From an uncultured Ilumatobacter sp. (GTDB lineage Bacteria; Actinomycetota; Acidimicrobiia; Acidimicrobiales; Ilumatobacteraceae): 64,000 bases of DNA. The position numbers were made by a program, and so were the translations under genes. Location: assembly GCA_937919625.1 (NCBI GenBank), contig CALFRK010000114.1, positions 1-64,000 on the forward strand, given 5' to 3'. Positions 1 through 64,000 of the stretch are shown here, one piece after another; position 1 is the first letter of the stretch; each line of letters starts with the position of its first letter. The notes beneath the pieces are model-generated. The model saw nothing but the letters and a program-made list of their open reading frames with translations. It was not told the DNA's origin and searched no databases.

Positions 1-452
1 CTTCCAACTGCCTGCTTGGCGGAGCCCGGCTTGGCGGAGCCCGGCTTGGCGGAGCCCGGCTTGGCGGAGCCCGGCTTGGCGCGAGCCTGCTTGGCGCGAG
101 CCTGCTTGGCGGAGGCCGGCTTGGCGGAGCCTTGTTGGGCAGGAGCCTTCTCGGTTGGCGTTGCGTCACCTCGAAGCTGCCGGGATAGCTCATCGACGCG
201 GGCCTCGACCCCTTCGAACTGCGCCTTCAGGGCATCAACTTGCTTGGCAACTTCCTTCTGAATTGCCGCTGCAATGTGCTCAGAGGTTTCCCTGCCACGC
301 TCGATCAGGGTTTGAACAAGCTCTTCGCCGTCTTTGCGACGCACTTCTCCGGCCTTGACGAGCGTCTTGACAACCGCCTCTGCCTGTTTGCGCGAGACGT
401 CGGAGAGTTGCACGCCGGCTTCGAGAAACTTCTTGATCGGGCTGTCTGCCAT
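1..452 (-). CDS. Phasin-like / PHA granule-associated protein with repeat tail (partial, C-terminus off window)
   Basis: The minus-strand frame opens at ATG 452 with MADSPIKKFLEAGVQLSDVS and runs off the left edge. Residues 1-100 are a charged amphipathic helix, probably a coiled coil, of the kind seen in actinobacterial phasin-like proteins (LVKAGEV, ELVQTLIERGRET). From about residue 105 it turns into a low-complexity tail of five-residue units (AKPGS, AKQAR) rich in Ala, Lys, Pro and Ser, like histone-H1-type tails that bind nucleic acid or polymer granules. The start is supported by TAGGCT six bases upstream. Phasin similarity is family knowledge; granule or DNA binding is inference. An H1-like nucleoid protein is the main alternative. 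Confidence 0.7.
   Translation of the reverse strand, partial: MADSPIKKFLEAGVQLSDVSRKQAEAVVKTLVKAGEVRRKDGEELVQTLIERGRETSEHIAAAIQKEVAKQVDALKAQFEGVEARVDELSRQLRGDATPTEKAPAQQGSAKPASAKQARAKQARAKPGSAKPGSAKPGSAKPGSAKQAVG
15..134. repeat. 15-bp tandem repeat, 8 units, coding
   Basis: Eight consecutive 15-base units starting cttggcggagcccgg. The first four are identical and the last four diverge (cttggcgcgagcctg twice, then two more variants). On the minus strand each unit encodes five residues, so copy number can change without a frameshift. It may continue past the left edge. Confidence 0.95.
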
Positions 453-458
453 GGCGCC

Positions 459-464
459 AGCCTA
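459..464 (-). promoter_or_regulatory. -10 hexamer TAGGCT of phasin-like gene
   Basis: TAGGCT lies six bases before the ATG, so transcription would start at or next to the start codon (leaderless). Confidence 0.5.
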
Positions 465-487
465 ACGGCGGGGTCGATCGCCACCGG

Positions 488-1318
488 TCAATGCGCCACT
501 AAGGCGTTCGCCACGGCTGCCAAATCGGCGACATCGAGCCGGACACGATGCGCCGCCACGATTCCGTTGGCGTCGGTGATCGCTTGGCCCGACAGCGTGA
601 CACCGCTGCGTACCATCGCGTACGGGCATCCGAGTGCTTCTGCGAACAATCCGTCGGTACTCCACCGGTCGCCGACCATCAGTGCGGTGGTGTTCGAGAA
701 CGTTGGTCCGCATCGTTGGCGTACCAGCTCGGCCATCGGTTGGTGTGGCTTCCCGGCAATCAACGGGGCCATCCCCGACGCCGTGGCGACGGCGGCCACC
801 AACGAACCGGCACCCGGAGTTGGTCCGTCCGGTGTGGGAAAAGTGGCGTCGTCATTGGTGGCGATGAACCGCGCCCCGCCACGGATCGCGGCGTTGGCAG
901 CCTGCATCCGCCAGTAGTCGAAGTCGTGGTGCAATCCGACGATCACTGCCTCCGCCTCACCATCGCGCAGGGCCACCGCGCCACGATTCTCGACCGCCTC
1001 GATGACACCTTCGCCCCCGCAAACGACGACCCGGTCTAAAGGCGCGATGACTGCCGCCGCCGCCTGCGCGCTGGTAACGACATCACCTTCAGCGGGCACA
1101 CCGATGGCCGCCAACGCACGCTCTTGGTCGGCGATCGTCGACATCGAGTTGTTTGTTACGAAGAGCACCCTGCGGCCCGAGTCGCGGAGGCGTTCGATCG
1201 CCTCAGGAGCACCAGCAATGGCAGTTCGGCGCAGCCAGACCACGCCGTCGAGGTCGCACAGCACGAAACGCACCTGTTCAAAGCCCCGGTTGTCGTCAAT
1301 CGTCGCCACGTCACTCAT
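488..1318 (-). CDS. HAD-superfamily IIA sugar-phosphate phosphatase (NagD-like)
   Basis: Hydrolase of small phosphorylated metabolites in the cytoplasm (276 aa). The nucleophile motif CDLDGVVW has D22 and D24; motif II is the FVTNNS stretch; AGKPHQPM supplies the motif III lysine; MVGDRWSTDG supplies the motif IV acidic residues. A C2-type cap sits between motifs II and III, as in NagD and phosphoglycolate-phosphatase-like proteins. The frame is open to GTG 1348, but I chose the ATG at 1318 because AGGAAG lies just upstream and because this leaves room for the divergent gene at 1365. In related genomes such a gene often sits near tlyA, nadK and recN, so it may be the start of that cluster. 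The true substrate cannot be read from sequence. Confidence 0.85.
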   Translation of the reverse strand: MSDVATIDDNRGFEQVRFVLCDLDGVVWLRRTAIAGAPEAIERLRDSGRRVLFVTNNSMSTIADQERALAAIGVPAEGDVVTSAQAAAAVIAPLDRVVVCGGEGVIEAVENRGAVALRDGEAEAVIVGLHHDFDYWRMQAANAAIRGGARFIATNDDATFPTPDGPTPGAGSLVAAVATASGMAPLIAGKPHQPMAELVRQRCGPTFSNTTALMVGDRWSTDGLFAEALGCPYAMVRSGVTLSGQAITDANGIVAAHRVRLDVADLAAVANALVAH

Positions 1319-1364
1319 CATCTTCCTGTTTGTAGCAGGCGACACCATCTGACACCCTGTAGAC

Positions 1365-2552
1365 GTGCCCCGTTTCGAACCCTTTCCCGCCCTGCGCTAT
1401 GCGTCCGCCGACTTGAACGATGTGATCGCTCCTCCCTATGACGTGTTGTCGGATTCCGACCTCGACGCGCTCGAGGCACAAGATGAATACAACATCGTGC
1501 ACGTCGACGTACCGCGACCACGCGACGGCGCGGCTCGCTATCAGGCGGCGGGCGACCGGCTGCGTGGCTGGTTGGCGGCCGGTGTACTGGTGCTCGACGA
1601 GCAACCATCGTTCACGTTATATCGCATGTCCTTCACCGACGCGGCGGGCACCGAGCGCGAGATCGTCGGGGTTCTGGGTGCGCTCGAGGTGGTCGACGAA
1701 GGCGCCGGCGAGGTGTTGCCACACGAGCGGGTAACCAAGAAGGCATCGACCGACCGGCTCGACCTGACCCGCGCCACGCTGGCCAACATGTCGCCAATCT
1801 GGGGGCTGTCGTTGGCATCGGGCCTGACTTCGCTGCTTGTCGAACCAGGCGAACTGGTCGGGTCGGTGACCATCGACGGGGTGTCGCATACGGTCGAACG
1901 GGTCACAGATCCAGAGCGTGTCACAGCGATCAGCGCCCTGGTCCGGACCGATGACGTGCTGATCGCCGACGGACACCATCGCTACGGCGTCGCCCGTCGC
2001 TATCGCGACGAGATTCGTAATGCGACTGGTTCCAAAAACACCACCGCCGAACTCACGCTTGCGTTCGTGAACGAATTGGTAGCCGACCAGCTCAGTGTCG
2101 AGGCGATCCACCGGGTTTACCGCGACATCGATCGCGACGACTTGATCGCTGCCCTCTCGATCGGTTTCGAAATCGGCACGCCCGGCGAGGTCACGTCGGA
2201 GACGCTGGCCGAGATGGAGCGCCGCCGCGCGTTGTGCCTTGTCGACAGGTCGGGTCAGGGCCGGTGGCTGACCCCCAAGCCCGGAGCGTTTGATGGTATT
2301 CGTGCGCTCGACGGCCTGTGGCTCGAGCACCTGCTCGATGCCTCATCCGCCAACGTGACCTACCAACACGGCGTTGACGAACTGCGGACATTGATAGACA
2401 GCGACCCCACGATCGCCGCCGCGGTGTTGATCCGCCCAGTCAGCGTGGCAGAGATCGAACGGACCGCTCGCGAGGGCCTGCTGATGCCTCCGAAGTCGAC
2501 GTTTTTCACTCCCAAGCTGCGGACCGGATTCGTGATTCGGCCGCTCGACTGA
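1365..2552 (+). CDS. DUF1015 family protein
   Basis: A 395-aa cytoplasmic protein with a GTG start, the usual length for DUF1015. Diagnostic family segments are visible: IAPPYDVLS near residue 21, an NIVHVDVPRP stretch near residue 44, and IADGHHRYGVARRYRDE near residue 200. The family is widespread, is often called a putative SerB-cluster or HTH-like protein, and has no firmly established reaction. It is divergent from the HAD phosphatase with only 46 bases between starts. Its TGA stop abuts the convergent stop of the SSB-like gene, so the six bases TGATCA terminate both. Confidence 0.85.
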   Translation: MPRFEPFPALRYASADLNDVIAPPYDVLSDSDLDALEAQDEYNIVHVDVPRPRDGAARYQAAGDRLRGWLAAGVLVLDEQPSFTLYRMSFTDAAGTEREIVGVLGALEVVDEGAGEVLPHERVTKKASTDRLDLTRATLANMSPIWGLSLASGLTSLLVEPGELVGSVTIDGVSHTVERVTDPERVTAISALVRTDDVLIADGHHRYGVARRYRDEIRNATGSKNTTAELTLAFVNELVADQLSVEAIHRVYRDIDRDDLIAALSIGFEIGTPGEVTSETLAEMERRRALCLVDRSGQGRWLTPKPGAFDGIRALDGLWLEHLLDASSANVTYQHGVDELRTLIDSDPTIAAAVLIRPVSVAEIERTAREGLLMPPKSTFFTPKLRTGFVIRPLD

Positions 2553-2888
2553 TCACCCGGTCAACAACTCGGTAGCAGCCGAGATCGCTTTCGCAACAGC
2601 ACGTTTGCGGCCGACCCTAACCACGTCACCAGCGATCAGCTCGGTGCGGCTCTGGGTGACACCGCCGGCCCGGAAGAAGCGTCGATCGACGTGCCCGATC
2701 ACGACGACCTCGTCACCTGCGACCGCGTCGACCGCGCGGTCATGCACCGCAATTGGAACTGACGCCGTCAGCGTTTCACTGCGGGTCGTGACGTCGAGTT
2801 GTGTGACGATGCCACCGGACGGCAGCTGCCTGATGTACGGCTCTCTCGAGACGATGCCGCGAACAACGACAAGATTGTTGGAATCCAT
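2553..2888 (-). CDS. Small single-stranded DNA-binding (SSB-like) OB-fold protein
   Basis: A 111-aa OB-fold protein. The beta-strand pattern NNLVVVRGIVSREPYIRQL, then VTQLDVTTRSE, SVPIAVHD and GDEVVVIGHVDRRFFR matches the SSB family core. It lacks the acidic C-terminal peptide (DDDIPF type) that replicative SSBs use to recruit partners, and it is shorter than a housekeeping SSB (about 160-200 aa). It is therefore more likely a paralogue used in repair or stress. An AAGGGG ribosome site precedes the ATG. It lies downstream of fba on the same strand, with a 110-base gap that may hold its own promoter. Confidence 0.7.
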   Translation of the reverse strand: MDSNNLVVVRGIVSREPYIRQLPSGGIVTQLDVTTRSETLTASVPIAVHDRAVDAVAGDEVVVIGHVDRRFFRAGGVTQSRTELIAGDVVRVGRKRAVAKAISAATELLTG

Positions 2889-2998
2889 GTTGGCTTCCCC
2901 TTTATGTGGGTCATCTCAGGGAAAGTCGGATGCCCACCATCATGATGAAGGGGTGTAACGGAGCAGCGCCCGGCACCATCGCGTTGATACTCGGCTAC

Positions 2999-4078
2999 TC
3001 AGGCGAGGGTGTTGACATTGTTGAGTTCGTGGAACGCCTGGGTCAGGCGAGTGACAAACGCATCTTCGCCGGCACGCAGCCATACGCGCGGGTCGTACTG
3101 CTTTTTGTTGGGACGATCATCACCCTCGGGGTTACCGATCTGATTCTGCAGGTAGTCGTGCTTGTCAGCCTCGTAGCCACGCACGCCGTCCCAGAACGCC
3201 CATTGGAGGTCGGTGTCGATGTTCATCTTCACCACGCCATAGCTGATCGCCTCGGCGATTTCGGCGGCTGACGAGCCGGATCCGCCATGGAAGACGAAAT
3301 CGACCGGATGCTCACCCGTTTCGTACTTGGCTTGAATGTGCTGCTGGCTGTCGCGCAGAATCGTGGGGGTCAGCTTGACGTTGCCCGGCTTGTAGACGCC
3401 GTGCACATTGCCAAAAGCGGCCGCGATCGTGAACGAATCGCTGACCTTCTTAAGCTCTTCGTACACATACGCCACCTCTTCGGGCTTGGTGTACAGATCG
3501 CTCTCGTCGGCATCGGAGTTGTCGACGCCGTCTTCTTCGCCGCCGGTGATGCCAAGCTCCATTTCAAGCGTCATGTCGATCGCCGCCATGCGCTCGAGGT
3601 ACCGCTTGCAGATCTCCACGTTCTCCGTCAGCGGCTCCTCGGATAGATCGAGCATATGCGAGCTGTAGAGCGGCTTTCCGGTGGCGGCGTAATGCGCCTC
3701 ACCGGCATCGAGCAGGCCGTCGATCCACGGCAGCAATTTCTTGGCGCAATGGTCGGTGTGCAGGATGACGCGGGCGCCGTACGCCGCAGCGAGTCGATTG
3801 ACATGGTCGGCGCCTGCCAGCGAACCGAGCACCGATGCCTCGAGCGAAGGACGGCCGATCGCCTTGCCGGCCACGAACGCCCCACCACTGTTCGAGAACT
3901 GGATGATGATCGGCGAGTTGAGCGCCGCCGCCGTCTCCATGGCGGCGTTGATCGAGTTCGACCCGATGCAGTTGGCCGCCGGCAAGGCAAATCCCTTGGC
4001 CTTCGCCAAAGCGAAGACCTCCTGCACCTCGGACCCGGTAATGACGCCGGGTGCGAAGTCGTTTCTTGGCTCGCTCAT
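2999..4078 (-). CDS. fbaA: Class II fructose-bisphosphate aldolase
   Basis: Cleaves or condenses fructose 1,6-bisphosphate with dihydroxyacetone phosphate and glyceraldehyde 3-phosphate, using a divalent metal (359 aa). The start MSEPRNDFAPGVITG matches the N-terminus of the class IIA (E. coli FbaA) subfamily, so I rejected the 53-residue upstream extension of the frame. H110 in ILHTDHCAKK is the metal ligand and sits at the same number as in E. coli. Other conserved blocks are FSNSGGAFVAGK, the GITGGEEDGVDN acidic loop and VFHGGSGS, the phosphate-binding loop. It is divergent from the dCMP deaminase gene across about 90 bases. Confidence 0.95.
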   Translation of the reverse strand: MSEPRNDFAPGVITGSEVQEVFALAKAKGFALPAANCIGSNSINAAMETAAALNSPIIIQFSNSGGAFVAGKAIGRPSLEASVLGSLAGADHVNRLAAAYGARVILHTDHCAKKLLPWIDGLLDAGEAHYAATGKPLYSSHMLDLSEEPLTENVEICKRYLERMAAIDMTLEMELGITGGEEDGVDNSDADESDLYTKPEEVAYVYEELKKVSDSFTIAAAFGNVHGVYKPGNVKLTPTILRDSQQHIQAKYETGEHPVDFVFHGGSGSSAAEIAEAISYGVVKMNIDTDLQWAFWDGVRGYEADKHDYLQNQIGNPEGDDRPNKKQYDPRVWLRAGEDAFVTRLTQAFHELNNVNTLA

Positions 4079-4153
4079 GTTGATCACGTTGCTTTCGGTC
4101 TCGGGCAACACCAGGGACGTGTCGCGGCAACCCCCAGCGTATCGCTCGCCGGC

Positions 4154-4159
4154 TACCGT
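4154..4159 (+). promoter_or_regulatory. -10 hexamer TACCGT of dCMP deaminase gene
   Basis: TACCGT lies eight bases before the GTG start. No clear -35 is visible. Confidence 0.45.
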
Positions 4160-4167
4160 GGCCGCCT

Positions 4168-4680
4168 GTGACCGACGACCCGATAACGCTGCCCGAGCGA
4201 GTTCCGGAACGAGACGACTACTACCTCGCGCTGGCATTCGCAGCTGCTCGTCGGGCCAACTGCCGGGGCCGCAAAGTCGGAGCGATCCTGGTCAAGGCCG
4301 ACCGTGTGATCGCCACCGGGTACAACGGCACGCCAGAGGGTCTGCCAAACTGCCTCGACGGCGGGTGCCTTCGCTGCGCCGACCGATCACGGTTTGCTTC
4401 GGGTACGGACTACGACCTCTGCATCTGCGTGCACGCCGAGTCGAACGCGCTGCTCACCGCCGGTCGGTTCGGTGCCTCGACCGATGGCACCACGGTGTAC
4501 ACCACCGACCAGCCCTGCTTCTCGTGTAGCAAAGAGCTGATCCAAGCCGGCGTCGTCAAGGTCTACTACGCCCGCACCTGGGCGCCGGACCCTCGGGTGC
4601 TCGACGACTACCACCGCCTACAAGAGCGCCTGATGGCCGAACACGTCCCGACCGAATACCAGATCACAGGAGTCCACTGA
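4168..4680 (+). CDS. dCMP/cytidine deaminase family protein (ComEB-like)
   Basis: Zinc-dependent deaminase of 170 aa, most likely converting dCMP to dUMP for thymidylate synthesis. The zinc site is complete: H89-A-E91 in CVHAESNALL, and C117 and C120 in the PCFSC motif. NCRGRKVGAILV and GYNGTPEGLPNC are typical of the dCMP deaminase/ComEB group rather than of tRNA adenosine deaminases. The extra CLDGGCLRC stretch could bind a second zinc, as in phage T4-type enzymes. It is followed by the sulfatase after a single base, so the two are probably co-transcribed although no metabolic link is obvious. Confidence 0.85.
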   Translation: MTDDPITLPERVPERDDYYLALAFAAARRANCRGRKVGAILVKADRVIATGYNGTPEGLPNCLDGGCLRCADRSRFASGTDYDLCICVHAESNALLTAGRFGASTDGTTVYTTDQPCFSCSKELIQAGVVKVYYARTWAPDPRVLDDYHRLQERLMAEHVPTEYQITGVH

Positions 4681-4681
4681 C

Positions 4682-6220
4682 ATGCAGCCAGGTGGCAATG
4701 CCAGCATCGGTACGACGCCCGACAAGGTCGTGGTCGTACTGCTTGACAGCCTTAACCGCCACATGCTGGGCGCCTACGGCGGCGATGAGTTCGACACGCC
4801 GAACCTCGATCGGTTCGCCGAGTCGGCCGTCGTATTCGACCGTCATCACGTTGGCTCACTTCCCTGCATGCCGGCCCGGCACGACCTGCTGGTCGGCTCG
4901 CTCGACTTCCTGTGGCGTCCTTGGGGTTCGATCGAGGTGTGGGAAGAGGCACTCACCACTGAACTTCGACGACGCGGCGTAACGACCGTGCTCGTGTCGG
5001 ACCATCCCCACCTGTTCGAGACCGGTGGTGAGAACTATCACGTCGATTTCACGGCATGGAATTATGTGCGCGGCCACGAAAACGACCCGTGGCGCACCCG
5101 CCCCGACCCCTCCTGGGTAGGCGCCCCTGCTTTGCCCGCCGCTCCGGCCGACAATCATCATCGTTACGACGACAGCCGCACCTGGTTTCGTGACGAGGCC
5201 GACTTTCCGGGCCCGCGCACGATGCAGGCTGCAACCGAATGGCTACGGCGAGACGCTCCTCACCACGACTCCTTCTTGCTCCTGATCGATGAGTTCGACC
5301 CACACGAACCGTTCGACACCCCCGAGCCCTGGGCATCGATGTATGACGACGACTGGGAAGCAGATCGCCTGATTTGGCCGCCATACGCTGTCGACGCAAT
5401 CAAACGTGGCGTCCTGACAGAGCGTGATGCCACCCACATCCGAGCCAATTATGGCGCCAAACTGTCGATGATCGACCACTGGCTCGGGACCGTGCTCGAT
5501 CAGATCGAGAAACTCGCAGACGATGTGGCCGTGATCGTGTGCACCGACCACGGCCATTATCTCGGCGAACACGACACGTTCGGCAAGCCAGGGTCACCGA
5601 TTTGGAAGGCGCTCGGGCACATGCCCCTGATGATTCGCTGGCCGGGCGCCGCCCCTCAACGCTGCTCGGCCCTTACAACCACGGTCGACCTACACGCCAC
5701 CCTGTGCGACGTGTTCGACATCGAGCCAGAGCACCGGACCCACGGAAAGTCATTGGTGCCGCTTCTCACGGGTGCTACCGAATCCGTTCGCGATCACATC
5801 CTGGCGGGGTACTGGAGCCACCACGTCTACGTAATCGACGAGCACCGAACCTACGGTCGCTCCTCCGTCGGCGACGGTTTCCCGCTCGAGATGTGGTCGA
5901 ACCGATGGTCGTCGATGCCGATCTGGCACGCTGCCCCGGAGTATCGATTTCCGCCACCCGACATGCGGGCAACACTCGGATCGATGCCCGGCTCGAGCGC
6001 ACCCGTGATTCGCCAACCTTTTGCGCCAGGCGATCTGCTGCCGTTCTGGGCCTATGGAAGACCTGTCGACGACCACCACTTGTACGACTTCGACGATGCG
6101 TCGGAAGCCGACAACCATGTCGGTTCAGCAGCCGAATCTGACGCCGTCGATCTACTTCGGCACGCACTGAAACTGATCGAGGCCCCGACCCATCAGTTCG
6201 AGCGACTTGGCATCTCGTAG
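4682..6220 (+). CDS. Sulfatase (formylglycine-type arylsulfatase family)
   Basis: Type I sulfatase of 512 aa in the alkaline-phosphatase fold, hydrolysing a sulfate ester. The N-terminal metal motif VVVVLLDSLNRHMLG and the signature C62-M-P-A-R66 (C-x-P-x-R) are intact, so C62 is expected to become formylglycine. CTDHGHYLGEHDTFGK supplies the distal metal aspartate and histidine, and PLMIRWPG is conserved. No signal peptide is visible, so it looks cytoplasmic and would need a cytosolic formylglycine-generating enzyme, which this window does not encode. AGGAG lies before the ATG, at the end of the deaminase gene. The substrate is unknown. Confidence 0.88.
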   Translation: MQPGGNASIGTTPDKVVVVLLDSLNRHMLGAYGGDEFDTPNLDRFAESAVVFDRHHVGSLPCMPARHDLLVGSLDFLWRPWGSIEVWEEALTTELRRRGVTTVLVSDHPHLFETGGENYHVDFTAWNYVRGHENDPWRTRPDPSWVGAPALPAAPADNHHRYDDSRTWFRDEADFPGPRTMQAATEWLRRDAPHHDSFLLLIDEFDPHEPFDTPEPWASMYDDDWEADRLIWPPYAVDAIKRGVLTERDATHIRANYGAKLSMIDHWLGTVLDQIEKLADDVAVIVCTDHGHYLGEHDTFGKPGSPIWKALGHMPLMIRWPGAAPQRCSALTTTVDLHATLCDVFDIEPEHRTHGKSLVPLLTGATESVRDHILAGYWSHHVYVIDEHRTYGRSSVGDGFPLEMWSNRWSSMPIWHAAPEYRFPPPDMRATLGSMPGSSAPVIRQPFAPGDLLPFWAYGRPVDDHHLYDFDDASEADNHVGSAAESDAVDLLRHALKLIEAPTHQFERLGIS

Positions 6221-6246
6221 CGGCCCGGACCATGTTGCCGGCGCGA

Positions 6247-6263
6247 GTTGCGTCAGCCGCAAC
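6247..6263. terminator. Hairpin between convergent sulfatase and DUF2510 genes
   Basis: GTTGCG-tcagc-CGCAAC forms a 6-bp stem with a 5-base loop in the 107-base convergent gap. There is no T tract, so the terminator role is tentative. Confidence 0.3.
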
Positions 6264-6327
6264 GTGGCATCAGCGAGCGATCGCCGCCACCAGCAGGTCA
6301 GCGGTCGGTTTGTGCGGGCCCAGAGCG

Positions 6328-6843
6328 CTACGGGGTTCGAACGATCATGCCGCTGTTGTCGGAGACGTTGTCGATGCGGTCGCCGATCCACTCGAACATG
6401 CTCACCTGAGCGAAGATCTGGAAGGCGATCCACCCGACCACCAAGATGATGGCGATCACCGAAAGGATGCGGATCCACTTGATCACCTTGTTCGTGTACT
6501 GCGTGATCAACGGTTGGATATTGCTTGTTGCCGCTCGCGCCTGAGCACCGAACATCGCCGCCGCCCGTTCGGCCTCCTCGCGTGCTGCCATGCGGACCTG
6601 ATTGATCATCGCCTCGGATTCTTGGCGGGACATCGAACCGGAAGCCCGCTGATCGTAGGCCCCAACCTGAGCGGTCGGACGCTCGGCGACATATCCGAAC
6701 GTCTGGCCCTCAAGGTCGGACTCGCTGGGCGTGGGCGGGGCGCGGTAATGATCGCCCCAGTCGGCGCCTTCCCACCAGCGCAGCCGCGTATACCCTTCAG
6801 GGTCGGGGTACCAACCCGCCATGGGTGCGTCTTCGAGCTTCAT
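6328..6843 (-). CDS. DUF2510 membrane protein
   Basis: A 171-aa protein starting MKLEDAPMAGWYPDPEG. GWYPDPEG with RLRWWEGADW is the DUF2510 motif found at the N-terminus of many actinobacterial membrane proteins. A helical charged middle (REEAERAAAMFGAQARAA) leads to one membrane segment at about residues 127-148 (IRILSVIAIILVVGWIAF), then a short outside tail. Its ATG overlaps the stop of the slipin gene (TGATG), so it is translationally coupled as the third gene of the nfeD-slipin operon. Function is unknown; a partner in membrane-microdomain organisation is inference from context. Confidence 0.75.
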   Translation of the reverse strand: MKLEDAPMAGWYPDPEGYTRLRWWEGADWGDHYRAPPTPSESDLEGQTFGYVAERPTAQVGAYDQRASGSMSRQESEAMINQVRMAAREEAERAAAMFGAQARAATSNIQPLITQYTNKVIKWIRILSVIAIILVVGWIAFQIFAQVSMFEWIGDRIDNVSDNSGMIVRTP

Positions 6844-7868
6844 CAGTCGCCGCGGGACGGCGGCAGCTCGACCCGCTCCTCGCTGTCGGGGATCGGCAGG
6901 CCACCCTTGGGGCGGACCTCATCGGTACGTTCACCGGTGTTGGCTGCCTCGCCCAGGGCGGAGACGATGCCGAGCAGTCCCGAGAACTCGGCGGGAATCA
7001 CGAGCTTGGTCGCCCGGCCGTCACCGATCTTGGCGAGCGCCGTCAGGTACTCGACGGTCAGCACGTTCTGGTCGGCATCGGCATCCTTGATTCCTGTCAA
7101 TCGCGCCTTTGCCGCCGCCCCTTCGCCCTCGCCAAGCAACGCCAGCCGCAACTTGTCGGCACCGGCCCGCAGTTCGATCGCCTGGGCATCACCTTCTGCG
7201 TCGAGCACCGCCGATTGCTTGCGACCCTCGGCGGCGAGCACCGCCGACTGCTTCTCGCCGTCGGCTCGGGCGATCGCTGCCTCGCGATAGCCCTGCGCCT
7301 CGGTGACGGTGGCACGGCGCTCGCGCTCGGCACGCATCTGGGCGTGCATCGCCGACACGACGTCCGTCGGCGGGTCGATGCGCTGGATCTCGACACGGAC
7401 CACTCGAACGCCCCACTTGTCGGTGGCGTCGTCGAGCACCTCTCGTAACTGGGTATTGATCGTGTCGCGGGATGTGAGCGCCACGTCGAGTTCGAGGTCG
7501 CCGAGCAAGTTGCGGAGGTTGGTTTGCGCCAGTTTGGTGATGGCGGTGAAGAAGTCGGCCACGTTGTAGACCAGCCGCTGCGGGTCGGTCGCCTCGTAGT
7601 ACACGACGGCGTCGACGGAGACGACCACGTTGTCGGAGGTGATGACCTCTTGCGGCGGCACGTCGACGACCTGCTCACGCATGTCGATCAGTTGCATCGT
7701 TTCGACGAACGGAACAATCAGCGTGAGACCCGGCTGACGGGTCGTCTTGTATTTACCGAGCCGTTCGACGAGGCCTCGCTGATACGGCCGCACGATCTTG
7801 ACCGCTGATACGAGCACGGCTACGCCCACGATCACCACCGCGATGATGAGGACCACGATCACACTCAC
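6843..7868 (-). CDS. SPFH/band 7 (slipin, stomatin-like) protein
   Basis: A 341-aa membrane-anchored scaffold protein. A single N-terminal membrane segment (residues 2-24) is followed by RPYQRGLVERLGKYKTTRQPG and the prohibitin-homology domain (about 27-200, including IDMREQVVDVPPQEVITSDN and a YNVADFFTAI stretch), then an Ala/Glu-rich coiled coil with QAIELRAGADKLRLALLGEG. Slipins form ring or cage oligomers and pair with NfeD partners, which fits the 4-base overlap with the upstream nfeD gene. A C-terminal tail of about 45 Pro/Glu-rich residues looks disordered. Confidence 0.92.
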   Translation of the reverse strand: MSVIVVLIIAVVIVGVAVLVSAVKIVRPYQRGLVERLGKYKTTRQPGLTLIVPFVETMQLIDMREQVVDVPPQEVITSDNVVVSVDAVVYYEATDPQRLVYNVADFFTAITKLAQTNLRNLLGDLELDVALTSRDTINTQLREVLDDATDKWGVRVVRVEIQRIDPPTDVVSAMHAQMRAERERRATVTEAQGYREAAIARADGEKQSAVLAAEGRKQSAVLDAEGDAQAIELRAGADKLRLALLGEGEGAAAKARLTGIKDADADQNVLTVEYLTALAKIGDGRATKLVIPAEFSGLLGIVSALGEAANTGERTDEVRPKGGLPIPDSEERVELPPSRGD

Positions 7869-8383
7869 GTTGTGTCTCCTTCTGCCGGCAGAACCGGCGT
7901 CTCGATTGGTTCAACCACGACCCGTGTGCCCTTCATAGCGGCCACTCGAACTTTCGCGCCCGCCTCGAAGGCCTGGTCGGCGTCGGTAATCGCGCCCCAC
8001 ACCTCACCGTCGACGCTGACACGCCCACGGCGGTCGGTGTCGTCGGGATCGATCGCGGACGTGACGATCGCGGTAAGGCCCACCAGACGTTCCGCTCCCA
8101 CTCCGGGATCCATGGTGTTCTCGCGCATGAACTTTTGTGCCCACCGGTACATGACAGCGAAAAGTGCGGCACCACCAAACACGAACACGCCCCACTGCAC
8201 CTCGACCGACACGTCGTAGAAGGCGAGGATCGAGGCGATGAAGGCCGAAACGGCCCACGGCAAGATGATGAACATCCCGGGCACGAGGATCAGCTCGACG
8301 AGCGCGAACAGGACCGCCGTGCTGAGCCACACCCACGGCCACACATTGAGGTCGATACCTAGGTCCAAGGCGTCAGCCAACAT
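7865..8383 (-). CDS. NfeD family membrane protein
   Basis: A 172-aa partner protein of the slipin. Two to three membrane segments lie at about residues 14-80 (VWLSTAVLFALVELILVPGM and the following helices), and the NfeD OB-fold domain lies at about 95-155 (VGLTAIVTSAIDPD, GRVSVDGEVWGA, GAKVRVAAMKGTRVVVEPI). It is the short NfeD form without a ClpP-like protease domain. I chose ATG 8383 over GTG 8389 because TAGAGT stands six bases before that ATG, pointing to a leaderless message. It is first in the operon nfeD-slipin-DUF2510. Confidence 0.88.
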   Translation of the reverse strand: MLADALDLGIDLNVWPWVWLSTAVLFALVELILVPGMFIILPWAVSAFIASILAFYDVSVEVQWGVFVFGGAALFAVMYRWAQKFMRENTMDPGVGAERLVGLTAIVTSAIDPDDTDRRGRVSVDGEVWGAITDADQAFEAGAKVRVAAMKGTRVVVEPIETPVLPAEGDTT

Positions 8384-8389
8384 GACCAC

Positions 8390-8395
8390 ACTCTA
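8390..8395 (-). promoter_or_regulatory. -10 hexamer TAGAGT of nfeD operon
   Basis: TAGAGT is six bases before ATG 8383. It gives the nfeD operon its own promoter downstream of the 8422-8547 palindromic element. Confidence 0.5.
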
Positions 8396-8421
8396 GAGCG
8401 GATCCGCAACGAACCCATGAC

Positions 8422-8547
8422 AGTTGGGAGTTGTGCCTGGAGCGTGAGCCGATAGGCGAACTGCGACCAATCGTGACGGGGGATTCGTGCGGAATGAAAA
8501 GGAGCGAAGCGACCTATCCGCTGAATCCCCTGGCACAACTCCCAACT
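8422..8547. other. Palindromic 126-base element with pseudoknot potential (ncRNA, terminator or MITE-like)
   Basis: Perfect 16-base inverted arms (8422-8437 and 8532-8547) bracket an interior with two further pairings that cross each other: 8447-8456 with 8513-8522 (9 of 10 pairs) and 8479-8486 with 8523-8530 (8 of 8). The 3' partners of these two helices are contiguous, which is pseudoknot geometry. The element begins at the last bases of the aspS stop and ends 27 bases before the nfeD promoter hexamer. I see no reading frame with codon use like the neighbours and no direct target duplication at its ends. I do not recognise the family. Confidence 0.6.
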
Positions 8548-10289
8548 CAGTCGACTCTTGGGAGCACCCTGAGACCGAGTTCGGCGAGTTGTTTCGGATC
8601 GCCCTCGACCGGCGAGTTGGTCATCGGGTCGGCGCCCGACTGTGTTTTCGGGAAGGCGATCACCTCGCGGATGTTCTCCTCACCGGCCAAGATGGCGACC
8701 AAGCGGTCGAGACCAAGTCCAAAACCGCCATGCGGCGGGGCGCCGTATTTGAACGGGTTAAGGAAGAAGCCAAACTTACGATCGGCTTGCTCGTCAGTGA
8801 TGCCGAGTACTGCAAATACCTTCTTCTGCAGCTCTGGCTCGTGGATTCGGATCGAGCCCGAGCCGAGCTCCCAACCGTTGAGCACGAGGTCGTACGCGAT
8901 CGAACGAACCGACATCGGATCGCTGATCATCTTGTCTACATCATCAGGGTGAGGGGTCGTGAACGGGTGGTGCCCGGGCTTGGGACGACCAGACTCTTTG
9001 TCGACACCGATAAACAGCGGAAACTCCACCACCCAGACGAACCGCAACGGCCCCTCGTGCACGGGAGGACGACCGAGATCGTTGCGTAAGGTGCCGAGCA
9101 CCTCGCAGGCGGTCATCCACTCGTCAGCGACGATCAGCAACAGATCGCCGGCCTGCGCCTCGAGGCGCGATGTGATTTCGGCCTGCTCGGACTCGGAAAG
9201 AAACTTGGCGACCGGGCTGTCGAGCCCCTCTGCCGTGACCTTGATCCACACCAAGCCCTTGGCGCCGATCGATTTGGCCTTGTCGGTCAGCTTGTCGAGC
9301 TGGTTGCGGCCAAAATCAGCGGCCTTACCAGCCACGCGGATGCCCTTGATCGACACTGCGCCGGCAAACGCCTTGAACTCGGTCGAGCCAAACGCGTCGG
9401 TGAGATCGACCAGTTCCATGCCGAAACGAAGGTCAGGTTTGTCGATCCCGAACCGGTTCATTGCGTCGTGCCAGGTGATCCGTTCGATCGGGAGCGGGCG
9501 CTCGCCGGAGACGGCTTCGGCGGAGTCGAGCACGGCCTCGCCGACAGCGTCGAGCACGTCGTCTTGGTTGACGAAGCTCATCTCCATGTCGAGTTGCATA
9601 AACTCGTACTGACGGTCGGCGCGGAGGTCTTCGTCTCGCAAGCAACGGGCGATCTGGTAATAGCGGTCGACGCCGCCGACCATCAACAACTGCTTAAACA
9701 GCTGCGGCGACTGTGGCAGCGCGTAGAACGAGCCCGGCTCTTTGCGAGAGGGCACCAGAAACTCGCGGGCGCCCTCAGGGGTAGAAGGCACCAGCATCGG
9801 CGTTTCCACCTCGACAAAATCCTGGCGCTCCATCGCCTTGCGTGTCGCAGCATTGACGGCCGCCCGAATGCGCAGGTTCTTCTGCATCCGCTCGCGGCGC
9901 AGATCGAGGTAGCGGTGCTGTAGGCGAAGGTTCTCATCGACATCGTCGGCGCGAGCATCGATTGGGAACGGCGGCGCCACGGCGGTGCGTAAGACTTCCA
10001 CGGCGCACTCGCCGACTTCGACCTCGCCGGTCGGCAGGCCAGGGTTGACGGTGCCTTCAGGCCGGGCACGCACCACGCCCGTGATGCGAACCACGTATTC
10101 GGAGCGCACGTCGACATCGTTGTCGACGACGCATTGGGTGATGCCGGTGTGGTCTCGAATGTCGACGAATGCGAGCCTTTCGCCGTGCTCACGGCGACGT
10201 CCGACCCAGCCGGCGAGGGCGACCGTTTGACCTATGTGCTCGACACGGAGCTCTCCGCATTGGTGGGTGCGCATTGATGTACTGCTCAT
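8547..10289 (-). CDS. aspS: Aspartyl-tRNA synthetase
   Basis: Class II aminoacyl-tRNA synthetase of 580 aa, of bacterial type. The N-terminal anticodon-binding OB fold has LAGWVGRRREHGERLAFVDI. Class II motif 2 is RCLRDEDLRADRQYEFMQLD, the bacterial GAD insertion spans about residues 290-415, and motif 3 is GGFGLGLDRLVAIL near the C-terminus. Its start overlaps the hisS stop by four bases (ATGA), the common hisS-aspS arrangement. Whether it also charges tRNA-Asn cannot be decided here; no gatCAB gene is in the window. The stop codon touches the palindromic element downstream. Confidence 0.97.
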   Translation of the reverse strand: MSSTSMRTHQCGELRVEHIGQTVALAGWVGRRREHGERLAFVDIRDHTGITQCVVDNDVDVRSEYVVRITGVVRARPEGTVNPGLPTGEVEVGECAVEVLRTAVAPPFPIDARADDVDENLRLQHRYLDLRRERMQKNLRIRAAVNAATRKAMERQDFVEVETPMLVPSTPEGAREFLVPSRKEPGSFYALPQSPQLFKQLLMVGGVDRYYQIARCLRDEDLRADRQYEFMQLDMEMSFVNQDDVLDAVGEAVLDSAEAVSGERPLPIERITWHDAMNRFGIDKPDLRFGMELVDLTDAFGSTEFKAFAGAVSIKGIRVAGKAADFGRNQLDKLTDKAKSIGAKGLVWIKVTAEGLDSPVAKFLSESEQAEITSRLEAQAGDLLLIVADEWMTACEVLGTLRNDLGRPPVHEGPLRFVWVVEFPLFIGVDKESGRPKPGHHPFTTPHPDDVDKMISDPMSVRSIAYDLVLNGWELGSGSIRIHEPELQKKVFAVLGITDEQADRKFGFFLNPFKYGAPPHGGFGLGLDRLVAILAGEENIREVIAFPKTQSGADPMTNSPVEGDPKQLAELGLRVLPRVD

Positions 10290-11551
10290 GAGTTTGCTTC
10301 CTGAAGACGGGATCGAAGATCGGAGACGAGATGGGCCATGGGAACGATCGACTGCTCGCCGCCCGACCGCAATGGTTTGAGGGTGACGGTGCCGGCGTCG
10401 ATTTCGTCGGTGCCGACGATTACAGCGAACGCGGCGCCGCTGCGATTGGCGCCCTTCATCTGGGCTTTCATGCTGCGGTTGTCGTACGAGCGGTCGGCGC
10501 TGATGCCCGCTGCACGCAGCTCAGCGGTGATCGCCAACGCCGATGCTCCACCGGCGGTGTCGACGACAAACACGTCGACCGACGGATCGGGCGCTGCAAA
10601 TACGCCCTCGTCGTCGCAGGCCAGCAGGGTGCGATCGACACCGAGTGCGAATCCGATACCTGGTGTCGTTGGACCACCGAGATCTTCGACGAGGCCGTCG
10701 TAGCGGCCACCGCCGCCGAGTGCATTCTGGGCGGATTCGAGCGTGCCGCCCACAAATTCGAACGTGGTGTGGCGGTAATAGTCGAGCCCTCGCACAAGTT
10801 TCATGTCGATCACGAACGAAATATCGAGTTGGCTGAGGCCGGCCTGCACGGTGTGAAAGTGGGCCGCCGCATCATCGCTCCAGAACTGGTCGATCGTCGG
10901 CGCCGTGGCGATATACGGGGCATCTGAGACGCGTTTCGAGTCGAGCACCCGAAGCGGATTCTTGGTGAGGGTGTCTCGGCTGGCTGCTGAGAGATCTTCG
11001 CCTCCGGCCTCGAAATGAGTTCGCAGAGCATCGACATAGCGGGCTCGGTCGGCGGGCTCGCCCAGCGAGTTGATGCGCAGTTCGACCTGGCGCAAACCGA
11101 GCCGACGAAAAAACTCCGACCCGAGCGCAATCACCTCGACGTCGAGATGGGCGTCGTTGACCCCGAGCACCTCGATGCCGACCTGGTCGAACTGGCGGTA
11201 TCGGCCACGCTGCGGCTTTTCGTACCGAAAGTTCGGTCCCGAATACCACGCCTTCCACGGTGTCACCGGTCGATGTTGGACAAATGCCCTGCATACGCTG
11301 GCCGTCTGCTCGGGCCTGAGGGCCACATGGCGATCACCCTTGTCGAAGAAGTCGTACATCTCCTTGGTGACGACGTCGGTGGCCTCGCCGATCCGGCTGA
11401 ACACCCCGAGATCTTCCATCAGTGGTGGGATGATCAGCTGGTAGCCGGCACTTTCGACCACATCAGCAAACACCGCAGTGAAGGCACGCCAACGAGCTGA
11501 CTCGGGTGCGAGGATGTCACGCATCCCTGGGCTGGTCTGGAACGCTGGCAC
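10286..11551 (-). CDS. hisS: Histidyl-tRNA synthetase
   Basis: Class II synthetase of 421 aa that attaches histidine to tRNA-His. Visible signatures are FQTSPGMRDILAPESARW at the N-terminus, the motif 2 region YSGPNFRYEKPQRGRYRQFD, the histidine-binding motif LVRGLDYYRHTTFE, and motif 3 TTPGIGFALGVDRTL. The C-terminal about 90 residues form the anticodon domain (VDVFVVDTAGGASALAI onward). It starts with GTG, preceded at eight bases by TAACGT, so hisS-aspS probably has its own promoter separate from relA. Confidence 0.97.
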   Translation of the reverse strand: MPAFQTSPGMRDILAPESARWRAFTAVFADVVESAGYQLIIPPLMEDLGVFSRIGEATDVVTKEMYDFFDKGDRHVALRPEQTASVCRAFVQHRPVTPWKAWYSGPNFRYEKPQRGRYRQFDQVGIEVLGVNDAHLDVEVIALGSEFFRRLGLRQVELRINSLGEPADRARYVDALRTHFEAGGEDLSAASRDTLTKNPLRVLDSKRVSDAPYIATAPTIDQFWSDDAAAHFHTVQAGLSQLDISFVIDMKLVRGLDYYRHTTFEFVGGTLESAQNALGGGGRYDGLVEDLGGPTTPGIGFALGVDRTLLACDDEGVFAAPDPSVDVFVVDTAGGASALAITAELRAAGISADRSYDNRSMKAQMKGANRSGAAFAVIVGTDEIDAGTVTLKPLRSGGEQSIVPMAHLVSDLRSRLQEANS

Positions 11552-11559
11552 GGGCAGCC

Positions 11560-11565
11560 ACGTTA
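11560..11565 (-). promoter_or_regulatory. -10 hexamer TAACGT of hisS-aspS
   Basis: TAACGT is eight bases before the hisS GTG, inside the 63-base relA-hisS gap. Confidence 0.45.
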
Positions 11566-11614
11566 TCGGCGTGGGCCCACCTCGCCGCGGTGGGTTGCCA
11601 GCAACGTCGGCAAC

Positions 11615-13843
11615 TCAGTCGGCAGTTTGGGCCCCTGGCACGATGCGATGCACGTCGAACACGGCATCGACACGCTTGACGTTGGTGAGCACAGAGGCCA
11701 GTTGAGCAGGATTCGACATCTCGATCTGGAACCGCAGTCTGGCGACACGGTCATCGCCAGTGACCGTGTCACATGACAAGATGTTGACGCCCTGGTCGCC
11801 AAGCGTGTTGGCGATGTCGAGCAACAGGCGTGACCGATCGAGGGCGACCACCTCGATGCCGGCCTTGAACAATTGGTCTCGCCGGTCGCCATCCCATTCG
11901 ACCTCGATCAGCCGCATCGCCTGCTCGTTGGCCAACGAGGCGGCGTTGGCACAATCGTGGCGGTGCACGCTGACCCCCCGGCCACGCGTGACGAATCCGA
12001 TGATCTCGTCACCAGGCACCGGAGTGCAGCAATTGGCGAGACGCACCATCAGATCGTCGAGGCCCTCGACATGCACCCCGATCGTGTCGTCGCCGCTCTT
12101 GTGTTTTCCGCGAGGTGAGAACACCGTTGATGGCAACTGGTCGCGGTCACCGCCATCACGGAACAGGCGAGAAATCTTCTGGGCGACACTGCGGGCCGAA
12201 ACATGATGTTCGCCGATCGCGGCCAGGAACGTGTCGAGATCGCCGTAGCTGAGTTCGGCGATTACCTCTGCCAGTTGTTCGGACTGCCAGATCTTCTGCA
12301 TCGGAAGACCTTCGCGGCGGAACTCGTTGGCGATCTCGTCCCGACCGACCTCGATCATGTCGACGCGACGTTCGCGGCTGAACCACTGCCTGATCTTGTT
12401 TTGGGCCCGGTGCGAAGCAACGAAACCAAGCCAGTCCTGGGATGGGGCGGCGCTTTCGACCTTCGATGTGAATACCTCACACGTGTCGCCGCTGGCCAGG
12501 CGATGATCGAGTGCGACCAATCTGCCGTTGACCTTGCTGCCAATACAAGCGTGCCCGACCTCGGTGTGCACGCTGTAGGCGAAGTCGACCGGTGTCGAGC
12601 CGACGGGCAGCGTGACGATCTTGCCCTTCGGCGTGAAGATGAACACCTCGTCCTGGTCGAGATCGGTCTTCAGGTCTTGCATGAACTGGGCGGGGTCGTT
12701 GACCTCCTCCTGCCAGTCGATGATGCGATTCAGCCAGTCGATGTCGCTGGTGTTGCCATCGCCCTTGTAAGCCCAGTGGGCGGCGACGCCCCATTCGGCC
12801 CTCTGGTGCATCTCACGAGTGCGGATCTGCACCTCGATCGGCCGGCCGGCCGGCCCGATTACGGTCGTGTGCAGGCTTTGGTACAGGTTGAACTTGGGGA
12901 CCGCGATGTAGTCCTTGAAGCGGCCTACCACCGGTCGCCATCGCCCATGGATGCTGCCGAGCGCGGCATAGCAGTCTTTGATCGAATCGACGATCACACG
13001 CACCGCAACGATGTCGAAGATCTCATCGAACTCGCGGTCTTTGACGATCATCTTTTCGTAGATGCTCCAAAGGTGTTTTCCACGTCCGGTGACCTCGGCC
13101 TCGACACCCAATTCCTTGAGGCGGGCGCGAATGTCGCTGACCGCCTGGGCCAGGAAGATCTCACGTTCTGGCGAACGGGTAGCCACCAGGTGATCGAGTT
13201 CGGCATAACGCTTTGGGTGCAGCGCCGCGAATGAGAGATCTTCGAGCTGTTCCTTGATTTCTTGGATGCCGAGACGGTGCGCCAGTGGGGCATAGATGTC
13301 GAGTGTTTCCTGGGCAATCCGACGCTGCTTCTCAGGTTCCATGCCGCCGAGCGTGCGCATGTTGTGCAGGCGATCGGCGAGCTTGATCAACAGCACACGC
13401 AGGTCTTTCGCCATAGCGACCAGCATCTTGCGCATCGTGGCCGCCTGCTGGGCCTCACGCGAATCGAATCGAATCCGTTCGAGCTTGGTAACGCCATCGA
13501 CGATCCACGCCACCTCGTTGCCGAAATGATGCTCGACGTCGGCGAGCTTGATCTCGGTATCCTCGACTGCGTCGTGCAGCAGAGCCGCCGCCACCGAAAC
13601 CTCGTCGAGCCCGATGTCGGCGACGATCTTGGCAACGGCAAGGGGGTGATTGATATAGCTCTCGCCGCTCGACCGCTTTTGCGAAAGGTGGGCCTCGGCG
13701 GCCATGTGGTAGGCGCGGTTGATCGTGTCAACTCGCGCTTTGGGATGGTGCGACCGGTAGCTGGCCAGCAGCGGTATCAGCTCGCCAGCCGCGGCAATTT
13801 CGTTGTTCCGTCGCCACGGGAGGACACGATCGACGGTGGCCAT
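11615..13843 (-). CDS. relA: Bifunctional (p)ppGpp synthetase/hydrolase
   Basis: Long Rel protein of 742 aa controlling the stringent response. The HD hydrolase domain (about residues 30-190) keeps YINHPLAVAKIVADIG and the metal-binding LLHDAVEDT. The synthetase domain (about 225-345) carries GRFKDYIAVPK: the R-x-K-D form of this motif marks bifunctional Rel rather than E. coli RelA (E-x-D-D). A TGS domain (about 395-455, IFTPKGKIVTLPVGSTPVDF), a zinc-finger/helical region with NCCTPVPGDEIIGFVTRG, and a C-terminal ACT domain (about 660-735) follow. An SD-like GAGGT precedes the ATG, nine bases after apt, so apt-rel is an operon. Confidence 0.97.
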   Translation of the reverse strand: MATVDRVLPWRRNNEIAAAGELIPLLASYRSHHPKARVDTINRAYHMAAEAHLSQKRSSGESYINHPLAVAKIVADIGLDEVSVAAALLHDAVEDTEIKLADVEHHFGNEVAWIVDGVTKLERIRFDSREAQQAATMRKMLVAMAKDLRVLLIKLADRLHNMRTLGGMEPEKQRRIAQETLDIYAPLAHRLGIQEIKEQLEDLSFAALHPKRYAELDHLVATRSPEREIFLAQAVSDIRARLKELGVEAEVTGRGKHLWSIYEKMIVKDREFDEIFDIVAVRVIVDSIKDCYAALGSIHGRWRPVVGRFKDYIAVPKFNLYQSLHTTVIGPAGRPIEVQIRTREMHQRAEWGVAAHWAYKGDGNTSDIDWLNRIIDWQEEVNDPAQFMQDLKTDLDQDEVFIFTPKGKIVTLPVGSTPVDFAYSVHTEVGHACIGSKVNGRLVALDHRLASGDTCEVFTSKVESAAPSQDWLGFVASHRAQNKIRQWFSRERRVDMIEVGRDEIANEFRREGLPMQKIWQSEQLAEVIAELSYGDLDTFLAAIGEHHVSARSVAQKISRLFRDGGDRDQLPSTVFSPRGKHKSGDDTIGVHVEGLDDLMVRLANCCTPVPGDEIIGFVTRGRGVSVHRHDCANAASLANEQAMRLIEVEWDGDRRDQLFKAGIEVVALDRSRLLLDIANTLGDQGVNILSCDTVTGDDRVARLRFQIEMSNPAQLASVLTNVKRVDAVFDVHRIVPGAQTAD

Positions 13844-13852
13844 GGCGCGACC

Positions 13853-14380
13853 TCAGTAGGTCGTGAGACTTTCGACGCGATGGTCGCCCAGTTTGGCGCG
13901 ACCACGAAGGTCGCCGAGTTCGAGCAGAAAACCGAAACCAACGATGTCGCCGCCGAGCGTCTCGACCAGTCGTCCCGTTGCCGCCGCCGTACCACCGGTC
14001 GCCAGCACGTCGTCAACGATCAGGATCCTTTCGCCGGGGTGGATCGCATCGCGATGGATCTCGAGCTTGTCGCGGCCGTACTCGAGCTCGTACTCCTCGC
14101 GGGCAACCGCCCACGGAAGCTTTCCGGGCTTACGAACGGGAACAAACCCGGCACGAAGGCGATAGGCCACGGGAGCAGCCAAGATGAAGCCACGCGACTC
14201 GACGCCCACGACACGATCGACGCCGACGTCATAGAACCTTGTCACAAGGTCGTCGACCGCCCGCCCGAACGCAGCCGCATTGCCGATCAACGGAGTGATA
14301 TCGCGAAACGTGACCCCCTCCTTGGGGTAGTCCACGATTGCTCTGATGTGGTCACGCACCCAGGACGCGTCTTCGGCCAT
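13853..14380 (-). CDS. apt: Adenine phosphoribosyltransferase
   Basis: Purine-salvage enzyme of 175 aa joining adenine and PRPP to AMP. YPKEGVTFRDITPLIGN at the N-terminus, GVESRGFILAAPVAYRL and the PRPP-binding motif ILIVDDVLATGGTAAATG define the family, and the length is standard. A leaderless promoter candidate lies directly upstream, and relA follows nine bases downstream, the usual actinobacterial secDF-apt-relA order. Confidence 0.96.
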   Translation of the reverse strand: MAEDASWVRDHIRAIVDYPKEGVTFRDITPLIGNAAAFGRAVDDLVTRFYDVGVDRVVGVESRGFILAAPVAYRLRAGFVPVRKPGKLPWAVAREEYELEYGRDKLEIHRDAIHPGERILIVDDVLATGGTAAATGRLVETLGGDIVGFGFLLELGDLRGRAKLGDHRVESLTTY

Positions 14381-14386
14381 GCGCCG

Positions 14387-14392
14387 AGACTA
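14387..14392 (-). promoter_or_regulatory. -10 hexamer TAGTCT of apt-relA
   Basis: TAGTCT is six bases before the apt ATG, in the 55-base gap after secF. Confidence 0.5.
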
Positions 14393-14435
14393 CCGATGTC
14401 GGGCCATGGTCCGCGTCGCTGCGTTCAACCGAGAA

Positions 14436-15632
14436 TTACCGGCGCTTCTTCTTGCGCGGCCGCGGCGGATGCGACAGCACCGCAGCGACCTGCGCCGCTT
14501 CGCCGCCCTGGGCCGACGTAGCGGGCTTGGAAGAGCCCCTATTGGCCGAACCGCGAGCGTCTGCCTGGCCGGCGGCGACGGCGCGCGTGCGGCGGCTGCC
14601 AATCACGCCTCCCATCACCATCTCGCGCAGCGCTTCGCCGACCGCTCGCTGGATGTTGCGGCCGTCCCACGACCTGTCCGACTTTTTCAGCACAGCCAGA
14701 AGCGGAGCAGCTACAAAGATCGACGAGTAGGCGCCAGTGAGCATGCCGATCAACAACGCCAAGGCGAACTCTGCAAGCGTCGACTGACCCATCACTCCAG
14801 CGCCGATCAACAACAGCGAGATGACGGGAACGATCGACGAGAAGCTGGTGTTGAGTGAACGCATCAGTACCTGGTTCATCGACACATTGACGATGTCATC
14901 ATATGGCGGCTTTTGGGCCGCGAACCGGGCCTCGTTCTCCTTGACACGATCAAACACCACGATCGTGTCGTACAGCGAATACCCGAGAATTGTCAGAAAG
15001 GCGATCACCGTGGGCGGGGTCACGATGAACTGAAGGATCGAATAGATCCCGACGCTGATCAATACGTCGTGCACCATCGCCACGATCGCGGCGAAGGCCA
15101 TTCGCCACTCGAATCGGAATGAAATGAAGATCCCTACGACGAAGATGAAGATCACCAGGGCCCTCAACGCCTTGTTGGTGATGTCGCTGCCCCACGACGA
15201 ACTGACGAGGTTTTCGTTGATGTCGTTGACATCGACCTGGGCGGCCTCGGCAAATGCCTGCCTCAGTAGAGCGCCGACCTCTTCAGCCTGAACGCCAACC
15301 TGGACCTTGATAAAGTCGCCCGAATCGGAAGAGCGGCTCTGCAGGCGAGCACCCTCGGTCGAGATTCCGTTGTCGCTCAGCACCGCACCGGCTTCGTCGA
15401 CCGTGAACCCATTGTTCGCCGGGACGTCCCACGACACGCCGCCCTCGAAGTCGATGCCAAGGTTCAGGCCCTGTGCGAACAACGAAATCACCGTCAGCAC
15501 GAGTAGCACCGACGAGATCCAGATACCGACCTTTCGATGGCCGATGAAGTCGAGCGAGGTCTGGCCCTCGAACAAACGCCCGATTCGGGTCTTGGCGATC
15601 GCCGGCCGGTCGATGGTGGCGAGATCGCTCAC
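14436..15632 (-). CDS. secF: Protein translocase subunit SecF
   Basis: Integral membrane partner of SecD that uses proton motive force to assist protein export (398 aa). The open frame extends 145 codons upstream inside secD, but the protein clearly starts at GTG 15632 (V-S-D-L-A-T-I-D-R), overlapping the secD stop as GTGA. RKVGIWISSVLLVLTVISL is the first membrane segment, GLNLGIDFEGGVSWDVP is the SecF signature, and YSLYDTIVVFDRVKENEA lies in the fourth to fifth segment region. A basic C-terminal tail ends PPRPRKKKRR. Confidence 0.96.
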   Translation of the reverse strand: MSDLATIDRPAIAKTRIGRLFEGQTSLDFIGHRKVGIWISSVLLVLTVISLFAQGLNLGIDFEGGVSWDVPANNGFTVDEAGAVLSDNGISTEGARLQSRSSDSGDFIKVQVGVQAEEVGALLRQAFAEAAQVDVNDINENLVSSSWGSDITNKALRALVIFIFVVGIFISFRFEWRMAFAAIVAMVHDVLISVGIYSILQFIVTPPTVIAFLTILGYSLYDTIVVFDRVKENEARFAAQKPPYDDIVNVSMNQVLMRSLNTSFSSIVPVISLLLIGAGVMGQSTLAEFALALLIGMLTGAYSSIFVAAPLLAVLKKSDRSWDGRNIQRAVGEALREMVMGGVIGSRRTRAVAAGQADARGSANRGSSKPATSAQGGEAAQVAAVLSHPPRPRKKKRR

Positions 15633-16972
15633 GACGTTGCCCCCGTGGGAGCCAGGGTGGCGGGCATTCGGCGGTCGCCGTCGAACCAGCTCGTGGTCGA
15701 CAGCAAGTACACCGCGGGACGGGTGAAGAAGTAGAACACCACCAAGTCGCAGATTGTGGTGAGCCCGAGATACAGGGCGAAGCCCTTCACAGATCCGACG
15801 CTCAACGAGAACAGGATCAACGACGCCAGCAGCGATACCAGGTCGGCCGACACAATCGTGCGCCATGTGGCCTTGAAGCTGCGGGGCGCCGCGTTTCGAA
15901 TTGTGCGGCCGTGGCGCGCCTCGTCTTTGAGGCGTTCGAAAAACACGACATAGGTATCCACCGTGACTCCGACAGCAACGATGATACCCGTGGCCCCCGC
16001 CAGCGTGAGGGCATAGTTGGTGGCCCGCGACACAAACACGGCTAGCGAGAACACGGTCATGCCCCACACGACCAGCCCGGTGAGGATCACGACCGACAAC
16101 CGCCTGTAGTAGGCAACCATGAACGCCAACATCACGGCGACGCCGATCAGGCCGGCGATGACGGCTGCGTTGAGTGAGTCTTGGCCGGCCGTTGCTGACA
16201 CCGTCTCGACACGTTGCTGCTCGACGGGCACCGGGAAGGCGCCGCGGTTGAGTACCCGGGCCAGGCTGCGAACCTCAGACTCTTCGAATGCTCCTGAGAT
16301 TTGGACCGACCCTGGGAAGTCGGGTGTTTGAACGACCGGGGACGACTGGATCACGTCGTCGAGAAGAATCGCCAGCTGACGAGTTGGGCACTCCGCTCCG
16401 CCGTTGAAACAGGTTGCCGCAAGCGTATTCCAGACGACCTGCCCATCGGATCGAAGGTCGACGTTGACGACCCACTGCCCGGTGCTCTGACTGATCGTGG
16501 CGCTGGCACTGCCCTGTGAAAACACCTCTCCCGTGCCGCCCGAGGGCCCGACAACACAGGTGCCCGCGCCGTCAGCGCGAGGCATGGTCGCCTGTCCGAT
16601 CGCCTCGTTTGCTGTTGCCAGCCCATCACAGGCGATGACGGGTCGCAGAGTGACGATGCCTGAGACTTGCAACGCCTCGAACGCTGAGGCCTGGTCGCTG
16701 ACGCCTGGCAGGTCGACGACGATGTTCTCGCCCTCGACCCGGACGTCTGGCTCAGCGATACCAAAGCTCTCGAGCTGACCACGCATCAGGTCTCGCACGA
16801 TCACGAGCTGTTCGGCGTCGGCTGGTTCTTGCGTGGCATAGATGACCGAAAGGCCACCTTTCAGGTCGAGCCCGAGTACCGGGGTGTTGCCAACACTGAG
16901 ATTCAGCGCCAGCAGTCCGCCGACGAGACCAACGAACCCGAGCAAAGTGGCCCAAAGGGCACCCTTCTTCAC
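15629..16972 (-). CDS. secD: Protein translocase subunit SecD
   Basis: Membrane protein of 447 aa with six segments and a large external domain between segments 1 and 2. VLGLDLKGGLSVIYAT is the SecD signature; the P1 domain spans about residues 40-265, ending near RVLNRGAFPVPV; segments 2-6 follow from SLNAAVIAGLIGVAVMLAF, with TVDTYVVFFERLKDE in the cytoplasmic loop. It is shorter than many actinobacterial SecD proteins (about 550 aa) because the external P1 region is compact. It overlaps yajC (ATGA) upstream and secF (GTGA) downstream, a tightly coupled yajC-secD-secF unit. Confidence 0.96.
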   Translation of the reverse strand: MKKGALWATLLGFVGLVGGLLALNLSVGNTPVLGLDLKGGLSVIYATQEPADAEQLVIVRDLMRGQLESFGIAEPDVRVEGENIVVDLPGVSDQASAFEALQVSGIVTLRPVIACDGLATANEAIGQATMPRADGAGTCVVGPSGGTGEVFSQGSASATISQSTGQWVVNVDLRSDGQVVWNTLAATCFNGGAECPTRQLAILLDDVIQSSPVVQTPDFPGSVQISGAFEESEVRSLARVLNRGAFPVPVEQQRVETVSATAGQDSLNAAVIAGLIGVAVMLAFMVAYYRRLSVVILTGLVVWGMTVFSLAVFVSRATNYALTLAGATGIIVAVGVTVDTYVVFFERLKDEARHGRTIRNAAPRSFKATWRTIVSADLVSLLASLILFSLSVGSVKGFALYLGLTTICDLVVFYFFTRPAVYLLSTTSWFDGDRRMPATLAPTGATS

Positions 16973-17373
16973 GCTTCGCCCGAACTGTCGTCGGAATCGT
17001 CATCGGAATCATCGGAATCAGGGCCGTCTTCGTCTTCGTCGTCGTCATCGTCGTCGTCGTCGGGGTCATCGGCCGTATTGACCTTGCCCTGTACGGCGGC
17101 TTTGGCGACGCGGATTTGCACGTCGTCGTCGATCTCAATCCAAAAACGGTCGGCCTCTTCGCCGGTGATGAAGCCGTAGATGCCCGAGTTCATGATCACT
17201 TCATCGCCAACGCCGAGCGACGACTGGATTCTGGCCTGGTCTTTCATCCGCTTGCGCTGAGGGCGAATCAGCAGGAAATACATAGCGAATGGGATCAGTA
17301 GCAGGATCAGCAACTGGGCGACACCGCCGCCACTGCTCGAGTCGTCCTGGGCGAGAAGTGAGAGTGCATACAT
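16969..17373 (-). CDS. yajC: Preprotein translocase subunit YajC with acidic C-terminal tail
   Basis: Small Sec accessory membrane protein of 134 aa. One membrane segment (about residues 18-35, LLILLLIPFAMYFLLIRPQ) is followed by the YajC core RKRMKDQARIQSSLGVGDEV and MNSGIYGFITGEEADRFWIE. The last about 40 residues are almost only Asp, Glu and Ser, an unusual polyacidic tail. A TTG at 17385 is open in frame, but ATG 17373 (MYALSLLAQDD) is the better start. It overlaps secD by four bases. Confidence 0.9.
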   Translation of the reverse strand: MYALSLLAQDDSSSGGGVAQLLILLLIPFAMYFLLIRPQRKRMKDQARIQSSLGVGDEVIMNSGIYGFITGEEADRFWIEIDDDVQIRVAKAAVQGKVNTADDPDDDDDDDDEDEDGPDSDDSDDDSDDSSGEA

Positions 17374-17396
17374 AGCGGGTCGCAAGCGTAGCGATC

Positions 17397-18494
17397 TCAG
17401 GCCCAGACCGACAGGATGTCTGCACGGAGACTCTCGAACGAGCCGTCGATGATCGCCGACCGCATGCGGTTCATGAGGTCGATCGTCCAGGCCAGATTGT
17501 GCAGACTGACCAGACGCGAGCCCGTCGGTTCACCAACCTTGAACAGGTGTCGCAGATAGCCGCGACTGTGACGGCGGCACACCATGCACGAACAGGACGC
17601 GTCGACGGGTTCGTCAACCAGCGCGAACTCACTGCGCTTGAGGTTGAGCCGGCCTTGGCTGGTGAGCGCCGTGCCGTGACGTCCTAGGCGGGTCTGCATG
17701 ACGCAGTCAAACTGATCGACGCCAAGGTTGACCGCTTCAACCATTGAGGCCGGGTCGCCGACACCCATCAGATAGCGAGGACGGTTGGCAGGCAGGTATT
17801 CGAGCGCCGCTGCAAGAGCTGGCAGCATTTCTGTGCGTGTCTCCCCCACCGACAGCCCGCCGATCCCGTAGCCGTCGAAGTCGAGCGCCACGGTCCGCTG
17901 GGCACTCTCGGCGCGCATCGCCTCGCTGATGCCGCCTTGCACGATGCCGAACAGCGCCTGATCTGGACGCGTATGGGTACGTCGCGCCAGCGCAGCCCAC
18001 GCCGATGTGCGTTCGACCGCCAGGCGGACAACATCGGAAGAGCTCGGGAGCGGCGGGCAAACGTCGAGAACCATCTGGATGTCGGCCCCGAGCAGTTGCT
18101 GAGTCTCAACTGCCAACTGCGGTGTGAACCGGTGCCTACTGCCGTCGTATGTGCTGGCGAATGTAACACCCTCGTCATCGACCTTCGGCTCCAGTGAGAA
18201 CACCTGAAACCCGCCCGAGTCTGTAAGTGTCAGCCCGTCCCAGCCGGCGAACTTGGCCAGCCCCCCGAGTTGGGCGACGGTCTCGGCGCCGGGCCGCAAC
18301 ATCAGGTGGTAGGTGTTACCCAGCACGATCTGTGCACCGACAGCTTCATAGTCGTCCGCACTTAGGTGCTTGATCGCCCCGCGCGTGCCGACCGGCATGA
18401 ACAGCGGTGTCGTGTACGACCCAGTCGCCGTGTTGGCGACGCCGGCGCGAGCTGCGCCATCGGTCGCCACGGTTTCGAACTCGACAGGATGCAC
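17397..18494 (-). CDS. tgt: tRNA-guanine(34) transglycosylase
   Basis: Exchanges guanine 34 for preQ1 in GUN tRNAs (queuosine pathway), 365 aa, TIM-barrel fold. FMPVGTRGAIKHLS, LGNTYHLMLRPG, TDSGGFQVFSL and YGIGGLSVGET are the family blocks, and C-S-C-x-x-C with a downstream His (SLHN) is the structural zinc site. Two familiar motifs deviate: the usual D-E-C-T/P-P block is LDVCPPLP, and the usual FDCVxPTR is FDCVMQTR (Pro to Gln). Both catalytic aspartates remain. It lies directly after queA. Start is GTG. Confidence 0.94.
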   Translation of the reverse strand: MHPVEFETVATDGAARAGVANTATGSYTTPLFMPVGTRGAIKHLSADDYEAVGAQIVLGNTYHLMLRPGAETVAQLGGLAKFAGWDGLTLTDSGGFQVFSLEPKVDDEGVTFASTYDGSRHRFTPQLAVETQQLLGADIQMVLDVCPPLPSSSDVVRLAVERTSAWAALARRTHTRPDQALFGIVQGGISEAMRAESAQRTVALDFDGYGIGGLSVGETRTEMLPALAAALEYLPANRPRYLMGVGDPASMVEAVNLGVDQFDCVMQTRLGRHGTALTSQGRLNLKRSEFALVDEPVDASCSCMVCRRHSRGYLRHLFKVGEPTGSRLVSLHNLAWTIDLMNRMRSAIIDGSFESLRADILSVWA

Positions 18495-18502
18495 GTCGAG
18501 CG

Positions 18503-18508
18503 AGGTTA
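18503..18508 (-). promoter_or_regulatory. -10-like hexamer TAACCT before tgt
   Basis: TAACCT overlaps the queA stop codon and lies eight bases before the tgt GTG. It could add an internal start, but read-through from queA is equally likely. Confidence 0.3.
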
Positions 18509-19513
18509 GCCACGGTCGAGCAGCATGGCGTCGCCGAAGCTGAGGAACCGGTAGTCGGTTCGCAGAGCCGTTTCGTAGAGCGTTCGCCAGCGATCACCGA
18601 CGAAGGCGTCGATCATCATCAGCAGCGTCGTGCGCGGCATATGGAAGTTGGTCATCAGCAAATCGACAATCTTCCAGTCGAAGCCGCGGTGGATGAAGAT
18701 GTCGGTGCGTCCCTGCAACTCGCCGTGGGCGGCAGCCGACTCGAGCGCCCGCACCGATGTCGTGCCGACTGCGACCACCCGTTTGGCTTCCCGACATCGG
18801 AGCATGGTCTGCTCGGGGACCCGGTAACGCTCGGTGTGCATGCGGTGCGCCAGCGGATCATCCTCGGTGATCGGGCGGAACGTGTCGAGCCCGACAACCA
18901 GCTCGACCTTGGCGACTTCGACACCGCCCTTCGCCAGTCGGCCAAGCAGTTTGTCGGTGAAGTGCAATCCGGCAGTCGGCGCCGCCGCGCTGCCAGGATG
19001 GCGGGCGTAGATCGTTTGGTAACGATCTGGATCGGAGAGCCGTTCGGTGATGTAAGGCGGGAGCGGCATCTCGCCATGCTCGGCGAGCATTTCGAGCGAG
19101 TCGACCGACCCGAGCAGCGTGACCATGAACGTGTCACCGGCTTGTGTGCGGTCCCCGATCACCACCACCGGAGTGCCATTAGGGGCGAACAACACCTCAC
19201 CTGGCTTGAGCTTGCGGGCAGGCCGAACGAGCGCCTCCCAGAGTCTGCGTTCGCCGTCGAGCGGCTCGAGCATTAGAACTTCCGCTTTCCCACCGGTCGC
19301 CCGTAACAACGCCAGCCGAGCCGGGATCACTTTCGTCTCGTTGACAACCAGCAGATCACCTGGCATGAGGATTTCGGGGAGCTCGTTGACATGCCGGTGT
19401 TGGGGCGCCTGACTTCCGCGATCGACCAGCAGCCGTGCAGAATCGCGGGGAGCAATTGGAGTCTGGGCGATCCGCTCCGGCGCAAGCTCATAGTCGAAGT
19501 CGGCGAGCCGCAT
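18506..19513 (-). CDS. queA: S-adenosylmethionine:tRNA ribosyltransferase-isomerase
   Basis: Converts preQ1-tRNA to epoxyqueuosine-tRNA using the ribosyl part of S-adenosylmethionine (335 aa, cytoplasmic). FDYELAPERIAQTPIAPRD at the N-terminus, LVVNETKVIPARL, AAPTAGLHFTDKLL, TFRPITEDD and NFHMPRTTLLMMI are characteristic QueA blocks. It sits 11 bases upstream of tgt, which carries out the preceding step. TAGCCT lies eight bases before the ATG, with GGTGAG also present, so the start may be reached with or without a leader. Confidence 0.96.
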   Translation of the reverse strand: MRLADFDYELAPERIAQTPIAPRDSARLLVDRGSQAPQHRHVNELPEILMPGDLLVVNETKVIPARLALLRATGGKAEVLMLEPLDGERRLWEALVRPARKLKPGEVLFAPNGTPVVVIGDRTQAGDTFMVTLLGSVDSLEMLAEHGEMPLPPYITERLSDPDRYQTIYARHPGSAAAPTAGLHFTDKLLGRLAKGGVEVAKVELVVGLDTFRPITEDDPLAHRMHTERYRVPEQTMLRCREAKRVVAVGTTSVRALESAAAHGELQGRTDIFIHRGFDWKIVDLLMTNFHMPRTTLLMMIDAFVGDRWRTLYETALRTDYRFLSFGDAMLLDRG

Positions 19514-19521
19514 AGCTCACC

Positions 19522-19527
19522 AGGCTA
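19522..19527 (-). promoter_or_regulatory. -10 hexamer TAGCCT of queA-tgt
   Basis: TAGCCT stands eight bases before the queA ATG in the 56-base divergent gap to the hydrolase gene. Confidence 0.45.
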
Positions 19528-19543
19528 CGGGGAGGGCGGGATG

Positions 19544-19558
19544 TCGCACAGTGTGCGA
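19544..19558. promoter_or_regulatory. Perfect 15-base palindrome, candidate operator
   Basis: TCGCACA-G-TGTGCGA is symmetrical over seven bases each side. It sits between the divergent queA and dienelactone hydrolase starts, ending 11 bases before ATG 19570, a good place for a dimeric repressor. In RNA it could instead fold as a 6-bp hairpin at the 5' end of the hydrolase message. Confidence 0.5.
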
Positions 19559-19569
19559 TCATGCCCGGC

Positions 19570-20274
19570 ATGAGTGATCCGACAACTGTTCAGGTCGCCT
19601 GCGAGGGCGGCGAAATGGCGATCCACGTGTGGGCCCCCGATTCGGGCTCTGGCCCTGCAATCTTGCTGCTGCAAGAGATCTTCGGCGTCGGTCCGTACGT
19701 CAAGGCGGTGGCGGCACGGCTGGCCGACGCCGGCTATGTGGTTGGGGCTCCCGACGTGTTTTGGCGGTTCGCACCCGGTTGGGAGTCCAGCCATGATCAA
19801 GAGGGCCTCACCGCCTCGCTCGAGCAGGCCGGCAAGCTCGACCCACCGACGGCCGTCGGTGACTGCGTTGCAGCCCTCAATGCGCTGCGTGCCGTCGACG
19901 GGGCCACCGGAATTCCCGCCGTCATGGGCTTCTGCCTTGGCGGCACTCTGGCCTGGGGAATCGCCGTGGCCGGCGAGCCGTCGGCATGTGTGAGCTACTA
20001 CGGATCCGGGGTGGCGTCGATGCTCGGGGGCATCGACAGCGTCAGTTGCCCAACGCTGTTCCACTTCGGCAACGACGACCCGTTCATTCCAAACGAGGGC
20101 GTGGCAGCGATCAACACAGCGATCGACGGACGTTCGGGCTTCGTGCTGAACGTCGAGAACGCCGGGCACGCCTTCGACAACCACGAGAGCGAGATGTTTT
20201 GGAACGAGTCGGCCGCTCAGACCGCATGGGCGAAGACCATGGCATTCTTTGCCGAACATCTTCCGGTTGCTTGA
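19570..20274 (+). CDS. Dienelactone hydrolase family protein
   Basis: Alpha/beta hydrolase of 234 aa with a cysteine nucleophile, cytoplasmic. The triad is visible as Cys in GFCLGGTLAW, Asp in FGNDDPFIP and His in NAGHAFDN; LLLQEIFGVGPYVKAVAARL gives the conserved glutamate. Family members open cyclic lactones such as dienelactone or act on related esters; the substrate here is unknown. ATG 19561 is an alternative start three codons upstream. A perfect palindrome lies directly before the gene, suggesting dedicated regulation. It converges with ruvB with 24 bases between stops. Confidence 0.88.
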   Translation: MSDPTTVQVACEGGEMAIHVWAPDSGSGPAILLLQEIFGVGPYVKAVAARLADAGYVVGAPDVFWRFAPGWESSHDQEGLTASLEQAGKLDPPTAVGDCVAALNALRAVDGATGIPAVMGFCLGGTLAWGIAVAGEPSACVSYYGSGVASMLGGIDSVSCPTLFHFGNDDPFIPNEGVAAINTAIDGRSGFVLNVENAGHAFDNHESEMFWNESAAQTAWAKTMAFFAEHLPVA

Positions 20275-20298
20275 CCCGGCGAGCGGTCAGCTTCTCGG

Positions 20299-21333
20299 TC
20301 AGCCGTCGAACAGGCCCGCTTGGCCGGCACGCGGCTTTGGCTGAGCCAAGCCGAGATGCTGATACGCGGCCGGCATGGCGACACGACCGCGGGGAGTGCG
20401 GGCGATCATGCCTTGCTGGATCAAGAACGGCTCATAGACGTCTTCGACCGTGTCGGGTTGCTCACCCACACTGATCGCCACGGTCGACAGACCGACCGGG
20501 CCGCCGTTGAACTGGCGGCACATCGCGTTGAGGATCGCCCTGTCGACCTTGTCGAGTCCGAGATCGTCGACGCCGAACAGGGCGAGCCCTTGGCGGGCGA
20601 TGTCGTCGGTGACCGATCCATCGTGGCGCACCTCGGCAAAGTCGCGAACTCGTCGCAACAAGCGATTCGCAATACGAGGCGTGCCTCTCGCGCGGCGGGC
20701 GATCTCCCATGCGCCATTCTCATCGATGGCGACGTCGAGGATGCCTGCGGTGCGGGTGATGATCGCCTGCAGCTCGTCGGCCTCGTAGTAATCGAGCCGG
20801 GCCACCAGGCCAAAGCGGTCACGCAGGGGCCCGGTGATCATGCCGGTTCGCGTGGTGGCGCCGACCAGTGTGAAGGGTGGCATCGTCAACCGGATACTGG
20901 AAGCGGAAGGGCCCTTGCCGACGATGATGTCGAGCTGGAAGTCTTCCATCGCCGGGTACAAGATCTCCTCGACCGCCCGCGACAACCGATGGATCTCGTC
21001 GACGAACAACACGTCGCCCTCTTCGAGCTTGGTCAGAATCGCTGCAAGGTCGCCGGCACGTTCGAGCGCCGGCCCAGAAGTGACGTGCATGTGCGAACCC
21101 ATCTCGGTGGCGACGATGCCAGCCAATGTGGTCTTGCCAAGCCCTGGCGGGCCTGCAAACAAAAGGTGATCGACCGCCTGTCCCCGGTTGCGAGCCGCCT
21201 CGAGCACGATCGACAGATGCTCTTTGAGTTCGCGCTGACCGACAAACTCATCGAGCGCCCGCGGCCGCAGCCCAGCCTCGACGACCTCTTCACTGTCCGA
21301 AGCGACGCCAGGGTCGAGAAACTCGTCACGCAC
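20299..21333 (-). CDS. ruvB: Holliday junction branch migration ATPase RuvB
   Basis: AAA+ motor of 344 aa driving branch migration with Ruv[20 protein letters not shown] leads into Walker [26 protein letters not shown] is Walker B with sensor context; [18 protein letters not shown] holds sensor 1 and the arginine finger; the C-terminal winged helix has [21 protein letters not shown] chose GTG 21333 (V-R-D-E-F-L-D); the longer frame upstream lies inside ruvA and is not RuvB-like. It overlaps ruvA by eight bases. Confidence 0.96.
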
Positions 21334-21916
21334 GACGTGCCCCCAATGACGACAGGGCTTCACGCAACATCGTGGCGGCGTCGTCGCCGGCACCGACGTC
21401 GCGCAACGTCTCGCGAATCTCGTTGTCGCCGTAGCCCAACCCGAGCAGTGCCTCGCGGACATCGGTCATCACCGACCCGCCGGAATGGGTGCCGGTGGCG
21501 CCTTCGAGGATCGGCACACTCAGGCGCGACTTCAGTTCGACCAACAAACGCTCAGCAGTTTTCTTGCCTACACCTGGCACCAATGAAAGCGCGGCGATGT
21601 CTTGGCTGGCGACGATATCGACGAGCGCCGCCGGCGGGTGCGTGGCAATGATCGCCATGCCGAGCGCAGGGCCGACACCGTGAGTTCCGATCAGCGTCTG
21701 GAACGTGACCCGTTCGAGGCGCGTCAAGAACCCGAACAGTTGCTGATCGGAGTCTCGGATGTGGTGATGGATATGTAGAAACGCAGTGGTCGACGGTTCC
21801 AGTTCAGCCAATGCCCGCTGGGATACGTTGACGACGTATCCGATCCCTGACACCTCGATCAGCACCGAACCATCGAGGTCGCGTTCGAGAACTTCGCCGC
21901 GCAGTGACCCGATCAT
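21326..21916 (-). CDS. ruvA: Holliday junction DNA helicase subunit RuvA
   Basis: DNA-binding subunit of 196 aa that clamps the four-way junction. Starts [20 protein letters not shown] (OB domain, about 1-65), then two helix-hairpin-helix motifs ([13 protein letters not shown] and [17 protein letters not shown]), a flexible linker and the C-terminal RuvB-binding domain ([20 protein letters not shown]). The frame upstream of ATG 21916 is inside ruvC and was rejected. Start and ruvC stop overlap as TGATG. Confidence 0.96.
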
Positions 21917-22500
21917 CGACGACCCCCGGTAGCCGCAGCGATATGGCGACTCATCGGCGCCACGGCAAGATGGCATAACGCCAACGCAGCAGCATCGGCA
22001 GCATCGGCAGGCGTGGGCAACTTCGACAGCTTGAGTCGGGTCTGAACCATCTTCTGAACCTGCAGTTTGGTCGCCGCCCCATACCCGGCGACACAGTTCT
22101 TCACCTCGTTGGGTGTGTACTGCACAACCTCGCAGCCCGCCGCAGCGGCTTCGCACAACGCCAACCCGCTGGCTTGGCCAACACTCATCGCGGTGCGCAC
22201 GTTTGTCTGGAAGAAGACCCGTTCGACCGACACGACGTCGGGAGCGAATTCCTGGATCAGCAACACCAGTTCGTCGCGAAGTGATGCCAAACGCTGAGGC
22301 AGCTCGTCGGCGAGCGAGGTGCGGATCACCCCCATCGTGATCGCCGTCGCGGTCGTAGGCCCGCGCCCATCGACGACCGCAAATCCGCAACGTGTGAGAC
22401 CCGGGTCGATGCCGAGCACACGAAGGGTTCCGGCTGGTCGGTCGGCGCGAGTGGTGGCGAACACAGGTTCGACCTTAGCGCCGCTGACGCGGCCGAACAT
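21913..22500 (-). CDS. ruvC: Crossover junction endodeoxyribonuclease RuvC
   Basis: Holliday-junction resolvase of 195 aa with an RNase H fold. Four acidic active-site residues are seen: Asp in VLGIDPGLTRCG, Glu in VVSVERVFFQTN, and Asp-Asp in PADAADAAALALCH. QYTPNEVKNCVAGYGAATK is the conserved DNA-contact region. It has about 25 more N-terminal residues than typical RuvC (which begins just before GIDPG), so the true start may be internal. First gene of ruvC-ruvA-ruvB. Confidence 0.95.
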   Translation of the reverse strand: MFGRVSGAKVEPVFATTRADRPAGTLRVLGIDPGLTRCGFAVVDGRGPTTATAITMGVIRTSLADELPQRLASLRDELVLLIQEFAPDVVSVERVFFQTNVRTAMSVGQASGLALCEAAAAGCEVVQYTPNEVKNCVAGYGAATKLQVQKMVQTRLKLSKLPTPADAADAAALALCHLAVAPMSRHIAAATGGRR

Positions 22501-22577
22501 GGAACCATCACATGTTGCACCGAGTTACGAACCCGCTGCACCGCCATCTGGTGTGCTCAGCGGCGGACCGGATCCGG

Positions 22578-22595
22578 TTGGTGGGTCTCCACCAA
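22578..22595. terminator. Hairpin between ruvC and lldD-like gene
   Basis: TTGGTGG-gtct-CCACCAA is a 7-bp stem with a tetraloop in the 121-base gap downstream of ruvC's promoter side. It directly follows a 12-base palindrome ACCGGATCCGGT at 22567-22578. It could end the lldD transcript reading toward... the opposite side of ruvC; no T run follows. Confidence 0.3.
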
Positions 22596-22621
22596 ATGCT
22601 GGTGTGTCCCTTCGCCAGAGG

Positions 22622-23842
22622 TCAACGGTTCTTCCAACGCACGACGTCTCGATCGATCTCGGCGATCGAGCGGCGGCCCGTCAGCGCCATTGTGCGCTCG
22701 AGGCCCTCCCGAAAGAACCGCAGCACATGGTCGACGCCGCGCTCGCCTCCGGCGGCAGCGCCGTACAGGTATGGGCGGCCGATCGAACACGCATCGGCAC
22801 CGAGCGCGATCGCCTTCACGATGTCGCTCCCCCGTCGGATACCGCCGTCACAGATGATCGCCGCCCGACCCTGCACGGCTTGCGCAACCGGCTCGACCAG
22901 CTCGATCGGAGACGGCGCGTCGTCGAGTTGGCGGCCACCATGATTCGAGAGACCGATCCCTTGCACCCCGGCGTCGACAGCGCGCAACGCGTCCTCGACG
23001 GTCTGGATGCCTTTCAGTACGATCGGCCCATCCCAGATCGACTGCAGCCATTCGACATCGCCCCATGACAGTCGCTGATCGAAGTTTTGCATGACGTGCT
23101 GAGCCATCGGGATCGGGTCGGTCGCTCCACTATCGGCGTGGCCGACGACATTGGCGAACTGAAGAGGTTCGTGGGTGATGAAGTCGAGCGTCCAGAACGG
23201 ATGCAGGACGCCATCGACGATCATCGCGGGGCCAATCTCTGGCGGGATGATCAGCCCGCGACGTACGTCGCGCTCACGTCGACCGAGCACAGCTGTGTCA
23301 ACGGTGAGCCATAACGCCTCGTACTCGGCCGCCGCAGCCCGCTCGACCAGTTCCTTCACCAGCCCGCGGTCCTTCCAGGTATACACCTGGAACCACTTCT
23401 GCCCCGACGACACGGCGGCGACCTCTTCGATCGAACGCGTGCTCATCGTCGAAAGCGAGTAGGGGATGTCGGCGCGTTCGGCCGAGCGGGCGACCGACAG
23501 TTCGCCCTGCGAGTGGGTCAACCGCGTGTACCCAGTTGGCGCCAGCACAAGCGGCATAGATATCCGCTTTCCCAACAAGGTGGTGTGGGTGTCGAGTTGG
23601 CTGACATCGCGCATTACGTTCGGACGAAACTCGAGCCGTTCGAACCCGGCCGCGTTATTGGCCATGCTGCGCTCATCTTCGGCACCGCCATCGATGTAAT
23701 CGAACACACCTCGTGGCAGCCGTCGTTTGGCAATCTTGCGAAGATCTTCGACCGTCATCGCAGTTCGGAGTCGTCGGGCGACGGGGTCGAACTCGAACTT
23801 GCGAAACCGAACGACCGACCGGAATGTCTCATACATGCCCAC
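22622..23842 (-). CDS. FMN-dependent alpha-hydroxy-acid oxidizing protein (L-lactate dehydrogenase LldD-like)
   Basis: Flavoenzyme of 406 aa that oxidises an L-2-hydroxy acid, probably lactate, to the keto acid. DLRKIAKRRLPRGVFDYIDG, APTGYTRLTHSQGE, WFQVYTWKDRG, the catalytic histidine in LSNHGGRQLDDAP and the FMN phosphate site GADACSIGRPYLYG follow the LldD family in order, and overall it resembles mycobacterial LldD2. It starts with GTG 23842, supported by TACGCT six bases upstream; ATG 23836 is an alternative. I see no adjacent lactate permease or lld regulator. Confidence 0.88.
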   Translation of the reverse strand: MGMYETFRSVVRFRKFEFDPVARRLRTAMTVEDLRKIAKRRLPRGVFDYIDGGAEDERSMANNAAGFERLEFRPNVMRDVSQLDTHTTLLGKRISMPLVLAPTGYTRLTHSQGELSVARSAERADIPYSLSTMSTRSIEEVAAVSSGQKWFQVYTWKDRGLVKELVERAAAAEYEALWLTVDTAVLGRRERDVRRGLIIPPEIGPAMIVDGVLHPFWTLDFITHEPLQFANVVGHADSGATDPIPMAQHVMQNFDQRLSWGDVEWLQSIWDGPIVLKGIQTVEDALRAVDAGVQGIGLSNHGGRQLDDAPSPIELVEPVAQAVQGRAAIICDGGIRRGSDIVKAIALGADACSIGRPYLYGAAAGGERGVDHVLRFFREGLERTMALTGRRSIAEIDRDVVRWKNR

Positions 23843-23848
23843 GCCGTG

Positions 23849-23854
23849 AGCGTA
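23849..23854 (-). promoter_or_regulatory. -10 hexamer TACGCT of lldD-like gene
   Basis: TACGCT lies six bases before GTG 23842, directly beside the hairpin at 23857-23879. Confidence 0.5.
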
Positions 23855-23856
23855 AC

Positions 23857-23879
23857 GGAATGGTGCCTGACACCTTTCC
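23857..23879. terminator. Hairpin between DUF2087 gene and lldD-like gene
   Basis: GGAATGGTG-cctga-CACCTTTCC pairs over nine positions with a single T-T mismatch. It follows the DUF2087 stop on the minus strand and is a plausible terminator, or a protein site just upstream of the lldD-like promoter. Confidence 0.4.
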
Positions 23880-23894
23880 GCGACACCTTTCCGC
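23869..23894. repeat. 13-bp perfect tandem duplication
   Basis: gacacctttccgc occurs twice head to tail in the intergenic gap and overlaps the 3' arm of the hairpin at 23857-23879. Confidence 0.9.
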
Positions 23895-23905
23895 TGGGCG
23901 GGTCT

Positions 23906-24475
23906 TCAGGTGGGCGGTAGATCGGTGATGCGACCTCCGCTACGCCAGTACAAGTTGCTTCCGCCGGTGGTCTCACGATCGAGTAGATCTTCATCGATCA
24001 GCCCACGCCGCAGCGTTGACCAGTCCGGATTGAAGGCACCCAGAATCTCGTTGACCTCTGGCTCGGAATAGCGGCGGCCGATGTCGAACTCGAGCGCCAG
24101 CCGCTGCAGCACGATCAGACGCTTGGCGCGATGCGAGGGAATGTCGATCAGCACTCGACCTGAGAAGTAGCGGCCGAGAACGAGTTGCTCGTCGGCTGTC
24201 ATCCCGAACCCGATAACCGGGTCCATCGGGATTTCGATCTCTGCCGCCGACTTTGCAGCCAAGCGGATCGCCTGCTCATCGAGGCGATACCCATCTTCAT
24301 CGGCGACGACCAGTCCGCTGGCACGCAGGTCGCCGAGTGCCGTCAGCACGGTGCGTAGATCACGATTTGTGACGGTTACGATCCGATCCGTGGTCATCGG
24401 CTGTGCTGCCAGCGCACCCGCCACGGCAAGCCGATCGGTGTCGAGAAACAGCTTCAGCAGACCTGTCGGCTCCAT
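23906..24475 (-). CDS. DUF2087 domain protein with N-terminal helical regulator-like domain
   Basis: A 189-aa cytoplasmic protein. The N-terminal half (KLFLDTDRLAVAGALAAQPM, then TALGDLRASGLVV) has the look of a winged-helix or ArsR-like fold. The C-terminal half is DUF2087: FSGRVLIDIPSHRAKRLIVL, a YSEPEVNEILGAF stretch, TLRRGLIDEDLLDR and a final YWRSGG. Such proteins are often described as transcriptional regulators, without an established ligand. It is divergent from the EthD-like gene (60 bases), which it might control; that is inference. Confidence 0.8.
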   Translation of the reverse strand: MEPTGLLKLFLDTDRLAVAGALAAQPMTTDRIVTVTNRDLRTVLTALGDLRASGLVVADEDGYRLDEQAIRLAAKSAAEIEIPMDPVIGFGMTADEQLVLGRYFSGRVLIDIPSHRAKRLIVLQRLALEFDIGRRYSEPEVNEILGAFNPDWSTLRRGLIDEDLLDRETTGGSNLYWRSGGRITDLPPT

Positions 24476-24535
24476 GCCATGCAGTCAATCAGGTCCGTTG
24501 GCGACAGGATCGGCCGCGTCTGCAATACTGCGCCG

Positions 24536-24835
24536 ATGCTTGCTGTAACAATTCTGTACCCGCGCGCCGACGACTCGACCTTCGACATGGACTACTACAC
24601 GTCCAAGCACATGCCGATGCTCGCCGAAAAGCTAGGCGATGCCTGTCAAGGTTGGGGGGCCGCCACCATCGCCGCCGGAAAGTATGCCGCCATGGGCTGG
24701 GCCGTCGTCACCAGCGAAGACGCCTTCAACGCCACGATGGGCGCCCACGGTGCCGCCATCATGGGCGACGTGCCGAACTACACCAACGTTGCTCCCGAAC
24801 TGCTGGTCGGTGAGATCGCCGGCGGCAGCCAGTAA
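24536..24835 (+). CDS. EthD family protein
   Basis: A 99-aa dimeric alpha/beta-barrel protein. MLAVTILYPRADD, then FDMDYYTSKHMPMLAEKLGD is the EthD signature, and VVTSEDAFNATMGAHGAAIM and the NYTNVAPEL region complete the fold. EthD-like proteins act as small mono-oxygenases or accessory proteins in degradation; no reaction can be assigned. ATG 24536 is preferred over an upstream in-frame ATG because homology starts here and AATACT lies six bases before it. Confidence 0.88.
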   Translation: MLAVTILYPRADDSTFDMDYYTSKHMPMLAEKLGDACQGWGAATIAAGKYAAMGWAVVTSEDAFNATMGAHGAAIMGDVPNYTNVAPELLVGEIAGGSQ

Positions 24836-24868
24836 GACCCCACTGACGAACAAGTCGGCGGGCCAGCG

Positions 24869-25705
24869 TCAGCTGTAACGCACCAGGCCCTGGTCGATCA
24901 CGGCACGTTCGCCGACCGAGGTCGTAAACACGGCCTCGCCCAGGGTGGTCTCCCACATGCTGACGGTCAATGCCTCGCCGGGATAGACGGGCGAGGTGAA
25001 ACGGCCTTCGATGTGGTGAAACCGGGTCGGGTCGTCGCCGCACAGGCTCTGCAACAGTCCCCGACCGGTGAACCCGTAGGTGCACAATCCGTGCAATATC
25101 GGGCGGTCGAAGCCCCCCATCGCGGCAAACGACGGATCGCTGTGTAACGGATTGCGATCTCCTGACAGTCGGTACAGCAGTGCCTGATCGGGTGATGTTT
25201 GGTACGTCACCTGGTGATCGGGATCGCGGCCGGGTGGCACATTCTGCGGGCCCGAAGGACCACGTTCGCCACCCCAGCCACCTTCGCCGCGGATGAACAC
25301 CGAGGCCGTGTTCGTGTAAAGCGGCTCGCCAGCCATCAATGCCGTGGTCGCCGATACGACGACGGCCGCCTTGCCCTTGTCGTACATTGCCGTGACCTCA
25401 CTCTGCAGCGTCGCGGTGCCCGCGACGGGGATCGGTCGATGCAGCGTGACCGACTGTTGCCCGTGCACCAAAAGCGCCGGGTTGAACGAACCGATGTTGC
25501 TCATCGCCGAACCCCTCCCCCATCCGATCACGACGGGAAACGTGGGGAAGACGACCTGATCCACACTGTTGGTGTTCTCGGTAGTGAAGGCGAGAGAGCC
25601 GGTGCCGGCTCCGATGCCGACCGCATACAACAGGCAGTCCTTGCTGTTCCAGCTGACCTCGATCGGGTCGCCCTTGCTGCCGACCGCTTTCGGGTTGAGT
25701 GGCAT
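24869..25705 (-). CDS. MaoC-like (R)-specific enoyl-CoA hydratase / dehydratase
   Basis: Double hot-dog protein of 278 aa hydrating a trans-2-enoyl-CoA to the (R)-3-hydroxyacyl-CoA. The C-terminal half contains the hydratase-2 motif YRLSGDRNPLHSDP with catalytic Asp and His, followed by PILHGLCTYGF. The N-terminal half is the degenerate hot dog (SWNSKDCLLYAVGIGAG). The architecture matches peroxisomal-type hydratase 2 and actinobacterial steroid or fatty-acid hydratases. A strong GGAGGT ribosome site lies seven bases before the ATG. It is divergent from the amidase lipoprotein gene. Confidence 0.9.
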   Translation of the reverse strand: MPLNPKAVGSKGDPIEVSWNSKDCLLYAVGIGAGTGSLAFTTENTNSVDQVVFPTFPVVIGWGRGSAMSNIGSFNPALLVHGQQSVTLHRPIPVAGTATLQSEVTAMYDKGKAAVVVSATTALMAGEPLYTNTASVFIRGEGGWGGERGPSGPQNVPPGRDPDHQVTYQTSPDQALLYRLSGDRNPLHSDPSFAAMGGFDRPILHGLCTYGFTGRGLLQSLCGDDPTRFHHIEGRFTSPVYPGEALTVSMWETTLGEAVFTTSVGERAVIDQGLVRYS

Positions 25706-25822
25706 GTCGGTTACCTCCGGCCGACGCCCGTAGCGACTGTTACTCGCACCTCACACAATCGGCTCATCTCGACTCCTCCATCCATGATGGGCCGGTAGAT
25801 CGCCGGCCGCTGCGTTGCATCG

Positions 25823-25828
25823 TAGAGT
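25823..25828 (+). promoter_or_regulatory. -10 hexamer TAGAGT of amidase gene
   Basis: TAGAGT lies seven bases before ATG 25836 and decides that start over the in-frame TTG at 25815. Confidence 0.5.
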
Positions 25829-25835
25829 CGTCACC

Positions 25836-26678
25836 ATGTGCAGCATCGAGCCGACGCGTCGCGAAGCGATCAGGCTCGCAACGTTCGGCACCGTCGGCTT
25901 GCTCGCCGTCAGTGGCTGCGGGCAGTCGTTCGACTCGGTACAAACCGGTCCGGCCGCCGGCGTTCGGCCGGCCGTCCCTGCATCCCCTTCGCTCCCGGGC
26001 ACCTCCGACGACATGATCGAGATGATGCCGGGGCTGCAGATCCACCGGCGGGCGGCGTGGGGCGCCGATCTACTACCAAAGTCAAGCCTTGAACGCGAGA
26101 CCGTGCGATTCCTTCTGGTTCATCACACCGCATCGTCGAACAACTATGACGACCCGCGCACAGTGATCCGTAGCGCCTATGGATTCCACACCAGCGCCTC
26201 GAAGGGCTGGGGAGACGTCGCCTACCACTTCTTCGTCGCCCGCGATGGTTCGGTCTGGGAGGGTAGGTCCGGCTCGCTGGAGGGGCCCGTCGTTGCCGAT
26301 GCGACCGGCGGCAACCAGGGTTGGGCGCAGCTGGTCTGTTTGATCGGCAATCATGTCGATCAGCCCCCGACGGCGGCGGCCCAGGCGTCTCTCGTGAACG
26401 TTCTCAAGTGGCTGGCGTGGCGGTACCGACTCGATGCCGATGCAGGGGCGACCGCCACCTATGTGTCGCGAGGGTCCAACAAGTTGGCGAGCGGCACAAC
26501 TGTGACGACTCCGATCATCTCAGGGCACCGGGACGCCACGCTCACGGCGTGCCCTGGAGATGCTGCGTACGACCTGCTGCCGACGTGGCGAAACCTGGTG
26601 TCGGCGATGCCTGATCCGGCCTTTCCACAATCAGGCCCGTACCCACCCGCGGCGCGGCTCGGGGTGATCGAGCCGTAG
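25836..26678 (+). CDS. N-acetylmuramoyl-L-alanine amidase / PGRP-domain lipoprotein
   Basis: Exported zinc amidase of 280 aa that would cut the stem peptide from murein. The leader has a twin-arginine start and a lipobox (RREAIRLATFGTVGLLAVSG followed by Cys), so it is probably Tat-exported and lipid-anchored. The amidase_2/PGRP domain spans about residues 70-265: first zinc histidine in LLVHHTASSNN, YHFFVARDGSVWEGR, then ISGHRDATLTACPGD with the second His and the Cys ligand. Length and order suit actinobacterial PGRP-like amidases. Confidence 0.9.
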   Translation: MCSIEPTRREAIRLATFGTVGLLAVSGCGQSFDSVQTGPAAGVRPAVPASPSLPGTSDDMIEMMPGLQIHRRAAWGADLLPKSSLERETVRFLLVHHTASSNNYDDPRTVIRSAYGFHTSASKGWGDVAYHFFVARDGSVWEGRSGSLEGPVVADATGGNQGWAQLVCLIGNHVDQPPTAAAQASLVNVLKWLAWRYRLDADAGATATYVSRGSNKLASGTTVTTPIISGHRDATLTACPGDAAYDLLPTWRNLVSAMPDPAFPQSGPYPPAARLGVIEP

Positions 26679-26681
26679 CCT
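26676..26681 (+). promoter_or_regulatory. -10-like hexamer TAGCCT of reductase gene
   Basis: TAGCCT begins at the amidase stop codon and is eight bases before GTG 26690. The 11-base gap means read-through is also possible. Confidence 0.35.
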
Positions 26682-26689
26682 CGTTCCTC

Positions 26690-27913
26690 GTGAGTGTGCA
26701 CGTCTGCGACGTTCTGATCGTCGGTGCCGGCCCGGCGGGCACGGCGGCTGCGATCGCCCTCAGCGACGCCGGCCGTTCGGTGACGATCGTCGACAAGGCC
26801 ACGTTTCCGCGAGACAAGTGCTGCGGCGACGGGCTGACCACGTTGGCGCTACGCGAGCTCGAAGCACTCGGTCTCGAACCGGGCCGGGTCGACGGCTGGT
26901 TCGACGTCTACGCCGCCTGGCTGCGTTCACCCTCGGGACGCGTGGTCGAAGCGCCGCTGCCGACGACGGGCTTGTATGCAGCCGTCGCTCCACGTCGAAC
27001 GCTCGACAACGAGCTCGTTCAACTCGCCCGCAGGCGCGGGGTGACAGTTTACGACGGCCACGGCTTCAACTCGATCGACACAACATCGAGCGAACACGTC
27101 GATGTCGAAGTCGACAGTCTTGGCACGGTTCGATGCCGCTACGTGGTCGCAGCCGACGGCGCTTGGAGCCCGGTCCGCAAAGCACTCCGCGCCAACATCG
27201 ACGGGTACCGCGGCGAGTGGCATGCATTTCGGCAATACGCCAGCAACGTCACGGGCCCGGCCGCGCAGCGGTTGATCGTCTGGTTCGAGGAAGACCTGCT
27301 GCCCGGCTACGCCTGGTCGTTTCCGCTCCCTGGCAACCGCGCCAACATCGGGTTCGGTGTCTTGCGTGATGGCAGCCGTCGCGTGCAGGACATGGCTGAA
27401 CTGTGGCGTGACCTGCTCGCCCGCACGCACGTCGTCGAGGCGCTCGGGCCCGACTTCGAGCTCGAGGGCCGGCACACGGCCTGGCCGATTCCGGCCCGGA
27501 TCGACGAAGTCTCGCTGACACTTGGACGAGTGCTCTTCGTGGGCGATGCTGCGGCGGCAACCGACGTGATGACCGGAGAGGGCATCGGTCAGGCACTGCT
27601 GACCGGACGATTTGCAGCGGAGGCGATCATCGCCGGCGGCGCGACGCAGCCCGAGATCGTGCAGAACCGATACGAGCACGCTGTAGATCATCACCTGTTC
27701 GCCGACCACCGCATGTCGAAGCGGCTCGGGGCTGTGCTCAAGCATCCGGCCGGGGCGCGTGGAGCGATCCGAATCGTTGCGGCCAGTGGCGCGTGGGGAC
27801 GCCGCAACTTCGCTCGCTGGATGTTCGAGGACGAACCCAGAGCGATCGCCACGTCACCGCGACGATGGCACCGCAGGTTGCTCACCCGGCCCGGCGCCTA
27901 CCTCAACCGCTGA
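26690..27913 (+). CDS. Geranylgeranyl-reductase-family FAD-dependent oxidoreductase
   Basis: Flavoprotein of 407 aa. The N-terminal dinucleotide fold has VLIVGAGPAGTAAAIALSD, followed by DKATFPRDKCCGDGLT with the family CxxC-like cysteines, VVAADGAWSPVRKAL, and the FAD ribityl site FVGDAAAATDVMTGEGIG. The family saturates isoprenoid chains (geranylgeranyl groups, archaeal lipids, or menaquinone as in mycobacterial MenJ). With no chlorophyll genes here, reduction of the menaquinone side chain is the reasonable guess. GTG start. Confidence 0.87.
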   Translation: MSVHVCDVLIVGAGPAGTAAAIALSDAGRSVTIVDKATFPRDKCCGDGLTTLALRELEALGLEPGRVDGWFDVYAAWLRSPSGRVVEAPLPTTGLYAAVAPRRTLDNELVQLARRRGVTVYDGHGFNSIDTTSSEHVDVEVDSLGTVRCRYVVAADGAWSPVRKALRANIDGYRGEWHAFRQYASNVTGPAAQRLIVWFEEDLLPGYAWSFPLPGNRANIGFGVLRDGSRRVQDMAELWRDLLARTHVVEALGPDFELEGRHTAWPIPARIDEVSLTLGRVLFVGDAAAATDVMTGEGIGQALLTGRFAAEAIIAGGATQPEIVQNRYEHAVDHHLFADHRMSKRLGAVLKHPAGARGAIRIVAASGAWGRRNFARWMFEDEPRAIATSPRRWHRRLLTRPGAYLNR

Positions 27914-27926
27914 CGCGTACGGCAGA

Positions 27927-28286
27927 TCACACTTGGGGTGGCTTGCGGGTCGGATTCACGAACGGGGCGAGTCGTTCGAGCGGCGGCGCAGCGACATCGA
28001 CCTCGCCGACCGTAAGATCGACGCCATCTTTGTCGATGTCGATCGGGTCGCTCGACGCCTCGACGGTAACCGGGGCATCTTCCTTCGGAGGGCCTTCATA
28101 AATCTCAGCGACCGCCAGCATGGCGCCGGCCATCGCGGCGCCTGCCAACCCGCCCTTGCGACGCCCCGCCTCGATCGATGCCCGGCGCTGTTCGGCAAGT
28201 CGCGCCTGGTACACCATCATCATTTCGATGTGGGCCGCGGTCGACCGCTCGGCCTCGGTCAGCGGTTCGGCATCAGGCTCTGGCAC
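27927..28286 (-). CDS. Hypothetical protein (119 aa)
   Basis: I do not recognise this protein. It has an acidic N-terminus, a helical stretch HIEMMMVYQARLAEQRRA, then a small-residue hydrophobic patch GLAGAAMAGAMLAVAEIYEG too short and weak to be a sure membrane helix, and an acidic Pro-containing C-terminus. Codon use matches its neighbours. GTG 28286 is supported by TACGCT six bases upstream. It converges with the reductase gene, 13 bases apart. Confidence 0.6.
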   Translation of the reverse strand: MPEPDAEPLTEAERSTAAHIEMMMVYQARLAEQRRASIEAGRRKGGLAGAAMAGAMLAVAEIYEGPPKEDAPVTVEASSDPIDIDKDGVDLTVGEVDVAAPPLERLAPFVNPTRKPPQV

Positions 28287-28292
28287 GACGCA

Positions 28293-28298
28293 AGCGTA
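28293..28298 (-). promoter_or_regulatory. -10 hexamer TACGCT of 119-aa gene
   Basis: TACGCT, six bases before GTG 28286. It supports this small frame being a real gene. Confidence 0.45.
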
Positions 28299-28330
28299 CG
28301 ACCTGATGACTTGAGCGTCCGGTCAGCTGA

Positions 28331-29377
28331 TCAGTCGAGCAGTTGACGCAGCTGTTCGATGGTCTTGACCGGGTCGTTGCCGACCGGTGTGACCGACAGA
28401 TGCGTAACGCCGGCCTCCTTGTAGGCGGCCAAGCGCTCTTTGACGTGTCCGGCCGAGCCGACCAGATTGGTGCTGGCGAGCATCTCTTCAGGAACCATCG
28501 ATGCGGCTTCTTCCTTCTTGCCGCTCAGGTACAGATCCTGGATCGCGATCGCTTCATCAACGTAGCCGTACTTCTGGCAGATCGTGTTGTAGAAGTTTTT
28601 GTCGCGGGCACCCATGCCGCCCACGTACAGCGCAACGCTCGGCCGCGCCGTGTCGAGCACACGAGTCGCAGCGTCGCCGACAAACTCGTCGCCGATCGCC
28701 ACCAGGCCGCCGGCTGAGATTTGAAGCTGACCGAGCGCCGGGTCGCGTTCGGCGGTGCCGATCTTGAGCTCGTCACCCCAAACGGTATGGAACTTCTCGG
28801 GGTCAAAAAAGATCGGAAGCCATCCGTCAGCGTGCCGGGCTGTAGCGGTGACCGAAAGACCCATCAGTGAAGCCCAGAAAATCGGGATGTTCTCGCGAAC
28901 AGGATGGTTGATCAGCTTGAGCGGCTTGCCCAGCCCAGTTCCCTGGCCCTCTGGTAGCGGAATCTGAACGGCCTTGCCGTCATAGACGACCCGCTCGCGG
29001 CGCCACACCATGCGGCAGATGTTGATGTAGTCGCGGATACGAGCCATCGGCTTCTCGTACGGAACACCGTGAAACCCCTCGATCACTTGCGGGCCAGAGG
29101 CACCGAGCCCGAGCACGAACCGACCGCCGCTGACATAATCGAGACCGGCTGCGGTCTGCGCAATGCAGGTGGCGGTGCGCGAGTAGGTGTTGAGAATGCC
29201 GGCGCCGATCTGGATCGTGTCGGTCTTGGCGGCTAGATATCCCATCAAGCTGACCGAATCAAAGCTGTATGCCTCGGGCACCCAGACCAAGTCGAGACCG
29301 GCCGCCTCGAGTTCTTGCACCCGTGCCACGTCCGAGTGGAAGTCGCCGGAATAGTTGATCATCATCGAAAGCTTCAC
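28331..29377 (-). CDS. LLM-class F420-dependent oxidoreductase
   Basis: Luciferase-like monooxygenase-fold enzyme of 348 aa, probably using coenzyme F420. LDLVWVPEAYSFDSVSLMGY, GAGILNTYSRTATCIAQ, a GGRFVLGLGASGPQVIEGFH stretch, and the late TNLVGSAGHVKERLAAYKEA match the actinobacterial F420 branch. The substrate is unknown; relatives include tetrahydromethanopterin-reductase-like and mycobacterial proteins. GTG 29377 gives MKLSMMINYSGDF, the usual family N-terminus, and has TATCGT seven bases upstream, so I preferred it to the TTG at 29395. Confidence 0.88.
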   Translation of the reverse strand: MKLSMMINYSGDFHSDVARVQELEAAGLDLVWVPEAYSFDSVSLMGYLAAKTDTIQIGAGILNTYSRTATCIAQTAAGLDYVSGGRFVLGLGASGPQVIEGFHGVPYEKPMARIRDYINICRMVWRRERVVYDGKAVQIPLPEGQGTGLGKPLKLINHPVRENIPIFWASLMGLSVTATARHADGWLPIFFDPEKFHTVWGDELKIGTAERDPALGQLQISAGGLVAIGDEFVGDAATRVLDTARPSVALYVGGMGARDKNFYNTICQKYGYVDEAIAIQDLYLSGKKEEAASMVPEEMLASTNLVGSAGHVKERLAAYKEAGVTHLSVTPVGNDPVKTIEQLRQLLD

Positions 29378-29384
29378 GAAAGAG

Positions 29385-29390
29385 ACGATA
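29385..29390 (-). promoter_or_regulatory. -10 hexamer TATCGT of LLM gene
   Basis: TATCGT is seven bases before GTG 29377, consistent with a leaderless message and with the family N-terminus. Confidence 0.5.
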
Positions 29391-29424
29391 CGCAACCTCC
29401 CACTTCAGCATCGCATTCCCGCCA

Positions 29425-30417
29425 TTATCCGGAGAGTGCCCGGTCGATCTCGGCATCGATCTCCAGCCAACGATCGTCGAGCCATCTGGAGAACTCGGCA
29501 CCGTTCGGAACCTCGCAACGAGCAAACCGTTTCATGACGAAGCGAACCTCAGGGAGCGGTCTCGACAGATTGTCGAGAATGCCGGCAAATGTGTCGAGAC
29601 CATCGAACCCTATATGCCAGGCCAGAACCACGTCGGCGTCGGGTGCGCCCCCGAGCAAGGCAATCGAGCCCGCCGGTCGCGGTGGCAACAGACGCCGCAG
29701 TGCCGACATCCGAGCGGCACGATCGGGGTTCCGTACGCCGATCTTCTCGAGCGCCCTGGCACGCTTGCGATCGTTCGAGCGCGTGCCCTCGACGAAGATC
29801 ACGCCCACCGACCCGGCGCCGACCTGTTGACCGAGATCTCGCAGGGCGTCGAGTTCGGTGCTGCCATCGGTGGCTTCACGGTCGAGGAAACGATTCGGCA
29901 CACGCAAACCGACGATGTCGAGGCACGGGTCGAACAACAGTTCGCGCTTGAGTACATATCTCGGGTGGAGGCCGGCGACATTGCTGAACACCCAACCGGA
30001 CAGCAGCGAATCCGCCAGGCTGGCGTGACGCGCCAGCACGATCGCGTTGCCGCCCTCGACCGCTTCCAACCCCTCGACCCGTGGGTCGATCCCGACCGTC
30101 ACGCCGAGCGCCCTCGTCAAGAGACCCGACCACCAGGCCATGATCCGATAGTGCAGGTTCTCATCGTTCGACCGGCCCATCGCCCAGACCAGGGCGCAGC
30201 GGGTGACGCCGGCGCTCTCGATCCAGCACCACAGCACTCCGAAGCCGAGCAGCCGCGCCAATGGGAACCGAAACTTCACCCGAACGGCGTCGATCACCAA
30301 CACGGTCGGTAGCAAGATCGGCGTCGAGATAGTCAGCAGCAGTGTCGAGACGAAGAGCGCCGGAATGCTGGCCAGGCGGCGCCGCAGTTTTTCCCCGCGG
30401 GATGGTTGGGCGACCAT
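29425..30417 (-). CDS. Lysophospholipid acyltransferase (PlsC-like)
   Basis: Membrane-associated acyltransferase of 330 aa. Hydrophobic segments lie at about residues 20-46 and 56-72. The catalytic H-x4-D motif is VLARHASLADSLL, and the glycerophosphate-binding motif is VIFVEGTRSNDRKRAR. It probably acylates lysophosphatidate or a related lysolipid; some actinobacterial relatives act on other acceptors. Its ATG overlaps the VOC gene stop as TGATG, so the two are coupled. Confidence 0.85.
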   Translation of the reverse strand: MVAQPSRGEKLRRRLASIPALFVSTLLLTISTPILLPTVLVIDAVRVKFRFPLARLLGFGVLWCWIESAGVTRCALVWAMGRSNDENLHYRIMAWWSGLLTRALGVTVGIDPRVEGLEAVEGGNAIVLARHASLADSLLSGWVFSNVAGLHPRYVLKRELLFDPCLDIVGLRVPNRFLDREATDGSTELDALRDLGQQVGAGSVGVIFVEGTRSNDRKRARALEKIGVRNPDRAARMSALRRLLPPRPAGSIALLGGAPDADVVLAWHIGFDGLDTFAGILDNLSRPLPEVRFVMKRFARCEVPNGAEFSRWLDDRWLEIDAEIDRALSG

Positions 30418-30773
30418 CAGGCAGGTTGCGTGAACTCGATCCGGTTGCCGTCGGGGTCGGCCACGAAGGTCTGGCGGATACCCGTCGCCCCGACAGGGGT
30501 GGCGTCAGGGGTGTCGACTCCGGCCGCCCGCAGTTGCTCGATGGCGGCGTCGAGATCGGCCACCAGGAAAGCCATGTGCTGCCCCAGATCGGTCGGCACT
30601 TTGGCCTCGATCAGGTGCACCTGACGCCCGTTGCCGGCATCGAGCCAAGCTCCACCGAACGGGAAGTTCGGACGCTGTAGCGGCTCCATGCCGAGCACAT
30701 CCTGATAGAACGTCAACGCCCGCTCGACGTCGGAAACGTTGAGGGACACATGATGGATGTCTGCGATCAGCAC
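30417..30773 (-). CDS. VOC/glyoxalase superfamily protein
   Basis: A 118-aa vicinal-oxygen-chelate protein. IHHVSLNVSDVERALTFYQD starts the first beta-alpha-beta repeat, and GRQVHLIEAKV and FVADPDGNRIEFTQPA carry the likely metal ligands (His, His, Glu). The family includes lactoylglutathione lyases, epimerases and dioxygenases, and the sequence does not decide among them. GTG start with TACGTT six bases before it. Coupled to the PlsC-like gene. Confidence 0.88.
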   Translation of the reverse strand: MLIADIHHVSLNVSDVERALTFYQDVLGMEPLQRPNFPFGGAWLDAGNGRQVHLIEAKVPTDLGQHMAFLVADLDAAIEQLRAAGVDTPDATPVGATGIRQTFVADPDGNRIEFTQPA

Positions 30774-30779
30774 GCCGCC

Positions 30780-30785
30780 AACGTA
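30780..30785 (-). promoter_or_regulatory. -10 hexamer TACGTT of VOC-plsC operon
   Basis: TACGTT is six bases before GTG 30773, in the 17-base gap after larE. Confidence 0.45.
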
Positions 30786-30790
30786 CCGCT

Positions 30791-31609
30791 TCAGGACAGC
30801 GCGGCGTTGAGGTTGCCCGAACGAAAACCCTCGAGGTCAAGGGTTACGTACTGGTAGCCGACGCCGCGCACGGCGGCGACGATCTCGACGCGGTGTTCGA
30901 TCACCACCGCCAGTTCGTCGGCATCGACCTCGATCCGAGCGGTGTCGTCGTAATGGCGCACCCGACATTGTCGGAACCCGAGTGCGTGCAGAGCCGCCTC
31001 GGCACGCTCGACCCGGCTCAAGATGCCGACTGTCACCTCGGTGCCGTATGGCACTCGGCTGGCCAGACAGGCGGCGGCCGGCTTGTTCCAGGTACGCAAC
31101 CCCATCAGTCGCGATGCGGCCCGAATGTCCTCTTTGGTGAAGCCCGCGTCGACCAGCGGAAAAGCCGCACCAGCCCCGGTGGCAGCACGCTGGCCCGGCC
31201 GATGGTCGCCCAAGTCGTCGAGATTGACTCCCAGCACGACAGTCGCCCCGCTGGCCGCCGCGATCGGGGTGACGATCTTCATCAGCTCGGCCTTGCAGTG
31301 ATAGCAACGGTCGCCGTCGTTGAGACGGTACGCCGCCTGTTCCATCTCGTGAGTCTCGACCGGCGTCCAACGCAGCCCCCACTCTTTGGCCAGCAAACGA
31401 CAGTCTGCTTCCTCGGCACCGGCCAAAGACGGTGACACTGCAGTCACCGCCTGTGCCCGATCGGCACCGAGTTGCCTGTGCGCGACAGCTGCTAGAAACG
31501 CCGAATCGGCTCCGCCGGAGAAGGCGACGACGACCGATTCCAGCTCGTGAAGTCGGCGATTCAGCGAGGCCATTTTCTGTTCGAGCAGAAGGTCAGCGGT
31601 CGAGATCAC
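30791..31609 (-). CDS. larE: ATP-dependent sacrificial sulfur transferase LarE
   Basis: PP-loop enzyme of 272 aa that donates its own cysteine sulfur to the nickel-pincer cofactor of lactate racemase-type enzymes. The PP-loop is AFSGGADSAFLA (residues 29-40). The sacrificial cysteine is C181 in AACLASRVPYGTEV, equivalent to C176 of Lactobacillus LarE. A CYHC pair (C102, C105) is also present. GVNLDDLGDHRPGQRAA is the conserved substrate region. No larA, larB or larC is in the window, so its partner is elsewhere or it serves another thiolation. GTG start. Confidence 0.9.
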   Translation of the reverse strand: MISTADLLLEQKMASLNRRLHELESVVVAFSGGADSAFLAAVAHRQLGADRAQAVTAVSPSLAGAEEADCRLLAKEWGLRWTPVETHEMEQAAYRLNDGDRCYHCKAELMKIVTPIAAASGATVVLGVNLDDLGDHRPGQRAATGAGAAFPLVDAGFTKEDIRAASRLMGLRTWNKPAAACLASRVPYGTEVTVGILSRVERAEAALHALGFRQCRVRHYDDTARIEVDADELAVVIEHRVEIVAAVRGVGYQYVTLDLEGFRSGNLNAALS

Positions 31610-31668
31610 CGCCCGAGTGTGCCACGACTCGCGTCAGGTCCCCTGCCACGTGGCAGGATGTCCCAGAG

Positions 31669-33774
31669 ATGGTGGCGCCGAACTGGTGGATGCAACGACG
31701 ATTTGGGCTGCTCGTGCACGCCAACTTGGCCAGCGTCCCTGCCTGGGCGCCGGTCGGTCAATACGCCGGCTGGTATCGCGCCCATATTGACGGGCACGTC
31801 CCCGACGTCTTGCTGCAGCCATCGCCGCTGGTCGAGACACTCGCCCACCATCGTGACCGATGGGGCCACATCGAGCACTACGACGACTACCTCCCGTTCC
31901 TTACGTTCGAGGAGTTCGACGCCGACGCCTGGACCGGGCTAGCCCGAGACGCGGGGATGAGCTACGCCGTGATCGCCGCAAAGCACCACGACGGGTTCTG
32001 CTGGTGGGATGCCCCCAACACCGACCGCACCGTCTTGCACGACGGACCCAATCGCAACGTGCTTGGCGAATTCGCCGCCGCCTGCGAACGCGCCGACCTT
32101 GTGTTCGGCACCCACTACTCGATGCTCGACTGGGCCGACGAGCGGTATCCATCGAGCGAGTACGTCGACAAGGTCGTTCATCGGCAGGTGCTCGACCTTG
32201 TCGAGCGTTACGGCTCACGAATGTTGTGGGGCGACGGACATTGGGGTGCCGGGGGCAGCCATTGGCGCAGTGACGAGCTGATCGCGGCAGCTCGCAAGAT
32301 CGACCCTGAACTGGTTGTCAATGATCGTTGGTGGTCAGACCAGCCAGACGTTAAGTCGTTCGAATATCAGCTCCCGGACCAGATCCTGACCGAACCCTGG
32401 GAATTGCGCCGCGGGCTCGGGTCTAGCTTTGGTCACAATCGAGCCGAGGGTCCGGAACACCTGCTGACCGCCGCTCAGATCGTGTCGCTGCTGACCCAGG
32501 TGGCCGCCAAAGGCGGGCATCTTTTGTTGAGCGTCGGACCCGACGCTCAGGGCCGAATCCCCGAGCCTCACGCCGAGCGCCTGCGTGCCGCGGGCGGTTG
32601 GGTGCGTCGTCATCGCGACCTGCTCGACCGCGGCACACCGTGGACCACGTGGGGGGACAACGATTGCCGTTACCTCGTGCTCGACGGCGTGGTGCACGTC
32701 ATAGATGTCAGCGGCCGCGGGCGATTCGCAGGCTTGGCACGCGCGGTCGGCACCGTGACGGCGCTTGAATCGATGGACGGACAGCCGATTGCCTTCGAGC
32801 AGCACGACGACGATCTTCGCCTGGTTCGGCCGCCCCGCAAGCCACAGCGGCTCCCGATCGTCTATCGCGTCACGATTGACGAACCTCAGCCTGCACCGAT
32901 CGAACTATTCCCCGAGTCGCCCCCGGCGAGGTTGATGCTGACCGACGTCATCGCCGATGCCGGACCGGGTTCGATCGTGCAGCTCGGCGACGGGACCTAT
33001 ATCGGGCCGGCCCGGGTGCCCGACGGCGTGACGCTCCGCGGCCTCGGCCCGCACCGCACCAGGATCGACGGACTCGAAAGCGACGCCGTCATGCTCGGCG
33101 CCGGTTCGCGCCTCGAGCATTGCTCGCTGAATGGCGGCGGCAAGCGGATCGCCTGGCTGCCGAAGATTGTCGTCCGCGCCGTTGGTACCAGCGCCAGCAT
33201 GCTCGGCTGTCACATCGATGGACACATCCATGTCGCCGCCGACGACGTGCGAATCGTCTCGTGCGGCGCCTCGGGGGTGGTGGTGGCCGATGCCAACCAC
33301 GCAGCGATCACACGATCAACGTTCACGGGCATGCAGTGGGATTGCGCGATCGACATCACTGGCGGTTCCGGCCACGTTGTCGAGAGCTGCGAGTTTGCCG
33401 ACCTGTTGGCCGCCGTGCGCCTGACAGGCACGGTGGGCGCCACTGTGCGCGGCAATCGAGTCACGGCGCGCTGGTGGGGCATCCAGATGATCGACACCGA
33501 GGGTTCGACGGTGATCAGCAACTCGTTCGAGCGCACGATGCGTGCCGTCGACATCGATGGGGGCACGCAGGCCGAGGTCAAAGGCAACGCCGCCGTCTTG
33601 GGTGACAGCGGCTGTGTGCTGCAGCGCGGCGCCTCCGACTGCAGCATTTCTGGCAACCACTGGGAGCGTTGCCGGATCGGTCTGCTGGCGTGGGATGCGG
33701 GTGCCTTTCGGCATCGGGACAACGCCTGTCTCGATCTGGGCGAGCCCGACAGCGCTGTCACGATCGGCCCTTGA
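31669..33774 (+). CDS. GH29 alpha-L-fucosidase-like protein fused to a right-handed beta-helix
   Basis: A 701-aa two-domain protein. Residues 1-400 are a GH29 TIM barrel: RRFGLLVHANLASVPAWAP, AKHHDGFCWWDAP and the nucleophile region SRMLWGDGHW (D189), ending with KGGHLLLSVGPDAQGRIPEP. The usual HWG is H-A-N here. Residues 421-701 are a parallel beta-helix of NosD/pectate-lyase type with about 10 short repeats (VTLRGLGPHRT, GASGVVVADANH, GNRVTARWWGIQMI). There is no signal peptide, so the protein appears cytosolic or exported by an unrecognised route. I chose ATG 31669; the upstream extension of the frame lies inside larE. Fucosidase activity is probable but unproven. Confidence 0.82.
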   Translation: MVAPNWWMQRRFGLLVHANLASVPAWAPVGQYAGWYRAHIDGHVPDVLLQPSPLVETLAHHRDRWGHIEHYDDYLPFLTFEEFDADAWTGLARDAGMSYAVIAAKHHDGFCWWDAPNTDRTVLHDGPNRNVLGEFAAACERADLVFGTHYSMLDWADERYPSSEYVDKVVHRQVLDLVERYGSRMLWGDGHWGAGGSHWRSDELIAAARKIDPELVVNDRWWSDQPDVKSFEYQLPDQILTEPWELRRGLGSSFGHNRAEGPEHLLTAAQIVSLLTQVAAKGGHLLLSVGPDAQGRIPEPHAERLRAAGGWVRRHRDLLDRGTPWTTWGDNDCRYLVLDGVVHVIDVSGRGRFAGLARAVGTVTALESMDGQPIAFEQHDDDLRLVRPPRKPQRLPIVYRVTIDEPQPAPIELFPESPPARLMLTDVIADAGPGSIVQLGDGTYIGPARVPDGVTLRGLGPHRTRIDGLESDAVMLGAGSRLEHCSLNGGGKRIAWLPKIVVRAVGTSASMLGCHIDGHIHVAADDVRIVSCGASGVVVADANHAAITRSTFTGMQWDCAIDITGGSGHVVESCEFADLLAAVRLTGTVGATVRGNRVTARWWGIQMIDTEGSTVISNSFERTMRAVDIDGGTQAEVKGNAAVLGDSGCVLQRGASDCSISGNHWERCRIGLLAWDAGAFRHRDNACLDLGEPDSAVTIGP

Positions 33775-33788
33775 GACCGCCCAGCCCA

Positions 33789-33794
33789 TAAGGT
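33789..33794 (+). promoter_or_regulatory. -10 hexamer TAAGGT of transglutaminase-like gene
   Basis: TAAGGT is six bases before GTG 33801 in the 26-base gap after the GH29 gene. Confidence 0.45.
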
Positions 33795-33800
33795 CGCCGA

Positions 33801-34502
33801 GTGGACCATATCGAGATCGAAGATGCCTGGCTCGAGCCGACGTGGTTCATCGACTCAGAGGCGCCAGGCGTCGCGACGTTCGCCAACTCCAACACCTCGA
33901 GTGGTGATGGGCATCTCGCGCAGGCGACAGCCTTGTTCTACGCCGTTCGCGACCAGATCCGGTACGACCCGTATGGCATCTCGTACGAACCGGAGGCATT
34001 TCGGGCCAGCGCGGTCGCCCTTGCCCTGACGAACTGGTGCGTGCCGAAGTCGATTCTGTTGGCTGCCGCCGCCCGTTCGCTTGGCATCCCTGCCCGACTC
34101 GGGTTTGCCGACGTTCGCAACCATCTGACGAGCCAAAGGCTGTCGGCCTCGATGGGTACCGACCTGTTCATCTGGCACGGCTACGCCGAACTACTGCTGC
34201 CCGATCCGGCCGGAGAAGCCGGCGACCTGCGTTGGTTCAAGCTAAGCACGGCGTTCAACATCGAGCTGTGCGAACGGTTCGGTGTGAAGCCGCTCGAGTT
34301 CAACGGCACCGCGGATGCACTGATGCACCCATTCGACCGGTCCGGCAATCGCCACATGGAGTACACAAATCAGCGCGGCAGCTACAACGACCTCCCGCTG
34401 GACGACATGCTCGCAGATTTTGTCGAGCTATACGGCACCAGGTTTGGTGAGGTCACGTCGGCCGGCAGCGCACAGGCTGCCGGCGACGACGCCTTCGCCT
34501 AG
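33801..34502 (+). CDS. Transglutaminase-like domain protein
   Basis: A 233-aa cytoplasmic protein. ALFYAVRDQIRYDPYGIS leads into the papain-like core: Cys in LTNWCVPKSILLAAAARSLG, GIPARLGFADVRNHLTSQRL, and His in FIWHGYAELLLPD with a later Asp/Asn (WFKLSTAFN). This is the transglutaminase/protease superfamily used by bacteria mostly as peptidases or amidases. The substrate is unknown. GTG start with a leaderless -10. Convergent with typA. Confidence 0.85.
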   Translation: MDHIEIEDAWLEPTWFIDSEAPGVATFANSNTSSGDGHLAQATALFYAVRDQIRYDPYGISYEPEAFRASAVALALTNWCVPKSILLAAAARSLGIPARLGFADVRNHLTSQRLSASMGTDLFIWHGYAELLLPDPAGEAGDLRWFKLSTAFNIELCERFGVKPLEFNGTADALMHPFDRSGNRHMEYTNQRGSYNDLPLDDMLADFVELYGTRFGEVTSAGSAQAAGDDAFA

Positions 34503-34546
34503 CAACCGTTAATCCAGGTGCCAGCAGGCACCCTCAGTAATGGTTG
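34503..34546. terminator. Bidirectional terminator hairpin
   Basis: Nested stem: outer CAACCGTTA with TAATGGTTG (one G-T pair), inner GGTGCC-agca-GGCACC with a tetraloop, separated by 5-base bulges on each side. It fills the gap between the convergent transglutaminase and typA stops and works in both directions. Confidence 0.6.
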
Positions 34547-34552
34547 GTGCCG

Positions 34553-36439
34553 CTAGCCCGACGTGCTGCCCAACAGCTGTTTGTTGTGACGGTGACGATC
34601 TTGCGGATCGAGGTACACCTTGCGCAACCGAATATGTTTCGGCGTGACCTCGATGCATTCGTCGGTGGCGATGAACTCCAGCGCGTGCTCTAGCGACAGC
34701 ACCCGATGCGGCGTCAGCTTGATCGGGTCGTCGGTCGAAGAAGCACGCACGTTGGTGAGCTTTTTCTCGCGGCAGATGTTGACATCCATGTCGCCTGATC
34801 GCGAGTTCTCGCCGACGATCATGCCCAAGTACACGTCGGTGCCGGGCCCGACCATCATCGTGCAGCGTTCTTGCAGGTTGGTCATGGCATAGGTGGTGGT
34901 CGGGCCGGTGCGGTCCGCCACGATCGAACCACGGTCCCGGGCACGGATCTCACCGAACCACGGCTCGTATCCATCGAAGATGTGGCTGATCACACCAGTG
35001 CCACGGGTCTCGGTAAGAAATTCGGTGCGAAACCCGATCAGCCCGCGTGCCGGAACCAGGTACTCGAGACGCACCCATCCGAGACCATGGTTGATCATGT
35101 TCTCCATCCGACCCTTGCGAGCTGCGAGCAGCTGTGTCACGACTCCGAGGTGCACCTCCGGAACGTCGATGGTGACCCGCTCGACCGGCTCGTTGCGCTT
35201 GCCGTTGATTTCCTTGGTCACGACCTCGGGTTTGCCGACGTTCAACTCGAAACCCTCGCGGCGCATGGTTTCTACCAGCACGGCCAGCTGTAGCTCTCCA
35301 CGGGCCTGAACTTCCCACGCGTCTGGGCGCTCGGTTGGGTGAACACGGATGCTGACATTGCCGACCAGCTCGGCGTCGAGCCGATTCTTGACAAGGCGGG
35401 CCGTCAACTTCTTGCCGTCGCGACCTGCCAACGGCGAGGTGTTGATGCCGATCGTCATCGACAGCGCAGGCTCATCGACGGTGATCACGGGCAGGGCGAT
35501 CGGGTTCTCGGCGTCGGCCAGCGTTTCTCCGATCGTGATCTCGGCGATGCCGGCCACAGCCACCAGATCGCCTGCCCACGCAGAGTCGACTGGCACGCGG
35601 GCGAGCTGCTCGGTGAGAAACAACTCGACGACCTTGGTGCGCTCGATCGTGCCGTCTGTGCGACACCAAGCGACCTGCTTGCCCTTCTCGATCTTGCCCT
35701 CGATGACCCGACACAGTGCCAAGCGCCCGAGATATGCGTTGGCGTCGAGGTTGGTGACCCATGCCTGCAGCGGCGCGCCGGGCGTGTAGGCAGGGCAAGG
35801 GATCGTCTCGAGGATCACATCGCATAGCGGCCCGAGCGTGTCGGGGCGGTCCTCGATCGCGACGTCAAGATCGATAGTCGCCCAACCGTCGCGACCCGAG
35901 CAGTAGACGATCGGAAAGTCGAGCTGATCATCGCTGGCGTCGAGATCCATGAACAGTTCGTAGGTCTCGTCGACAACCTCGGCGATGCGCGCATCCGGAC
36001 GATCGATCTTGTTGATCACCAGGATCACGGGCATGTCGTAGGCGAGCGCCTTGCGAAGCACGAAACGGGTCTGCGGTAGCGGGCCCTCGGCGGCATCGAC
36101 CAGCAGCACAATGCCGTCGACCATGGTAAGAGCGCGCTCGACCTCGCCACCGAAGTCGGCATGGCCCGGCGTGTCGACGATGTTGAGCGTGACTCCGCCC
36201 CAACGCACGGACGTATTCTTGGCAAGGATCGTGATGCCCTTCTCACGTTCGAGATCGTTCGAGTCCATGACCCGCTCTTCGTGGAACTCGTTGGCCCGAA
36301 ACGCACCGGCCTGCTGAAGCAGCGAGTCGACAAGAGTCGTCTTTCCGTGATCGACGTGGGCGACGATCGCAAGATTGCGGATGTCGTCGCGGCGCGCCGG
36401 CCCACGTACGAGTTTTGTGATCAAGGAGTTCTCAGACAT
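34553..36439 (-). CDS. typA: Ribosome-associated GTPase TypA/BipA
   Basis: Translational GTPase of 628 aa related to EF-G, needed for growth under stress and for 50S assembly. G1 is [15 protein letters not shown], switch I is [15 protein letters not shown]3 is [14 protein letters not shown] and G4 is VINKID. Domains II and III follow (about 205-395), then the BipA-specific C-terminal domain with [17 protein letters not shown]. Length is standard. Its 5' side holds a hairpin (36465-36483). Confidence 0.97.
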
Positions 36440-36464
36440 GGCTCACCTACGCTACCGGAGGATG

Positions 36465-36483
36465 GGCGCCGAACACTGGCGCC
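36465..36483 (-). promoter_or_regulatory. Hairpin in typA 5' region
   Basis: Two copies of the self-complementary hexamer GGCGCC flank the 7 bases between them, giving a 6-bp stem 26 bases before the typA ATG. It may shape the leader or end transcripts from the ABC-transporter operon upstream. Confidence 0.35.
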
Positions 36484-36508
36484 GAAAACCGCTGAACGGG
36501 CGAACTCA

Positions 36509-36527
36509 TTGCGTAGATAGTGCGCAA
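36509..36527. promoter_or_regulatory. Imperfect palindrome TTGCG-N9-CGCAA
   Basis: A 5-base inverted pair around nine bases in the znuB-like/typA gap. A near copy (16 of 19 bases) occurs at 60918-60936 in another gap. Possible protein site, weakly supported. Confidence 0.25.
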
Positions 36528-36559
36528 ACTGTTGACGCGATGCTGGAGAGTGACCCGTG

Positions 36560-37417
36560 TCATGCCAGGGCGGTGTGCTCGTCGAGTTTGCCGATCGCGT
36601 GGCGTTTGGCGACGTCGGTGGCCAGGTACACGATCGCGAACATCGTGGAGCCGACGATCGTGATCACCGCACCAGAAGGAACATCGGCGTACCAGCTGGC
36701 ATACATACCGACAAAACCGAACGATGCGCCGAGCAGTGGCGAGAGCCACAGCATGCGGCCAATCGAGTTCGTCATCAGTCGCGAGGTGGCGGCAGGCAAC
36801 ACCAACATTGCCGAGATCAGCAGGGCACCGATAACCCTCACCGACACCAACACGGTTGCCGACAAAACGACCATCAACATCGCGTCGATCATGGCGACCC
36901 GCACGCCAGATACTTCGGCGACTTCCGGATCGAACGTGGCAAACGTGAGCTCACGCTGAAATGCCACGACCAGCGCCACGACGACGAGGCCGACGATCAC
37001 GATTGCTGCAACATCTCCGCGGAACACTCCGAGCACGTTGCCAAACAGCACGGTGTCGAGCGTCCGCGACACCGATCCACTGCGTGATTGGATTGCCAAT
37101 CCAATCGCGAATGACGCCGTGGTGACGACACCGATCGCGGCATCCGCCCCGATCACGCGACGGGCGGACACCCGCCCGATCATCAATGCTGCCAGCACAC
37201 CCCACAGCCCGGCACCAAGGAAGTAAGACACGCCGAGCACCGACGAGACTGCTGCACCGCCGAACACGGCGTGCGACAGCCCGTGGCCGATGTAGCTCAT
37301 CGACCGCAACACCACGTACACGCCAACCAGCCCGCACAACGCACCGGCCAAAGTGGCAACGATGATTCCGCGCTGAAAGAACCCGAACTGGAACGGCTCG
37401 AGCATCGCGGTGATCAC
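36560..37417 (-). CDS. Metal (Zn/Mn-type) ABC transporter permease
   Basis: Integral membrane subunit of 285 aa of the ABC-3 (ZnuB/MntB) family. About eight to nine membrane segments are visible, beginning IIVATLAGALCGLVGVYVVL. SMSYIGHGLSHAVFGGAA is the family signature facing the ATPase, and VSVRVIGALLISAMLVLPAA is a conserved core helix. It overlaps the ATPase gene by four bases. No substrate-binding protein is nearby, so the imported ion (Zn or Mn) cannot be fixed. Confidence 0.9.
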   Translation of the reverse strand: MITAMLEPFQFGFFQRGIIVATLAGALCGLVGVYVVLRSMSYIGHGLSHAVFGGAAVSSVLGVSYFLGAGLWGVLAALMIGRVSARRVIGADAAIGVVTTASFAIGLAIQSRSGSVSRTLDTVLFGNVLGVFRGDVAAIVIVGLVVVALVVAFQRELTFATFDPEVAEVSGVRVAMIDAMLMVVLSATVLVSVRVIGALLISAMLVLPAATSRLMTNSIGRMLWLSPLLGASFGFVGMYASWYADVPSGAVITIVGSTMFAIVYLATDVAKRHAIGKLDEHTALA

Positions 37418-38190
37418 GACGATTCCCCGGCGATCCGCTGGGCCGGTCTGTGTTCTCTGTGTTCGAGCACAACGGGCATTCCACCGTGTTGCAGCACGTC
37501 CATCGGCGCTCCGTAGGTGCGTTCGAGTACATAAGGGTGGAGCACCTGCGTCGGCGGACCGTCAGCAATTACTGTTCGGTTGAAACACACCAGCCGCGGC
37601 AAGTGCGCTGCCAAGCCGTTGATGTCGTGGGTGGTCAACAAGATCGACATCCCCGCCTGGTGCAGGTCAGCAAGTAAATGCAGGATCTCATGGCGGGTGG
37701 CGACATCGACTCCGCCAGCAGGTTCGTCGAGCACCAGCAGGTCGGGCTGCTGCACGAGTGCCCTCGCCAGAAACACTCGCTGTTGCTGTCCACCTGAGAG
37801 CTCACGAATGTGGCGACCGGACAGGCCTCCGATCCCGAGCCGATCGAGCAGGTCGCCAATTTCGGTGATAAGAGTTGGGTCGAGGCGTCGAAACCGAGGC
37901 CGATCGACGCTCATCGTGACAACGTCGCGAACTGTTGCCGGAAAGCTCCAGTCGACTGCTTCGACCTGGGGCACGAATCCAAACCGAAGGTCGGGTCGTC
38001 GGTGGATTTGCCCGTATGTCACGGGCAGCGTGCCAAGTAGTGAGCGCAACACGGTCGTCTTTCCACTGCCGGAGGGACCGACGATGCCGACGAAATCGTG
38101 CTCCGATACGGTGAACTCGACGTCGTCTATCACCGGGACACCGCCGTACGAGCATCCGACGTGCTCGAACCGAACCAGCTGCTTCCCCAT
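37414..38190 (-). CDS. Metal ABC transporter ATP-binding protein
   Basis: A 258-aa ATPase pairing with the ABC-3 permease. Walker A is GPSGSGKTTVLRSLLG, the signature is LSGGQQQRVFLARAL, Walker B is LLVLDEPAGGVD and the H-loop histidine is in LLTTHDINGL. I chose ATG 38190 (MGKQLVRFEHVGCSYGG); the longer frame would overlap the nitroreductase gene. A C-terminal region with several His residues (QHGGMPVVLEHREHR) could sense metal. Confidence 0.9.
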   Translation of the reverse strand: MGKQLVRFEHVGCSYGGVPVIDDVEFTVSEHDFVGIVGPSGSGKTTVLRSLLGTLPVTYGQIHRRPDLRFGFVPQVEAVDWSFPATVRDVVTMSVDRPRFRRLDPTLITEIGDLLDRLGIGGLSGRHIRELSGGQQQRVFLARALVQQPDLLVLDEPAGGVDVATRHEILHLLADLHQAGMSILLTTHDINGLAAHLPRLVCFNRTVIADGPPTQVLHPYVLERTYGAPMDVLQHGGMPVVLEHREHRPAQRIAGESS

Positions 38191-38222
38191 CACATGCTGC
38201 GGATCCACAACGAACGCACGGC

Positions 38223-38873
38223 TCAGCGGCGCCTGTCGCCCCACTGGTTCCAATGCGTCACAGCGGCCGCCGGCTTCCGAGGGGCGATCCCGAAGTTGCC
38301 CGACGGATAACCGACAGGGATCAGCGCTGCGATTTCGAACCGCCCGGCCGGCACACCGAGCGCCTCGAGCGCCTCGTCGCCGTAAACCCGGATCACTGTC
38401 GTCAGCGCCGTGCCCAGCCCCAGCGATCGAGCCGCCACACAGAAGTTTTGCACGGCCGGATACACCGAGGCGTCGAGTCGACCGATGTCCATCGGTCCCT
38501 GTTCATCGCGTGGCTCCCACGGAATTTTGGCCTGTAAGAACAGCACGATCGCAGGGGAGTCCTGGAGGTGGTCGGCGAGGTGTCGGCTGGCGTCTCGGGT
38601 ACGTTTCCACGAGCGACGTGATTGGTCGTCACGAAACTCACGTGGGGCGCCGAGCGAGGCCTCGTACCTGTCGAACGCGATCTTGTACCAACGGGCCAAT
38701 TCGACCTTACGGTCGGGTTCGGTGAACACTAAGTACTGCTGCGGTTGCAGATTGCCACCAGACGGCGCCTGTTGGGCAGCCTTCAGACAGGTCTCGATGT
38801 CGGCGTCGTTGACCGGCTGGTCGGTGAACCGACGAATCGCCCGCGTCGTCATGATCGTCTCGATCGCGTCCAT
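38223..38873 (-). CDS. Nitroreductase family FMN oxidoreductase
   Basis: A 216-aa flavoenzyme. MTTRAIRRFTDQPV near the N-terminus is the FMN-phosphate and substrate motif, QQAPSGGNLQPQQYLVF is the classic nitroreductase block, and ARSLGLGTALTTVIRVYGDE and ALIPVGYPSGNFG complete the flavin site. Such enzymes reduce nitroaromatics, quinones or F420-linked substrates; no specificity can be given. TACGGT six bases before the ATG supports the start. Confidence 0.9.
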   Translation of the reverse strand: MDAIETIMTTRAIRRFTDQPVNDADIETCLKAAQQAPSGGNLQPQQYLVFTEPDRKVELARWYKIAFDRYEASLGAPREFRDDQSRRSWKRTRDASRHLADHLQDSPAIVLFLQAKIPWEPRDEQGPMDIGRLDASVYPAVQNFCVAARSLGLGTALTTVIRVYGDEALEALGVPAGRFEIAALIPVGYPSGNFGIAPRKPAAAVTHWNQWGDRRR

Positions 38874-38879
38874 GCCAGC

Positions 38880-38885
38880 ACCGTA
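38880..38885 (-). promoter_or_regulatory. -10 hexamer TACGGT of nitroreductase gene
   Basis: TACGGT is six bases before the ATG at 38873; the gene may lead into the metal ABC-transporter pair. Confidence 0.45.
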
Positions 38886-39022
38886 ACCATCCTGGGCCGT
38901 CGGACAGGTGGCGTATGCAGCTTCGGCCCGTCAAGGCGCCCACCTAGATGTGCCAGGATGCACCTGCGGACAAGTCCAAAGTCGGACACCCCGGCAAAGG
39001 GCCCGCAGAACTGGGGCACATC

Positions 39023-39319
39023 ATGGCGTTCATCCAATCCATTGATTTCGCGACCGATCGCACAGACGAGATGCTCGCCCTCCTGAAGCGCTGGACCGCA
39101 GATGCGACCGTGAGCGGCACAGCACAGCGAGCCACGTTGGCAGCCGACCGAGCAGCGTCCGGCCGGTACGTGTTGGCTGTCGCGTTCGAGTCGCCCGAGT
39201 CGGCAGCTGCCAACTCCAACCGGTCCGAAACCGGGGCGTTTGCCGATCAGTTTGCTGAACTGTGCAGCGATGCCCCGACATTTCGCGAGTTTGACCTGGT
39301 CGAGGTATTCGGCAGCTAG
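39023..39319 (+). CDS. Conserved hypothetical protein (98 aa, ferredoxin-like fold likely)
   Basis: Small cytoplasmic protein starting MAFIQSIDFATDRTDEMLAL. The alternation of strands and helices, and the YVLAVAFESPESAAANSNRS and FREFDLVEVF segments, resemble dimeric alpha/beta-barrel (ABM or EthD-like) proteins often seen in actinobacteria. I chose ATG 39023 because the preceding 25 codons look non-coding and CTGGGG lies eight bases upstream. No function assigned. Confidence 0.65.
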   Translation: MAFIQSIDFATDRTDEMLALLKRWTADATVSGTAQRATLAADRAASGRYVLAVAFESPESAAANSNRSETGAFADQFAELCSDAPTFREFDLVEVFGS

Positions 39320-39320
39320 C

Positions 39321-39359
39321 AGATCATCTTGGCGCTAGATCATCTTGGCGCTAGATCAT
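39321..39359. repeat. 16-bp tandem duplication at acyl-CoA dehydrogenase 3' end
   Basis: agatcatcttggcgct occurs twice in tandem, followed by a 7-base partial copy. Copies after the first lie just beyond the stop codon of the minus-strand dehydrogenase and carry copies of its last codons and stop, so this is a recent slippage duplication. Confidence 0.9.
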
Positions 39360-40469
39360 GTTTGCGTCGAAGTCGGCGCCGAGCAAGAACTTGCCGAGCG
39401 TTTCGTTGAGCTTGGGGGCGACCATGATGTGCTGTGTGACGACGTGGGCGTCTCGCAAGCAGCGACCGAGCACGCTGGTCTCGTACACCGCCGAGCCGCC
39501 CGCCAAGGTCCATGCCGTATCTACTGCGGCGATGCTCTCGCCGGCAGCGTGGGCTGCCGCCAGCCGCATCGCCACCCGCTGTTCGACCGTGACACCGTCG
39601 CCGTCAACGGCCGATTTCCAGGCCTCACCGACCTCGGCCCGCAACAATGTGCGGGCCGCTCGCCAACGCGCCTCGGCCCTGGCGAACTCGGTTTGGGCGA
39701 ACCCACTTTGGGCCAGCGTTCGCGAAGAGAACTGGGGCTTCTTGCCCGAAGCCAACTCGACCAGTTCGTCGAGTGCCCGCCGTGCCACCCCAAGCCCTGT
39801 GGCTGCGATACCGAGCGCCAGCAGGGTGAAGTTTGGAAAATGCGCCAGCGGTTCGTCAACGAACACCTTCGTCACACCAGGTTGCAGCGTGTACTCCTTT
39901 GGCACATAGACATCGGTCACAGCGATGTCTAGCGAGCCGGTGCCACGCATGCCGACGCTGTGCCAGGTGTCGATCAACTCAACGTCGGCCTTCGGGAAGA
40001 AACACACTCGCTGGGTGCCGTCGTCGCACATCGCCCCGCCAACGATCCACTCACAGTGCTGCGTACCGCTGCCCCACTGCCAACGTCCGGTAACCCGGTA
40101 TCCGGCTCCGTCACTTACGCCGCGTCCGTTTGGTGCGAACACCCCGCCGGTCGCCGTGTTGGGTGTTGAAAAGATCGTCTGCGCCACCTCTCGCGACAAG
40201 AACGCCGCCAGCGACGACGTGGTCGATGCAATTCCGGCACACCAACCGGCGGCGCCATCACCGGTGGCGACCTGCAACACCGCATCGATCATCGCCAGCG
40301 GGCCTGTGCCCGGTCCACCATAGGCGGCGGGCAGGCAGATCGTCAGCAAGCCGGCCTCGGCAAGCGCTGCAACGGTGACCTCTGGCAATCGCCTCAGCTG
40401 GTCGGCTTCGTCGGCATGGTCGCTGGCGGTCTGTGTGGCGATCGTCAGCAGCGTCATCGCTTCACCCAT
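39351..40469 (-). CDS. Acyl-CoA dehydrogenase-fold flavin monooxygenase/dehydrogenase
   Basis: A 372-aa flavoprotein. LLTICLPAAYGGPGTGPLAM, GDGAAGWCAGIASTTSSLAA and VTGRWQWGSGTQHCEWIVGG resemble the HsaA/HpaB-like subgroup of the acyl-CoA dehydrogenase fold, which uses reduced flavin and oxygen rather than acyl-CoA. The C-terminal helical domain has GGSAVYETSVLGRCLRDAHV. Substrate unknown; steroid or aromatic hydroxylation is a family-based guess. Leaderless promoter TACGAT precedes the ATG. Confidence 0.82.
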   Translation of the reverse strand: MGEAMTLLTIATQTASDHADEADQLRRLPEVTVAALAEAGLLTICLPAAYGGPGTGPLAMIDAVLQVATGDGAAGWCAGIASTTSSLAAFLSREVAQTIFSTPNTATGGVFAPNGRGVSDGAGYRVTGRWQWGSGTQHCEWIVGGAMCDDGTQRVCFFPKADVELIDTWHSVGMRGTGSLDIAVTDVYVPKEYTLQPGVTKVFVDEPLAHFPNFTLLALGIAATGLGVARRALDELVELASGKKPQFSSRTLAQSGFAQTEFARAEARWRAARTLLRAEVGEAWKSAVDGDGVTVEQRVAMRLAAAHAAGESIAAVDTAWTLAGGSAVYETSVLGRCLRDAHVVTQHIMVAPKLNETLGKFLLGADFDANMI

Positions 40470-40475
40470 ACGACG

Positions 40476-40481
40476 ATCGTA
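40476..40481 (-). promoter_or_regulatory. -10 hexamer TACGAT of acyl-CoA dehydrogenase-like gene
   Basis: TACGAT is six bases before ATG 40469, back to back with the TAACGT of the divergent LLM gene 31 bases away. Confidence 0.5.
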
Positions 40482-40512
40482 GGCAACTGGGTCGTCACAG
40501 ATCGATTTCGTC

Positions 40513-40518
40513 TAACGT
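40513..40518 (+). promoter_or_regulatory. -10 hexamer TAACGT of LLM gene
   Basis: TAACGT is seven bases before ATG 40526. It supports the short start over the frame reaching back into the divergent gene. Confidence 0.5.
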
Positions 40519-40525
40519 CGCACCT

Positions 40526-41317
40526 ATGAAGTTCGGCTTTGTGATTCCATGGGCCGACGCCGACGAGGTCGGAGAACTCGCCGCCGTCGCCGAAGACTGT
40601 GGCTGGGATGGGCTTTTCGTCTGGGAGCCGGTGTGGGGCGTCGACGCATGGATCAGCTTGGCGCTGGCGGCTGTACGCACATCCAAAATCCGGCTCGGCA
40701 CAATGCTCACACCGCCGTCGCGTCGCCGTCCCGCCGAGCTGGCCAGTCAAGTCGCCACCGTCGACCGACTCAGTGACGGACGCGTCACCCTCTCCGTAGG
40801 GCTCGGGGCGATCGACACCGGGATGGCCGCCTTCGGCGAGCAGTGCGACAAGCGCCAACGCGCCGAGCTGATGGACGAATGCCTCGAAATCGTGTGTGGG
40901 TTATGGCAGGGTCAACCGTTCGAGTTCTCAGGTCAGCACTACACGATCCAGCCCACCGAGTTTCCAACGATCGGTAACACGGTGCAGACACCGCGAGTCC
41001 CGATCTGGTGTGTCGGTGCCCTTGGACACGAGCGATCGATGCGCCGCGCCCTCAGCTGGGACGGACTGATTCCGCAGGTGATCGACAACGATGGTGCGCG
41101 ACAGGCCACGCTCGAGGAACTGGCAGCGATCACCGACCAGCTACCGGGCGACGGCTACGACGTGATCATCGAGGGTGTCTGGTCCGAGCACTCCCCCGCT
41201 GCCTGGGCCGCCGCCGGGGCAACCTGGTGGCTGGAGACCCAATGGGATGCTGTCGGGCAGGCCCGACCAACCCTGGCCACCATGGATCGCCTCCGCGACG
41301 GCCCTCCAACTTCCTGA
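40526..41317 (+). CDS. LLM-class flavin/F420-dependent oxidoreductase
   Basis: Luciferase-like enzyme of 263 aa, shorter than the other LLM protein in the window. MKFGFVIPWADADEVGELAA, CGWDGLFVWEPVWGVDAWIS and LASQVATVDRLSDGRVTLSV are family blocks, and VPIWCVGALGHERSMRRAL lies before a truncated C-terminal region. The F420 or FMN choice is not certain. Divergent from the acyl-CoA-dehydrogenase-like gene, which may share its pathway. Confidence 0.85.
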   Translation: MKFGFVIPWADADEVGELAAVAEDCGWDGLFVWEPVWGVDAWISLALAAVRTSKIRLGTMLTPPSRRRPAELASQVATVDRLSDGRVTLSVGLGAIDTGMAAFGEQCDKRQRAELMDECLEIVCGLWQGQPFEFSGQHYTIQPTEFPTIGNTVQTPRVPIWCVGALGHERSMRRALSWDGLIPQVIDNDGARQATLEELAAITDQLPGDGYDVIIEGVWSEHSPAAWAAAGATWWLETQWDAVGQARPTLATMDRLRDGPPTS

Positions 41318-41516
41318 CCACACAACCCCGCCGACACCACCCCCGCCGATACCACTACCGCCGTGGCTGCCCGCTGAAGCGTCCCAAAGTCGGTCATTTC
41401 GACCACGTCCATTTGGCAGGCCCTCGATGGCATGCTCGACGACAAGACTCTCAAGACGGCCCCTAGCGAGCCTGACCCACCGGCGTGACGGTTGGGAGTG
41501 CCCGAATACCGGCCGG
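41318..41516. other. Largest intergenic gap, no gene seen
   Basis: Between the LLM and SDR genes. It contains a 15-base tandem near-repeat (ccccgccgacaccac, then the same with one change, 41326-41355) and otherwise no convincing frame or structure. The SDR promoter hexamer follows at 41517. Confidence 0.5.
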
Positions 41517-41522
41517 TAGCTT
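41517..41522 (+). promoter_or_regulatory. -10 hexamer TAGCTT of SDR gene
   Basis: TAGCTT is seven bases before ATG 41530. Confidence 0.45.
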
Positions 41523-41529
41523 GGACTGC

Positions 41530-42426
41530 ATGACTGATGCTCTGGGTTTCGATGGCAAGGTGGCGATCATCACGGGTTCGGGAGGCGGCCTGGGCCGCGA
41601 GCACGCCTTGATGATGGCGTCGCGAGGTGCCCTGGTCGTCGTGAACGACCTCGGTGGGGCGATCGACGGCACCGGCAGCGACAAGGGCGCCGCCGAGCGG
41701 GTGGTCGACGAGATCAAGGCTGCCGGAGGCGACGCCGTGGCCGACACCAACTCGGTGGCAACCGTCGAGGGTGGCGCAGCGATCGTGCAGACGGCGCTGC
41801 AAGCCTTCGGCCGCGTCGACATCGTGGTCAACAATGCCGGCATCCTGCGCGACAAGTCGTTCCACAACATGACTCCCGATCTATGGGCGCCGGTCATCGA
41901 TGTGCATCTCAACGGGGCATACCACGTCACCTCCGCGGCGTGGCCACACATGCGCGAGCAGGGCTATGGGCGCGTCGTGTCGACAGCATCCGGAGCCGGT
42001 ATCTTCGGCAACTTCGGACAGGCCAACTATGGGGCGGCCAAGATGGCGCTGGTCGGCTTCAGCCGTGTGCTGGCAGTCGAAGGCGCCAAGTACGACATCA
42101 AGGCCAACGTGATCGCCCCCGTCGCCAAAACCCGTATGACCGAAGACCTGCTCGGCCCGATTGGCGACAAGCTCGAGCCCCGCTACGTCTCTCCGGTCGT
42201 TACCTATCTCGCCCACGAGACCTGTTTGCCAACAGGTCGCATCTTCTCGGTAGCAGGCGGCCGCGTCGCCGAAATCTTCATCGGGGAGGGACCCGGCTTC
42301 ACCAATCCCGAGCTCTCCCCTGAGTTGGTCGCCGAGAACTGGGATGCCGTCACCAACCGCGACGGGTATGAAGTGCCGGCCCAGATGGGCGAAGAGATCG
42401 GCATGTACCTCAAGCACCTCGCCTGA
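41530..42426 (+). CDS. SDR-family dehydrogenase (HSD17B4/MFE-2-type 3-hydroxyacyl-CoA dehydrogenase)
   Basis: Short-chain dehydrogenase of 298 aa. NAD-binding motif GSGGGLGREHALMMASRGA, then VVVNDLGGAIDGTGSDKGAA, which is characteristic of the multifunctional-enzyme-2 branch; NNAGIL; catalytic Ser in VSTASGAGIFG, and Tyr and Lys in QANYGAAKMAL. It probably oxidises a (R)-3-hydroxyacyl-CoA in beta-oxidation, fitting the MaoC-type hydratase elsewhere in the window. A C-terminal extension of about 45 residues follows the core. Confidence 0.9.
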   Translation: MTDALGFDGKVAIITGSGGGLGREHALMMASRGALVVVNDLGGAIDGTGSDKGAAERVVDEIKAAGGDAVADTNSVATVEGGAAIVQTALQAFGRVDIVVNNAGILRDKSFHNMTPDLWAPVIDVHLNGAYHVTSAAWPHMREQGYGRVVSTASGAGIFGNFGQANYGAAKMALVGFSRVLAVEGAKYDIKANVIAPVAKTRMTEDLLGPIGDKLEPRYVSPVVTYLAHETCLPTGRIFSVAGGRVAEIFIGEGPGFTNPELSPELVAENWDAVTNRDGYEVPAQMGEEIGMYLKHLA

Positions 42427-42491
42427 TCCACAATCCTGACCGCCATCACATCTAACCGACCACATCCCACCAGCCACGACCGGAGCTGTCC

Positions 42492-42767
42492 ATGAAACAC
42501 GAAGCCGTAGATCTCGAACAACCCGCAAACAACGACTCGACTCGCCCTCCGATCAAGCTGATCATGCTGCTGCTGGTTGTGAGCGCGTTGGCGATCTTCT
42601 TCTTTCAAAACTTTCAGGACGCCCAGGTCGACTTTCTGTGGCTTCACGGAAACTGGCCGGTGTGGACCGTGATCGGCATCTCGGTGATCGCCGGCATCGT
42701 GCTCGATCGACTGGTCACGTGGCAGTGGCGCCGGGCTCGGCGGCGCAAGAAGTCCGACGAAGGCTGA
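42492..42767 (+). CDS. LapA-domain small membrane protein
   Basis: A 91-aa protein with two membrane segments (about residues 22-39 and 55-72): PPIKLIMLLLVVSALAIFFF and VWTVIGISVIAGIVLDRL. Between them NFQDAQVDFLWLHG is the LapA/DUF1049 motif. The C-terminus is basic (QWRRARRRKKSDEG) and cytoplasmic. Family members help assemble envelope polysaccharide machinery in proteobacteria; the role in actinobacteria is not settled. A GGAG ribosome site precedes the ATG. Confidence 0.85.
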   Translation: MKHEAVDLEQPANNDSTRPPIKLIMLLLVVSALAIFFFQNFQDAQVDFLWLHGNWPVWTVIGISVIAGIVLDRLVTWQWRRARRRKKSDEG

Positions 42768-42781
42768 GCTCTACTTCGTCC

Positions 42782-43639
42782 ATGTTTCACGTCGCGTCCA
42801 AAGACGGCGTCTCGGTCGCAGTTCATGAGCTGGCCGGCACGATTGATCTTCCTCCGTTGCTGATCTCACACGCCACCGGTTTCCACGCGCACTGCTACAT
42901 GCCGATCGCCCGAGCGCTCGGTCACCGATTTCGGGTACTCGCCCTTGATTTCCATGGCCACGGAGAGACAGCTCCCGTGCCCAACTGGAGCATCGACTGG
43001 ACCCATTTCGGCGACGATGCCACGGCCGTCTCCGAGGTGCTCGCGCCCAATGGCGGACTGGTCGGGTTCGGGCACTCGATGGGCGCGGCAGCGTTGATGA
43101 TGGCTGCTCATCGCCGCCCCAACCTGTTCAGCAAACTCGTCGTCTTCGAGCCGATCGCCCATATACCCGGCCAGTTCGACCTGCCGGACGACGAGATGCG
43201 CCGACTTCCGATCATCGCCGGTGCTCTGCGGAGACGTTCACGCTTCCCGTCTTTCGAAGCCGCCTACCATCACTACCAAGCCAAGTTGCCGATGTCGTTG
43301 ATGGTCGACGAGGTGCTCCGCAACTACGTCGACTATGGATTTCATTCGATCGTCGACGAAGACGACCTGCCCGCAATCGAACTTCGTTGCACTCCAGCGG
43401 CCGAGGCCGGGATCTTTATGAGAGGCCGCGACAACGGAGTTTGGGCATTGCTCAGCGAAATATTTACGCCAGTTGTGGTGGTCGGTGGCCACGTCGAGGA
43501 GATGCAGCCATCGGCGGAAACTGAAGCAATCGCCAACCAACTCCCGAACGGCGAATACCTCCTGCTCGAACACCAGTCCCACTTCGGTCCGTTCAGTCAT
43601 CCTGACCAGGTCGCTTCGATCATCGACCAGCACTGCTGA
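42782..43639 (+). CDS. Alpha/beta-fold hydrolase
   Basis: A 285-aa serine hydrolase. LLISHATGFHAHCYMPIARA holds the oxyanion region, VLALDFHGHGETAPVP is the strand-4 block, the nucleophile serine lies in VGFGHSMGAAALM, and the general-base histidine is in LLEHQSHFGPF. The acid is probably the Glu or Asp after VVVVGG. Start ATG 42782 is 14 bases after lapA; the longer frame overlaps lapA and was dropped. Substrate unknown. Confidence 0.88.
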   Translation: MFHVASKDGVSVAVHELAGTIDLPPLLISHATGFHAHCYMPIARALGHRFRVLALDFHGHGETAPVPNWSIDWTHFGDDATAVSEVLAPNGGLVGFGHSMGAAALMMAAHRRPNLFSKLVVFEPIAHIPGQFDLPDDEMRRLPIIAGALRRRSRFPSFEAAYHHYQAKLPMSLMVDEVLRNYVDYGFHSIVDEDDLPAIELRCTPAAEAGIFMRGRDNGVWALLSEIFTPVVVVGGHVEEMQPSAETEAIANQLPNGEYLLLEHQSHFGPFSHPDQVASIIDQHC

Positions 43640-43671
43640 GCGCGCTCGCCATCTCCGTGACACCCGATGCG

Positions 43672-43677
43672 TACGAT
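43672..43677 (+). promoter_or_regulatory. -10 hexamer TACGAT of nuclease gene
   Basis: TACGAT lies nine bases before ATG 43687, in the gap after the hydrolase. Confidence 0.4.
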
Positions 43678-43686
43678 GGTCGCATC

Positions 43687-44547
43687 ATGACTGAAGCACC
43701 CGAATCCGCGCCGGCAGCCGATTCGCCGTGGACCGCGCCCACCAGCTTGTCGCCGTCGCGTGTCGAGTCGTTTCTGTCCTGCCCGCTGGCGTTTCGCTTC
43801 TCCAGCATCGAAAAGCTGCCCGATCTTCCCAGCGTTGCCGCCACCCGCGGCTCGCTGGTGCACCGAGCGCTCGAATTGTTGTTTGTCGAACTCGCACCAA
43901 ACCGCACCCCCGATGCGCTCGACCGTTCGGTCGAGCGCGCAATCACCGAGTACCGCACCGATCCCGACTTCACCCTGCTCGCGCTCGACGACAAACAGAC
44001 CGCCGTGTTCGACCACGAATGCCGTCAGCTGGCCGCCAACTACCTCACCATGGAAGACCCAAAAGCGATCCGCGATATTGGGCTCGAGCTGCGACTCGAG
44101 GCTCCCGTCGGCAAGCTCACCCTGCGCGGCATCATCGACCGGCTCGAACTCGACGCAGATGGCGAATTGATAGTCACCGACTACAAGACCGGCCGTGCCC
44201 CCAGCCCAAACTGGGAGCGTAAGAGCTTGTCGGGCCTGAACTTCTACGCCTTCTTGTGCGAGTCGATCTTCGGCAGGCGGCCCGCCGCGATCCGGCTTAT
44301 GTACCTAAAGTCAGGTGAGACCATCACGGCAACGCCGTCGGCCCAGTCGACGAAGTTCTTGATCACGCGCACCAGTGCCGTCTACAAGGCGGTAGTGGCA
44401 GCCTGCGAACGAAACGACTTCCGGCCTCGCCAGAGCGCGCTTTGCAATTACTGCTCATACCAACAGTGGTGCCCTGAGTTCGGCGGCAACCCATCATTGG
44501 CGGCCACCGAGGCACCCGTCGTGCTCGGGCAAGCAGCTTTGGCGTGA
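43687..44547 (+). CDS. RecB-family PD-(D/E)XK nuclease with Fe-S cluster cysteines
   Basis: A 286-aa stand-alone nuclease of the Cas4/AddB-like type, similar to the actinobacterial RecB-family exonuclease near the proteasome region of mycobacteria. SRVESFLSCPLAFRFSSIEK gives the first cysteine, RGSLVHRALELLF the conserved histidine motif, GIIDRLELDADGELIVTDYK the D-(D)xK catalytic core, and ALCNYCSYQQWCPEFG three further cysteines. Together they form the usual 4Fe-4S clamp. Role in repair is family inference. PAP2 follows with overlapping GTGA. Confidence 0.88.
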   Translation: MTEAPESAPAADSPWTAPTSLSPSRVESFLSCPLAFRFSSIEKLPDLPSVAATRGSLVHRALELLFVELAPNRTPDALDRSVERAITEYRTDPDFTLLALDDKQTAVFDHECRQLAANYLTMEDPKAIRDIGLELRLEAPVGKLTLRGIIDRLELDADGELIVTDYKTGRAPSPNWERKSLSGLNFYAFLCESIFGRRPAAIRLMYLKSGETITATPSAQSTKFLITRTSAVYKAVVAACERNDFRPRQSALCNYCSYQQWCPEFGGNPSLAATEAPVVLGQAALA

Positions 44548-45101
44548 GCGATTTGGTTGGCGGACCTTTCGGCGCAGTGGTCGACACCTTCGACCGCGCT
44601 GTCGATGCGTTGCTCGAACAAGTTCGCGGCAACCCGATCGTCGACCGGGTGATGACGGCAGCCACCGATTCGGGCGAGTTCAGCGCGATCTGGCATGCCG
44701 CCAGCCTGATCCGAGGCGTCGCCAAGGGTCGCCCCGATCAAGTCGTCGCACTGGCAATTGGTATCGGGGCCGAGAGCCTGATCGTCAATCAGGGCCTCAA
44801 GCGCCTGTTCCACCGACAACGACCGACAACATCCGGCGACGACCGTTTCGAGATCCGCACACCGATTACCTCGTCGTTTCCCAGCGGCCATGCGTCGGCC
44901 GCCGCGTTCGCCGCTGTCACGCTGGTCGGGTGGGATGGCAAACGATCACTACCACTGTGGGGCACGCTGGCCACCTTGGTGGCAACCAGCCGCCCATACG
45001 TGCGTATCCATCATGCCTCTGACGTCGTCGGCGGTGTGGTGGTAGGTGCAGTAATCGGCATCGTCGCCAGGCGAATCTTCCGCCGGCTCGGCCTGGGTTG
45101 A
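44544..45101 (+). CDS. PAP2-family phosphatase
   Basis: A 185-aa membrane phosphatase. The three PAP2 motifs are complete: GLKRLFHRQRP, SSFPSGHASAAAFAAVTL and SRPYVRIHHASDVVGG. Membrane segments are weak, with the clearest at about residues 155-172 (GGVVVGAVIGIVA). Likely roles are undecaprenyl- or decaprenyl-phosphate recycling, or lipid phosphate hydrolysis. GTG start inside the previous stop, so translation is coupled to the nuclease gene. Confidence 0.88.
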   Translation: MSDLVGGPFGAVVDTFDRAVDALLEQVRGNPIVDRVMTAATDSGEFSAIWHAASLIRGVAKGRPDQVVALAIGIGAESLIVNQGLKRLFHRQRPTTSGDDRFEIRTPITSSFPSGHASAAAFAAVTLVGWDGKRSLPLWGTLATLVATSRPYVRIHHASDVVGGVVVGAVIGIVARRIFRRLGLG

Positions 45102-45176
45102 CCAAAGATTGGCGTTCGGTATCGCCGACGCGCCCTGCGGTCTTGCGTGCTCCAGCCCTGCGACTCAGCCAGGTTG

Positions 45177-45383
45177 CTACTTGGCGGTCAGCAGCGTGCG
45201 AACGTCGAGCAGCAGGTCAGCGACCTCTCCCGATGACACCAGCTCGCGCTGGATCATCTTGGCCAATGCGCCGTCGATGACCGATACCGCCTCGGCAACG
45301 ACAGCCTCACGATCGACACCCAGAACAACCTCGGGCTCAAGAATTTGTGTGTTGGCGATCTGCTGATCAGTCACGACAATCAC
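45177..45383 (-). CDS. Hypothetical protein (68 aa)
   Basis: Small protein, not recognised. From GTG 45383 it reads VIVVTDQQIANTQILEPEVV, then a helical region (VAEAVSVIDGALAKMIQREL, SGEVADLLLDVRTLL). AGAGAGA lies six bases upstream, which is why I chose this start over the longer frame to 45449. Divergent from the 23-residue leader frame. The helical C-terminal half may mediate dimerisation. Confidence 0.5.
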   Translation of the reverse strand: MIVVTDQQIANTQILEPEVVLGVDREAVVAEAVSVIDGALAKMIQRELVSSGEVADLLLDVRTLLTAK

Positions 45384-45415
45384 GGTATCTCTCTTTTGTT
45401 GTTCGCGCGCGCACC

Positions 45416-45421
45416 TACGAT
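45416..45421 (+). promoter_or_regulatory. -10 hexamer TACGAT of leader-peptide ORF
   Basis: TACGAT is seven bases before ATG 45429, so the short frame would be the first thing translated on a leaderless message. Confidence 0.5.
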
Positions 45422-45428
45422 GTGAAAC

Positions 45429-45500
45429 ATGACCCCCTCCGGACGACATGTGGCTGTGACCGGGGTCGACCTACTCCGCCGCCTCACCTCGGCGCACTGA
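45429..45500 (+). CDS. Putative 23-residue leaderless leader peptide
   Basis: MTPSGRHVAVTG followed by VDLLRRLTSAH, then TGA. It has its own -10 directly upstream and ends six bases before the GTG of the 92-aa gene. The RHV...VDLLRxxTSA pattern recalls the short actinobacterial putative leader peptides (R-R-H-V-D-L-L-R-V-A-S-A type) found ahead of sulfur-metabolism genes, although those usually have cysteines and this one has none. An attenuator or coupling role for the next gene is inference. Confidence 0.45.
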   Translation: MTPSGRHVAVTGVDLLRRLTSAH

Positions 45501-45506
45501 CCGCTC

Positions 45507-45785
45507 GTGCCTGAACGCACGCTGATAGCCGTCGGTCTGCACCTCGGTGAACCGATCCGTTTCCGTCGCCACGATGGCGGCCGATGGTCGATCGGCAAGG
45601 TCGCCAAGATCGAGTCGGATGGCAGCATCACGTTGCACGATCCCGATGGTGCCGCGAGATCACTGCGCCCCGAGCGGGTGCAGGTCAGGCGCCCCGGTAG
45701 CCGCGGACGACTAGGCTGGAAGACCGTCAGCGACGTCGCTGTAACGTGGGAACAACTCGAATTGTTCGACCAGCCCCCCGCTTGA
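45507..45785 (+). CDS. Hypothetical protein (92 aa)
   Basis: Small protein with a GTG start, not recognised. FRRHDGGRWSIGKVAKIESD and GSITLHDPDGAARSLRPERV suggest a small beta-barrel (SH3- or KOW-like) fold, followed by a basic stretch and TWEQLELFDQ. It follows the 23-residue leader frame by six bases and probably depends on it for translation. Codon use matches the neighbours. Confidence 0.65.
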   Translation: MPERTLIAVGLHLGEPIRFRRHDGGRWSIGKVAKIESDGSITLHDPDGAARSLRPERVQVRRPGSRGRLGWKTVSDVAVTWEQLELFDQPPA

Positions 45786-45883
45786 TCGGTCTAATCAACG
45801 GACGCCAGACCAGTCGCCCTGTTCGTCGGCGATACACACGATCACCACGGTGCGCCGGGCGGTCGCTGGCTGACAGGATGGAC

Positions 45884-45889
45884 TATCGT
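45884..45889 (+). promoter_or_regulatory. -10 hexamer TATCGT of S9 peptidase gene
   Basis: TATCGT is six bases before GTG 45896 and argues for that start over ATG 45878. Confidence 0.45.
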
Positions 45890-45895
45890 CGGTGC

Positions 45896-47881
45896 GTGTC
45901 CGACAACGCTGAGCCAGTCCACATCCAGTCAGATTCGATCACGCCGCACGGACAGATCGCCCGCGATCTGTTGCACCTGCGCTCATCTGTCAGCGGGCCC
46001 CGCCTGTCGCCAGACGGCGAGCGTGTCGCCAGCGTCGTGTCCACGGTCGATCTCGATGAGAACACTACGCGAACCAAAATCTGGCTAGACGGTTCACCGA
46101 TTACGGCAGGACCGCACGACGGACAGCCGACCTGGTCACCCGATGGGCGGGCGCTGGCATTCACCAGCCGTCGAGGCGAGAAAGAGGGCGACTCGACGCT
46201 GCACATCCTTCCCATCGGAGCGCCCGGCGAACTGCGCACCCTGTGCAAGATGCCCGACGGCGTCGGCGACATGTCATGGTCGCCCGATGGCCGCTGGATC
46301 GCGTTCACCAGCCGCACACGCGACAAACGTTACGACGCCAAGGATGTGCGCTGGCAGGCCCCTCGCAAGGTCGAGCGCTTCTTTTCGCGCCTCAACGGTG
46401 AGAACTGGACCTTTGACCGGCCGATGCATATCTATGTGATCGCTGCCGACGAAACTACGACCCCACGCAACCTCACCCCCGGCGAGTTCCAGCATCACGG
46501 CATCACTTGGTTGTCGGATTCGAGCGGGGTGATTACCAGCGCCCAGCGTCACGCCAACTGGGACCGCGACCTGGCGTCGGATCTCTACACCGTGCTGCTC
46601 GACGGCGAGATCACGCCGCTCACGAAACAGACCGGGATGTACCAGCGCCCAAGCGTCTCGCCTGACGGAACGCTGATCGCATTCAGTGGCGCTGACAACT
46701 CCCTGCTGTATCCACAAAATACGCGGATCGGCGTGATGAACATCGACGGCAGCGAGCGGCGATGGATCAGCGAGGGCCTTGACCGAACGTTTGAGGGCCC
46801 CTCCCACCAAGCCGCTATCTGGCTCGATGATCAGCACCTGTTGGCGGCTGCTGAGGATCGCGGGGAGACCCACATCTACCAGCTCCACGTCGACGGACGC
46901 CAGCCTGCTGCGGTCACTCATGGACCGATCACTGTTACCGGGTTCGATGCGCTGAAGAACGTCGTGGCCAGTACCCGCGATGCGGTCGATCACGCTGCCG
47001 AGCTGTGGCTCACGCGGGGTGAGGACGACCAACAGGTCACTCACGTCACCAAGCGGTATTTGCGCTGGGAGAAGTTTGCGGTGCCGTGCAACGACGGATC
47101 CGACGAGATCGACGCCTGGATCATGCGACCCGACGGGTTCGACCCCGCCCAGCGCTACCCCGTGCTGTTGAACGTGCACGGCGGGCCGTTCACCCAGTAC
47201 GGCGAGACATTCTTCGACGAGGCACAGTTTCAAGCAGCGGCTGGATTCGTGGTGCTGATGTCGAATCCGCGTGGTGGCAGCGGCCGGCATACAGGTTGGG
47301 CGCATGCGATTCTCGGACCAAAACATTCGGTTGCGAGCGGCACTGGCTGGGGCAGCGTAGATGTCGATGATGTGATGGCCGTGCTCGACTCGGCACTCGA
47401 CCGCTATGGGTTCTGCGATCCGGCCCGCGTCGGCATGCTGGGCGGCAGCTATGGCGGCTACATGGCGACGCTGCTCGCCAGCCGACACGGCGACCGATTC
47501 AAGGCAATCTGCTCAGAACGCTCCGTCAACAACCTGCTGACCGAGGAGTGGTCGAGCGATATCGGGTCGGCATTTCGGGTCGAGCACGGGCCGGATCCGG
47601 TCGAGGACCCCGACGAATACCTCCGCATGTCGCCAATCACATTCGCTCACGACATCCACGTGCCGATGCTGATCATCCACTCCGAAGAAGACTGGCGTTG
47701 CCCGATCAGCCAGGCTGAGGAGCTGTGGATGACGCTGCGACTACTCGAACGCGACGTGACGTTCTACCGATTCCCCGGAGAAAGCCACGAGTTGTCGCGC
47801 AGCGGTTCACCTGTGCACCGCTGCCAACGGGCCGAAATCATCCTCGACTGGTTCGCCGGTCATCTGGGCACCTCGCCATAA
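45896..47881 (+). CDS. S9-family prolyl-oligopeptidase/acylaminoacyl-peptidase
   Basis: A 661-aa cytoplasmic serine peptidase. The N-terminal two-thirds is a beta-propeller with TolB-like repeats (GPRLSPDGERVASVVSTVDL, PTWSPDGRALAFTSR, DMSWSPDGRWIAFTSR, RPSVSPDGTLIAFSG). The C-terminal alpha/beta hydrolase has GGPFTQYGETFFDEAQ, the nucleophile in GMLGGSYGGYMATLL, Asp in IIHSEEDWRCPISQ and His in PGESHELSRSG. It cleaves short peptides or N-acylated residues. ATG 45878 is an in-frame alternative start. Confidence 0.93.
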   Translation: MSDNAEPVHIQSDSITPHGQIARDLLHLRSSVSGPRLSPDGERVASVVSTVDLDENTTRTKIWLDGSPITAGPHDGQPTWSPDGRALAFTSRRGEKEGDSTLHILPIGAPGELRTLCKMPDGVGDMSWSPDGRWIAFTSRTRDKRYDAKDVRWQAPRKVERFFSRLNGENWTFDRPMHIYVIAADETTTPRNLTPGEFQHHGITWLSDSSGVITSAQRHANWDRDLASDLYTVLLDGEITPLTKQTGMYQRPSVSPDGTLIAFSGADNSLLYPQNTRIGVMNIDGSERRWISEGLDRTFEGPSHQAAIWLDDQHLLAAAEDRGETHIYQLHVDGRQPAAVTHGPITVTGFDALKNVVASTRDAVDHAAELWLTRGEDDQQVTHVTKRYLRWEKFAVPCNDGSDEIDAWIMRPDGFDPAQRYPVLLNVHGGPFTQYGETFFDEAQFQAAAGFVVLMSNPRGGSGRHTGWAHAILGPKHSVASGTGWGSVDVDDVMAVLDSALDRYGFCDPARVGMLGGSYGGYMATLLASRHGDRFKAICSERSVNNLLTEEWSSDIGSAFRVEHGPDPVEDPDEYLRMSPITFAHDIHVPMLIIHSEEDWRCPISQAEELWMTLRLLERDVTFYRFPGESHELSRSGSPVHRCQRAEIILDWFAGHLGTSP

Positions 47882-47936
47882 TCACGTTCTTCGGTGTGAG
47901 GCCCAAGTCGGCGATTCACCTGACAGACTCGCCCAG

Positions 47937-50753
47937 ATGCGTTACCGCGCAACATCGCGCCGCAGCCTGACGGCTTGCCTGTTGATCGTCGTTGCCGCGC
48001 TGTCCGCCCAAGCTTCGGTGACGGCCGACTCGAACCCTCAAAATGGCGACGATGCCGACCTCGAGCACGTCACACTCGAGGTCGCCTCCTCTGCGCCCGG
48101 TGCCCTGGCGGCGGCAGCCGCGGTCACGCTCGCCAACGGCGGCGAAGTGCTCGGTGACGCGCCTGGCATCTTGTTGGTCGACATTCCGCAGCACGCCAAG
48201 CAACGACTGATCGAGGTCGTCGACGGTGAGGTTCGGACCCCGATCCCCGTCGATATGCGTCCGTTGCCAGCCGAGTCAAGGGATCCGATCCAACATTTCG
48301 GACCAACAACGGGCGCGGATGTCGCGGTTACCAACGCCGAGGCGTGGCACCTCGCAGGCATCGACGGCAGCGCCGTCAAGGTCGGCGTGATCGACTTCTT
48401 CGACATAGCCGGGAAATGGAACGTCGCCGAACACGGTCCACTCCCGGTTCTTGGAGTCGACGCTCGCTGCCTCGACGCCGGCCGCGTCTGCACCTCCGAA
48501 TTCTTCGATGACATATCTTTCCCTGGTGATGAACATGGTGTCGCCGTGGTCGAGGTGATCCGTGACATGGCGCCAGGCGCTCAGATATTCGTCGCTCAGG
48601 CAACCACATTGTCTGACTACCGTGCCCTTGTCGACTGGTTCGTGGCCAACGGTGTGCAGGTCATCAATCGCTCGCTGGGTAGCCGGTACGACGGGCCTGG
48701 CGATGGTCGCGGTGCTCTCGACGAGATCGCCGCCGATGCGGTGGCCCGCGGGATCCTGTGGGTCAACTCGGCTGGCAACAACGGGCAAGACCGCTACTAC
48801 CGCCAGGCGGTCCGCCTCGTCGGTAACAAGGTCGCGTTCGGCCCATCGGGCACGAACACGTTTCTGAAGTTCAACGGGTCTGTCGCGCTCGGCGGGGTTC
48901 GTTGGGCCAACGACTGGGACACCCCTTTCGCCGCCCGCACCGACTACGACATCTATCTGTGGGAGTCGCCGACGGGTGACCCATCCGCCGGCTCGGTCGT
49001 TGCCAGTTCTACACGCGATCAGCGCGGTGGCGCTGAACCGATCGAGCTGTTGGCAAACACCTACCAGCCATCTATCGGCAAATCGCTGTACCTCGAGGTT
49101 CGCTGGCTGGGTGGAGATATCACCGGCGACGTGTTGGAGGTGCTCGACTATGGCGGTGGGATCGCTGCCTACACACAAGCAGCTTCGAGCGCCGCTGTTT
49201 CAATCGTGGACTCGGACGAACGCGGCGTGATCGCAGTTGGCGCCGTCGACCCTCCATCGAGTGGTGTGATCGGCGCATATAGCTCACAGGGCCCTAGCAA
49301 CGATGGCGATCTCGCCCCCGATATCTCGGCACCCTCAGGCTTCTACAACTCGGTCTACAACGGCTCGTTCTCGGGCACCAGCGGATCCTCTCCGGTTGTC
49401 GCCGGCGCCGCCGCACTGCTGCTGCACGCAGGCCTGGCTGCGAATCCCAGCTCGCTCGGCGACCTGATCCGCAATATGACGATCGACCGTGGTGTGGCGG
49501 GCCCAGACAATGTGTACGGCCATGGCGAGTTTCGGCTCCCAGCGCCGCCCAACCCTGGCGGCATCAACACCGCGCCCTCACGGTTTGTCGCACTCGACAC
49601 GCCGACCCGGTTCCTCGACACCCGTCCTGCAAGCGCAACCGGGCCCGCCGACCTGATTGGCAAGGTGTGGCGCGGCCAAATTCTCGAACTTCCGATCGTG
49701 GGTGTCGGCGCAATTCCCGCAACAGGCGTCACAGCGGTGGTCGCCAACCTCGTTACCGTCGAGCCCGATCAGGCGAGTTACCTGCAGGCGCTTCCCACGA
49801 GACAGGCCGGCATCGGTAACTACTCCAACCTGAATGCCGACGCTGCCAACCAGATCCGAGCCAACATGGCCGTCATACCAATCGGCGATGATGGCTCGAT
49901 CTCGATCTACTCGATCGCCAATGGTCATGTCATCGTCGATGTTCTGGGCTGGTTCGAGGCGACGTCGGGTCCAACCACCGCTGGACGATTCGTCGAACTC
50001 CCGAGGGCCGAACGACTCGTCGATACTCGCATCGATCCTCGGAACGGCCCACTCAGAACGAACGACGTGTTACCGGTGCCGATGCCGACCGGGGTCGATC
50101 CGTCACAGATCGCCAGCCTGGTCGTGACCGTCACCTCTACACAGGCCACAGATGCGGGCTGGCTGCAAGCATTTCCAAGGTCGCGGCCCGACGCCGTCGG
50201 TGACACATCGACCGTCAACTTGACCGCTGGCAGCTCGGTCGCCAATACAGCGATCGTGCCCGTCGGCACGACCGGAATCGCCATCACTGGCCACTTCGCC
50301 AACAACGGAAGCACCCACGTCGTCGTCGATGCGATCGGCTACATCACTTCATCGGCCGCCCCAAAGACGAGCGAGGGCAGGTACGTCTCGGCGCAACCCA
50401 ACCGGGCGTTCGACTCGCGGCTCGGAGGAACCGCTATTGGCGACGGGCAAGTCGTCGTGGTCGACGCCTCCGATGCGCCAGGGATCAACGTGCCGGCAGA
50501 CGCCAGCGGCGTCGTGTGGAACGTTGCCGTCGTCCACGCCGCGCGTCCAGGGTTTCTGCGCGGCTGGCCAGCCGATCACGGTGAACCGTCGACGTCGTCG
50601 CTGAACTGGACAGTGCCGGGCGAGATCCGCGCCAGTGCCGCCGTCACGGGCGTCGATCAAGGACGCGCCAAATTCAGGATGGAGGACGGCAGCGCCAATC
50701 GGCCGGGACCGGTCGGACATCTGATTGCCGACGTTTTCGGATATTTCACCTGA
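47937..50753 (+). CDS. Secreted S8 (subtilisin-like) protease with three C-terminal repeat modules
   Basis: A 938-aa exported protein. A signal peptide (about 1-30) has SRRSLTACLLIVVAALSAQA. The catalytic triad reads D153 in VGVIDFFD, H200 in GDEHGVAVVEV and S482 in SFSGTSGSSPVVAG, with the oxyanion Asn in NSAGNNGQDRY. A long insertion separates N281 from S482. Residues 549-673, 683-803 and 814-938 are three related beta-rich modules, each opening with a DTR/DSR motif (FLDTRPA, LVDTRID, AFDSRLG) and closing with DVLGWF, DAIGYI or DVFGYF, the RLLDTR-type repeats of actinobacterial surface proteins. It has no cell-wall anchor. Substrate unknown. Confidence 0.9.
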   Translation: MRYRATSRRSLTACLLIVVAALSAQASVTADSNPQNGDDADLEHVTLEVASSAPGALAAAAAVTLANGGEVLGDAPGILLVDIPQHAKQRLIEVVDGEVRTPIPVDMRPLPAESRDPIQHFGPTTGADVAVTNAEAWHLAGIDGSAVKVGVIDFFDIAGKWNVAEHGPLPVLGVDARCLDAGRVCTSEFFDDISFPGDEHGVAVVEVIRDMAPGAQIFVAQATTLSDYRALVDWFVANGVQVINRSLGSRYDGPGDGRGALDEIAADAVARGILWVNSAGNNGQDRYYRQAVRLVGNKVAFGPSGTNTFLKFNGSVALGGVRWANDWDTPFAARTDYDIYLWESPTGDPSAGSVVASSTRDQRGGAEPIELLANTYQPSIGKSLYLEVRWLGGDITGDVLEVLDYGGGIAAYTQAASSAAVSIVDSDERGVIAVGAVDPPSSGVIGAYSSQGPSNDGDLAPDISAPSGFYNSVYNGSFSGTSGSSPVVAGAAALLLHAGLAANPSSLGDLIRNMTIDRGVAGPDNVYGHGEFRLPAPPNPGGINTAPSRFVALDTPTRFLDTRPASATGPADLIGKVWRGQILELPIVGVGAIPATGVTAVVANLVTVEPDQASYLQALPTRQAGIGNYSNLNADAANQIRANMAVIPIGDDGSISIYSIANGHVIVDVLGWFEATSGPTTAGRFVELPRAERLVDTRIDPRNGPLRTNDVLPVPMPTGVDPSQIASLVVTVTSTQATDAGWLQAFPRSRPDAVGDTSTVNLTAGSSVANTAIVPVGTTGIAITGHFANNGSTHVVVDAIGYITSSAAPKTSEGRYVSAQPNRAFDSRLGGTAIGDGQVVVVDASDAPGINVPADASGVVWNVAVVHAARPGFLRGWPADHGEPSTSSLNWTVPGEIRASAAVTGVDQGRAKFRMEDGSANRPGPVGHLIADVFGYFT

Positions 50754-50762
50754 TCGGTCAGC

Positions 50763-51542
50763 TCAGGCCTGCAACCAGTGATCGATCAGTTTGCGGGCGA
50801 TTGAAATCCCGGGGGGCACCATCGGCAGGTTTTCACGGCGATACCACCCGGCATCCAGAATTTCGGTGGGGTCGCACTCGATCTCGCCCGACTCGTAGTC
50901 GGCCTGGAACCCGACCATCAGGCTGTTCGGGAACGGCCATGGTTGGCTGCCGAAGTACCGCGGTTGTTTGACCGTGATCGCCACCTCTTCGTGAACCTCT
51001 CGGATCACGGCGTCCTCGAGCGACTCACCCGGCTCGACAAAACCGGCCAAGCACGAGTACATCGGCACCTGCCATTGCACCCCGCGCGCCAGCAGCGCCT
51101 CTTGGTCGGGGCCCGGCTCGCCGCGTGTGACGAGCGTGATCATCGCCGGCGACAAGCGGGGAAACGACAGCAGTGAACAGCGTGGACACTTCATCGAGCG
51201 CTCGCCATCGGACAGCTCGGTCGCTTCGCCGCACCGGCCACAGAACCGATGTGTGCGCGCCCATTCGACGATCTGCACTGCCCGGCCGGCGGCCAGCCAT
51301 TGGTGTTCTGACGCCGTCCCATGAAACGACCGCAGATCGACGGCTGCCCCAAAGCTGGGGTCGGTGTCGGGCGGCACGTCGACAGCCCACCACGAGTGTC
51401 CGTCGACGATGCCGACGAAGTGCGTCGCCCAGTCGTCTTCGGCCGGGCGATCATCGATGAATACCGTGGCACCGATCACGTGCACATAGCGTTGGTCGCC
51501 TTCGTGATCAGGTGGCGGAACGTTCAGTGGCCGAAAACTCAT
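50763..51542 (-). CDS. nudC: NAD(+) diphosphatase / NADH pyrophosphatase NudC
   Basis: Nudix hydrolase of 259 aa that cleaves NADH to NMNH and AMP and can remove NAD caps from RNA. A zinc ribbon (CGRCG ... MKCPRC, about residues 98-118) precedes the Nudix box GFVEPGESLEDAVIREVHEE, and SQPWPFPNSLMVGF is the NudC-specific motif. The N-terminal domain (about 1-95) is the family VTD-like region. Three 14-base direct repeats lie 40-80 bases upstream. Confidence 0.93.
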   Translation of the reverse strand: MSFRPLNVPPPDHEGDQRYVHVIGATVFIDDRPAEDDWATHFVGIVDGHSWWAVDVPPDTDPSFGAAVDLRSFHGTASEHQWLAAGRAVQIVEWARTHRFCGRCGEATELSDGERSMKCPRCSLLSFPRLSPAMITLVTRGEPGPDQEALLARGVQWQVPMYSCLAGFVEPGESLEDAVIREVHEEVAITVKQPRYFGSQPWPFPNSLMVGFQADYESGEIECDPTEILDAGWYRRENLPMVPPGISIARKLIDHWLQA

Positions 51543-51579
51543 GCCCGATGCGTAGCAGTCGGAACCTCAGCCGGCCCAG

Positions 51580-51621
51580 TTCAGGTCACCGTGTTCAGGT
51601 CACCGTGTTCAGGTCGCCGGG
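51580..51621. repeat. Three 14-bp direct repeats upstream of nudC
   Basis: ttcaggtcaccgtg occurs twice in tandem, then a third copy with two to three changes. The block sits 38-79 bases before the nudC start, in the region expected for its promoter, so it may be an operator. A simple slippage array is the alternative. Confidence 0.8.
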
Positions 51622-51646
51622 CCGGGGGCGATTGCGTGTACCCGGT

Positions 51647-52099
51647 TCAGGGAACGAGCGGAAGTCCCTGCCCGCTATAGGCGACGACACCGCCCTCCAT
51701 GTCGTAGACCTGATCGAAACCGAGCTGCTGCATCAGCGCCGCTGTCTGACCCGACCGATTACCCGACCGGCAATACAGCAGATAGGTGCCGTCGTGATCG
51801 AGGGCGGCGATGTCGTCGCTGAAACTGGCCTCATAAAAATCGATCATCGTTGCCCCGTCGATGTGGCCCTCGGCAAACTCCTCGGGCGTTCGTACATCGA
51901 TCACGGTCACGTCAATATTGCCACTGAGTTCGAGCGCCTGCTGTGGCAATACCAGACCGAACGCCGCCGAATTGGATGCGCTCTCGGCCACCGGCGCCTT
52001 CGCTACATCATCGCCTCCGCACGCTGCGAGCCCGAATGCCCCCACCACTGCGAGCGCAAGAATCCGGCGGGCCGATCGATGTCGCGGCTGGTGGTTCAC
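51647..52099 (-). CDS. Rhodanese-domain lipoprotein
   Basis: A 150-aa exported sulfurtransferase-like protein. The signal and lipobox (ILALAVVGAFGLAAC) place C27 as the lipidated residue, so the domain faces outside. The rhodanese domain (about 48-150) has VIDVRTPEEFAEGHIDGA and the active-site loop YCRSGNRSGQ with C110. A strong AGGAG lies seven bases before GTG 52099, which rules out the longer frame. It is the first member of the sulfur locus, with a palindromic operator candidate in its promoter. Confidence 0.88.
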   Translation of the reverse strand: MNHQPRHRSARRILALAVVGAFGLAACGGDDVAKAPVAESASNSAAFGLVLPQQALELSGNIDVTVIDVRTPEEFAEGHIDGATMIDFYEASFSDDIAALDHDGTYLLYCRSGNRSGQTAALMQQLGFDQVYDMEGGVVAYSGQGLPLVP

Positions 52100-52133
52100 G
52101 TCATATCTCCTGACAGGGATGTTTCTGATCGAG

Positions 52134-52139
52134 ATGTTA
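52134..52139 (-). promoter_or_regulatory. -10 hexamer TAACAT of rhodanese lipoprotein gene
   Basis: TAACAT lies about 35 bases before the GTG and leaves a leader long enough for the AGGAG ribosome site. The palindrome 52141-52152 is immediately upstream. Confidence 0.45.
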
Positions 52140-52140
52140 G

Positions 52141-52152
52141 TTGTACGTACAA
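52141..52152. promoter_or_regulatory. Perfect 12-base palindrome TTGTACGTACAA, candidate operator
   Basis: Perfectly symmetrical and placed in the -35/-10 spacer of the rhodanese promoter. Followed by ATACAG. A near copy occupies the promoter of the dioxygenase operon (53609-53626). The TTGTA/TACAA half-sites resemble those of HutC-type GntR regulators, and a UTRA GntR gene ends the same locus. Confidence 0.6.
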
Positions 52153-52221
52153 TACAGGGCGTACGGCGGCTACACACCTCGTCGATCGTGTCGACGACGA
52201 TTGCCAAGCGGTTCCCGTCGG

Positions 52222-53511
52222 TCAGGCAATGTCGGCGATCGTCGACGTGAGCGCGGCGATGCCCTCGTCGAGTTCGTCGGCGGTGACATTCAACATCGGG
52301 GCGAGCCTGATCACGTTGCCGTACAAGCCGCCTTTCCCAACCAGCACGCCGTGCCGCTTGCTGGCCTCGTGGAACTCGCCCGTGCGAGCCTTGTCGGGCT
52401 CGATGCCGCCCGGTTCACAGATCTCGAACGCCCACATCAGGCCGCGCCCACGCATCTCAGCGATCCATGGAGTGGCGTCGGCGACCGGCTGCATCGCAGC
52501 GGCGAACCGTGCGCCCATCGCCTTGGCGTTGGCCTGAAGGCCCTCCTGCTGCACCGTGCGCAATGTGGCGATGCCGGCCGCAGCCGACAGCGGATTACCA
52601 CCGAAGGTCGAAAAGTTGAGGACCTTGATCGTGTTCATGATGTCGGCGCGGGCGACGACACCGGCGAGCGTGACGCCGTTGCCGACCCCCTTGGCGAAGG
52701 TCAACATGTCGGGCACGATGCCATGCGCCTGGTAGCCCCAGAAGTGCTCACCAGTGCGTCCCCATCCGGTTTGCACCTCGTCGGAAATGAACAGGATGCC
52801 GCGGTTCGAGAGCTCCTTCCCGAACCGGCCGAACATTCCGTCTGGCGGGGTGGCGAACCCACCGACGCCCTGGATCGGTTCGGCGATCATCGCCGCAACA
52901 TCGCCAGCCGATGTCATGTCGAGCAGCTGCACCAGGTCGTTGACGCATGCGTCGCTATAGGCGTCGTCGTCGAGGTCACGGAACGGCGACCGCAGACGGT
53001 AACCGCCCTGCACGAACTGCACCTGCAGCCCCGACAGCGCCGTCGATCTCCAGGATGAGTGTGATGTGACCGCCTGGGTGCTGAACACCCGACCGTGATA
53101 GCTGTTGCGGATTGCCAAGATCTGGCTCGACTTGCGGTACGAGGTGGCTAGCAGAATCGCGGCATCGTTGGCCTCGCTACCCGACGGCGTGAAGTACACC
53201 CGGGCATCCGGAATCCCCGAGGCGGCGGCAACCATCTCGGCAAACTCGATCATCGGCTCGGACAGATACAGAGTCGACGTGTGTACCACCTTCGCTGCCT
53301 GCGCTTGCACCGCCGCCGTGACGGCCGGATGATCGTGGCCGATCATGGTGGTGAGTACGCCACCGAAGAAGTCGAGGTAACGATTGCCCTCGAGATCGAA
53401 GACGTAGCTACCGGCACCATGATCGATCGAGATCGGATCGGCGTAATACGGGGCAAGGAATGACGGCAGGACGCGTCGATACCTGGCGGCGAGATCAGCA
53501 CTGGTAGTCAC
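52222..53511 (-). CDS. Class III aminotransferase (AGXT2-like)
   Basis: PLP-dependent omega-amino-acid aminotransferase of 429 aa. PISIDHGAGSYVFDLEGNRY, TPSGSEANDAAILLATSYRK, NSYHGRVFSTQAVTSHSSWR and FISDEVQTGWGRTGEHFWGY lead to the PLP lysine in LTFAKGVGNGVTLAGVVARA. The overall pattern is closest to alanine-glyoxylate/3-aminoisobutyrate-pyruvate aminotransferases. The amino donor is not determined. GTG start with TATCCT eight bases upstream. It lies between the two parts of the sulfur locus on the opposite strand, and any link to it is unclear. Confidence 0.9.
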   Translation of the reverse strand: MTTSADLAARYRRVLPSFLAPYYADPISIDHGAGSYVFDLEGNRYLDFFGGVLTTMIGHDHPAVTAAVQAQAAKVVHTSTLYLSEPMIEFAEMVAAASGIPDARVYFTPSGSEANDAAILLATSYRKSSQILAIRNSYHGRVFSTQAVTSHSSWRSTALSGLQVQFVQGGYRLRSPFRDLDDDAYSDACVNDLVQLLDMTSAGDVAAMIAEPIQGVGGFATPPDGMFGRFGKELSNRGILFISDEVQTGWGRTGEHFWGYQAHGIVPDMLTFAKGVGNGVTLAGVVARADIMNTIKVLNFSTFGGNPLSAAAGIATLRTVQQEGLQANAKAMGARFAAAMQPVADATPWIAEMRGRGLMWAFEICEPGGIEPDKARTGEFHEASKRHGVLVGKGGLYGNVIRLAPMLNVTADELDEGIAALTSTIADIA

Positions 53512-53519
53512 GGCGACCG

Positions 53520-53525
53520 AGGATA
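53520..53525 (-). promoter_or_regulatory. -10 hexamer TATCCT of aminotransferase gene
   Basis: TATCCT is eight bases before GTG 53511, in the 144-base divergent gap to the dioxygenase operon. Confidence 0.45.
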
Positions 53526-53597
53526 CCGGTGCCGAGATCTCGAGAAGGTGTCGACCGCGGCCGACTGTCGACGCCAGCCGATCTCGAAGTCGGGCGC

Positions 53598-53627
53598 TTG
53601 ACCCGATTTTGTCCGTACATATACAGT
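53598..53627 (+). promoter_or_regulatory. Promoter of persulfide dioxygenase operon (TTGACC ... TATACA/TACAGT)
   Basis: A -35 TTGACC (53598-53603) is followed after 16 bases by TATACA or after 18 bases by TACAGT. Transcription would start near 53634, giving a short leader with GCAGGGG before ATG 53656. This is the most canonical sigma-70-like promoter in the window, and its spacer holds the operator-like motif. Confidence 0.6.
53609..53619 (+). promoter_or_regulatory. Operator-like motif TTGTCCGTACA
   Basis: Matches the rhodanese-promoter palindrome in 10 of 11 bases and is likewise followed by an ATACAG stretch, within the -35/-10 spacer. Palindromic symmetry is weaker here (two mismatches over 12 bases). 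Confidence 0.45.
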
Positions 53628-53655
53628 GGGCGCTGGACGAATGGAGCAGGGGATC

Positions 53656-55035
53656 ATGAAGTTCAACCAGTACTACTTGGAGTGTTTGTCACATGCCTCG
53701 TACCTGATAGGCGACCAGACAACCGGCCGGGCGATCGTCGTCGACCCGCAACGAGACGTCGGCGAGTATGTCGCAGACGCCGCTGAGGCGGGCCTCAAGA
53801 TCGAGCTTGTGATCGAGACCCACTTTCACGCCGACTTCCTGTCCGGTCACCTCGAACTCGCCCAAGCAACGGGCGCCAAAATCGTCTACTCCTCAGTCGC
53901 CGAGACCGAGTTCGAGTCGCTCGGCGTCGCAGACGGAGAGCGGTACTCGCTTGGCGACGTCACACTCGAGTTTCGCCACACACCGGGACACACCCCAGAG
54001 TCGTTAAGCATCGTGATCTTCGAACACGCCGACGACAAGGTCCCCTACGGCGTGCTCACAGGCGACACGCTGTTCATCGGCGACGTTGGCCGCCCCGACC
54101 TGCTGTCATCGATCGGGTTCACTCGTGAGGAACTCGCGAACCAGCTCTACGACTCGCTTCACAACAAGTTGATGACGCTCCCCGACTCGACCAAGGTGTA
54201 TCCCGCTCATGGCGCCGGTTCGTCGTGTGGCAAAAACCTCTCGACCGACCTCTGGTCGACCATCGGAGACCAAAAGGCCTGCAATTACGCCCTGCTGGCG
54301 CCGGACAAGCCGACGTTCATGGATCTGGTCACCGAGGGCCAGCCGCCAGCGCCCGGCTACTTCATCTACGACGCGATCCTCAACCGCAAGGACCGCGATC
54401 TGCTCGACGAGACGGCCCTTCCGACCTCCATGACGTACGGCCAGGTCATCGAGGCAATCGATGCCGGGGCGATGCTGATCGACGGCCGGGACCCTGAGGA
54501 GTTCGCTCATGGGCATCTCCGGGCGGCACTCAACGTCGGCCTCTCCGGGCGCTACGCCGAGTTCGCCGGATCGATCCTTCCGCACGACGTCGACATCGTG
54601 CTGGTCGTCGACCCCGGTTACGAACTCGAGGGCAAGAATCGCCTCGCCCGAATCGGCTTCGACCGCGTGATCGGGTACCTCGACGATCCGTACAAGGTGA
54701 TGTTCCTACACCGCGACGATGTCCAGGTCGGATCGCGGCTGACCGCCCAAGCTTTCAACGAGCGACTCGCCGAAATCGACGACATCCAAATCGTCGACGT
54801 CCGCAATCCAGGCGAGACCGGCGACGGGATCATCGCCGGAGCGGTCACGATCCCCGTCGGACAGCTGCCCGCCCGAATCGACGAACTCGACCTCACCCGT
54901 CCCACCGTCGTGTATTGCGCCGGAGGCTATCGGTCATCTGTCGCGGCCAGCCTGTTACGCCAACGCGGCTTCGCAGACGTGAGCGACGTGCTTGGTGGGT
55001 ACGGCGCCTGGATCCTGACGGTGCAGAGCGCCTGA
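53656..55035 (+). CDS. MBL-fold persulfide dioxygenase fused to rhodanese domains
   Basis: A 459-aa fusion of ETHE1/CstB type. The N-terminal metallo-beta-lactamase domain (about 1-240) carries H56-x-H58-x-D60 and H65 in ETHFHADFLSGH, then RHTPGHTPESLS and TGDTLFIGDVGRPDLL, typical of mono-iron persulfide dioxygenases that turn glutathione- or other persulfides into sulfite. Two rhodanese domains follow: the first (about 270-365) has Asp where the Cys should be (VVDPGYE), the second (about 375-459) has the active VVYCAGGYRSS. ATG 53656 has GCAGGGG before it; ATG 53641 is an alternative. Confidence 0.9.
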   Translation: MKFNQYYLECLSHASYLIGDQTTGRAIVVDPQRDVGEYVADAAEAGLKIELVIETHFHADFLSGHLELAQATGAKIVYSSVAETEFESLGVADGERYSLGDVTLEFRHTPGHTPESLSIVIFEHADDKVPYGVLTGDTLFIGDVGRPDLLSSIGFTREELANQLYDSLHNKLMTLPDSTKVYPAHGAGSSCGKNLSTDLWSTIGDQKACNYALLAPDKPTFMDLVTEGQPPAPGYFIYDAILNRKDRDLLDETALPTSMTYGQVIEAIDAGAMLIDGRDPEEFAHGHLRAALNVGLSGRYAEFAGSILPHDVDIVLVVDPGYELEGKNRLARIGFDRVIGYLDDPYKVMFLHRDDVQVGSRLTAQAFNERLAEIDDIQIVDVRNPGETGDGIIAGAVTIPVGQLPARIDELDLTRPTVVYCAGGYRSSVAASLLRQRGFADVSDVLGGYGAWILTVQSA

Positions 55036-55084
55036 TGCGGCTCGCTGTACCGCGACGATTCCTAGTCCCATTCTCGGAGGCAAG

Positions 55085-56617
55085 GTGACCCGCCTCGGCT
55101 TTGCGCTGTTGAGCGACAGCTGCATCGGGTGTCATGCCTGCACGGTTGCGTGCAAGAGCGAACATGATGTTCCACTCGGCGTCAACCGCACCTGGCTGAA
55201 GTACATCGAGACCGGGGCATTCCCGAATACCGGTCGCTCGTTCTCGGTGATGCGCTGCAACCACTGCGATGACGCGCCGTGTATGAAGATCTGCCCGACG
55301 AGTGCCCTGTACCGCGCCCCCAACGGGGTCGTCGACTTCGACGACTCACGCTGCATCGGGTGCAAGGCCTGCATGAATGCCTGCCCATACGACGCAATCT
55401 TCATCAACCCAGAGACGAAGACGGCGCAGAAGTGCAACTTCTGCAACCACCGCGTCGAGGTCGGGCTCGAACCGGCGTGTGTGGTGGTGTGCCCGACCCA
55501 TGCGATCGTCACCGGCGACCTGGATGATCCCAACTCGGAAGTCTCCAAGATCGTGGCCCGCGACAAAACCGCCGTCCGGGCCCCCGAGCAGGGCACCAAT
55601 CCGCGGGTGTTCTACCGCGGCGTCGATCAGGCCTCGCTCGATCCAACCCGCACGGCGATCAAGAGCGACGGCATGATCTGGGCCGAGACGACGCCGAGCC
55701 ACCCCACCCTCTCACCGATCCAGATCGAACACTCTGGCGAAGGCATCGTCGCCCGCACGGCCTACACCACAGCTCATCACATGACATGGAAGTCGATGGT
55801 GTCTGGCTACCTGGTCACCAAGGCCGTCGCTGCAGGTCTGATGCTCGTCGCATCGCTGCTCGTGGTGCTCGGGCACGGCAGCGACCAAGCCGCTGTCGGC
55901 ATCGTTCCGGCCGTCATGGCCGGCGTGTTGATCGCCGCCACCGGCGCCCTGTTGGTCGGTGACCTCAAACAGCCCGGCCGCTTTCTGTTCATCCTCACCA
56001 AGTCGAACAACAGCTCGTGGCTGGTTCGGGGCGCCTGGATCCTCGGGGCGTTCGCCGGGCTCGTCGCCGCGTGGGGGCTGCTCGGCATTCTCGACCAAGG
56101 CGACAGCCTCCAAATCCTTGCCGTTCCGATCGCCCTGCTGGCGGCCGGGGTGGCCGGGTACACCGCCTTCCTGTTCGGCCAGTGCGAGGGTCGCGATCTG
56201 TGGCAGACACCACTGTTGCTGCCGATCTTGCTGGCCCAAGCCGTCGTCGCCGGCGGCGCTGCCTATTCATTGCTCGATGTGCTGATGGAGATCCCAGAGC
56301 CGCGTGCGATTCGGATCGCCTTCCTGGCCGCGATCGGTGGACTCGCCCTGCTGATCGGCACCGAGTTGTGGTCAAAGGGTTCACGCCATGTCGAACTGGC
56401 GACGCTCGAGATGACACGCGGTCGGTACGCCAGCCAGTTCTGGTTCGGCGGTGTGCTCAACGGCCTGATCGTGCCCGCCGTCTTGCTGATCCTGGTGCTC
56501 TCCTCCGACACGACCAGCCCGTGGCCCACCGCCCTGGCGGGCATCGCCTCCCTGTTCGGCATGTTCGCCTATGAGGACGCCTACGTCCGCGCCGGCCAAT
56601 CGGTCCCCCTCTCATGA
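55085..56617 (+). CDS. Fused 4Fe-4S electron-transfer and DmsC/NrfD-like membrane-anchor subunit
   Basis: A 510-aa fusion. Residues 1-190 are a DmsB/SoeB-like ferredoxin with four cysteine clusters (CIGCHACTVACKSE, CNHCDDAPCMKICP, CIGCKACMNACPYDAIF, CNFCNHRV ... ACVVVCP), binding four 4Fe-4S clusters. From about residue 235 there are eight membrane segments of the DmsC/quinone-anchor type (SGYLVTKAVAAGLMLVASLL onward, GTELWSKGSRHVELATLEMT). These are normally two genes (soeB and soeC, or dmsB and dmsC). GTG start after a good CGGAGG. It would pass electrons from the Mo subunit to menaquinone. Confidence 0.88.
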   Translation: MTRLGFALLSDSCIGCHACTVACKSEHDVPLGVNRTWLKYIETGAFPNTGRSFSVMRCNHCDDAPCMKICPTSALYRAPNGVVDFDDSRCIGCKACMNACPYDAIFINPETKTAQKCNFCNHRVEVGLEPACVVVCPTHAIVTGDLDDPNSEVSKIVARDKTAVRAPEQGTNPRVFYRGVDQASLDPTRTAIKSDGMIWAETTPSHPTLSPIQIEHSGEGIVARTAYTTAHHMTWKSMVSGYLVTKAVAAGLMLVASLLVVLGHGSDQAAVGIVPAVMAGVLIAATGALLVGDLKQPGRFLFILTKSNNSSWLVRGAWILGAFAGLVAAWGLLGILDQGDSLQILAVPIALLAAGVAGYTAFLFGQCEGRDLWQTPLLLPILLAQAVVAGGAAYSLLDVLMEIPEPRAIRIAFLAAIGGLALLIGTELWSKGSRHVELATLEMTRGRYASQFWFGGVLNGLIVPAVLLILVLSSDTTSPWPTALAGIASLFGMFAYEDAYVRAGQSVPLS

Positions 56618-56636
56618 ATCCACGTTGGGAGTTCTC

Positions 56637-59465
56637 ATGACCCTTGCCAATCATCCGCCACACGACCGGTGGCACAATTGGACCGAGCTCGATGCCAAAG
56701 CATGGCCGACCAAGGTCGAGCGCAATTACACGATCGTTCCGACCACCTGTTTCAACTGCGAGGCGGCATGTGGACTGACAGCCTTCATCGACAACGAGAC
56801 CGGCGAGATAGCCAAGTTCGAGGGCAACCCCGAGCACCCCGCCAGCCGCGGACGCAACTGCGCCAAGGGCCCAGCCACCCTCAACCAGGTCGACGACACA
56901 GAACGTATTCTGTACCCACTCAAACGCTCGGGCCCACGCGGCAGCGGCAAGTGGGAACGGGTCTCGTGGGACCAGGCGCTCGACGAGATCGGCGCCCGTA
57001 TCCGCAAAGCACTCCAGGAGGACCGCAAGAACGAGGTGATGTACCACGTCGGGCGTCCGGGCGAAGACGGCTACACCGAGCGCGTACTCAAAGCGTGGGG
57101 CATCGACGGACACAACAGCCACACCAATATCTGCTCGTCGAGCGCCCGAATCGGCTACCAGTCGTGGATGGGACACGACCGCCCGTCGAGCGACTTCGCC
57201 AACGCCGAGGTGATCTTCTTGATCTCCGCCCACCTCGAGGCCGGCCACTACTTCAATCCCCACGCCCAACGGATCATGGAGGCCAAGCAGAAGGGCGCCA
57301 CCGTGATCTGTGTCGACCCGCGCCTGTCGAACACCGGCGCCAAGGCCGACTATTGGCTGGCCACCTGGCCGGGCACCGAACCGTTCATGCTGCTGGCGAT
57401 CGCCAAGCTGTTGATCGAGAACGGAGCGTGGCAACGCGACTTTGTCCGCCGCTGGGTTAACTGGGAGACGTACCTGCGTGAAACCCGACCCGACCTAGCC
57501 TGCGAGTTCGAGTCGCTGGAGCAAGCCCTGCTCGACGAGTACGCCGAGTACACGCCCGAGCGGGCCGAGCACATTTGCGGCGTCAAGGCCCAGACGCTGC
57601 GCGAGATCGCCGAGATCATCGGTGCCCATCCCACGAAGTTCGCCTCCCACAATTGGCGAGCCGCCGGTGCCGGCAACCTGGGCGGCTGGCAAGTCGCACG
57701 CTGCCTGTTCTTCCTCAATGTGCTCACCGGATCGGTCGCCACGAAAGGCGGCACGGCCGGCAATGGCTGGAACAAGTTCGTGCCCCACCCGCCCAAGGGC
57801 GGCCAGCCGATCACGACCTGGAACGAGATGAGCTGGCCCAAGGAGTATCCGTTGGCCTATCACGAGATGTCGATCCTGCTCCCTCACTTCCTCAACGAGG
57901 GCCGCGGCAAACTCGACACATACTTCAGCCGCGTGTACAACCCGATCTGGACCAACCCCGACGGTTTCTCATGGATGGAAGCACTGCTCGACGAGAGCAA
58001 AGTCGAGTGCCACGTCGCCTTGACACCGACGTGGTCAGAAACCGCCTGGTACGCCGACTACGTATTGCCGATGGGGCTCGGTTCCGAGCGCCACGATGTG
58101 GCCAGCTTCGAGACCCACGCCGGCCGCTGGATCGGCTTTCGGCAGCCGGTGATGCGCCGGTATGCCGAACTCAACGGCGATCCGATCGGACCCAACAGCA
58201 GAACCCACGAGTTCAACAAGGGCGAGGTGTGGGAGGAGAACGAGTTCTGGATCGACCTGTCGTGGCGGATCGACCCCGACGGCTCGCTCGGCATACGGCA
58301 GTACTTCGAGAGCATCGACGCTCCCGGTACGGCGATGGGCATCGACGAGTATTACGGCCGAATGTTCGCCGACAGTGTTCCCGGTCTTGCCGACGATGCC
58401 GCAGCGGCGGGAGTGACGCCGCTCGAGTACATGCGCGACCGCGGCGCCTACGCAATTCCCGGCGATATGTACCAGCCGTACGAGAAGCTCGTCGACGCGT
58501 CGGCGATCGAGGGTTGCACCAAGCGCGCTGATGGCGTTTACGTCAAACCCGGCACCTCTGGCGCGTGGGACGGCTCCGACGACACGCTCGACGCGATCGA
58601 ACTCGCCAAGCTCGGAGATGGCTCGCCGGCGGTCGAGGTCGACGGCGAGCTCAAGGCCGGATTTCCGACACCGTCGATGAAGCTCGAGCTGTTCTCGACC
58701 ACCTTGAAAGACTGGGGTTGGCCTGAGTACGCCACGCCAAAGTGGATTCCGTCACACGTCCACTGGGAAGACCTCGACATGGATGGAAACGAGCGCATCC
58801 TGCTGCCGACGTTCCGTATTCCGACCCTGATCCATACCCGCTCTGCCAACTCCAAGTGGCTAAGTGAAATCAGCCACCGGCACCCGCTGTGGATACACCC
58901 GAGCGACGCTGAAAAATTGGGCATCGAAGAAGAGGGCCTGGTGCGAATCAGCACGCGGATCGGTCATTTCGTGATTTCGGCATGGCGCACCGAGGGCATC
59001 CGCCCAGGCGTGGTCGCCGCGTCTCACCACATGGGCCGCTGGCGTATCGACGAGGACAAGGCTCGCTCGTGGGGCGCAGGAAAGGCCAAGATCGATCACG
59101 ATGGCAGCAAGTGGAAACTCACGCGGGAACACGGCATGCGCAACTGGGACTCAGGCCCTGACGGCGATCCCGACACGCAACGGATCTGGTGGAACGACAC
59201 GGGCGTGCATCAGAACCTCACTTTCTCGGTGCAACCCGACCCGATCTCCGGGATGCAGTGTTGGCATCAGCGGGTTCGGGTCACGCCTGCCGAAGCCGAC
59301 GACCAATACGGCGACGTGGTGGTCGACACCGCCAAGTCTCGCGAGGCGTATCTCGACTGGCTAACGAAGACCCGCCCAGCGCCGGGGCCCGGCGGCTTGC
59401 GGCGCCCGTTGTGGTACGCACGCCCACTCAAGCCCGAGCCCAGCGCCTACCGCACGGCGCAGTAA
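56637..59465 (+). CDS. Molybdopterin oxidoreductase catalytic subunit (SoeA/PsrA-like, probable sulfite dehydrogenase)
   Basis: A 942-aa bis-MGD enzyme. The N-terminal cluster motif is C38-x2-C41-x3-C45 with C75 (TTCFNCEAACG, GRNCAKGPA). The Mo ligand appears to be C166 in HTNICSSSARIG, the cysteine type seen in PsrA, PhsA and SoeA. There is no twin-arginine signal, so it faces the cytoplasm as SoeA does. ILYPLKRSGPRGSGKWERVS and ATHNWR-like FASHNWRAAGAGNLGGWQVA agree with SoeA-type proteins as I remember them. With the dioxygenase next door making sulfite, oxidation of sulfite to sulfate is the best reading; polysulfide or thiosulfate reductase is the alternative. Confidence 0.8.
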   Translation: MTLANHPPHDRWHNWTELDAKAWPTKVERNYTIVPTTCFNCEAACGLTAFIDNETGEIAKFEGNPEHPASRGRNCAKGPATLNQVDDTERILYPLKRSGPRGSGKWERVSWDQALDEIGARIRKALQEDRKNEVMYHVGRPGEDGYTERVLKAWGIDGHNSHTNICSSSARIGYQSWMGHDRPSSDFANAEVIFLISAHLEAGHYFNPHAQRIMEAKQKGATVICVDPRLSNTGAKADYWLATWPGTEPFMLLAIAKLLIENGAWQRDFVRRWVNWETYLRETRPDLACEFESLEQALLDEYAEYTPERAEHICGVKAQTLREIAEIIGAHPTKFASHNWRAAGAGNLGGWQVARCLFFLNVLTGSVATKGGTAGNGWNKFVPHPPKGGQPITTWNEMSWPKEYPLAYHEMSILLPHFLNEGRGKLDTYFSRVYNPIWTNPDGFSWMEALLDESKVECHVALTPTWSETAWYADYVLPMGLGSERHDVASFETHAGRWIGFRQPVMRRYAELNGDPIGPNSRTHEFNKGEVWEENEFWIDLSWRIDPDGSLGIRQYFESIDAPGTAMGIDEYYGRMFADSVPGLADDAAAAGVTPLEYMRDRGAYAIPGDMYQPYEKLVDASAIEGCTKRADGVYVKPGTSGAWDGSDDTLDAIELAKLGDGSPAVEVDGELKAGFPTPSMKLELFSTTLKDWGWPEYATPKWIPSHVHWEDLDMDGNERILLPTFRIPTLIHTRSANSKWLSEISHRHPLWIHPSDAEKLGIEEEGLVRISTRIGHFVISAWRTEGIRPGVVAASHHMGRWRIDEDKARSWGAGKAKIDHDGSKWKLTREHGMRNWDSGPDGDPDTQRIWWNDTGVHQNLTFSVQPDPISGMQCWHQRVRVTPAEADDQYGDVVVDTAKSREAYLDWLTKTRPAPGPGGLRRPLWYARPLKPEPSAYRTAQ

Positions 59466-59491
59466 ACCGGCCGCACACCCTGGCGACAGCT

Positions 59492-59540
59492 ATCGTTTCG
59501 GCAGGAAACTGAGCTAGCGCCGTGAAAGGCACGAAACGAT
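59492..59540 (+). promoter_or_regulatory. Inverted repeat overlapping the GntR gene start
   Basis: ATCGTTTCG (59492-59500) pairs with CGAAACGAT (59532-59540), whose last two bases are the A and T of the GntR ATG. In RNA a 9-bp stem would hide the start codon with the GAAAGG site in the loop; on DNA it could be an autoregulatory operator. Confidence 0.45.
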
Positions 59541-60324
59541 GAGCAGCGACGAATTCGCAGAGGGGGCACGGGTCCTCGATCGAGGCGCGTTGCTTCCGTT
59601 GTGGTCGCAGCTCGAACTCGAGTTGCGGCGCCGGATGGAACTTGGCCACTTTAGTTCGCGGTTTCCGACCGACCGTGAGTTGATGGAGATCTACGCCGTC
59701 AGTCGACACACAGCACGCCACGCCGTAAGCCAACTCGGGGCTGATGGCATCCTGCGGCGCTCGAGAGGGGTCGGAACGTCGGTCGATCTGCGCACGTTCG
59801 AACGCTCGCTCGGTGCCCTGTACAGCCTGTTTCAGGTTGTCGAAGAATCCGGTGTCGTGCAACACAGTACGGTCCGCACCCTCGAACGTGTCGTCGATGC
59901 CGACGCCGCAGCTAATCTGGGGCTTGCTCCCGACGCTGAACTGGTGTTGATCGACCGGTTGCGATTCGCCGGATCCGAGCCGCTTGCGATCGATCGGATC
60001 TGGCTGCCTGCAGAGATCGCCGAAGGGCTGATCGACGCCGACTTCACTCACACGTCTCTCTACACCGAACTCGAGCGCACGATCGGTAGGAGACCGAACG
60101 AAGGCTGGGAACGAATCCACCCGGCAATCCCCAGCGACGACCATCGAACCAGTCTGCAACTCGAGGACGGCGAAGCGGTGTTCTGCATCGAACGGCTCGG
60201 CACCTTCAGCGGCGAGCCGATCGAGTGGCGGGTCACAACGATTCGCGGTAGCCGCTTCACGTTTGTCGCCGATTGGACGGCCGGTCAACGAAGCGAGCTG
60301 CGACTCAAGATGATCACTGTCTGA
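59539..60324 (+). CDS. GntR-family regulator with UTRA ligand-binding domain (HutC-type)
   Basis: A 261-aa repressor-type protein. The winged helix (about 15-85) reads [40 protein letters not shown] and [12 protein letters not shown]. The UTRA domain (about 105-255) has [20 protein letters not shown] and [20 protein letters not shown]. It is the last gene of the sulfur-oxidation run, 73 bases after the Mo subunit, so it is a natural candidate for sensing a pathway intermediate and binding the TTGTACGTACAA-type sites. That link is inference. Confidence 0.9.
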
Positions 60325-60335
60325 TCGGATCCGGC

Positions 60336-60839
60336 ATGACCTCGCTGCACCCAGATATCGCCCATACGGCCGACCTGCTCGGCACCTGGAGTGGCGAGGG
60401 GCACGGCAAATACCCGACTATCGATCCGTTCGGCTATGCCGAATCGGTCACGTTCGCCCATGTCGGCAAGCCTTTCCTCGCTTACCAACAGCGCACTCGC
60501 TCATTGGCAACGGCCGACCAACCTGGCCAGCCGATGCATTCCGAGTCGGGCTACTGGCGTTTTCCGGCACCTGGACGGATCGAGGTCGTCCTCAGCCACC
60601 CCACCGGGGTGCTCGAACTCGAGGAGGGCACGATCGAGATCGCCCTCGACGGCACAGTCGTGATCGACTTGGCGACAACCAGCGTCGCCTTCAGCTCGAC
60701 CGCTAAATCGGTAACCGGCGTTCAGCGCCTGTTCCGAATCAAGGGCGACATCATGACTTACGACCTTCGGATGGCTGCGGTCGGCCTGCCGATGCAGCAT
60801 CATCTGTCGGCACGGCTCGTTCGCCAGGCTCTCGGCTGA
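60336..60839 (+). CDS. Nitrobindin / THAP4-like heme-binding beta-barrel
   Basis: A 167-aa heme protein proposed to isomerise peroxynitrite and bind nitric oxide. [20 protein letters not shown] is the family signature at the barrel opening, [20 protein letters not shown] and [19 protein letters not shown] follow, and [11 protein letters not shown] near the C-terminus gives the proximal heme histidine. Start ATG 60336 was chosen over the frame running back into the GntR gene. Eleven bases separate it from the regulator, so the two may share a transcript. Confidence 0.9.
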
Positions 60840-60848
60840 ACTGCCGCC

Positions 60849-60970
60849 CATTCAAGCTCGTGCTGCGGCGGCGAGTTGGGCACCGGCACCCAGATCTCCA
60901 GCGTTCGCGTGATCATGTTGCGCTCATAGTGCGCAAGAAGAACACGCGTTGGTGGTGGCGAGCTTGAATG
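60849..60970. other. Inverted repeat pair enclosing about 98 bases, with inner hairpin
   Basis: Perfect 12-base arms (cattcaagctcg at 60849-60860, its complement at 60959-60970) bracket a stretch containing a 6-bp hairpin TTGCGC-tcatagt-GCGCAA (60918-60936). The element lies just after the nitrobindin stop and reaches close to the SNase promoter. Its size (122 bases) and place after a stop codon echo the 8422-8547 element, but the sequences are not alike. Confidence 0.4.
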
Positions 60971-60997
60971 CGGCGACGGACCGGTAGAAATGGTCAG

Positions 60998-61534
60998 ATG
61001 CATCGTCTGGGCATCGTGATTACCGCCGGGCTGTTGCTCGCGGCGTGCGGACATGATTCACCGGTGGCGACGCCAACACCGACCACAGTGTTGCCGGCCG
61101 CGATCGAGGCCAATGCCACGGTCGACTATGTCGTCGACGGCGACACGATCGACGTGATCATCGGCGGTGAAGAAGAACGTGTCCGCCTGACGGGCATCGA
61201 TACGCCCGAAATCTCACACAACGCCAGCGCCACACGCCCGGCCACGGTCGGCGAATGCTTCGGCGATGAGGCTACGCAGTTCACCGAATCGCTGCTGCCG
61301 GTCGGCACGCCGGTGCGCCTCGAACGCGACGTCGTCGGGCGCGACGACTATGGACGCCTGTTGGCCTACGTCTATCGAGCCGACGATGGCATCTTCGTCA
61401 ACTTCGAGATCATTAGGCATGGCTATGCCCAGCCATTGACTATCGCACCCAACGTCACCTTCTCCGACCTCATGGTGCAAGCCGCCCGCGATGCCGAGGC
61501 CGACGACGTCGGCCTCTGGTCGGCATGTCGTTGA
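60998..61534 (+). CDS. Staphylococcal-nuclease-like (SNase) lipoprotein
   Basis: A 178-aa exported nuclease. MHRLGIVITAGLLLAACG is a lipoprotein signal. The SNase OB fold (about 48-178) has VDGDTIDVIIGGEEERVRLT, GIDTPEI, an ERDVVGRDDYGRLLAYV stretch with Arg and Asp/Glu candidates of the active site, and ALGLW-type end DDVGLWSACR. It would degrade DNA or RNA outside the membrane for nutrients or defence. I chose ATG 60998 for the signal peptide; AGAAAT lies six bases before it. Confidence 0.88.
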   Translation: MHRLGIVITAGLLLAACGHDSPVATPTPTTVLPAAIEANATVDYVVDGDTIDVIIGGEEERVRLTGIDTPEISHNASATRPATVGECFGDEATQFTESLLPVGTPVRLERDVVGRDDYGRLLAYVYRADDGIFVNFEIIRHGYAQPLTIAPNVTFSDLMVQAARDAEADDVGLWSACR

Positions 61535-61548
61535 GCTGACTGCGCGAC

Positions 61549-61554
61549 TACCGT
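61549..61554 (+). promoter_or_regulatory. -10 hexamer TACCGT of cysteine-desulfurase-like gene
   Basis: TACCGT is six bases before ATG 61561. Confidence 0.5.
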
Positions 61555-61560
61555 CGGCTC

Positions 61561-62718
61561 ATGCTCGATCTCAGACACCGATTTCCCGCCATCACCGAAG
61601 GTGTTCACCACGGGTGGGCTCGATTCGACGGGCCGGCGGGCACGCAGGTCATCGACTCGGCGATCGAGGCCACGTCAGCCTGGCAACGCAGCGGCAACAA
61701 TGCCAACAGTCACGGTTCGTTCGCCGCCGCCGAAGCGTGCGACGCCCTTTTCGAGCAGGTGCAGGGCACGATCGGTCGCCTGCTCAACGTCAGTCCGAGC
61801 AGCGTCATGTTCGGCCCATCGACCACCGCCAACGTGTTCTCGATCACGCGGGCGATCGGCCACGATCTGCGACCCGGCGACGAAATCATCTGCACCCAGC
61901 TCGATCATGACTCGAACGTCTCGCCGTGGCTGTTGGTCGCCGAAGACACCGGCGCGACCGTGCGCTTCGCCGAGTTCGACGCGGCAACCGGCCGCCTGCA
62001 CCCCGAGGCTGTCACCAAGCTGCTGACCGACCGCACCCGCTGGGTCGCCGTCACCGGTGCCAGCAACGCGATCGGCACGATGCCCGACATCACCACGATC
62101 ACAGCCGCTGCACATGCAGCCGGCGCGAAAGTGATGGTCGATGGCGTCCACCTCACACCACACGCACCGGTAGACGTCACCTCGATCGGCTGTGACGTGT
62201 ACTCGACCAGCAGCTACAAGTGGTACGGCCCGCATGCCGGCGCCACCTGGGTCGAGCCCGTGCTGCTCGACCAACTGCACGCTTACAAGGTGCGCCCGGC
62301 GCCCGACACCGGCCCCGGCCGCTTCATGCTTGGGACCCCCTCGTACGAGGGCTTTGCGGCCATCGATGCCGCCGCTCAGTTCCTGCTCGACACGGGCATG
62401 GACGTCATCCAGGCACACGAACGCCAACTGTTCTGGCGACTGCTCGATGGCCTACTGAGCGACGACCGCGTCACCGTGTACGGGCCTCACGATCTGGTCG
62501 ATCGTGCCCCGACGCTGGCGTTCAATGTCGCTGGCCACTCCCCCGAAAGCGTCGCCAGGCGACTGGCGGCCGAACGAATCGCCGTGTGGGACGGCCACTA
62601 CTACGCCCTCGAGGCGATGGCGGCACTCGGAATCGAGGGCGCCGTCAGGGCCGGAATCGCGGTCTATCTCACCAACGACGACGTCGATCGCCTGCTCGAT
62701 GTCGTCCACCGCATCTGA
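61561..62718 (+). CDS. Cysteine desulfurase-like aminotransferase class V protein lacking the catalytic cysteine
   Basis: PLP protein of 385 aa in the class V fold. NANSHGSFAAAEACDALFEQ, FGPSTTANVFSITRAIG, VDGVHLTPHAPVD (D194, H197) and the PLP lysine K220 in STSSYKWYGPHAG match the 'cysteine desulfurase-like' family. The C-terminal loop that in NifS/SufS/IscS carries the sulfur-accepting cysteine has none here (VAGHSPESVARRLAAERIAV), so desulfurase activity is doubtful; an amino-acid lyase or epimerase-like function is possible. Leaderless promoter present. Confidence 0.85.
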   Translation: MLDLRHRFPAITEGVHHGWARFDGPAGTQVIDSAIEATSAWQRSGNNANSHGSFAAAEACDALFEQVQGTIGRLLNVSPSSVMFGPSTTANVFSITRAIGHDLRPGDEIICTQLDHDSNVSPWLLVAEDTGATVRFAEFDAATGRLHPEAVTKLLTDRTRWVAVTGASNAIGTMPDITTITAAAHAAGAKVMVDGVHLTPHAPVDVTSIGCDVYSTSSYKWYGPHAGATWVEPVLLDQLHAYKVRPAPDTGPGRFMLGTPSYEGFAAIDAAAQFLLDTGMDVIQAHERQLFWRLLDGLLSDDRVTVYGPHDLVDRAPTLAFNVAGHSPESVARRLAAERIAVWDGHYYALEAMAALGIEGAVRAGIAVYLTNDDVDRLLDVVHRI

Positions 62719-62727
62719 CGGTCCAGA

Positions 62728-62733
62728 TAGCGT
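62728..62733 (+). promoter_or_regulatory. -10 hexamer TAGCGT of deacetylase gene
   Basis: TAGCGT is seven bases before GTG 62741 and argues against the longer frame that overlaps the upstream gene. Confidence 0.5.
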
Positions 62734-62740
62734 CGGTCAC

Positions 62741-63577
62741 GTGAGCCAGCTCGCCGAACGTCTCGGGTACCCAGCCGACGCCAAGTTGCTGATCCTGTCG
62801 TGTGACGATCTCGGGTCGTGTCATGCTGCCAATGTTGGGGTCTACCAGGCGATTCGCGATGGTCAAGCGACCTGCGCCTCGATCATGATGCCTGCCCCGT
62901 GGGCCCGACATGCCGCCGCCCAATACCGCCCCACCGACGACATCGGCGTGCACCTCACGCTCAATGCCGAACACGAGATGTACCGCTGGGGGCCACTGAC
63001 CCATGCCCCATCGTTGTTGTCGGGTGAGGGCGGGTTTCCGCGGACCCTCGACGATCTGTGGGAACACGCCGACTCCGAAGAGGTGTACCGCGAGCTGAAG
63101 GCCCAGATCACGCGGGCGACGGCGTGGGGTATCGATGTCACGCATCTCGCCCCGCACCTCTCGGCGATCACCTTGCGACCCGAGTTCTTCGACATCTATC
63201 TCGATCTAGCCGGCGAGTTCCAACTTCCCGTGCGGTTGCCGTCGACGATCTCGGCTGAGCAGGCCGGGTTCCCGTTTCGTCAGCTGGCAGCCGACGCCGG
63301 CATCGTGTTTCCCGATCATTTCGATCACGACTGGCGGGCCGGTTCACGCCAACGTGTAAACACTGCGCTGCGCAACCTGAAACCAGGTGTCACCGAGGTT
63401 CACGTGCAACCGGCGATCGACACCCCCGAGGTACACGCCCTCACCGACAACGCCGCTCGCTGGATCGACGACCACATCTTCGTAACGGTAGACGCCTCGC
63501 TGCCGGCGCTGATCGACGAGGTCGGCGCAGTACTGATCGGCTATCGCCAGCTCAGAGCTGCGATGCGAGCTGGCTGA
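62741..63577 (+). CDS. ChbG/YdjC-family carbohydrate deacetylase-like protein
   Basis: Metal-dependent deacetylase-fold protein of 278 aa. LILSCDDLGSCHAANVGVYQ holds the first Asp metal ligand and the entry histidine, ATCASIMMPAPWARHAA follows, IGVHLTLNAEHE gives the second histidine, and VTHLAPHLSAITLRPEFFD the third. Family members deacetylate oligosaccharides such as diacetylchitobiose; the substrate here is unknown. Its end overlaps the convergent 78-aa gene by 26 bases. Confidence 0.88.
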   Translation: MSQLAERLGYPADAKLLILSCDDLGSCHAANVGVYQAIRDGQATCASIMMPAPWARHAAAQYRPTDDIGVHLTLNAEHEMYRWGPLTHAPSLLSGEGGFPRTLDDLWEHADSEEVYRELKAQITRATAWGIDVTHLAPHLSAITLRPEFFDIYLDLAGEFQLPVRLPSTISAEQAGFPFRQLAADAGIVFPDHFDHDWRAGSRQRVNTALRNLKPGVTEVHVQPAIDTPEVHALTDNAARWIDDHIFVTVDASLPALIDEVGAVLIGYRQLRAAMRAG

Positions 63578-63788
63578 GACGCATCGTCGCCTCGCCCGAC
63601 TTCAGCTCGGCCAACACCGAAGCGGTGTGGCCGACCGCCTTCAGGCGGCCCCGCATGTACTCGACCGTGGCGTCGAAGTTGGCGTCGACGGCAACGGCGA
63701 CCGGCACCGACAGCATCACGTCTGCGTCGTTCGGACCGTCGATCCGCTCGTCATTTTTGGCGACGACCACGCGGTACTGGGTCGTCAC
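63552..63788 (-). CDS. Hypothetical protein (78 aa)
   Basis: Small protein, not recognised. MTTQYRVVVAKNDERIDGPN, then VMLSVPVAVAVDANFDATVEY and GRLKAVGHTASVLAELKSGE suggest a compact alpha/beta fold. It overlaps the stop of the next upstream gene as ATGA (four bases), so both are translated together. Its end overlaps the convergent deacetylase gene, an unusual compression. Confidence 0.6.
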   Translation of the reverse strand: MTTQYRVVVAKNDERIDGPNDADVMLSVPVAVAVDANFDATVEYMRGRLKAVGHTASVLAELKSGEATMRLSQLASQL

Positions 63789-63994
63789 GATGCCGCCTCG
63801 ACTGCCGAGATGACGGCCTCGATTCCGATGAACAGGTCATTTTCGAGCTGATCACCATTGTCGGCGACCGGAATCTCGCCGACCAGCGAGCGGGCAAGGA
63901 TCCAGTCTTCCCATGGATATATCTCGGCCAGTTCGGCGTCGGACAGACCGAACCAGAACGCAGCACTTGGATCGACCTGGGTGGCGTGGGCCAT
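63785..63994 (-). CDS. Hypothetical protein (69 aa, start possibly outside window)
   Basis: Reads MAHATQVDPSAAFWFGLSDA, then ELAEIYPWEDWILARSLVGE, acidic and rich in aromatics. Not recognised. ATG 63994 may be the start, but the frame is open upstream through TTG 63997 to the window edge, so the gene could be longer. Coupled by ATGA to the 78-aa gene. Confidence 0.55.
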   Translation of the reverse strand: MAHATQVDPSAAFWFGLSDAELAEIYPWEDWILARSLVGEIPVADNGDQLENDLFIGIEAVISAVEAAS

Positions 63995-64000
63995 CAACGA

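Follow-up and report, generated by a model that had tools for sequence, protein, structure and literature searches.

Cytoplasmic oxidation of sulfite to sulfate has been described for SoeABC of Allochromatium, a complex that passes electrons to quinone. Excerpts of two papers list consecutive accessions for SoeABC of A. vinosum (PMC6382920) and describe it as lacking a Tat signal (PMC6620896), and part of a review predicts that the anchor SoeC lies in the membrane the other way round from other NrfD-like anchors (PMC8076601); SoeC is itself termed NrfD-like in passages of some papers. PsrABC and PhsABC belong to the same molybdenum-enzyme (CISM) superfamily and are exported. On the side of sulfur supply, CstB is described, in the section of the paper that treats it, as turning two persulfides into thiosulfate (PMC9774590). 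Surveys of sulfite oxidation count SoeA, SorA, SUOX, and AprA. In taurine dissimilation (Tpa-Xsc-Pta), sulfite is released by Xsc.

Here we describe a locus in a 64,000-nucleotide stretch of DNA from an uncultured Ilumatobacter sp. (hereafter, the window). We propose, with a probability of about 0.7, that its molybdenum complex is a sulfite:quinone oxidoreductase that faces the cytoplasm and fills the role of SoeABC, although it stems from another branch of the CISM superfamily. The proposal is based on linkage to metallo-beta-lactamase (MBL)-rhodanese genes, on taurine clusters that hold the complex in related genomes, and on the charges of the membrane anchor. Loci outside the window are cited by number (L069 and the like).

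Organization of the locus

A compact plus-strand unit (53626-60324) encodes a CstB-type dioxygenase, a fused Fe-S/anchor subunit (BC), a molybdopterin catalytic (Mo) subunit, and a GntR/UTRA regulator, separated in that order by 49, 19, and 73 bases (Table 1). All genes named for the locus had Pfam matches over cut-off, and those listed by an earlier sequence-only reading were all found in place; the class III aminotransferase lies within the span of that reading, which had passed over it. Two starts call for comment. The dioxygenase probably begins at 53641 or 53656, and the Mo subunit more likely begins at ATG 56637 (M23 of the ORF, after GGGAG) than at 56571, where the ORF opens.

Table 1. 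Features of the locus, with positions in the window
Feature	Position	Strand	Evidence and remarks
Rhodanese-like lipoprotein	51647..52207	-	Pfam Rhodanese 70 bits; lipobox LAAC; Cys in YCRSGNRS; start uncertain
Class III aminotransferase	52222..53511	-	Aminotran_3 301 bits; divergent from dioxygenase gene
CstB-type persulfide dioxygenase	53626..55035	+	Pfam Lactamase_B and Rhodanese
Fused Fe-S and NrfD membrane-anchor subunit	55085..56617	+	Fer4_11 88.4 bits; NrfD PF03916 71.5 and 74 bits
Molybdopterin catalytic (Mo) subunit	56637..59465	+	PF00384, PF01568, and PF04879 over cut-off
Predicted Mo-ligand Cys codon (residue 188 of the 964-aa ORF)	57132..57134	+	Aligned with PsrA Cys and DmsA Ser
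GntR/UTRA regulator	59539..60324	+	UTRA 95.7 bits; GntR 38.3 bits

The flanking genes recur to different extents in relatives. The lipoprotein, which probably has a role in extracytoplasmic sulfur handling, has a 49% homologue near the cluster of one relative (L105). Homologues of the aminotransferase were found in L069 (84%, over half of the query at the locus edge) and L070 (76%), which come from the same genus and family as the window, and its identity to the aminotransferases of the taurine loci is 29-33%. The regulator has homologues near the cluster in L069 (74%), L070 (63%), and L078, L082, L102, and L105 (51-55%). A THAP4-like heme-binding ORF (60273-60839; Pfam 164.7 bits) overlaps the 3' end of the regulator gene as called, and its start may lie later.

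The dioxygenase consists of an MBL domain, a rhodanese domain that by eye lacks the active Cys, and a second rhodanese domain with an active Cys431. Its best full-length solved relatives are 3tp9 (280.7 bits) and 3r2u (215.8 bits), the latter of which we take to be CstB of S. aureus, followed by BpPRF (5ve3; 101.2 bits), a shorter protein with chains of 373-377 aa. Alignment with 3tp9 and 3r2u showed that the GAGSxCGK motif and the C-terminal rhodanese Cys are kept, so that the window enzyme has every element of the CstB architecture (MBL, inactive rhodanese, active-Cys rhodanese, and GAGSxCGK) and resembles 3r2u over its whole length, including the two conserved Cys motifs. The sequence-only reading had taken it for an ETHE1-type enzyme that makes sulfite. 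The product is less certain than that reading had it: the enzyme is CstB-like, and because CstB makes thiosulfate, according to the cited section (PMC9774590), a supply of free sulfite is not assured.

The catalytic subunit belongs to a clade of its own

With a [4Fe-4S] motif, a Cys ligand, and no Tat signal, the Mo subunit is in all three respects as in SoeABC. The alignment of Cys188 with the Cys of PsrA, at a place where DmsA has Ser, supports the Cys ligand proposed earlier. No RRxFLK-type Tat motif occurs in the first 70 residues; such a motif is present in two ArxA-like rows of the alignment, in PsrA, and in an Allochromatium Psr-like row, while PhsA and DmsA have twin Arg without the exact motif and SoeA has none. 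Among NCBIfam models, the subunit stayed below cut-off in all 22 that it matched.

As SoeA references for the trees we used proteins of A. humboldtianum and A. warmingii, chosen by gene order and absence of Tat, A. vinosum not being among the matches. In A. warmingii, a Tat-less Mo gene (977 aa) lies ahead of genes for a 251-aa Fe-S protein and a 325-aa DmsC protein; in A. humboldtianum, the Mo protein (986 aa) is near-identical, and the ORF caller did not pick up its B and C genes. We infer that both are SoeA, and the A. warmingii gene set agrees with the excerpts on A. vinosum SoeABC in order (PMC6382920) and in the lack of Tat (PMC6620896). Another A. warmingii stretch (L064, 5617-7770) encodes a Mo protein that lacks a Tat motif at its start and falls close to PhsA in the tree; a small Fe-S gene and a gene for a 727-aa protein come next. 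The ArxA-like label of the reference rows L060 (A. humboldtianum) and L041 (Azoarcus KH32C) is our own assignment. L087 and L074 were left out for internal stops, the Sulfurovum row covers the C-terminal reading frame only, and the PsrA and ArrA rows are partial; the trees were built without the other five Mo proteins of the window's genome, the second Mo protein of Thermomicrobium roseum, SoeA of A. aeolicus and of Thioalkalivibrio, and TtrA.

In a 33-row tree the window protein fell in an 18-row clade (support 100/100) with relatives from its order, T. roseum, Rhodococcus jostii, Natrinema, and a Sulfurovum homologue. This clade joined the ArxA-like pair at 98/96, with SoeA apart, a join for which the tree program warns that long branches meet and that it may be false; a 20-row tree with four ArxA-like rows gave the same join at 100/99 without the warning. 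In both trees the Mo subunit stands beside the ArxA clade and not within it. Approximately unbiased (AU) tests rejected a group of the window clade with SoeA (p 0.017 in the 33-row tree and 0.0011 in the 20-row tree). A group with PsrA and PhsA, which would have spoken for a polysulfide or thiosulfate reductase and which the sequence-only reading had named as an outcome that would refute it, was likewise rejected (p 3.7e-116).

Of 296 genomes sampled across the window's phylum, 33 encode a member of the family (E ≤ 1e-120), and homologues that cover 97% or more of the query at 49-58% identity occur in plasmid records of T. roseum, R. jostii, and five haloarchaea. Among 229 genomes from the class to which A. 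humboldtianum belongs, four gave a match at 1e-90, each with 36% identity; three of these matches have a twin-Arg RRxF motif, and the remaining one, L117, gave no clear ORF. Among viral contigs, 240 stretches fitted the family pattern and none was confirmed.

The anchor is of the NrfD type and is predicted to face the cytoplasm

The Fe-S and anchor parts are indeed fused, as the sequence-only reading had it, but the anchor that it called DmsC is NrfD (PF03916), with no DmsC match at E ≤ 0.01; Allochromatium SoeC, for its part, is DmsC (PF04976, 44.9 bits). Among solved structures the Fe-S part of the fused subunit had its best match in PsrB of T. thermophilus (2vpw_B, 172 bits). Its Fe-S half is 46-47% identical to ArxB-like proteins (169 and 187 bits), 45% to PhsB of E. 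coli (133 bits), 36% to SoeB (122 bits), and 50% to a Sulfurovum protein (208 bits). The ArxABC-like complexes resemble the window complex in having the nearest Mo clade, a similar Fe-S subunit, and, in L060, an NrfD anchor; they differ in bearing Tat signals, in an anchor inserted the opposite way, and in separate subunits. The sulfur genes are all missing from the annotation of the DNA around L041.

For the topology count, we set aside 5 of 42 loci in which less than 95% of the fusion was present and treated Sulfurovum separately. A simple hydropathy scan gave 6-8 helices in the fusions, and in all 37 full-length ones the loops that face the same way as the Fe-S domain were richer in Lys and Arg (11 versus 2 in the window; the margin is narrow in a few, such as L105 with 8 versus 7 and L073 with 7 versus 5). 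That side is consequently predicted to be cytoplasmic, which in the window would place both the N terminus and the Fe-S domain in the cytoplasm. The pattern is reversed in two ArxC proteins (4 versus 6 and 2 versus 10), PsrC (4 versus 12), and DmsC (4 versus 8); SoeC of A. warmingii (12 versus 3) is as in the window clade. In the Sulfurovum homologue, B and C are separate and the charges follow the exported pattern (5 versus 15); its branching position inside the Mo clade has a support of only 47/40, so the turn of the anchor may have occurred inside the clade. On the Sulfurovum mangrovi plasmid (L040, 5780-7020), the Mo homologue is split across reading frames, with a Tat-like RRSFLK motif just upstream in another frame.

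These data bear on the proposal of the sequence-only reading that the complex is an ordinary SoeABC, orthologous to the A. vinosum enzyme. The suggested job, the missing Tat signal, the Cys ligand, a similar Mo size, and an equal charge pattern in SoeC are all features in common. The two differ in other respects: the Mo subunit groups with exported ArxA-like proteins in both trees, the group with SoeA is rejected, the Fe-S part is closer to ArxB-like proteins than to SoeB, the anchor is NrfD and not DmsC, and a fused BC gene precedes A where Allochromatium has separate A, B, and C genes. Orthology with SoeABC is therefore improbable, and we did not retain membership in that family.

Genomic neighborhoods in relatives

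The Mo gene was present in 44 of the 148 genomes of the order (E ≤ 1e-60). DNA around it was fetched for 38 of the 43 genomes other than the window's, several of these stretches being short where contigs end, and neighboring genes were called by tblastn and by a codon-usage ORF caller that missed some genes. In 14 of the 44 Mo-positive genomes, an MBL-rhodanese gene (E ≤ 1e-30) shares a contig with the Mo gene at a distance of no more than 10 kb. Copy number and genome size would predict 0.29 such genomes (Poisson P 2e-19, kinship ignored); six of these 14 genes are only 32-36% identical to the window dioxygenase. Such genes were also commoner in Mo-positive (34/44) than in Mo-negative (47/104) genomes as a whole (Fisher P 2.6e-4, kinship ignored). 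Counted by locus, 14 of 39 (the window and 38 relatives) contain a match, that of L100 covering only 21% of the query, and 25 have none within the fetched DNA; in 21, with several contigs ending early, the fetched DNA holds neither an MBL-rhodanese gene nor Tpa, Pta, or Xsc.

The sister genomes L069 and L070 share the order SulP, carbonic-anhydrase-like, dioxygenase, SQR-like, BC, Mo, and GntR. SulP passes its model; the carbonic anhydrase matched no NCBIfam model at 1e-20 and was identified by eye. Against the type III SQR model, whose cut-off is 525 bits, the SQR-like protein of L070 reaches 220.6. The SQR-like gene of these clusters has no close copy in the window's genome (one match, 29%). 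In the window (53511-55085), the dioxygenase gene directly abuts the aminotransferase gene and BC, with no SulP, carbonic-anhydrase-like, or SQR-like gene. Their absence looks like the outcome of two losses.

A second type of neighborhood is linked to taurine. In 4 of the 39 loci, Tpa- and Pta-like genes lie beside BC-Mo, two of them also with TauABC-like genes and two also with Xsc: L083 and L084 have Tpa-, Pta-, and Xsc-type genes around BC-Mo, L083 with TauABC-like genes in addition, L086 has Tpa, TauABC, and Pta, and L087 has Tpa and Pta. The assignments differ in firmness. Xsc of L084 is firm (985 bits versus a cut-off of 676). Pta reaches its subfamily cut-off of 310 in L084 (312.8) but not in L086 (269.7), where TauA also falls short of the taurine model (131 versus 304 bits). 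Tpa, a class III aminotransferase, was assigned from its context. In L083 and L084, BC-Mo thus sits within a taurine dissimilation cluster; the window differs in having no such genes, and its genome has no Xsc over cut-off. Taurine-linked and dioxygenase-linked members interleave on the tree, L083 and L084 joining L078 and L080 at 95/83, and we therefore consider that the partners change while the shared metabolite, sulfite, stays.

At L096, a dioxygenase gene is accompanied by TusA, DsrE, ArsR, and another MBL protein. The plasmid pRHL3 of R. jostii RHA1 (L038) carries three MBL-fold genes near the complex, one of them 51% identical to the window dioxygenase, together with DsrE and TusA. The pRHL3 sulfur island also holds two ArsR regulators, a DUF202 pair, and Mrp. 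In T. roseum, a gene annotated as a metal-sensitive regulator, which we take to be CsoR-like, stands in front of the complex.

An enzyme that oxidizes arsenite (or another oxyanion) in the cytoplasm, as a Tat-less cousin of ArxA, would fit the join to ArxA-like rows in both trees, and an excerpt of PMC6620896 proposes a soeABC-like cluster for arsenite oxidation in Thioalkalivibrio. We judge it very unlikely given the neighbors, which include persulfide, sulfide, and taurine genes, with no arsenic family among the 25 commonest neighbor families in either of two scans (of 80 and 102 families), and given that the ArxA-like enzymes examined have Tat motifs and outward anchors.

Sulfur genes elsewhere in the genome and proposed pathway

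The search for sqr and sox genes that the sequence-only reading had suggested gave one SQR over the type III cut-off (contig 47, 562 bits versus 525) and no SoxB, soxB being the sox gene searched. AprA was also absent from the genome, which encodes one PF00174 (sulfite-oxidase-fold) protein. The SQR gene, of the selenoprotein subtype, adjoins an ORF that by eye resembles a sulfatase (L107, 1420-2676 and 2807-4126).

From these components, a pathway from persulfide through sulfite to sulfate is likely. The SQR encoded elsewhere in the genome would convert sulfide to persulfide, and the CstB-type dioxygenase would oxidize the sulfur of the persulfide to sulfite; by analogy with CstB, its own rhodanese domain may convert some of this sulfite to thiosulfate. 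The Mo subunit would then oxidize sulfite to sulfate, with electrons passing through the Fe-S half and the NrfD half to quinone, as in homologues, while the fusion and the charge pattern are predicted to keep the active site in the cytoplasm. In the related genomes with taurine clusters, the same complex would receive its sulfite from Xsc. Genomic context thus favors the part of the earlier proposal that concerned cytoplasmic sulfite oxidation fed by a persulfide dioxygenase and independent of SoxB. Several points weigh against the proposal: the nearest Mo clade is ArxA-like, many loci have no partner gene in the fetched DNA, the window's genome lacks both an Xsc over cut-off and the SQR-like gene of the sister clusters, it encodes a PF00174 protein, and the supply of sulfite is uncertain. 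We found no clade member with an established activity, and searches of open-licence papers on SoeABC, taurine, Acidimicrobi, Actinobacteriota, Thermomicrobi, and fused NrfD contexts showed no evident description of the clade.

The CstB architecture, with its intact C-terminal rhodanese Cys and the thiosulfate product reported for CstB (PMC9774590), also accommodates a scheme in which the dioxygenase yields thiosulfate and the complex oxidizes thiosulfate or another sulfane compound instead of sulfite. That scheme leaves the taurine clusters unexplained, where sulfite and not thiosulfate is expected, and we give it little credence. Least probable of the readings weighed is a polysulfide, thiosulfate, or tetrathionate reductase on the cytoplasmic side, to which the NrfD anchor, the PsrB and PhsB matches of the Fe-S part, and the top raw NCBIfam matches (PhsA and TtrB, far under cut-off) would point, since the PsrA/PhsA grouping is rejected and the linkage is to dioxygenases and Xsc, which are sulfite makers; PsrABC and PhsABC share the superfamily, the Cys ligand, and (Psr) the NrfD anchor with the window complex, and differ in being exported.

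Implications for sulfite oxidation

Taking sulfite as the substrate, we can envisage that cytoplasmic sulfite:quinone oxidoreductases evolved twice, independently. In the second case, an exported complex of the Arx/Psr type would have shed its Tat signal, its Fe-S and NrfD subunits would have become fused, and its anchor would have flipped in the membrane. The resulting enzyme would now oxidize the sulfite of SQR-PDO and taurine pathways in Rhodococcus, in Thermomicrobium, in some members of the window's phylum, and perhaps in haloarchaea. For this broader evolutionary account we see the odds as evenly balanced. If it is true, a membrane anchor has been turned round in evolution, with the charge reversal legible in the sequence.

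Because the enzyme belongs to a different Mo-enzyme branch from SoeABC, SoeA-based surveys could miss it; database labels may also already call some members soeA, since the portion of a MAG study that bears on this annotates SUOX or soeABC in most of its phyla. In Bohai Sea sediment, pdo transcripts rose in twenty phyla while SoeABC was undetected and SUOX and SorA were of low abundance, according to an excerpt of that study (PMC12345210). Such survey counts would change if the 33 members found among the 296 sampled genomes of the phylum are sulfite oxidases that lie outside the SoeA clade. The enzyme would also be a candidate for an unseen sulfite-oxidizing step in heterotrophic sulfide oxidizers where SoeABC and SorAB are reported to be rare or absent, and could close the route from SQR and PDO through sulfite to sulfate in these heterotrophs.
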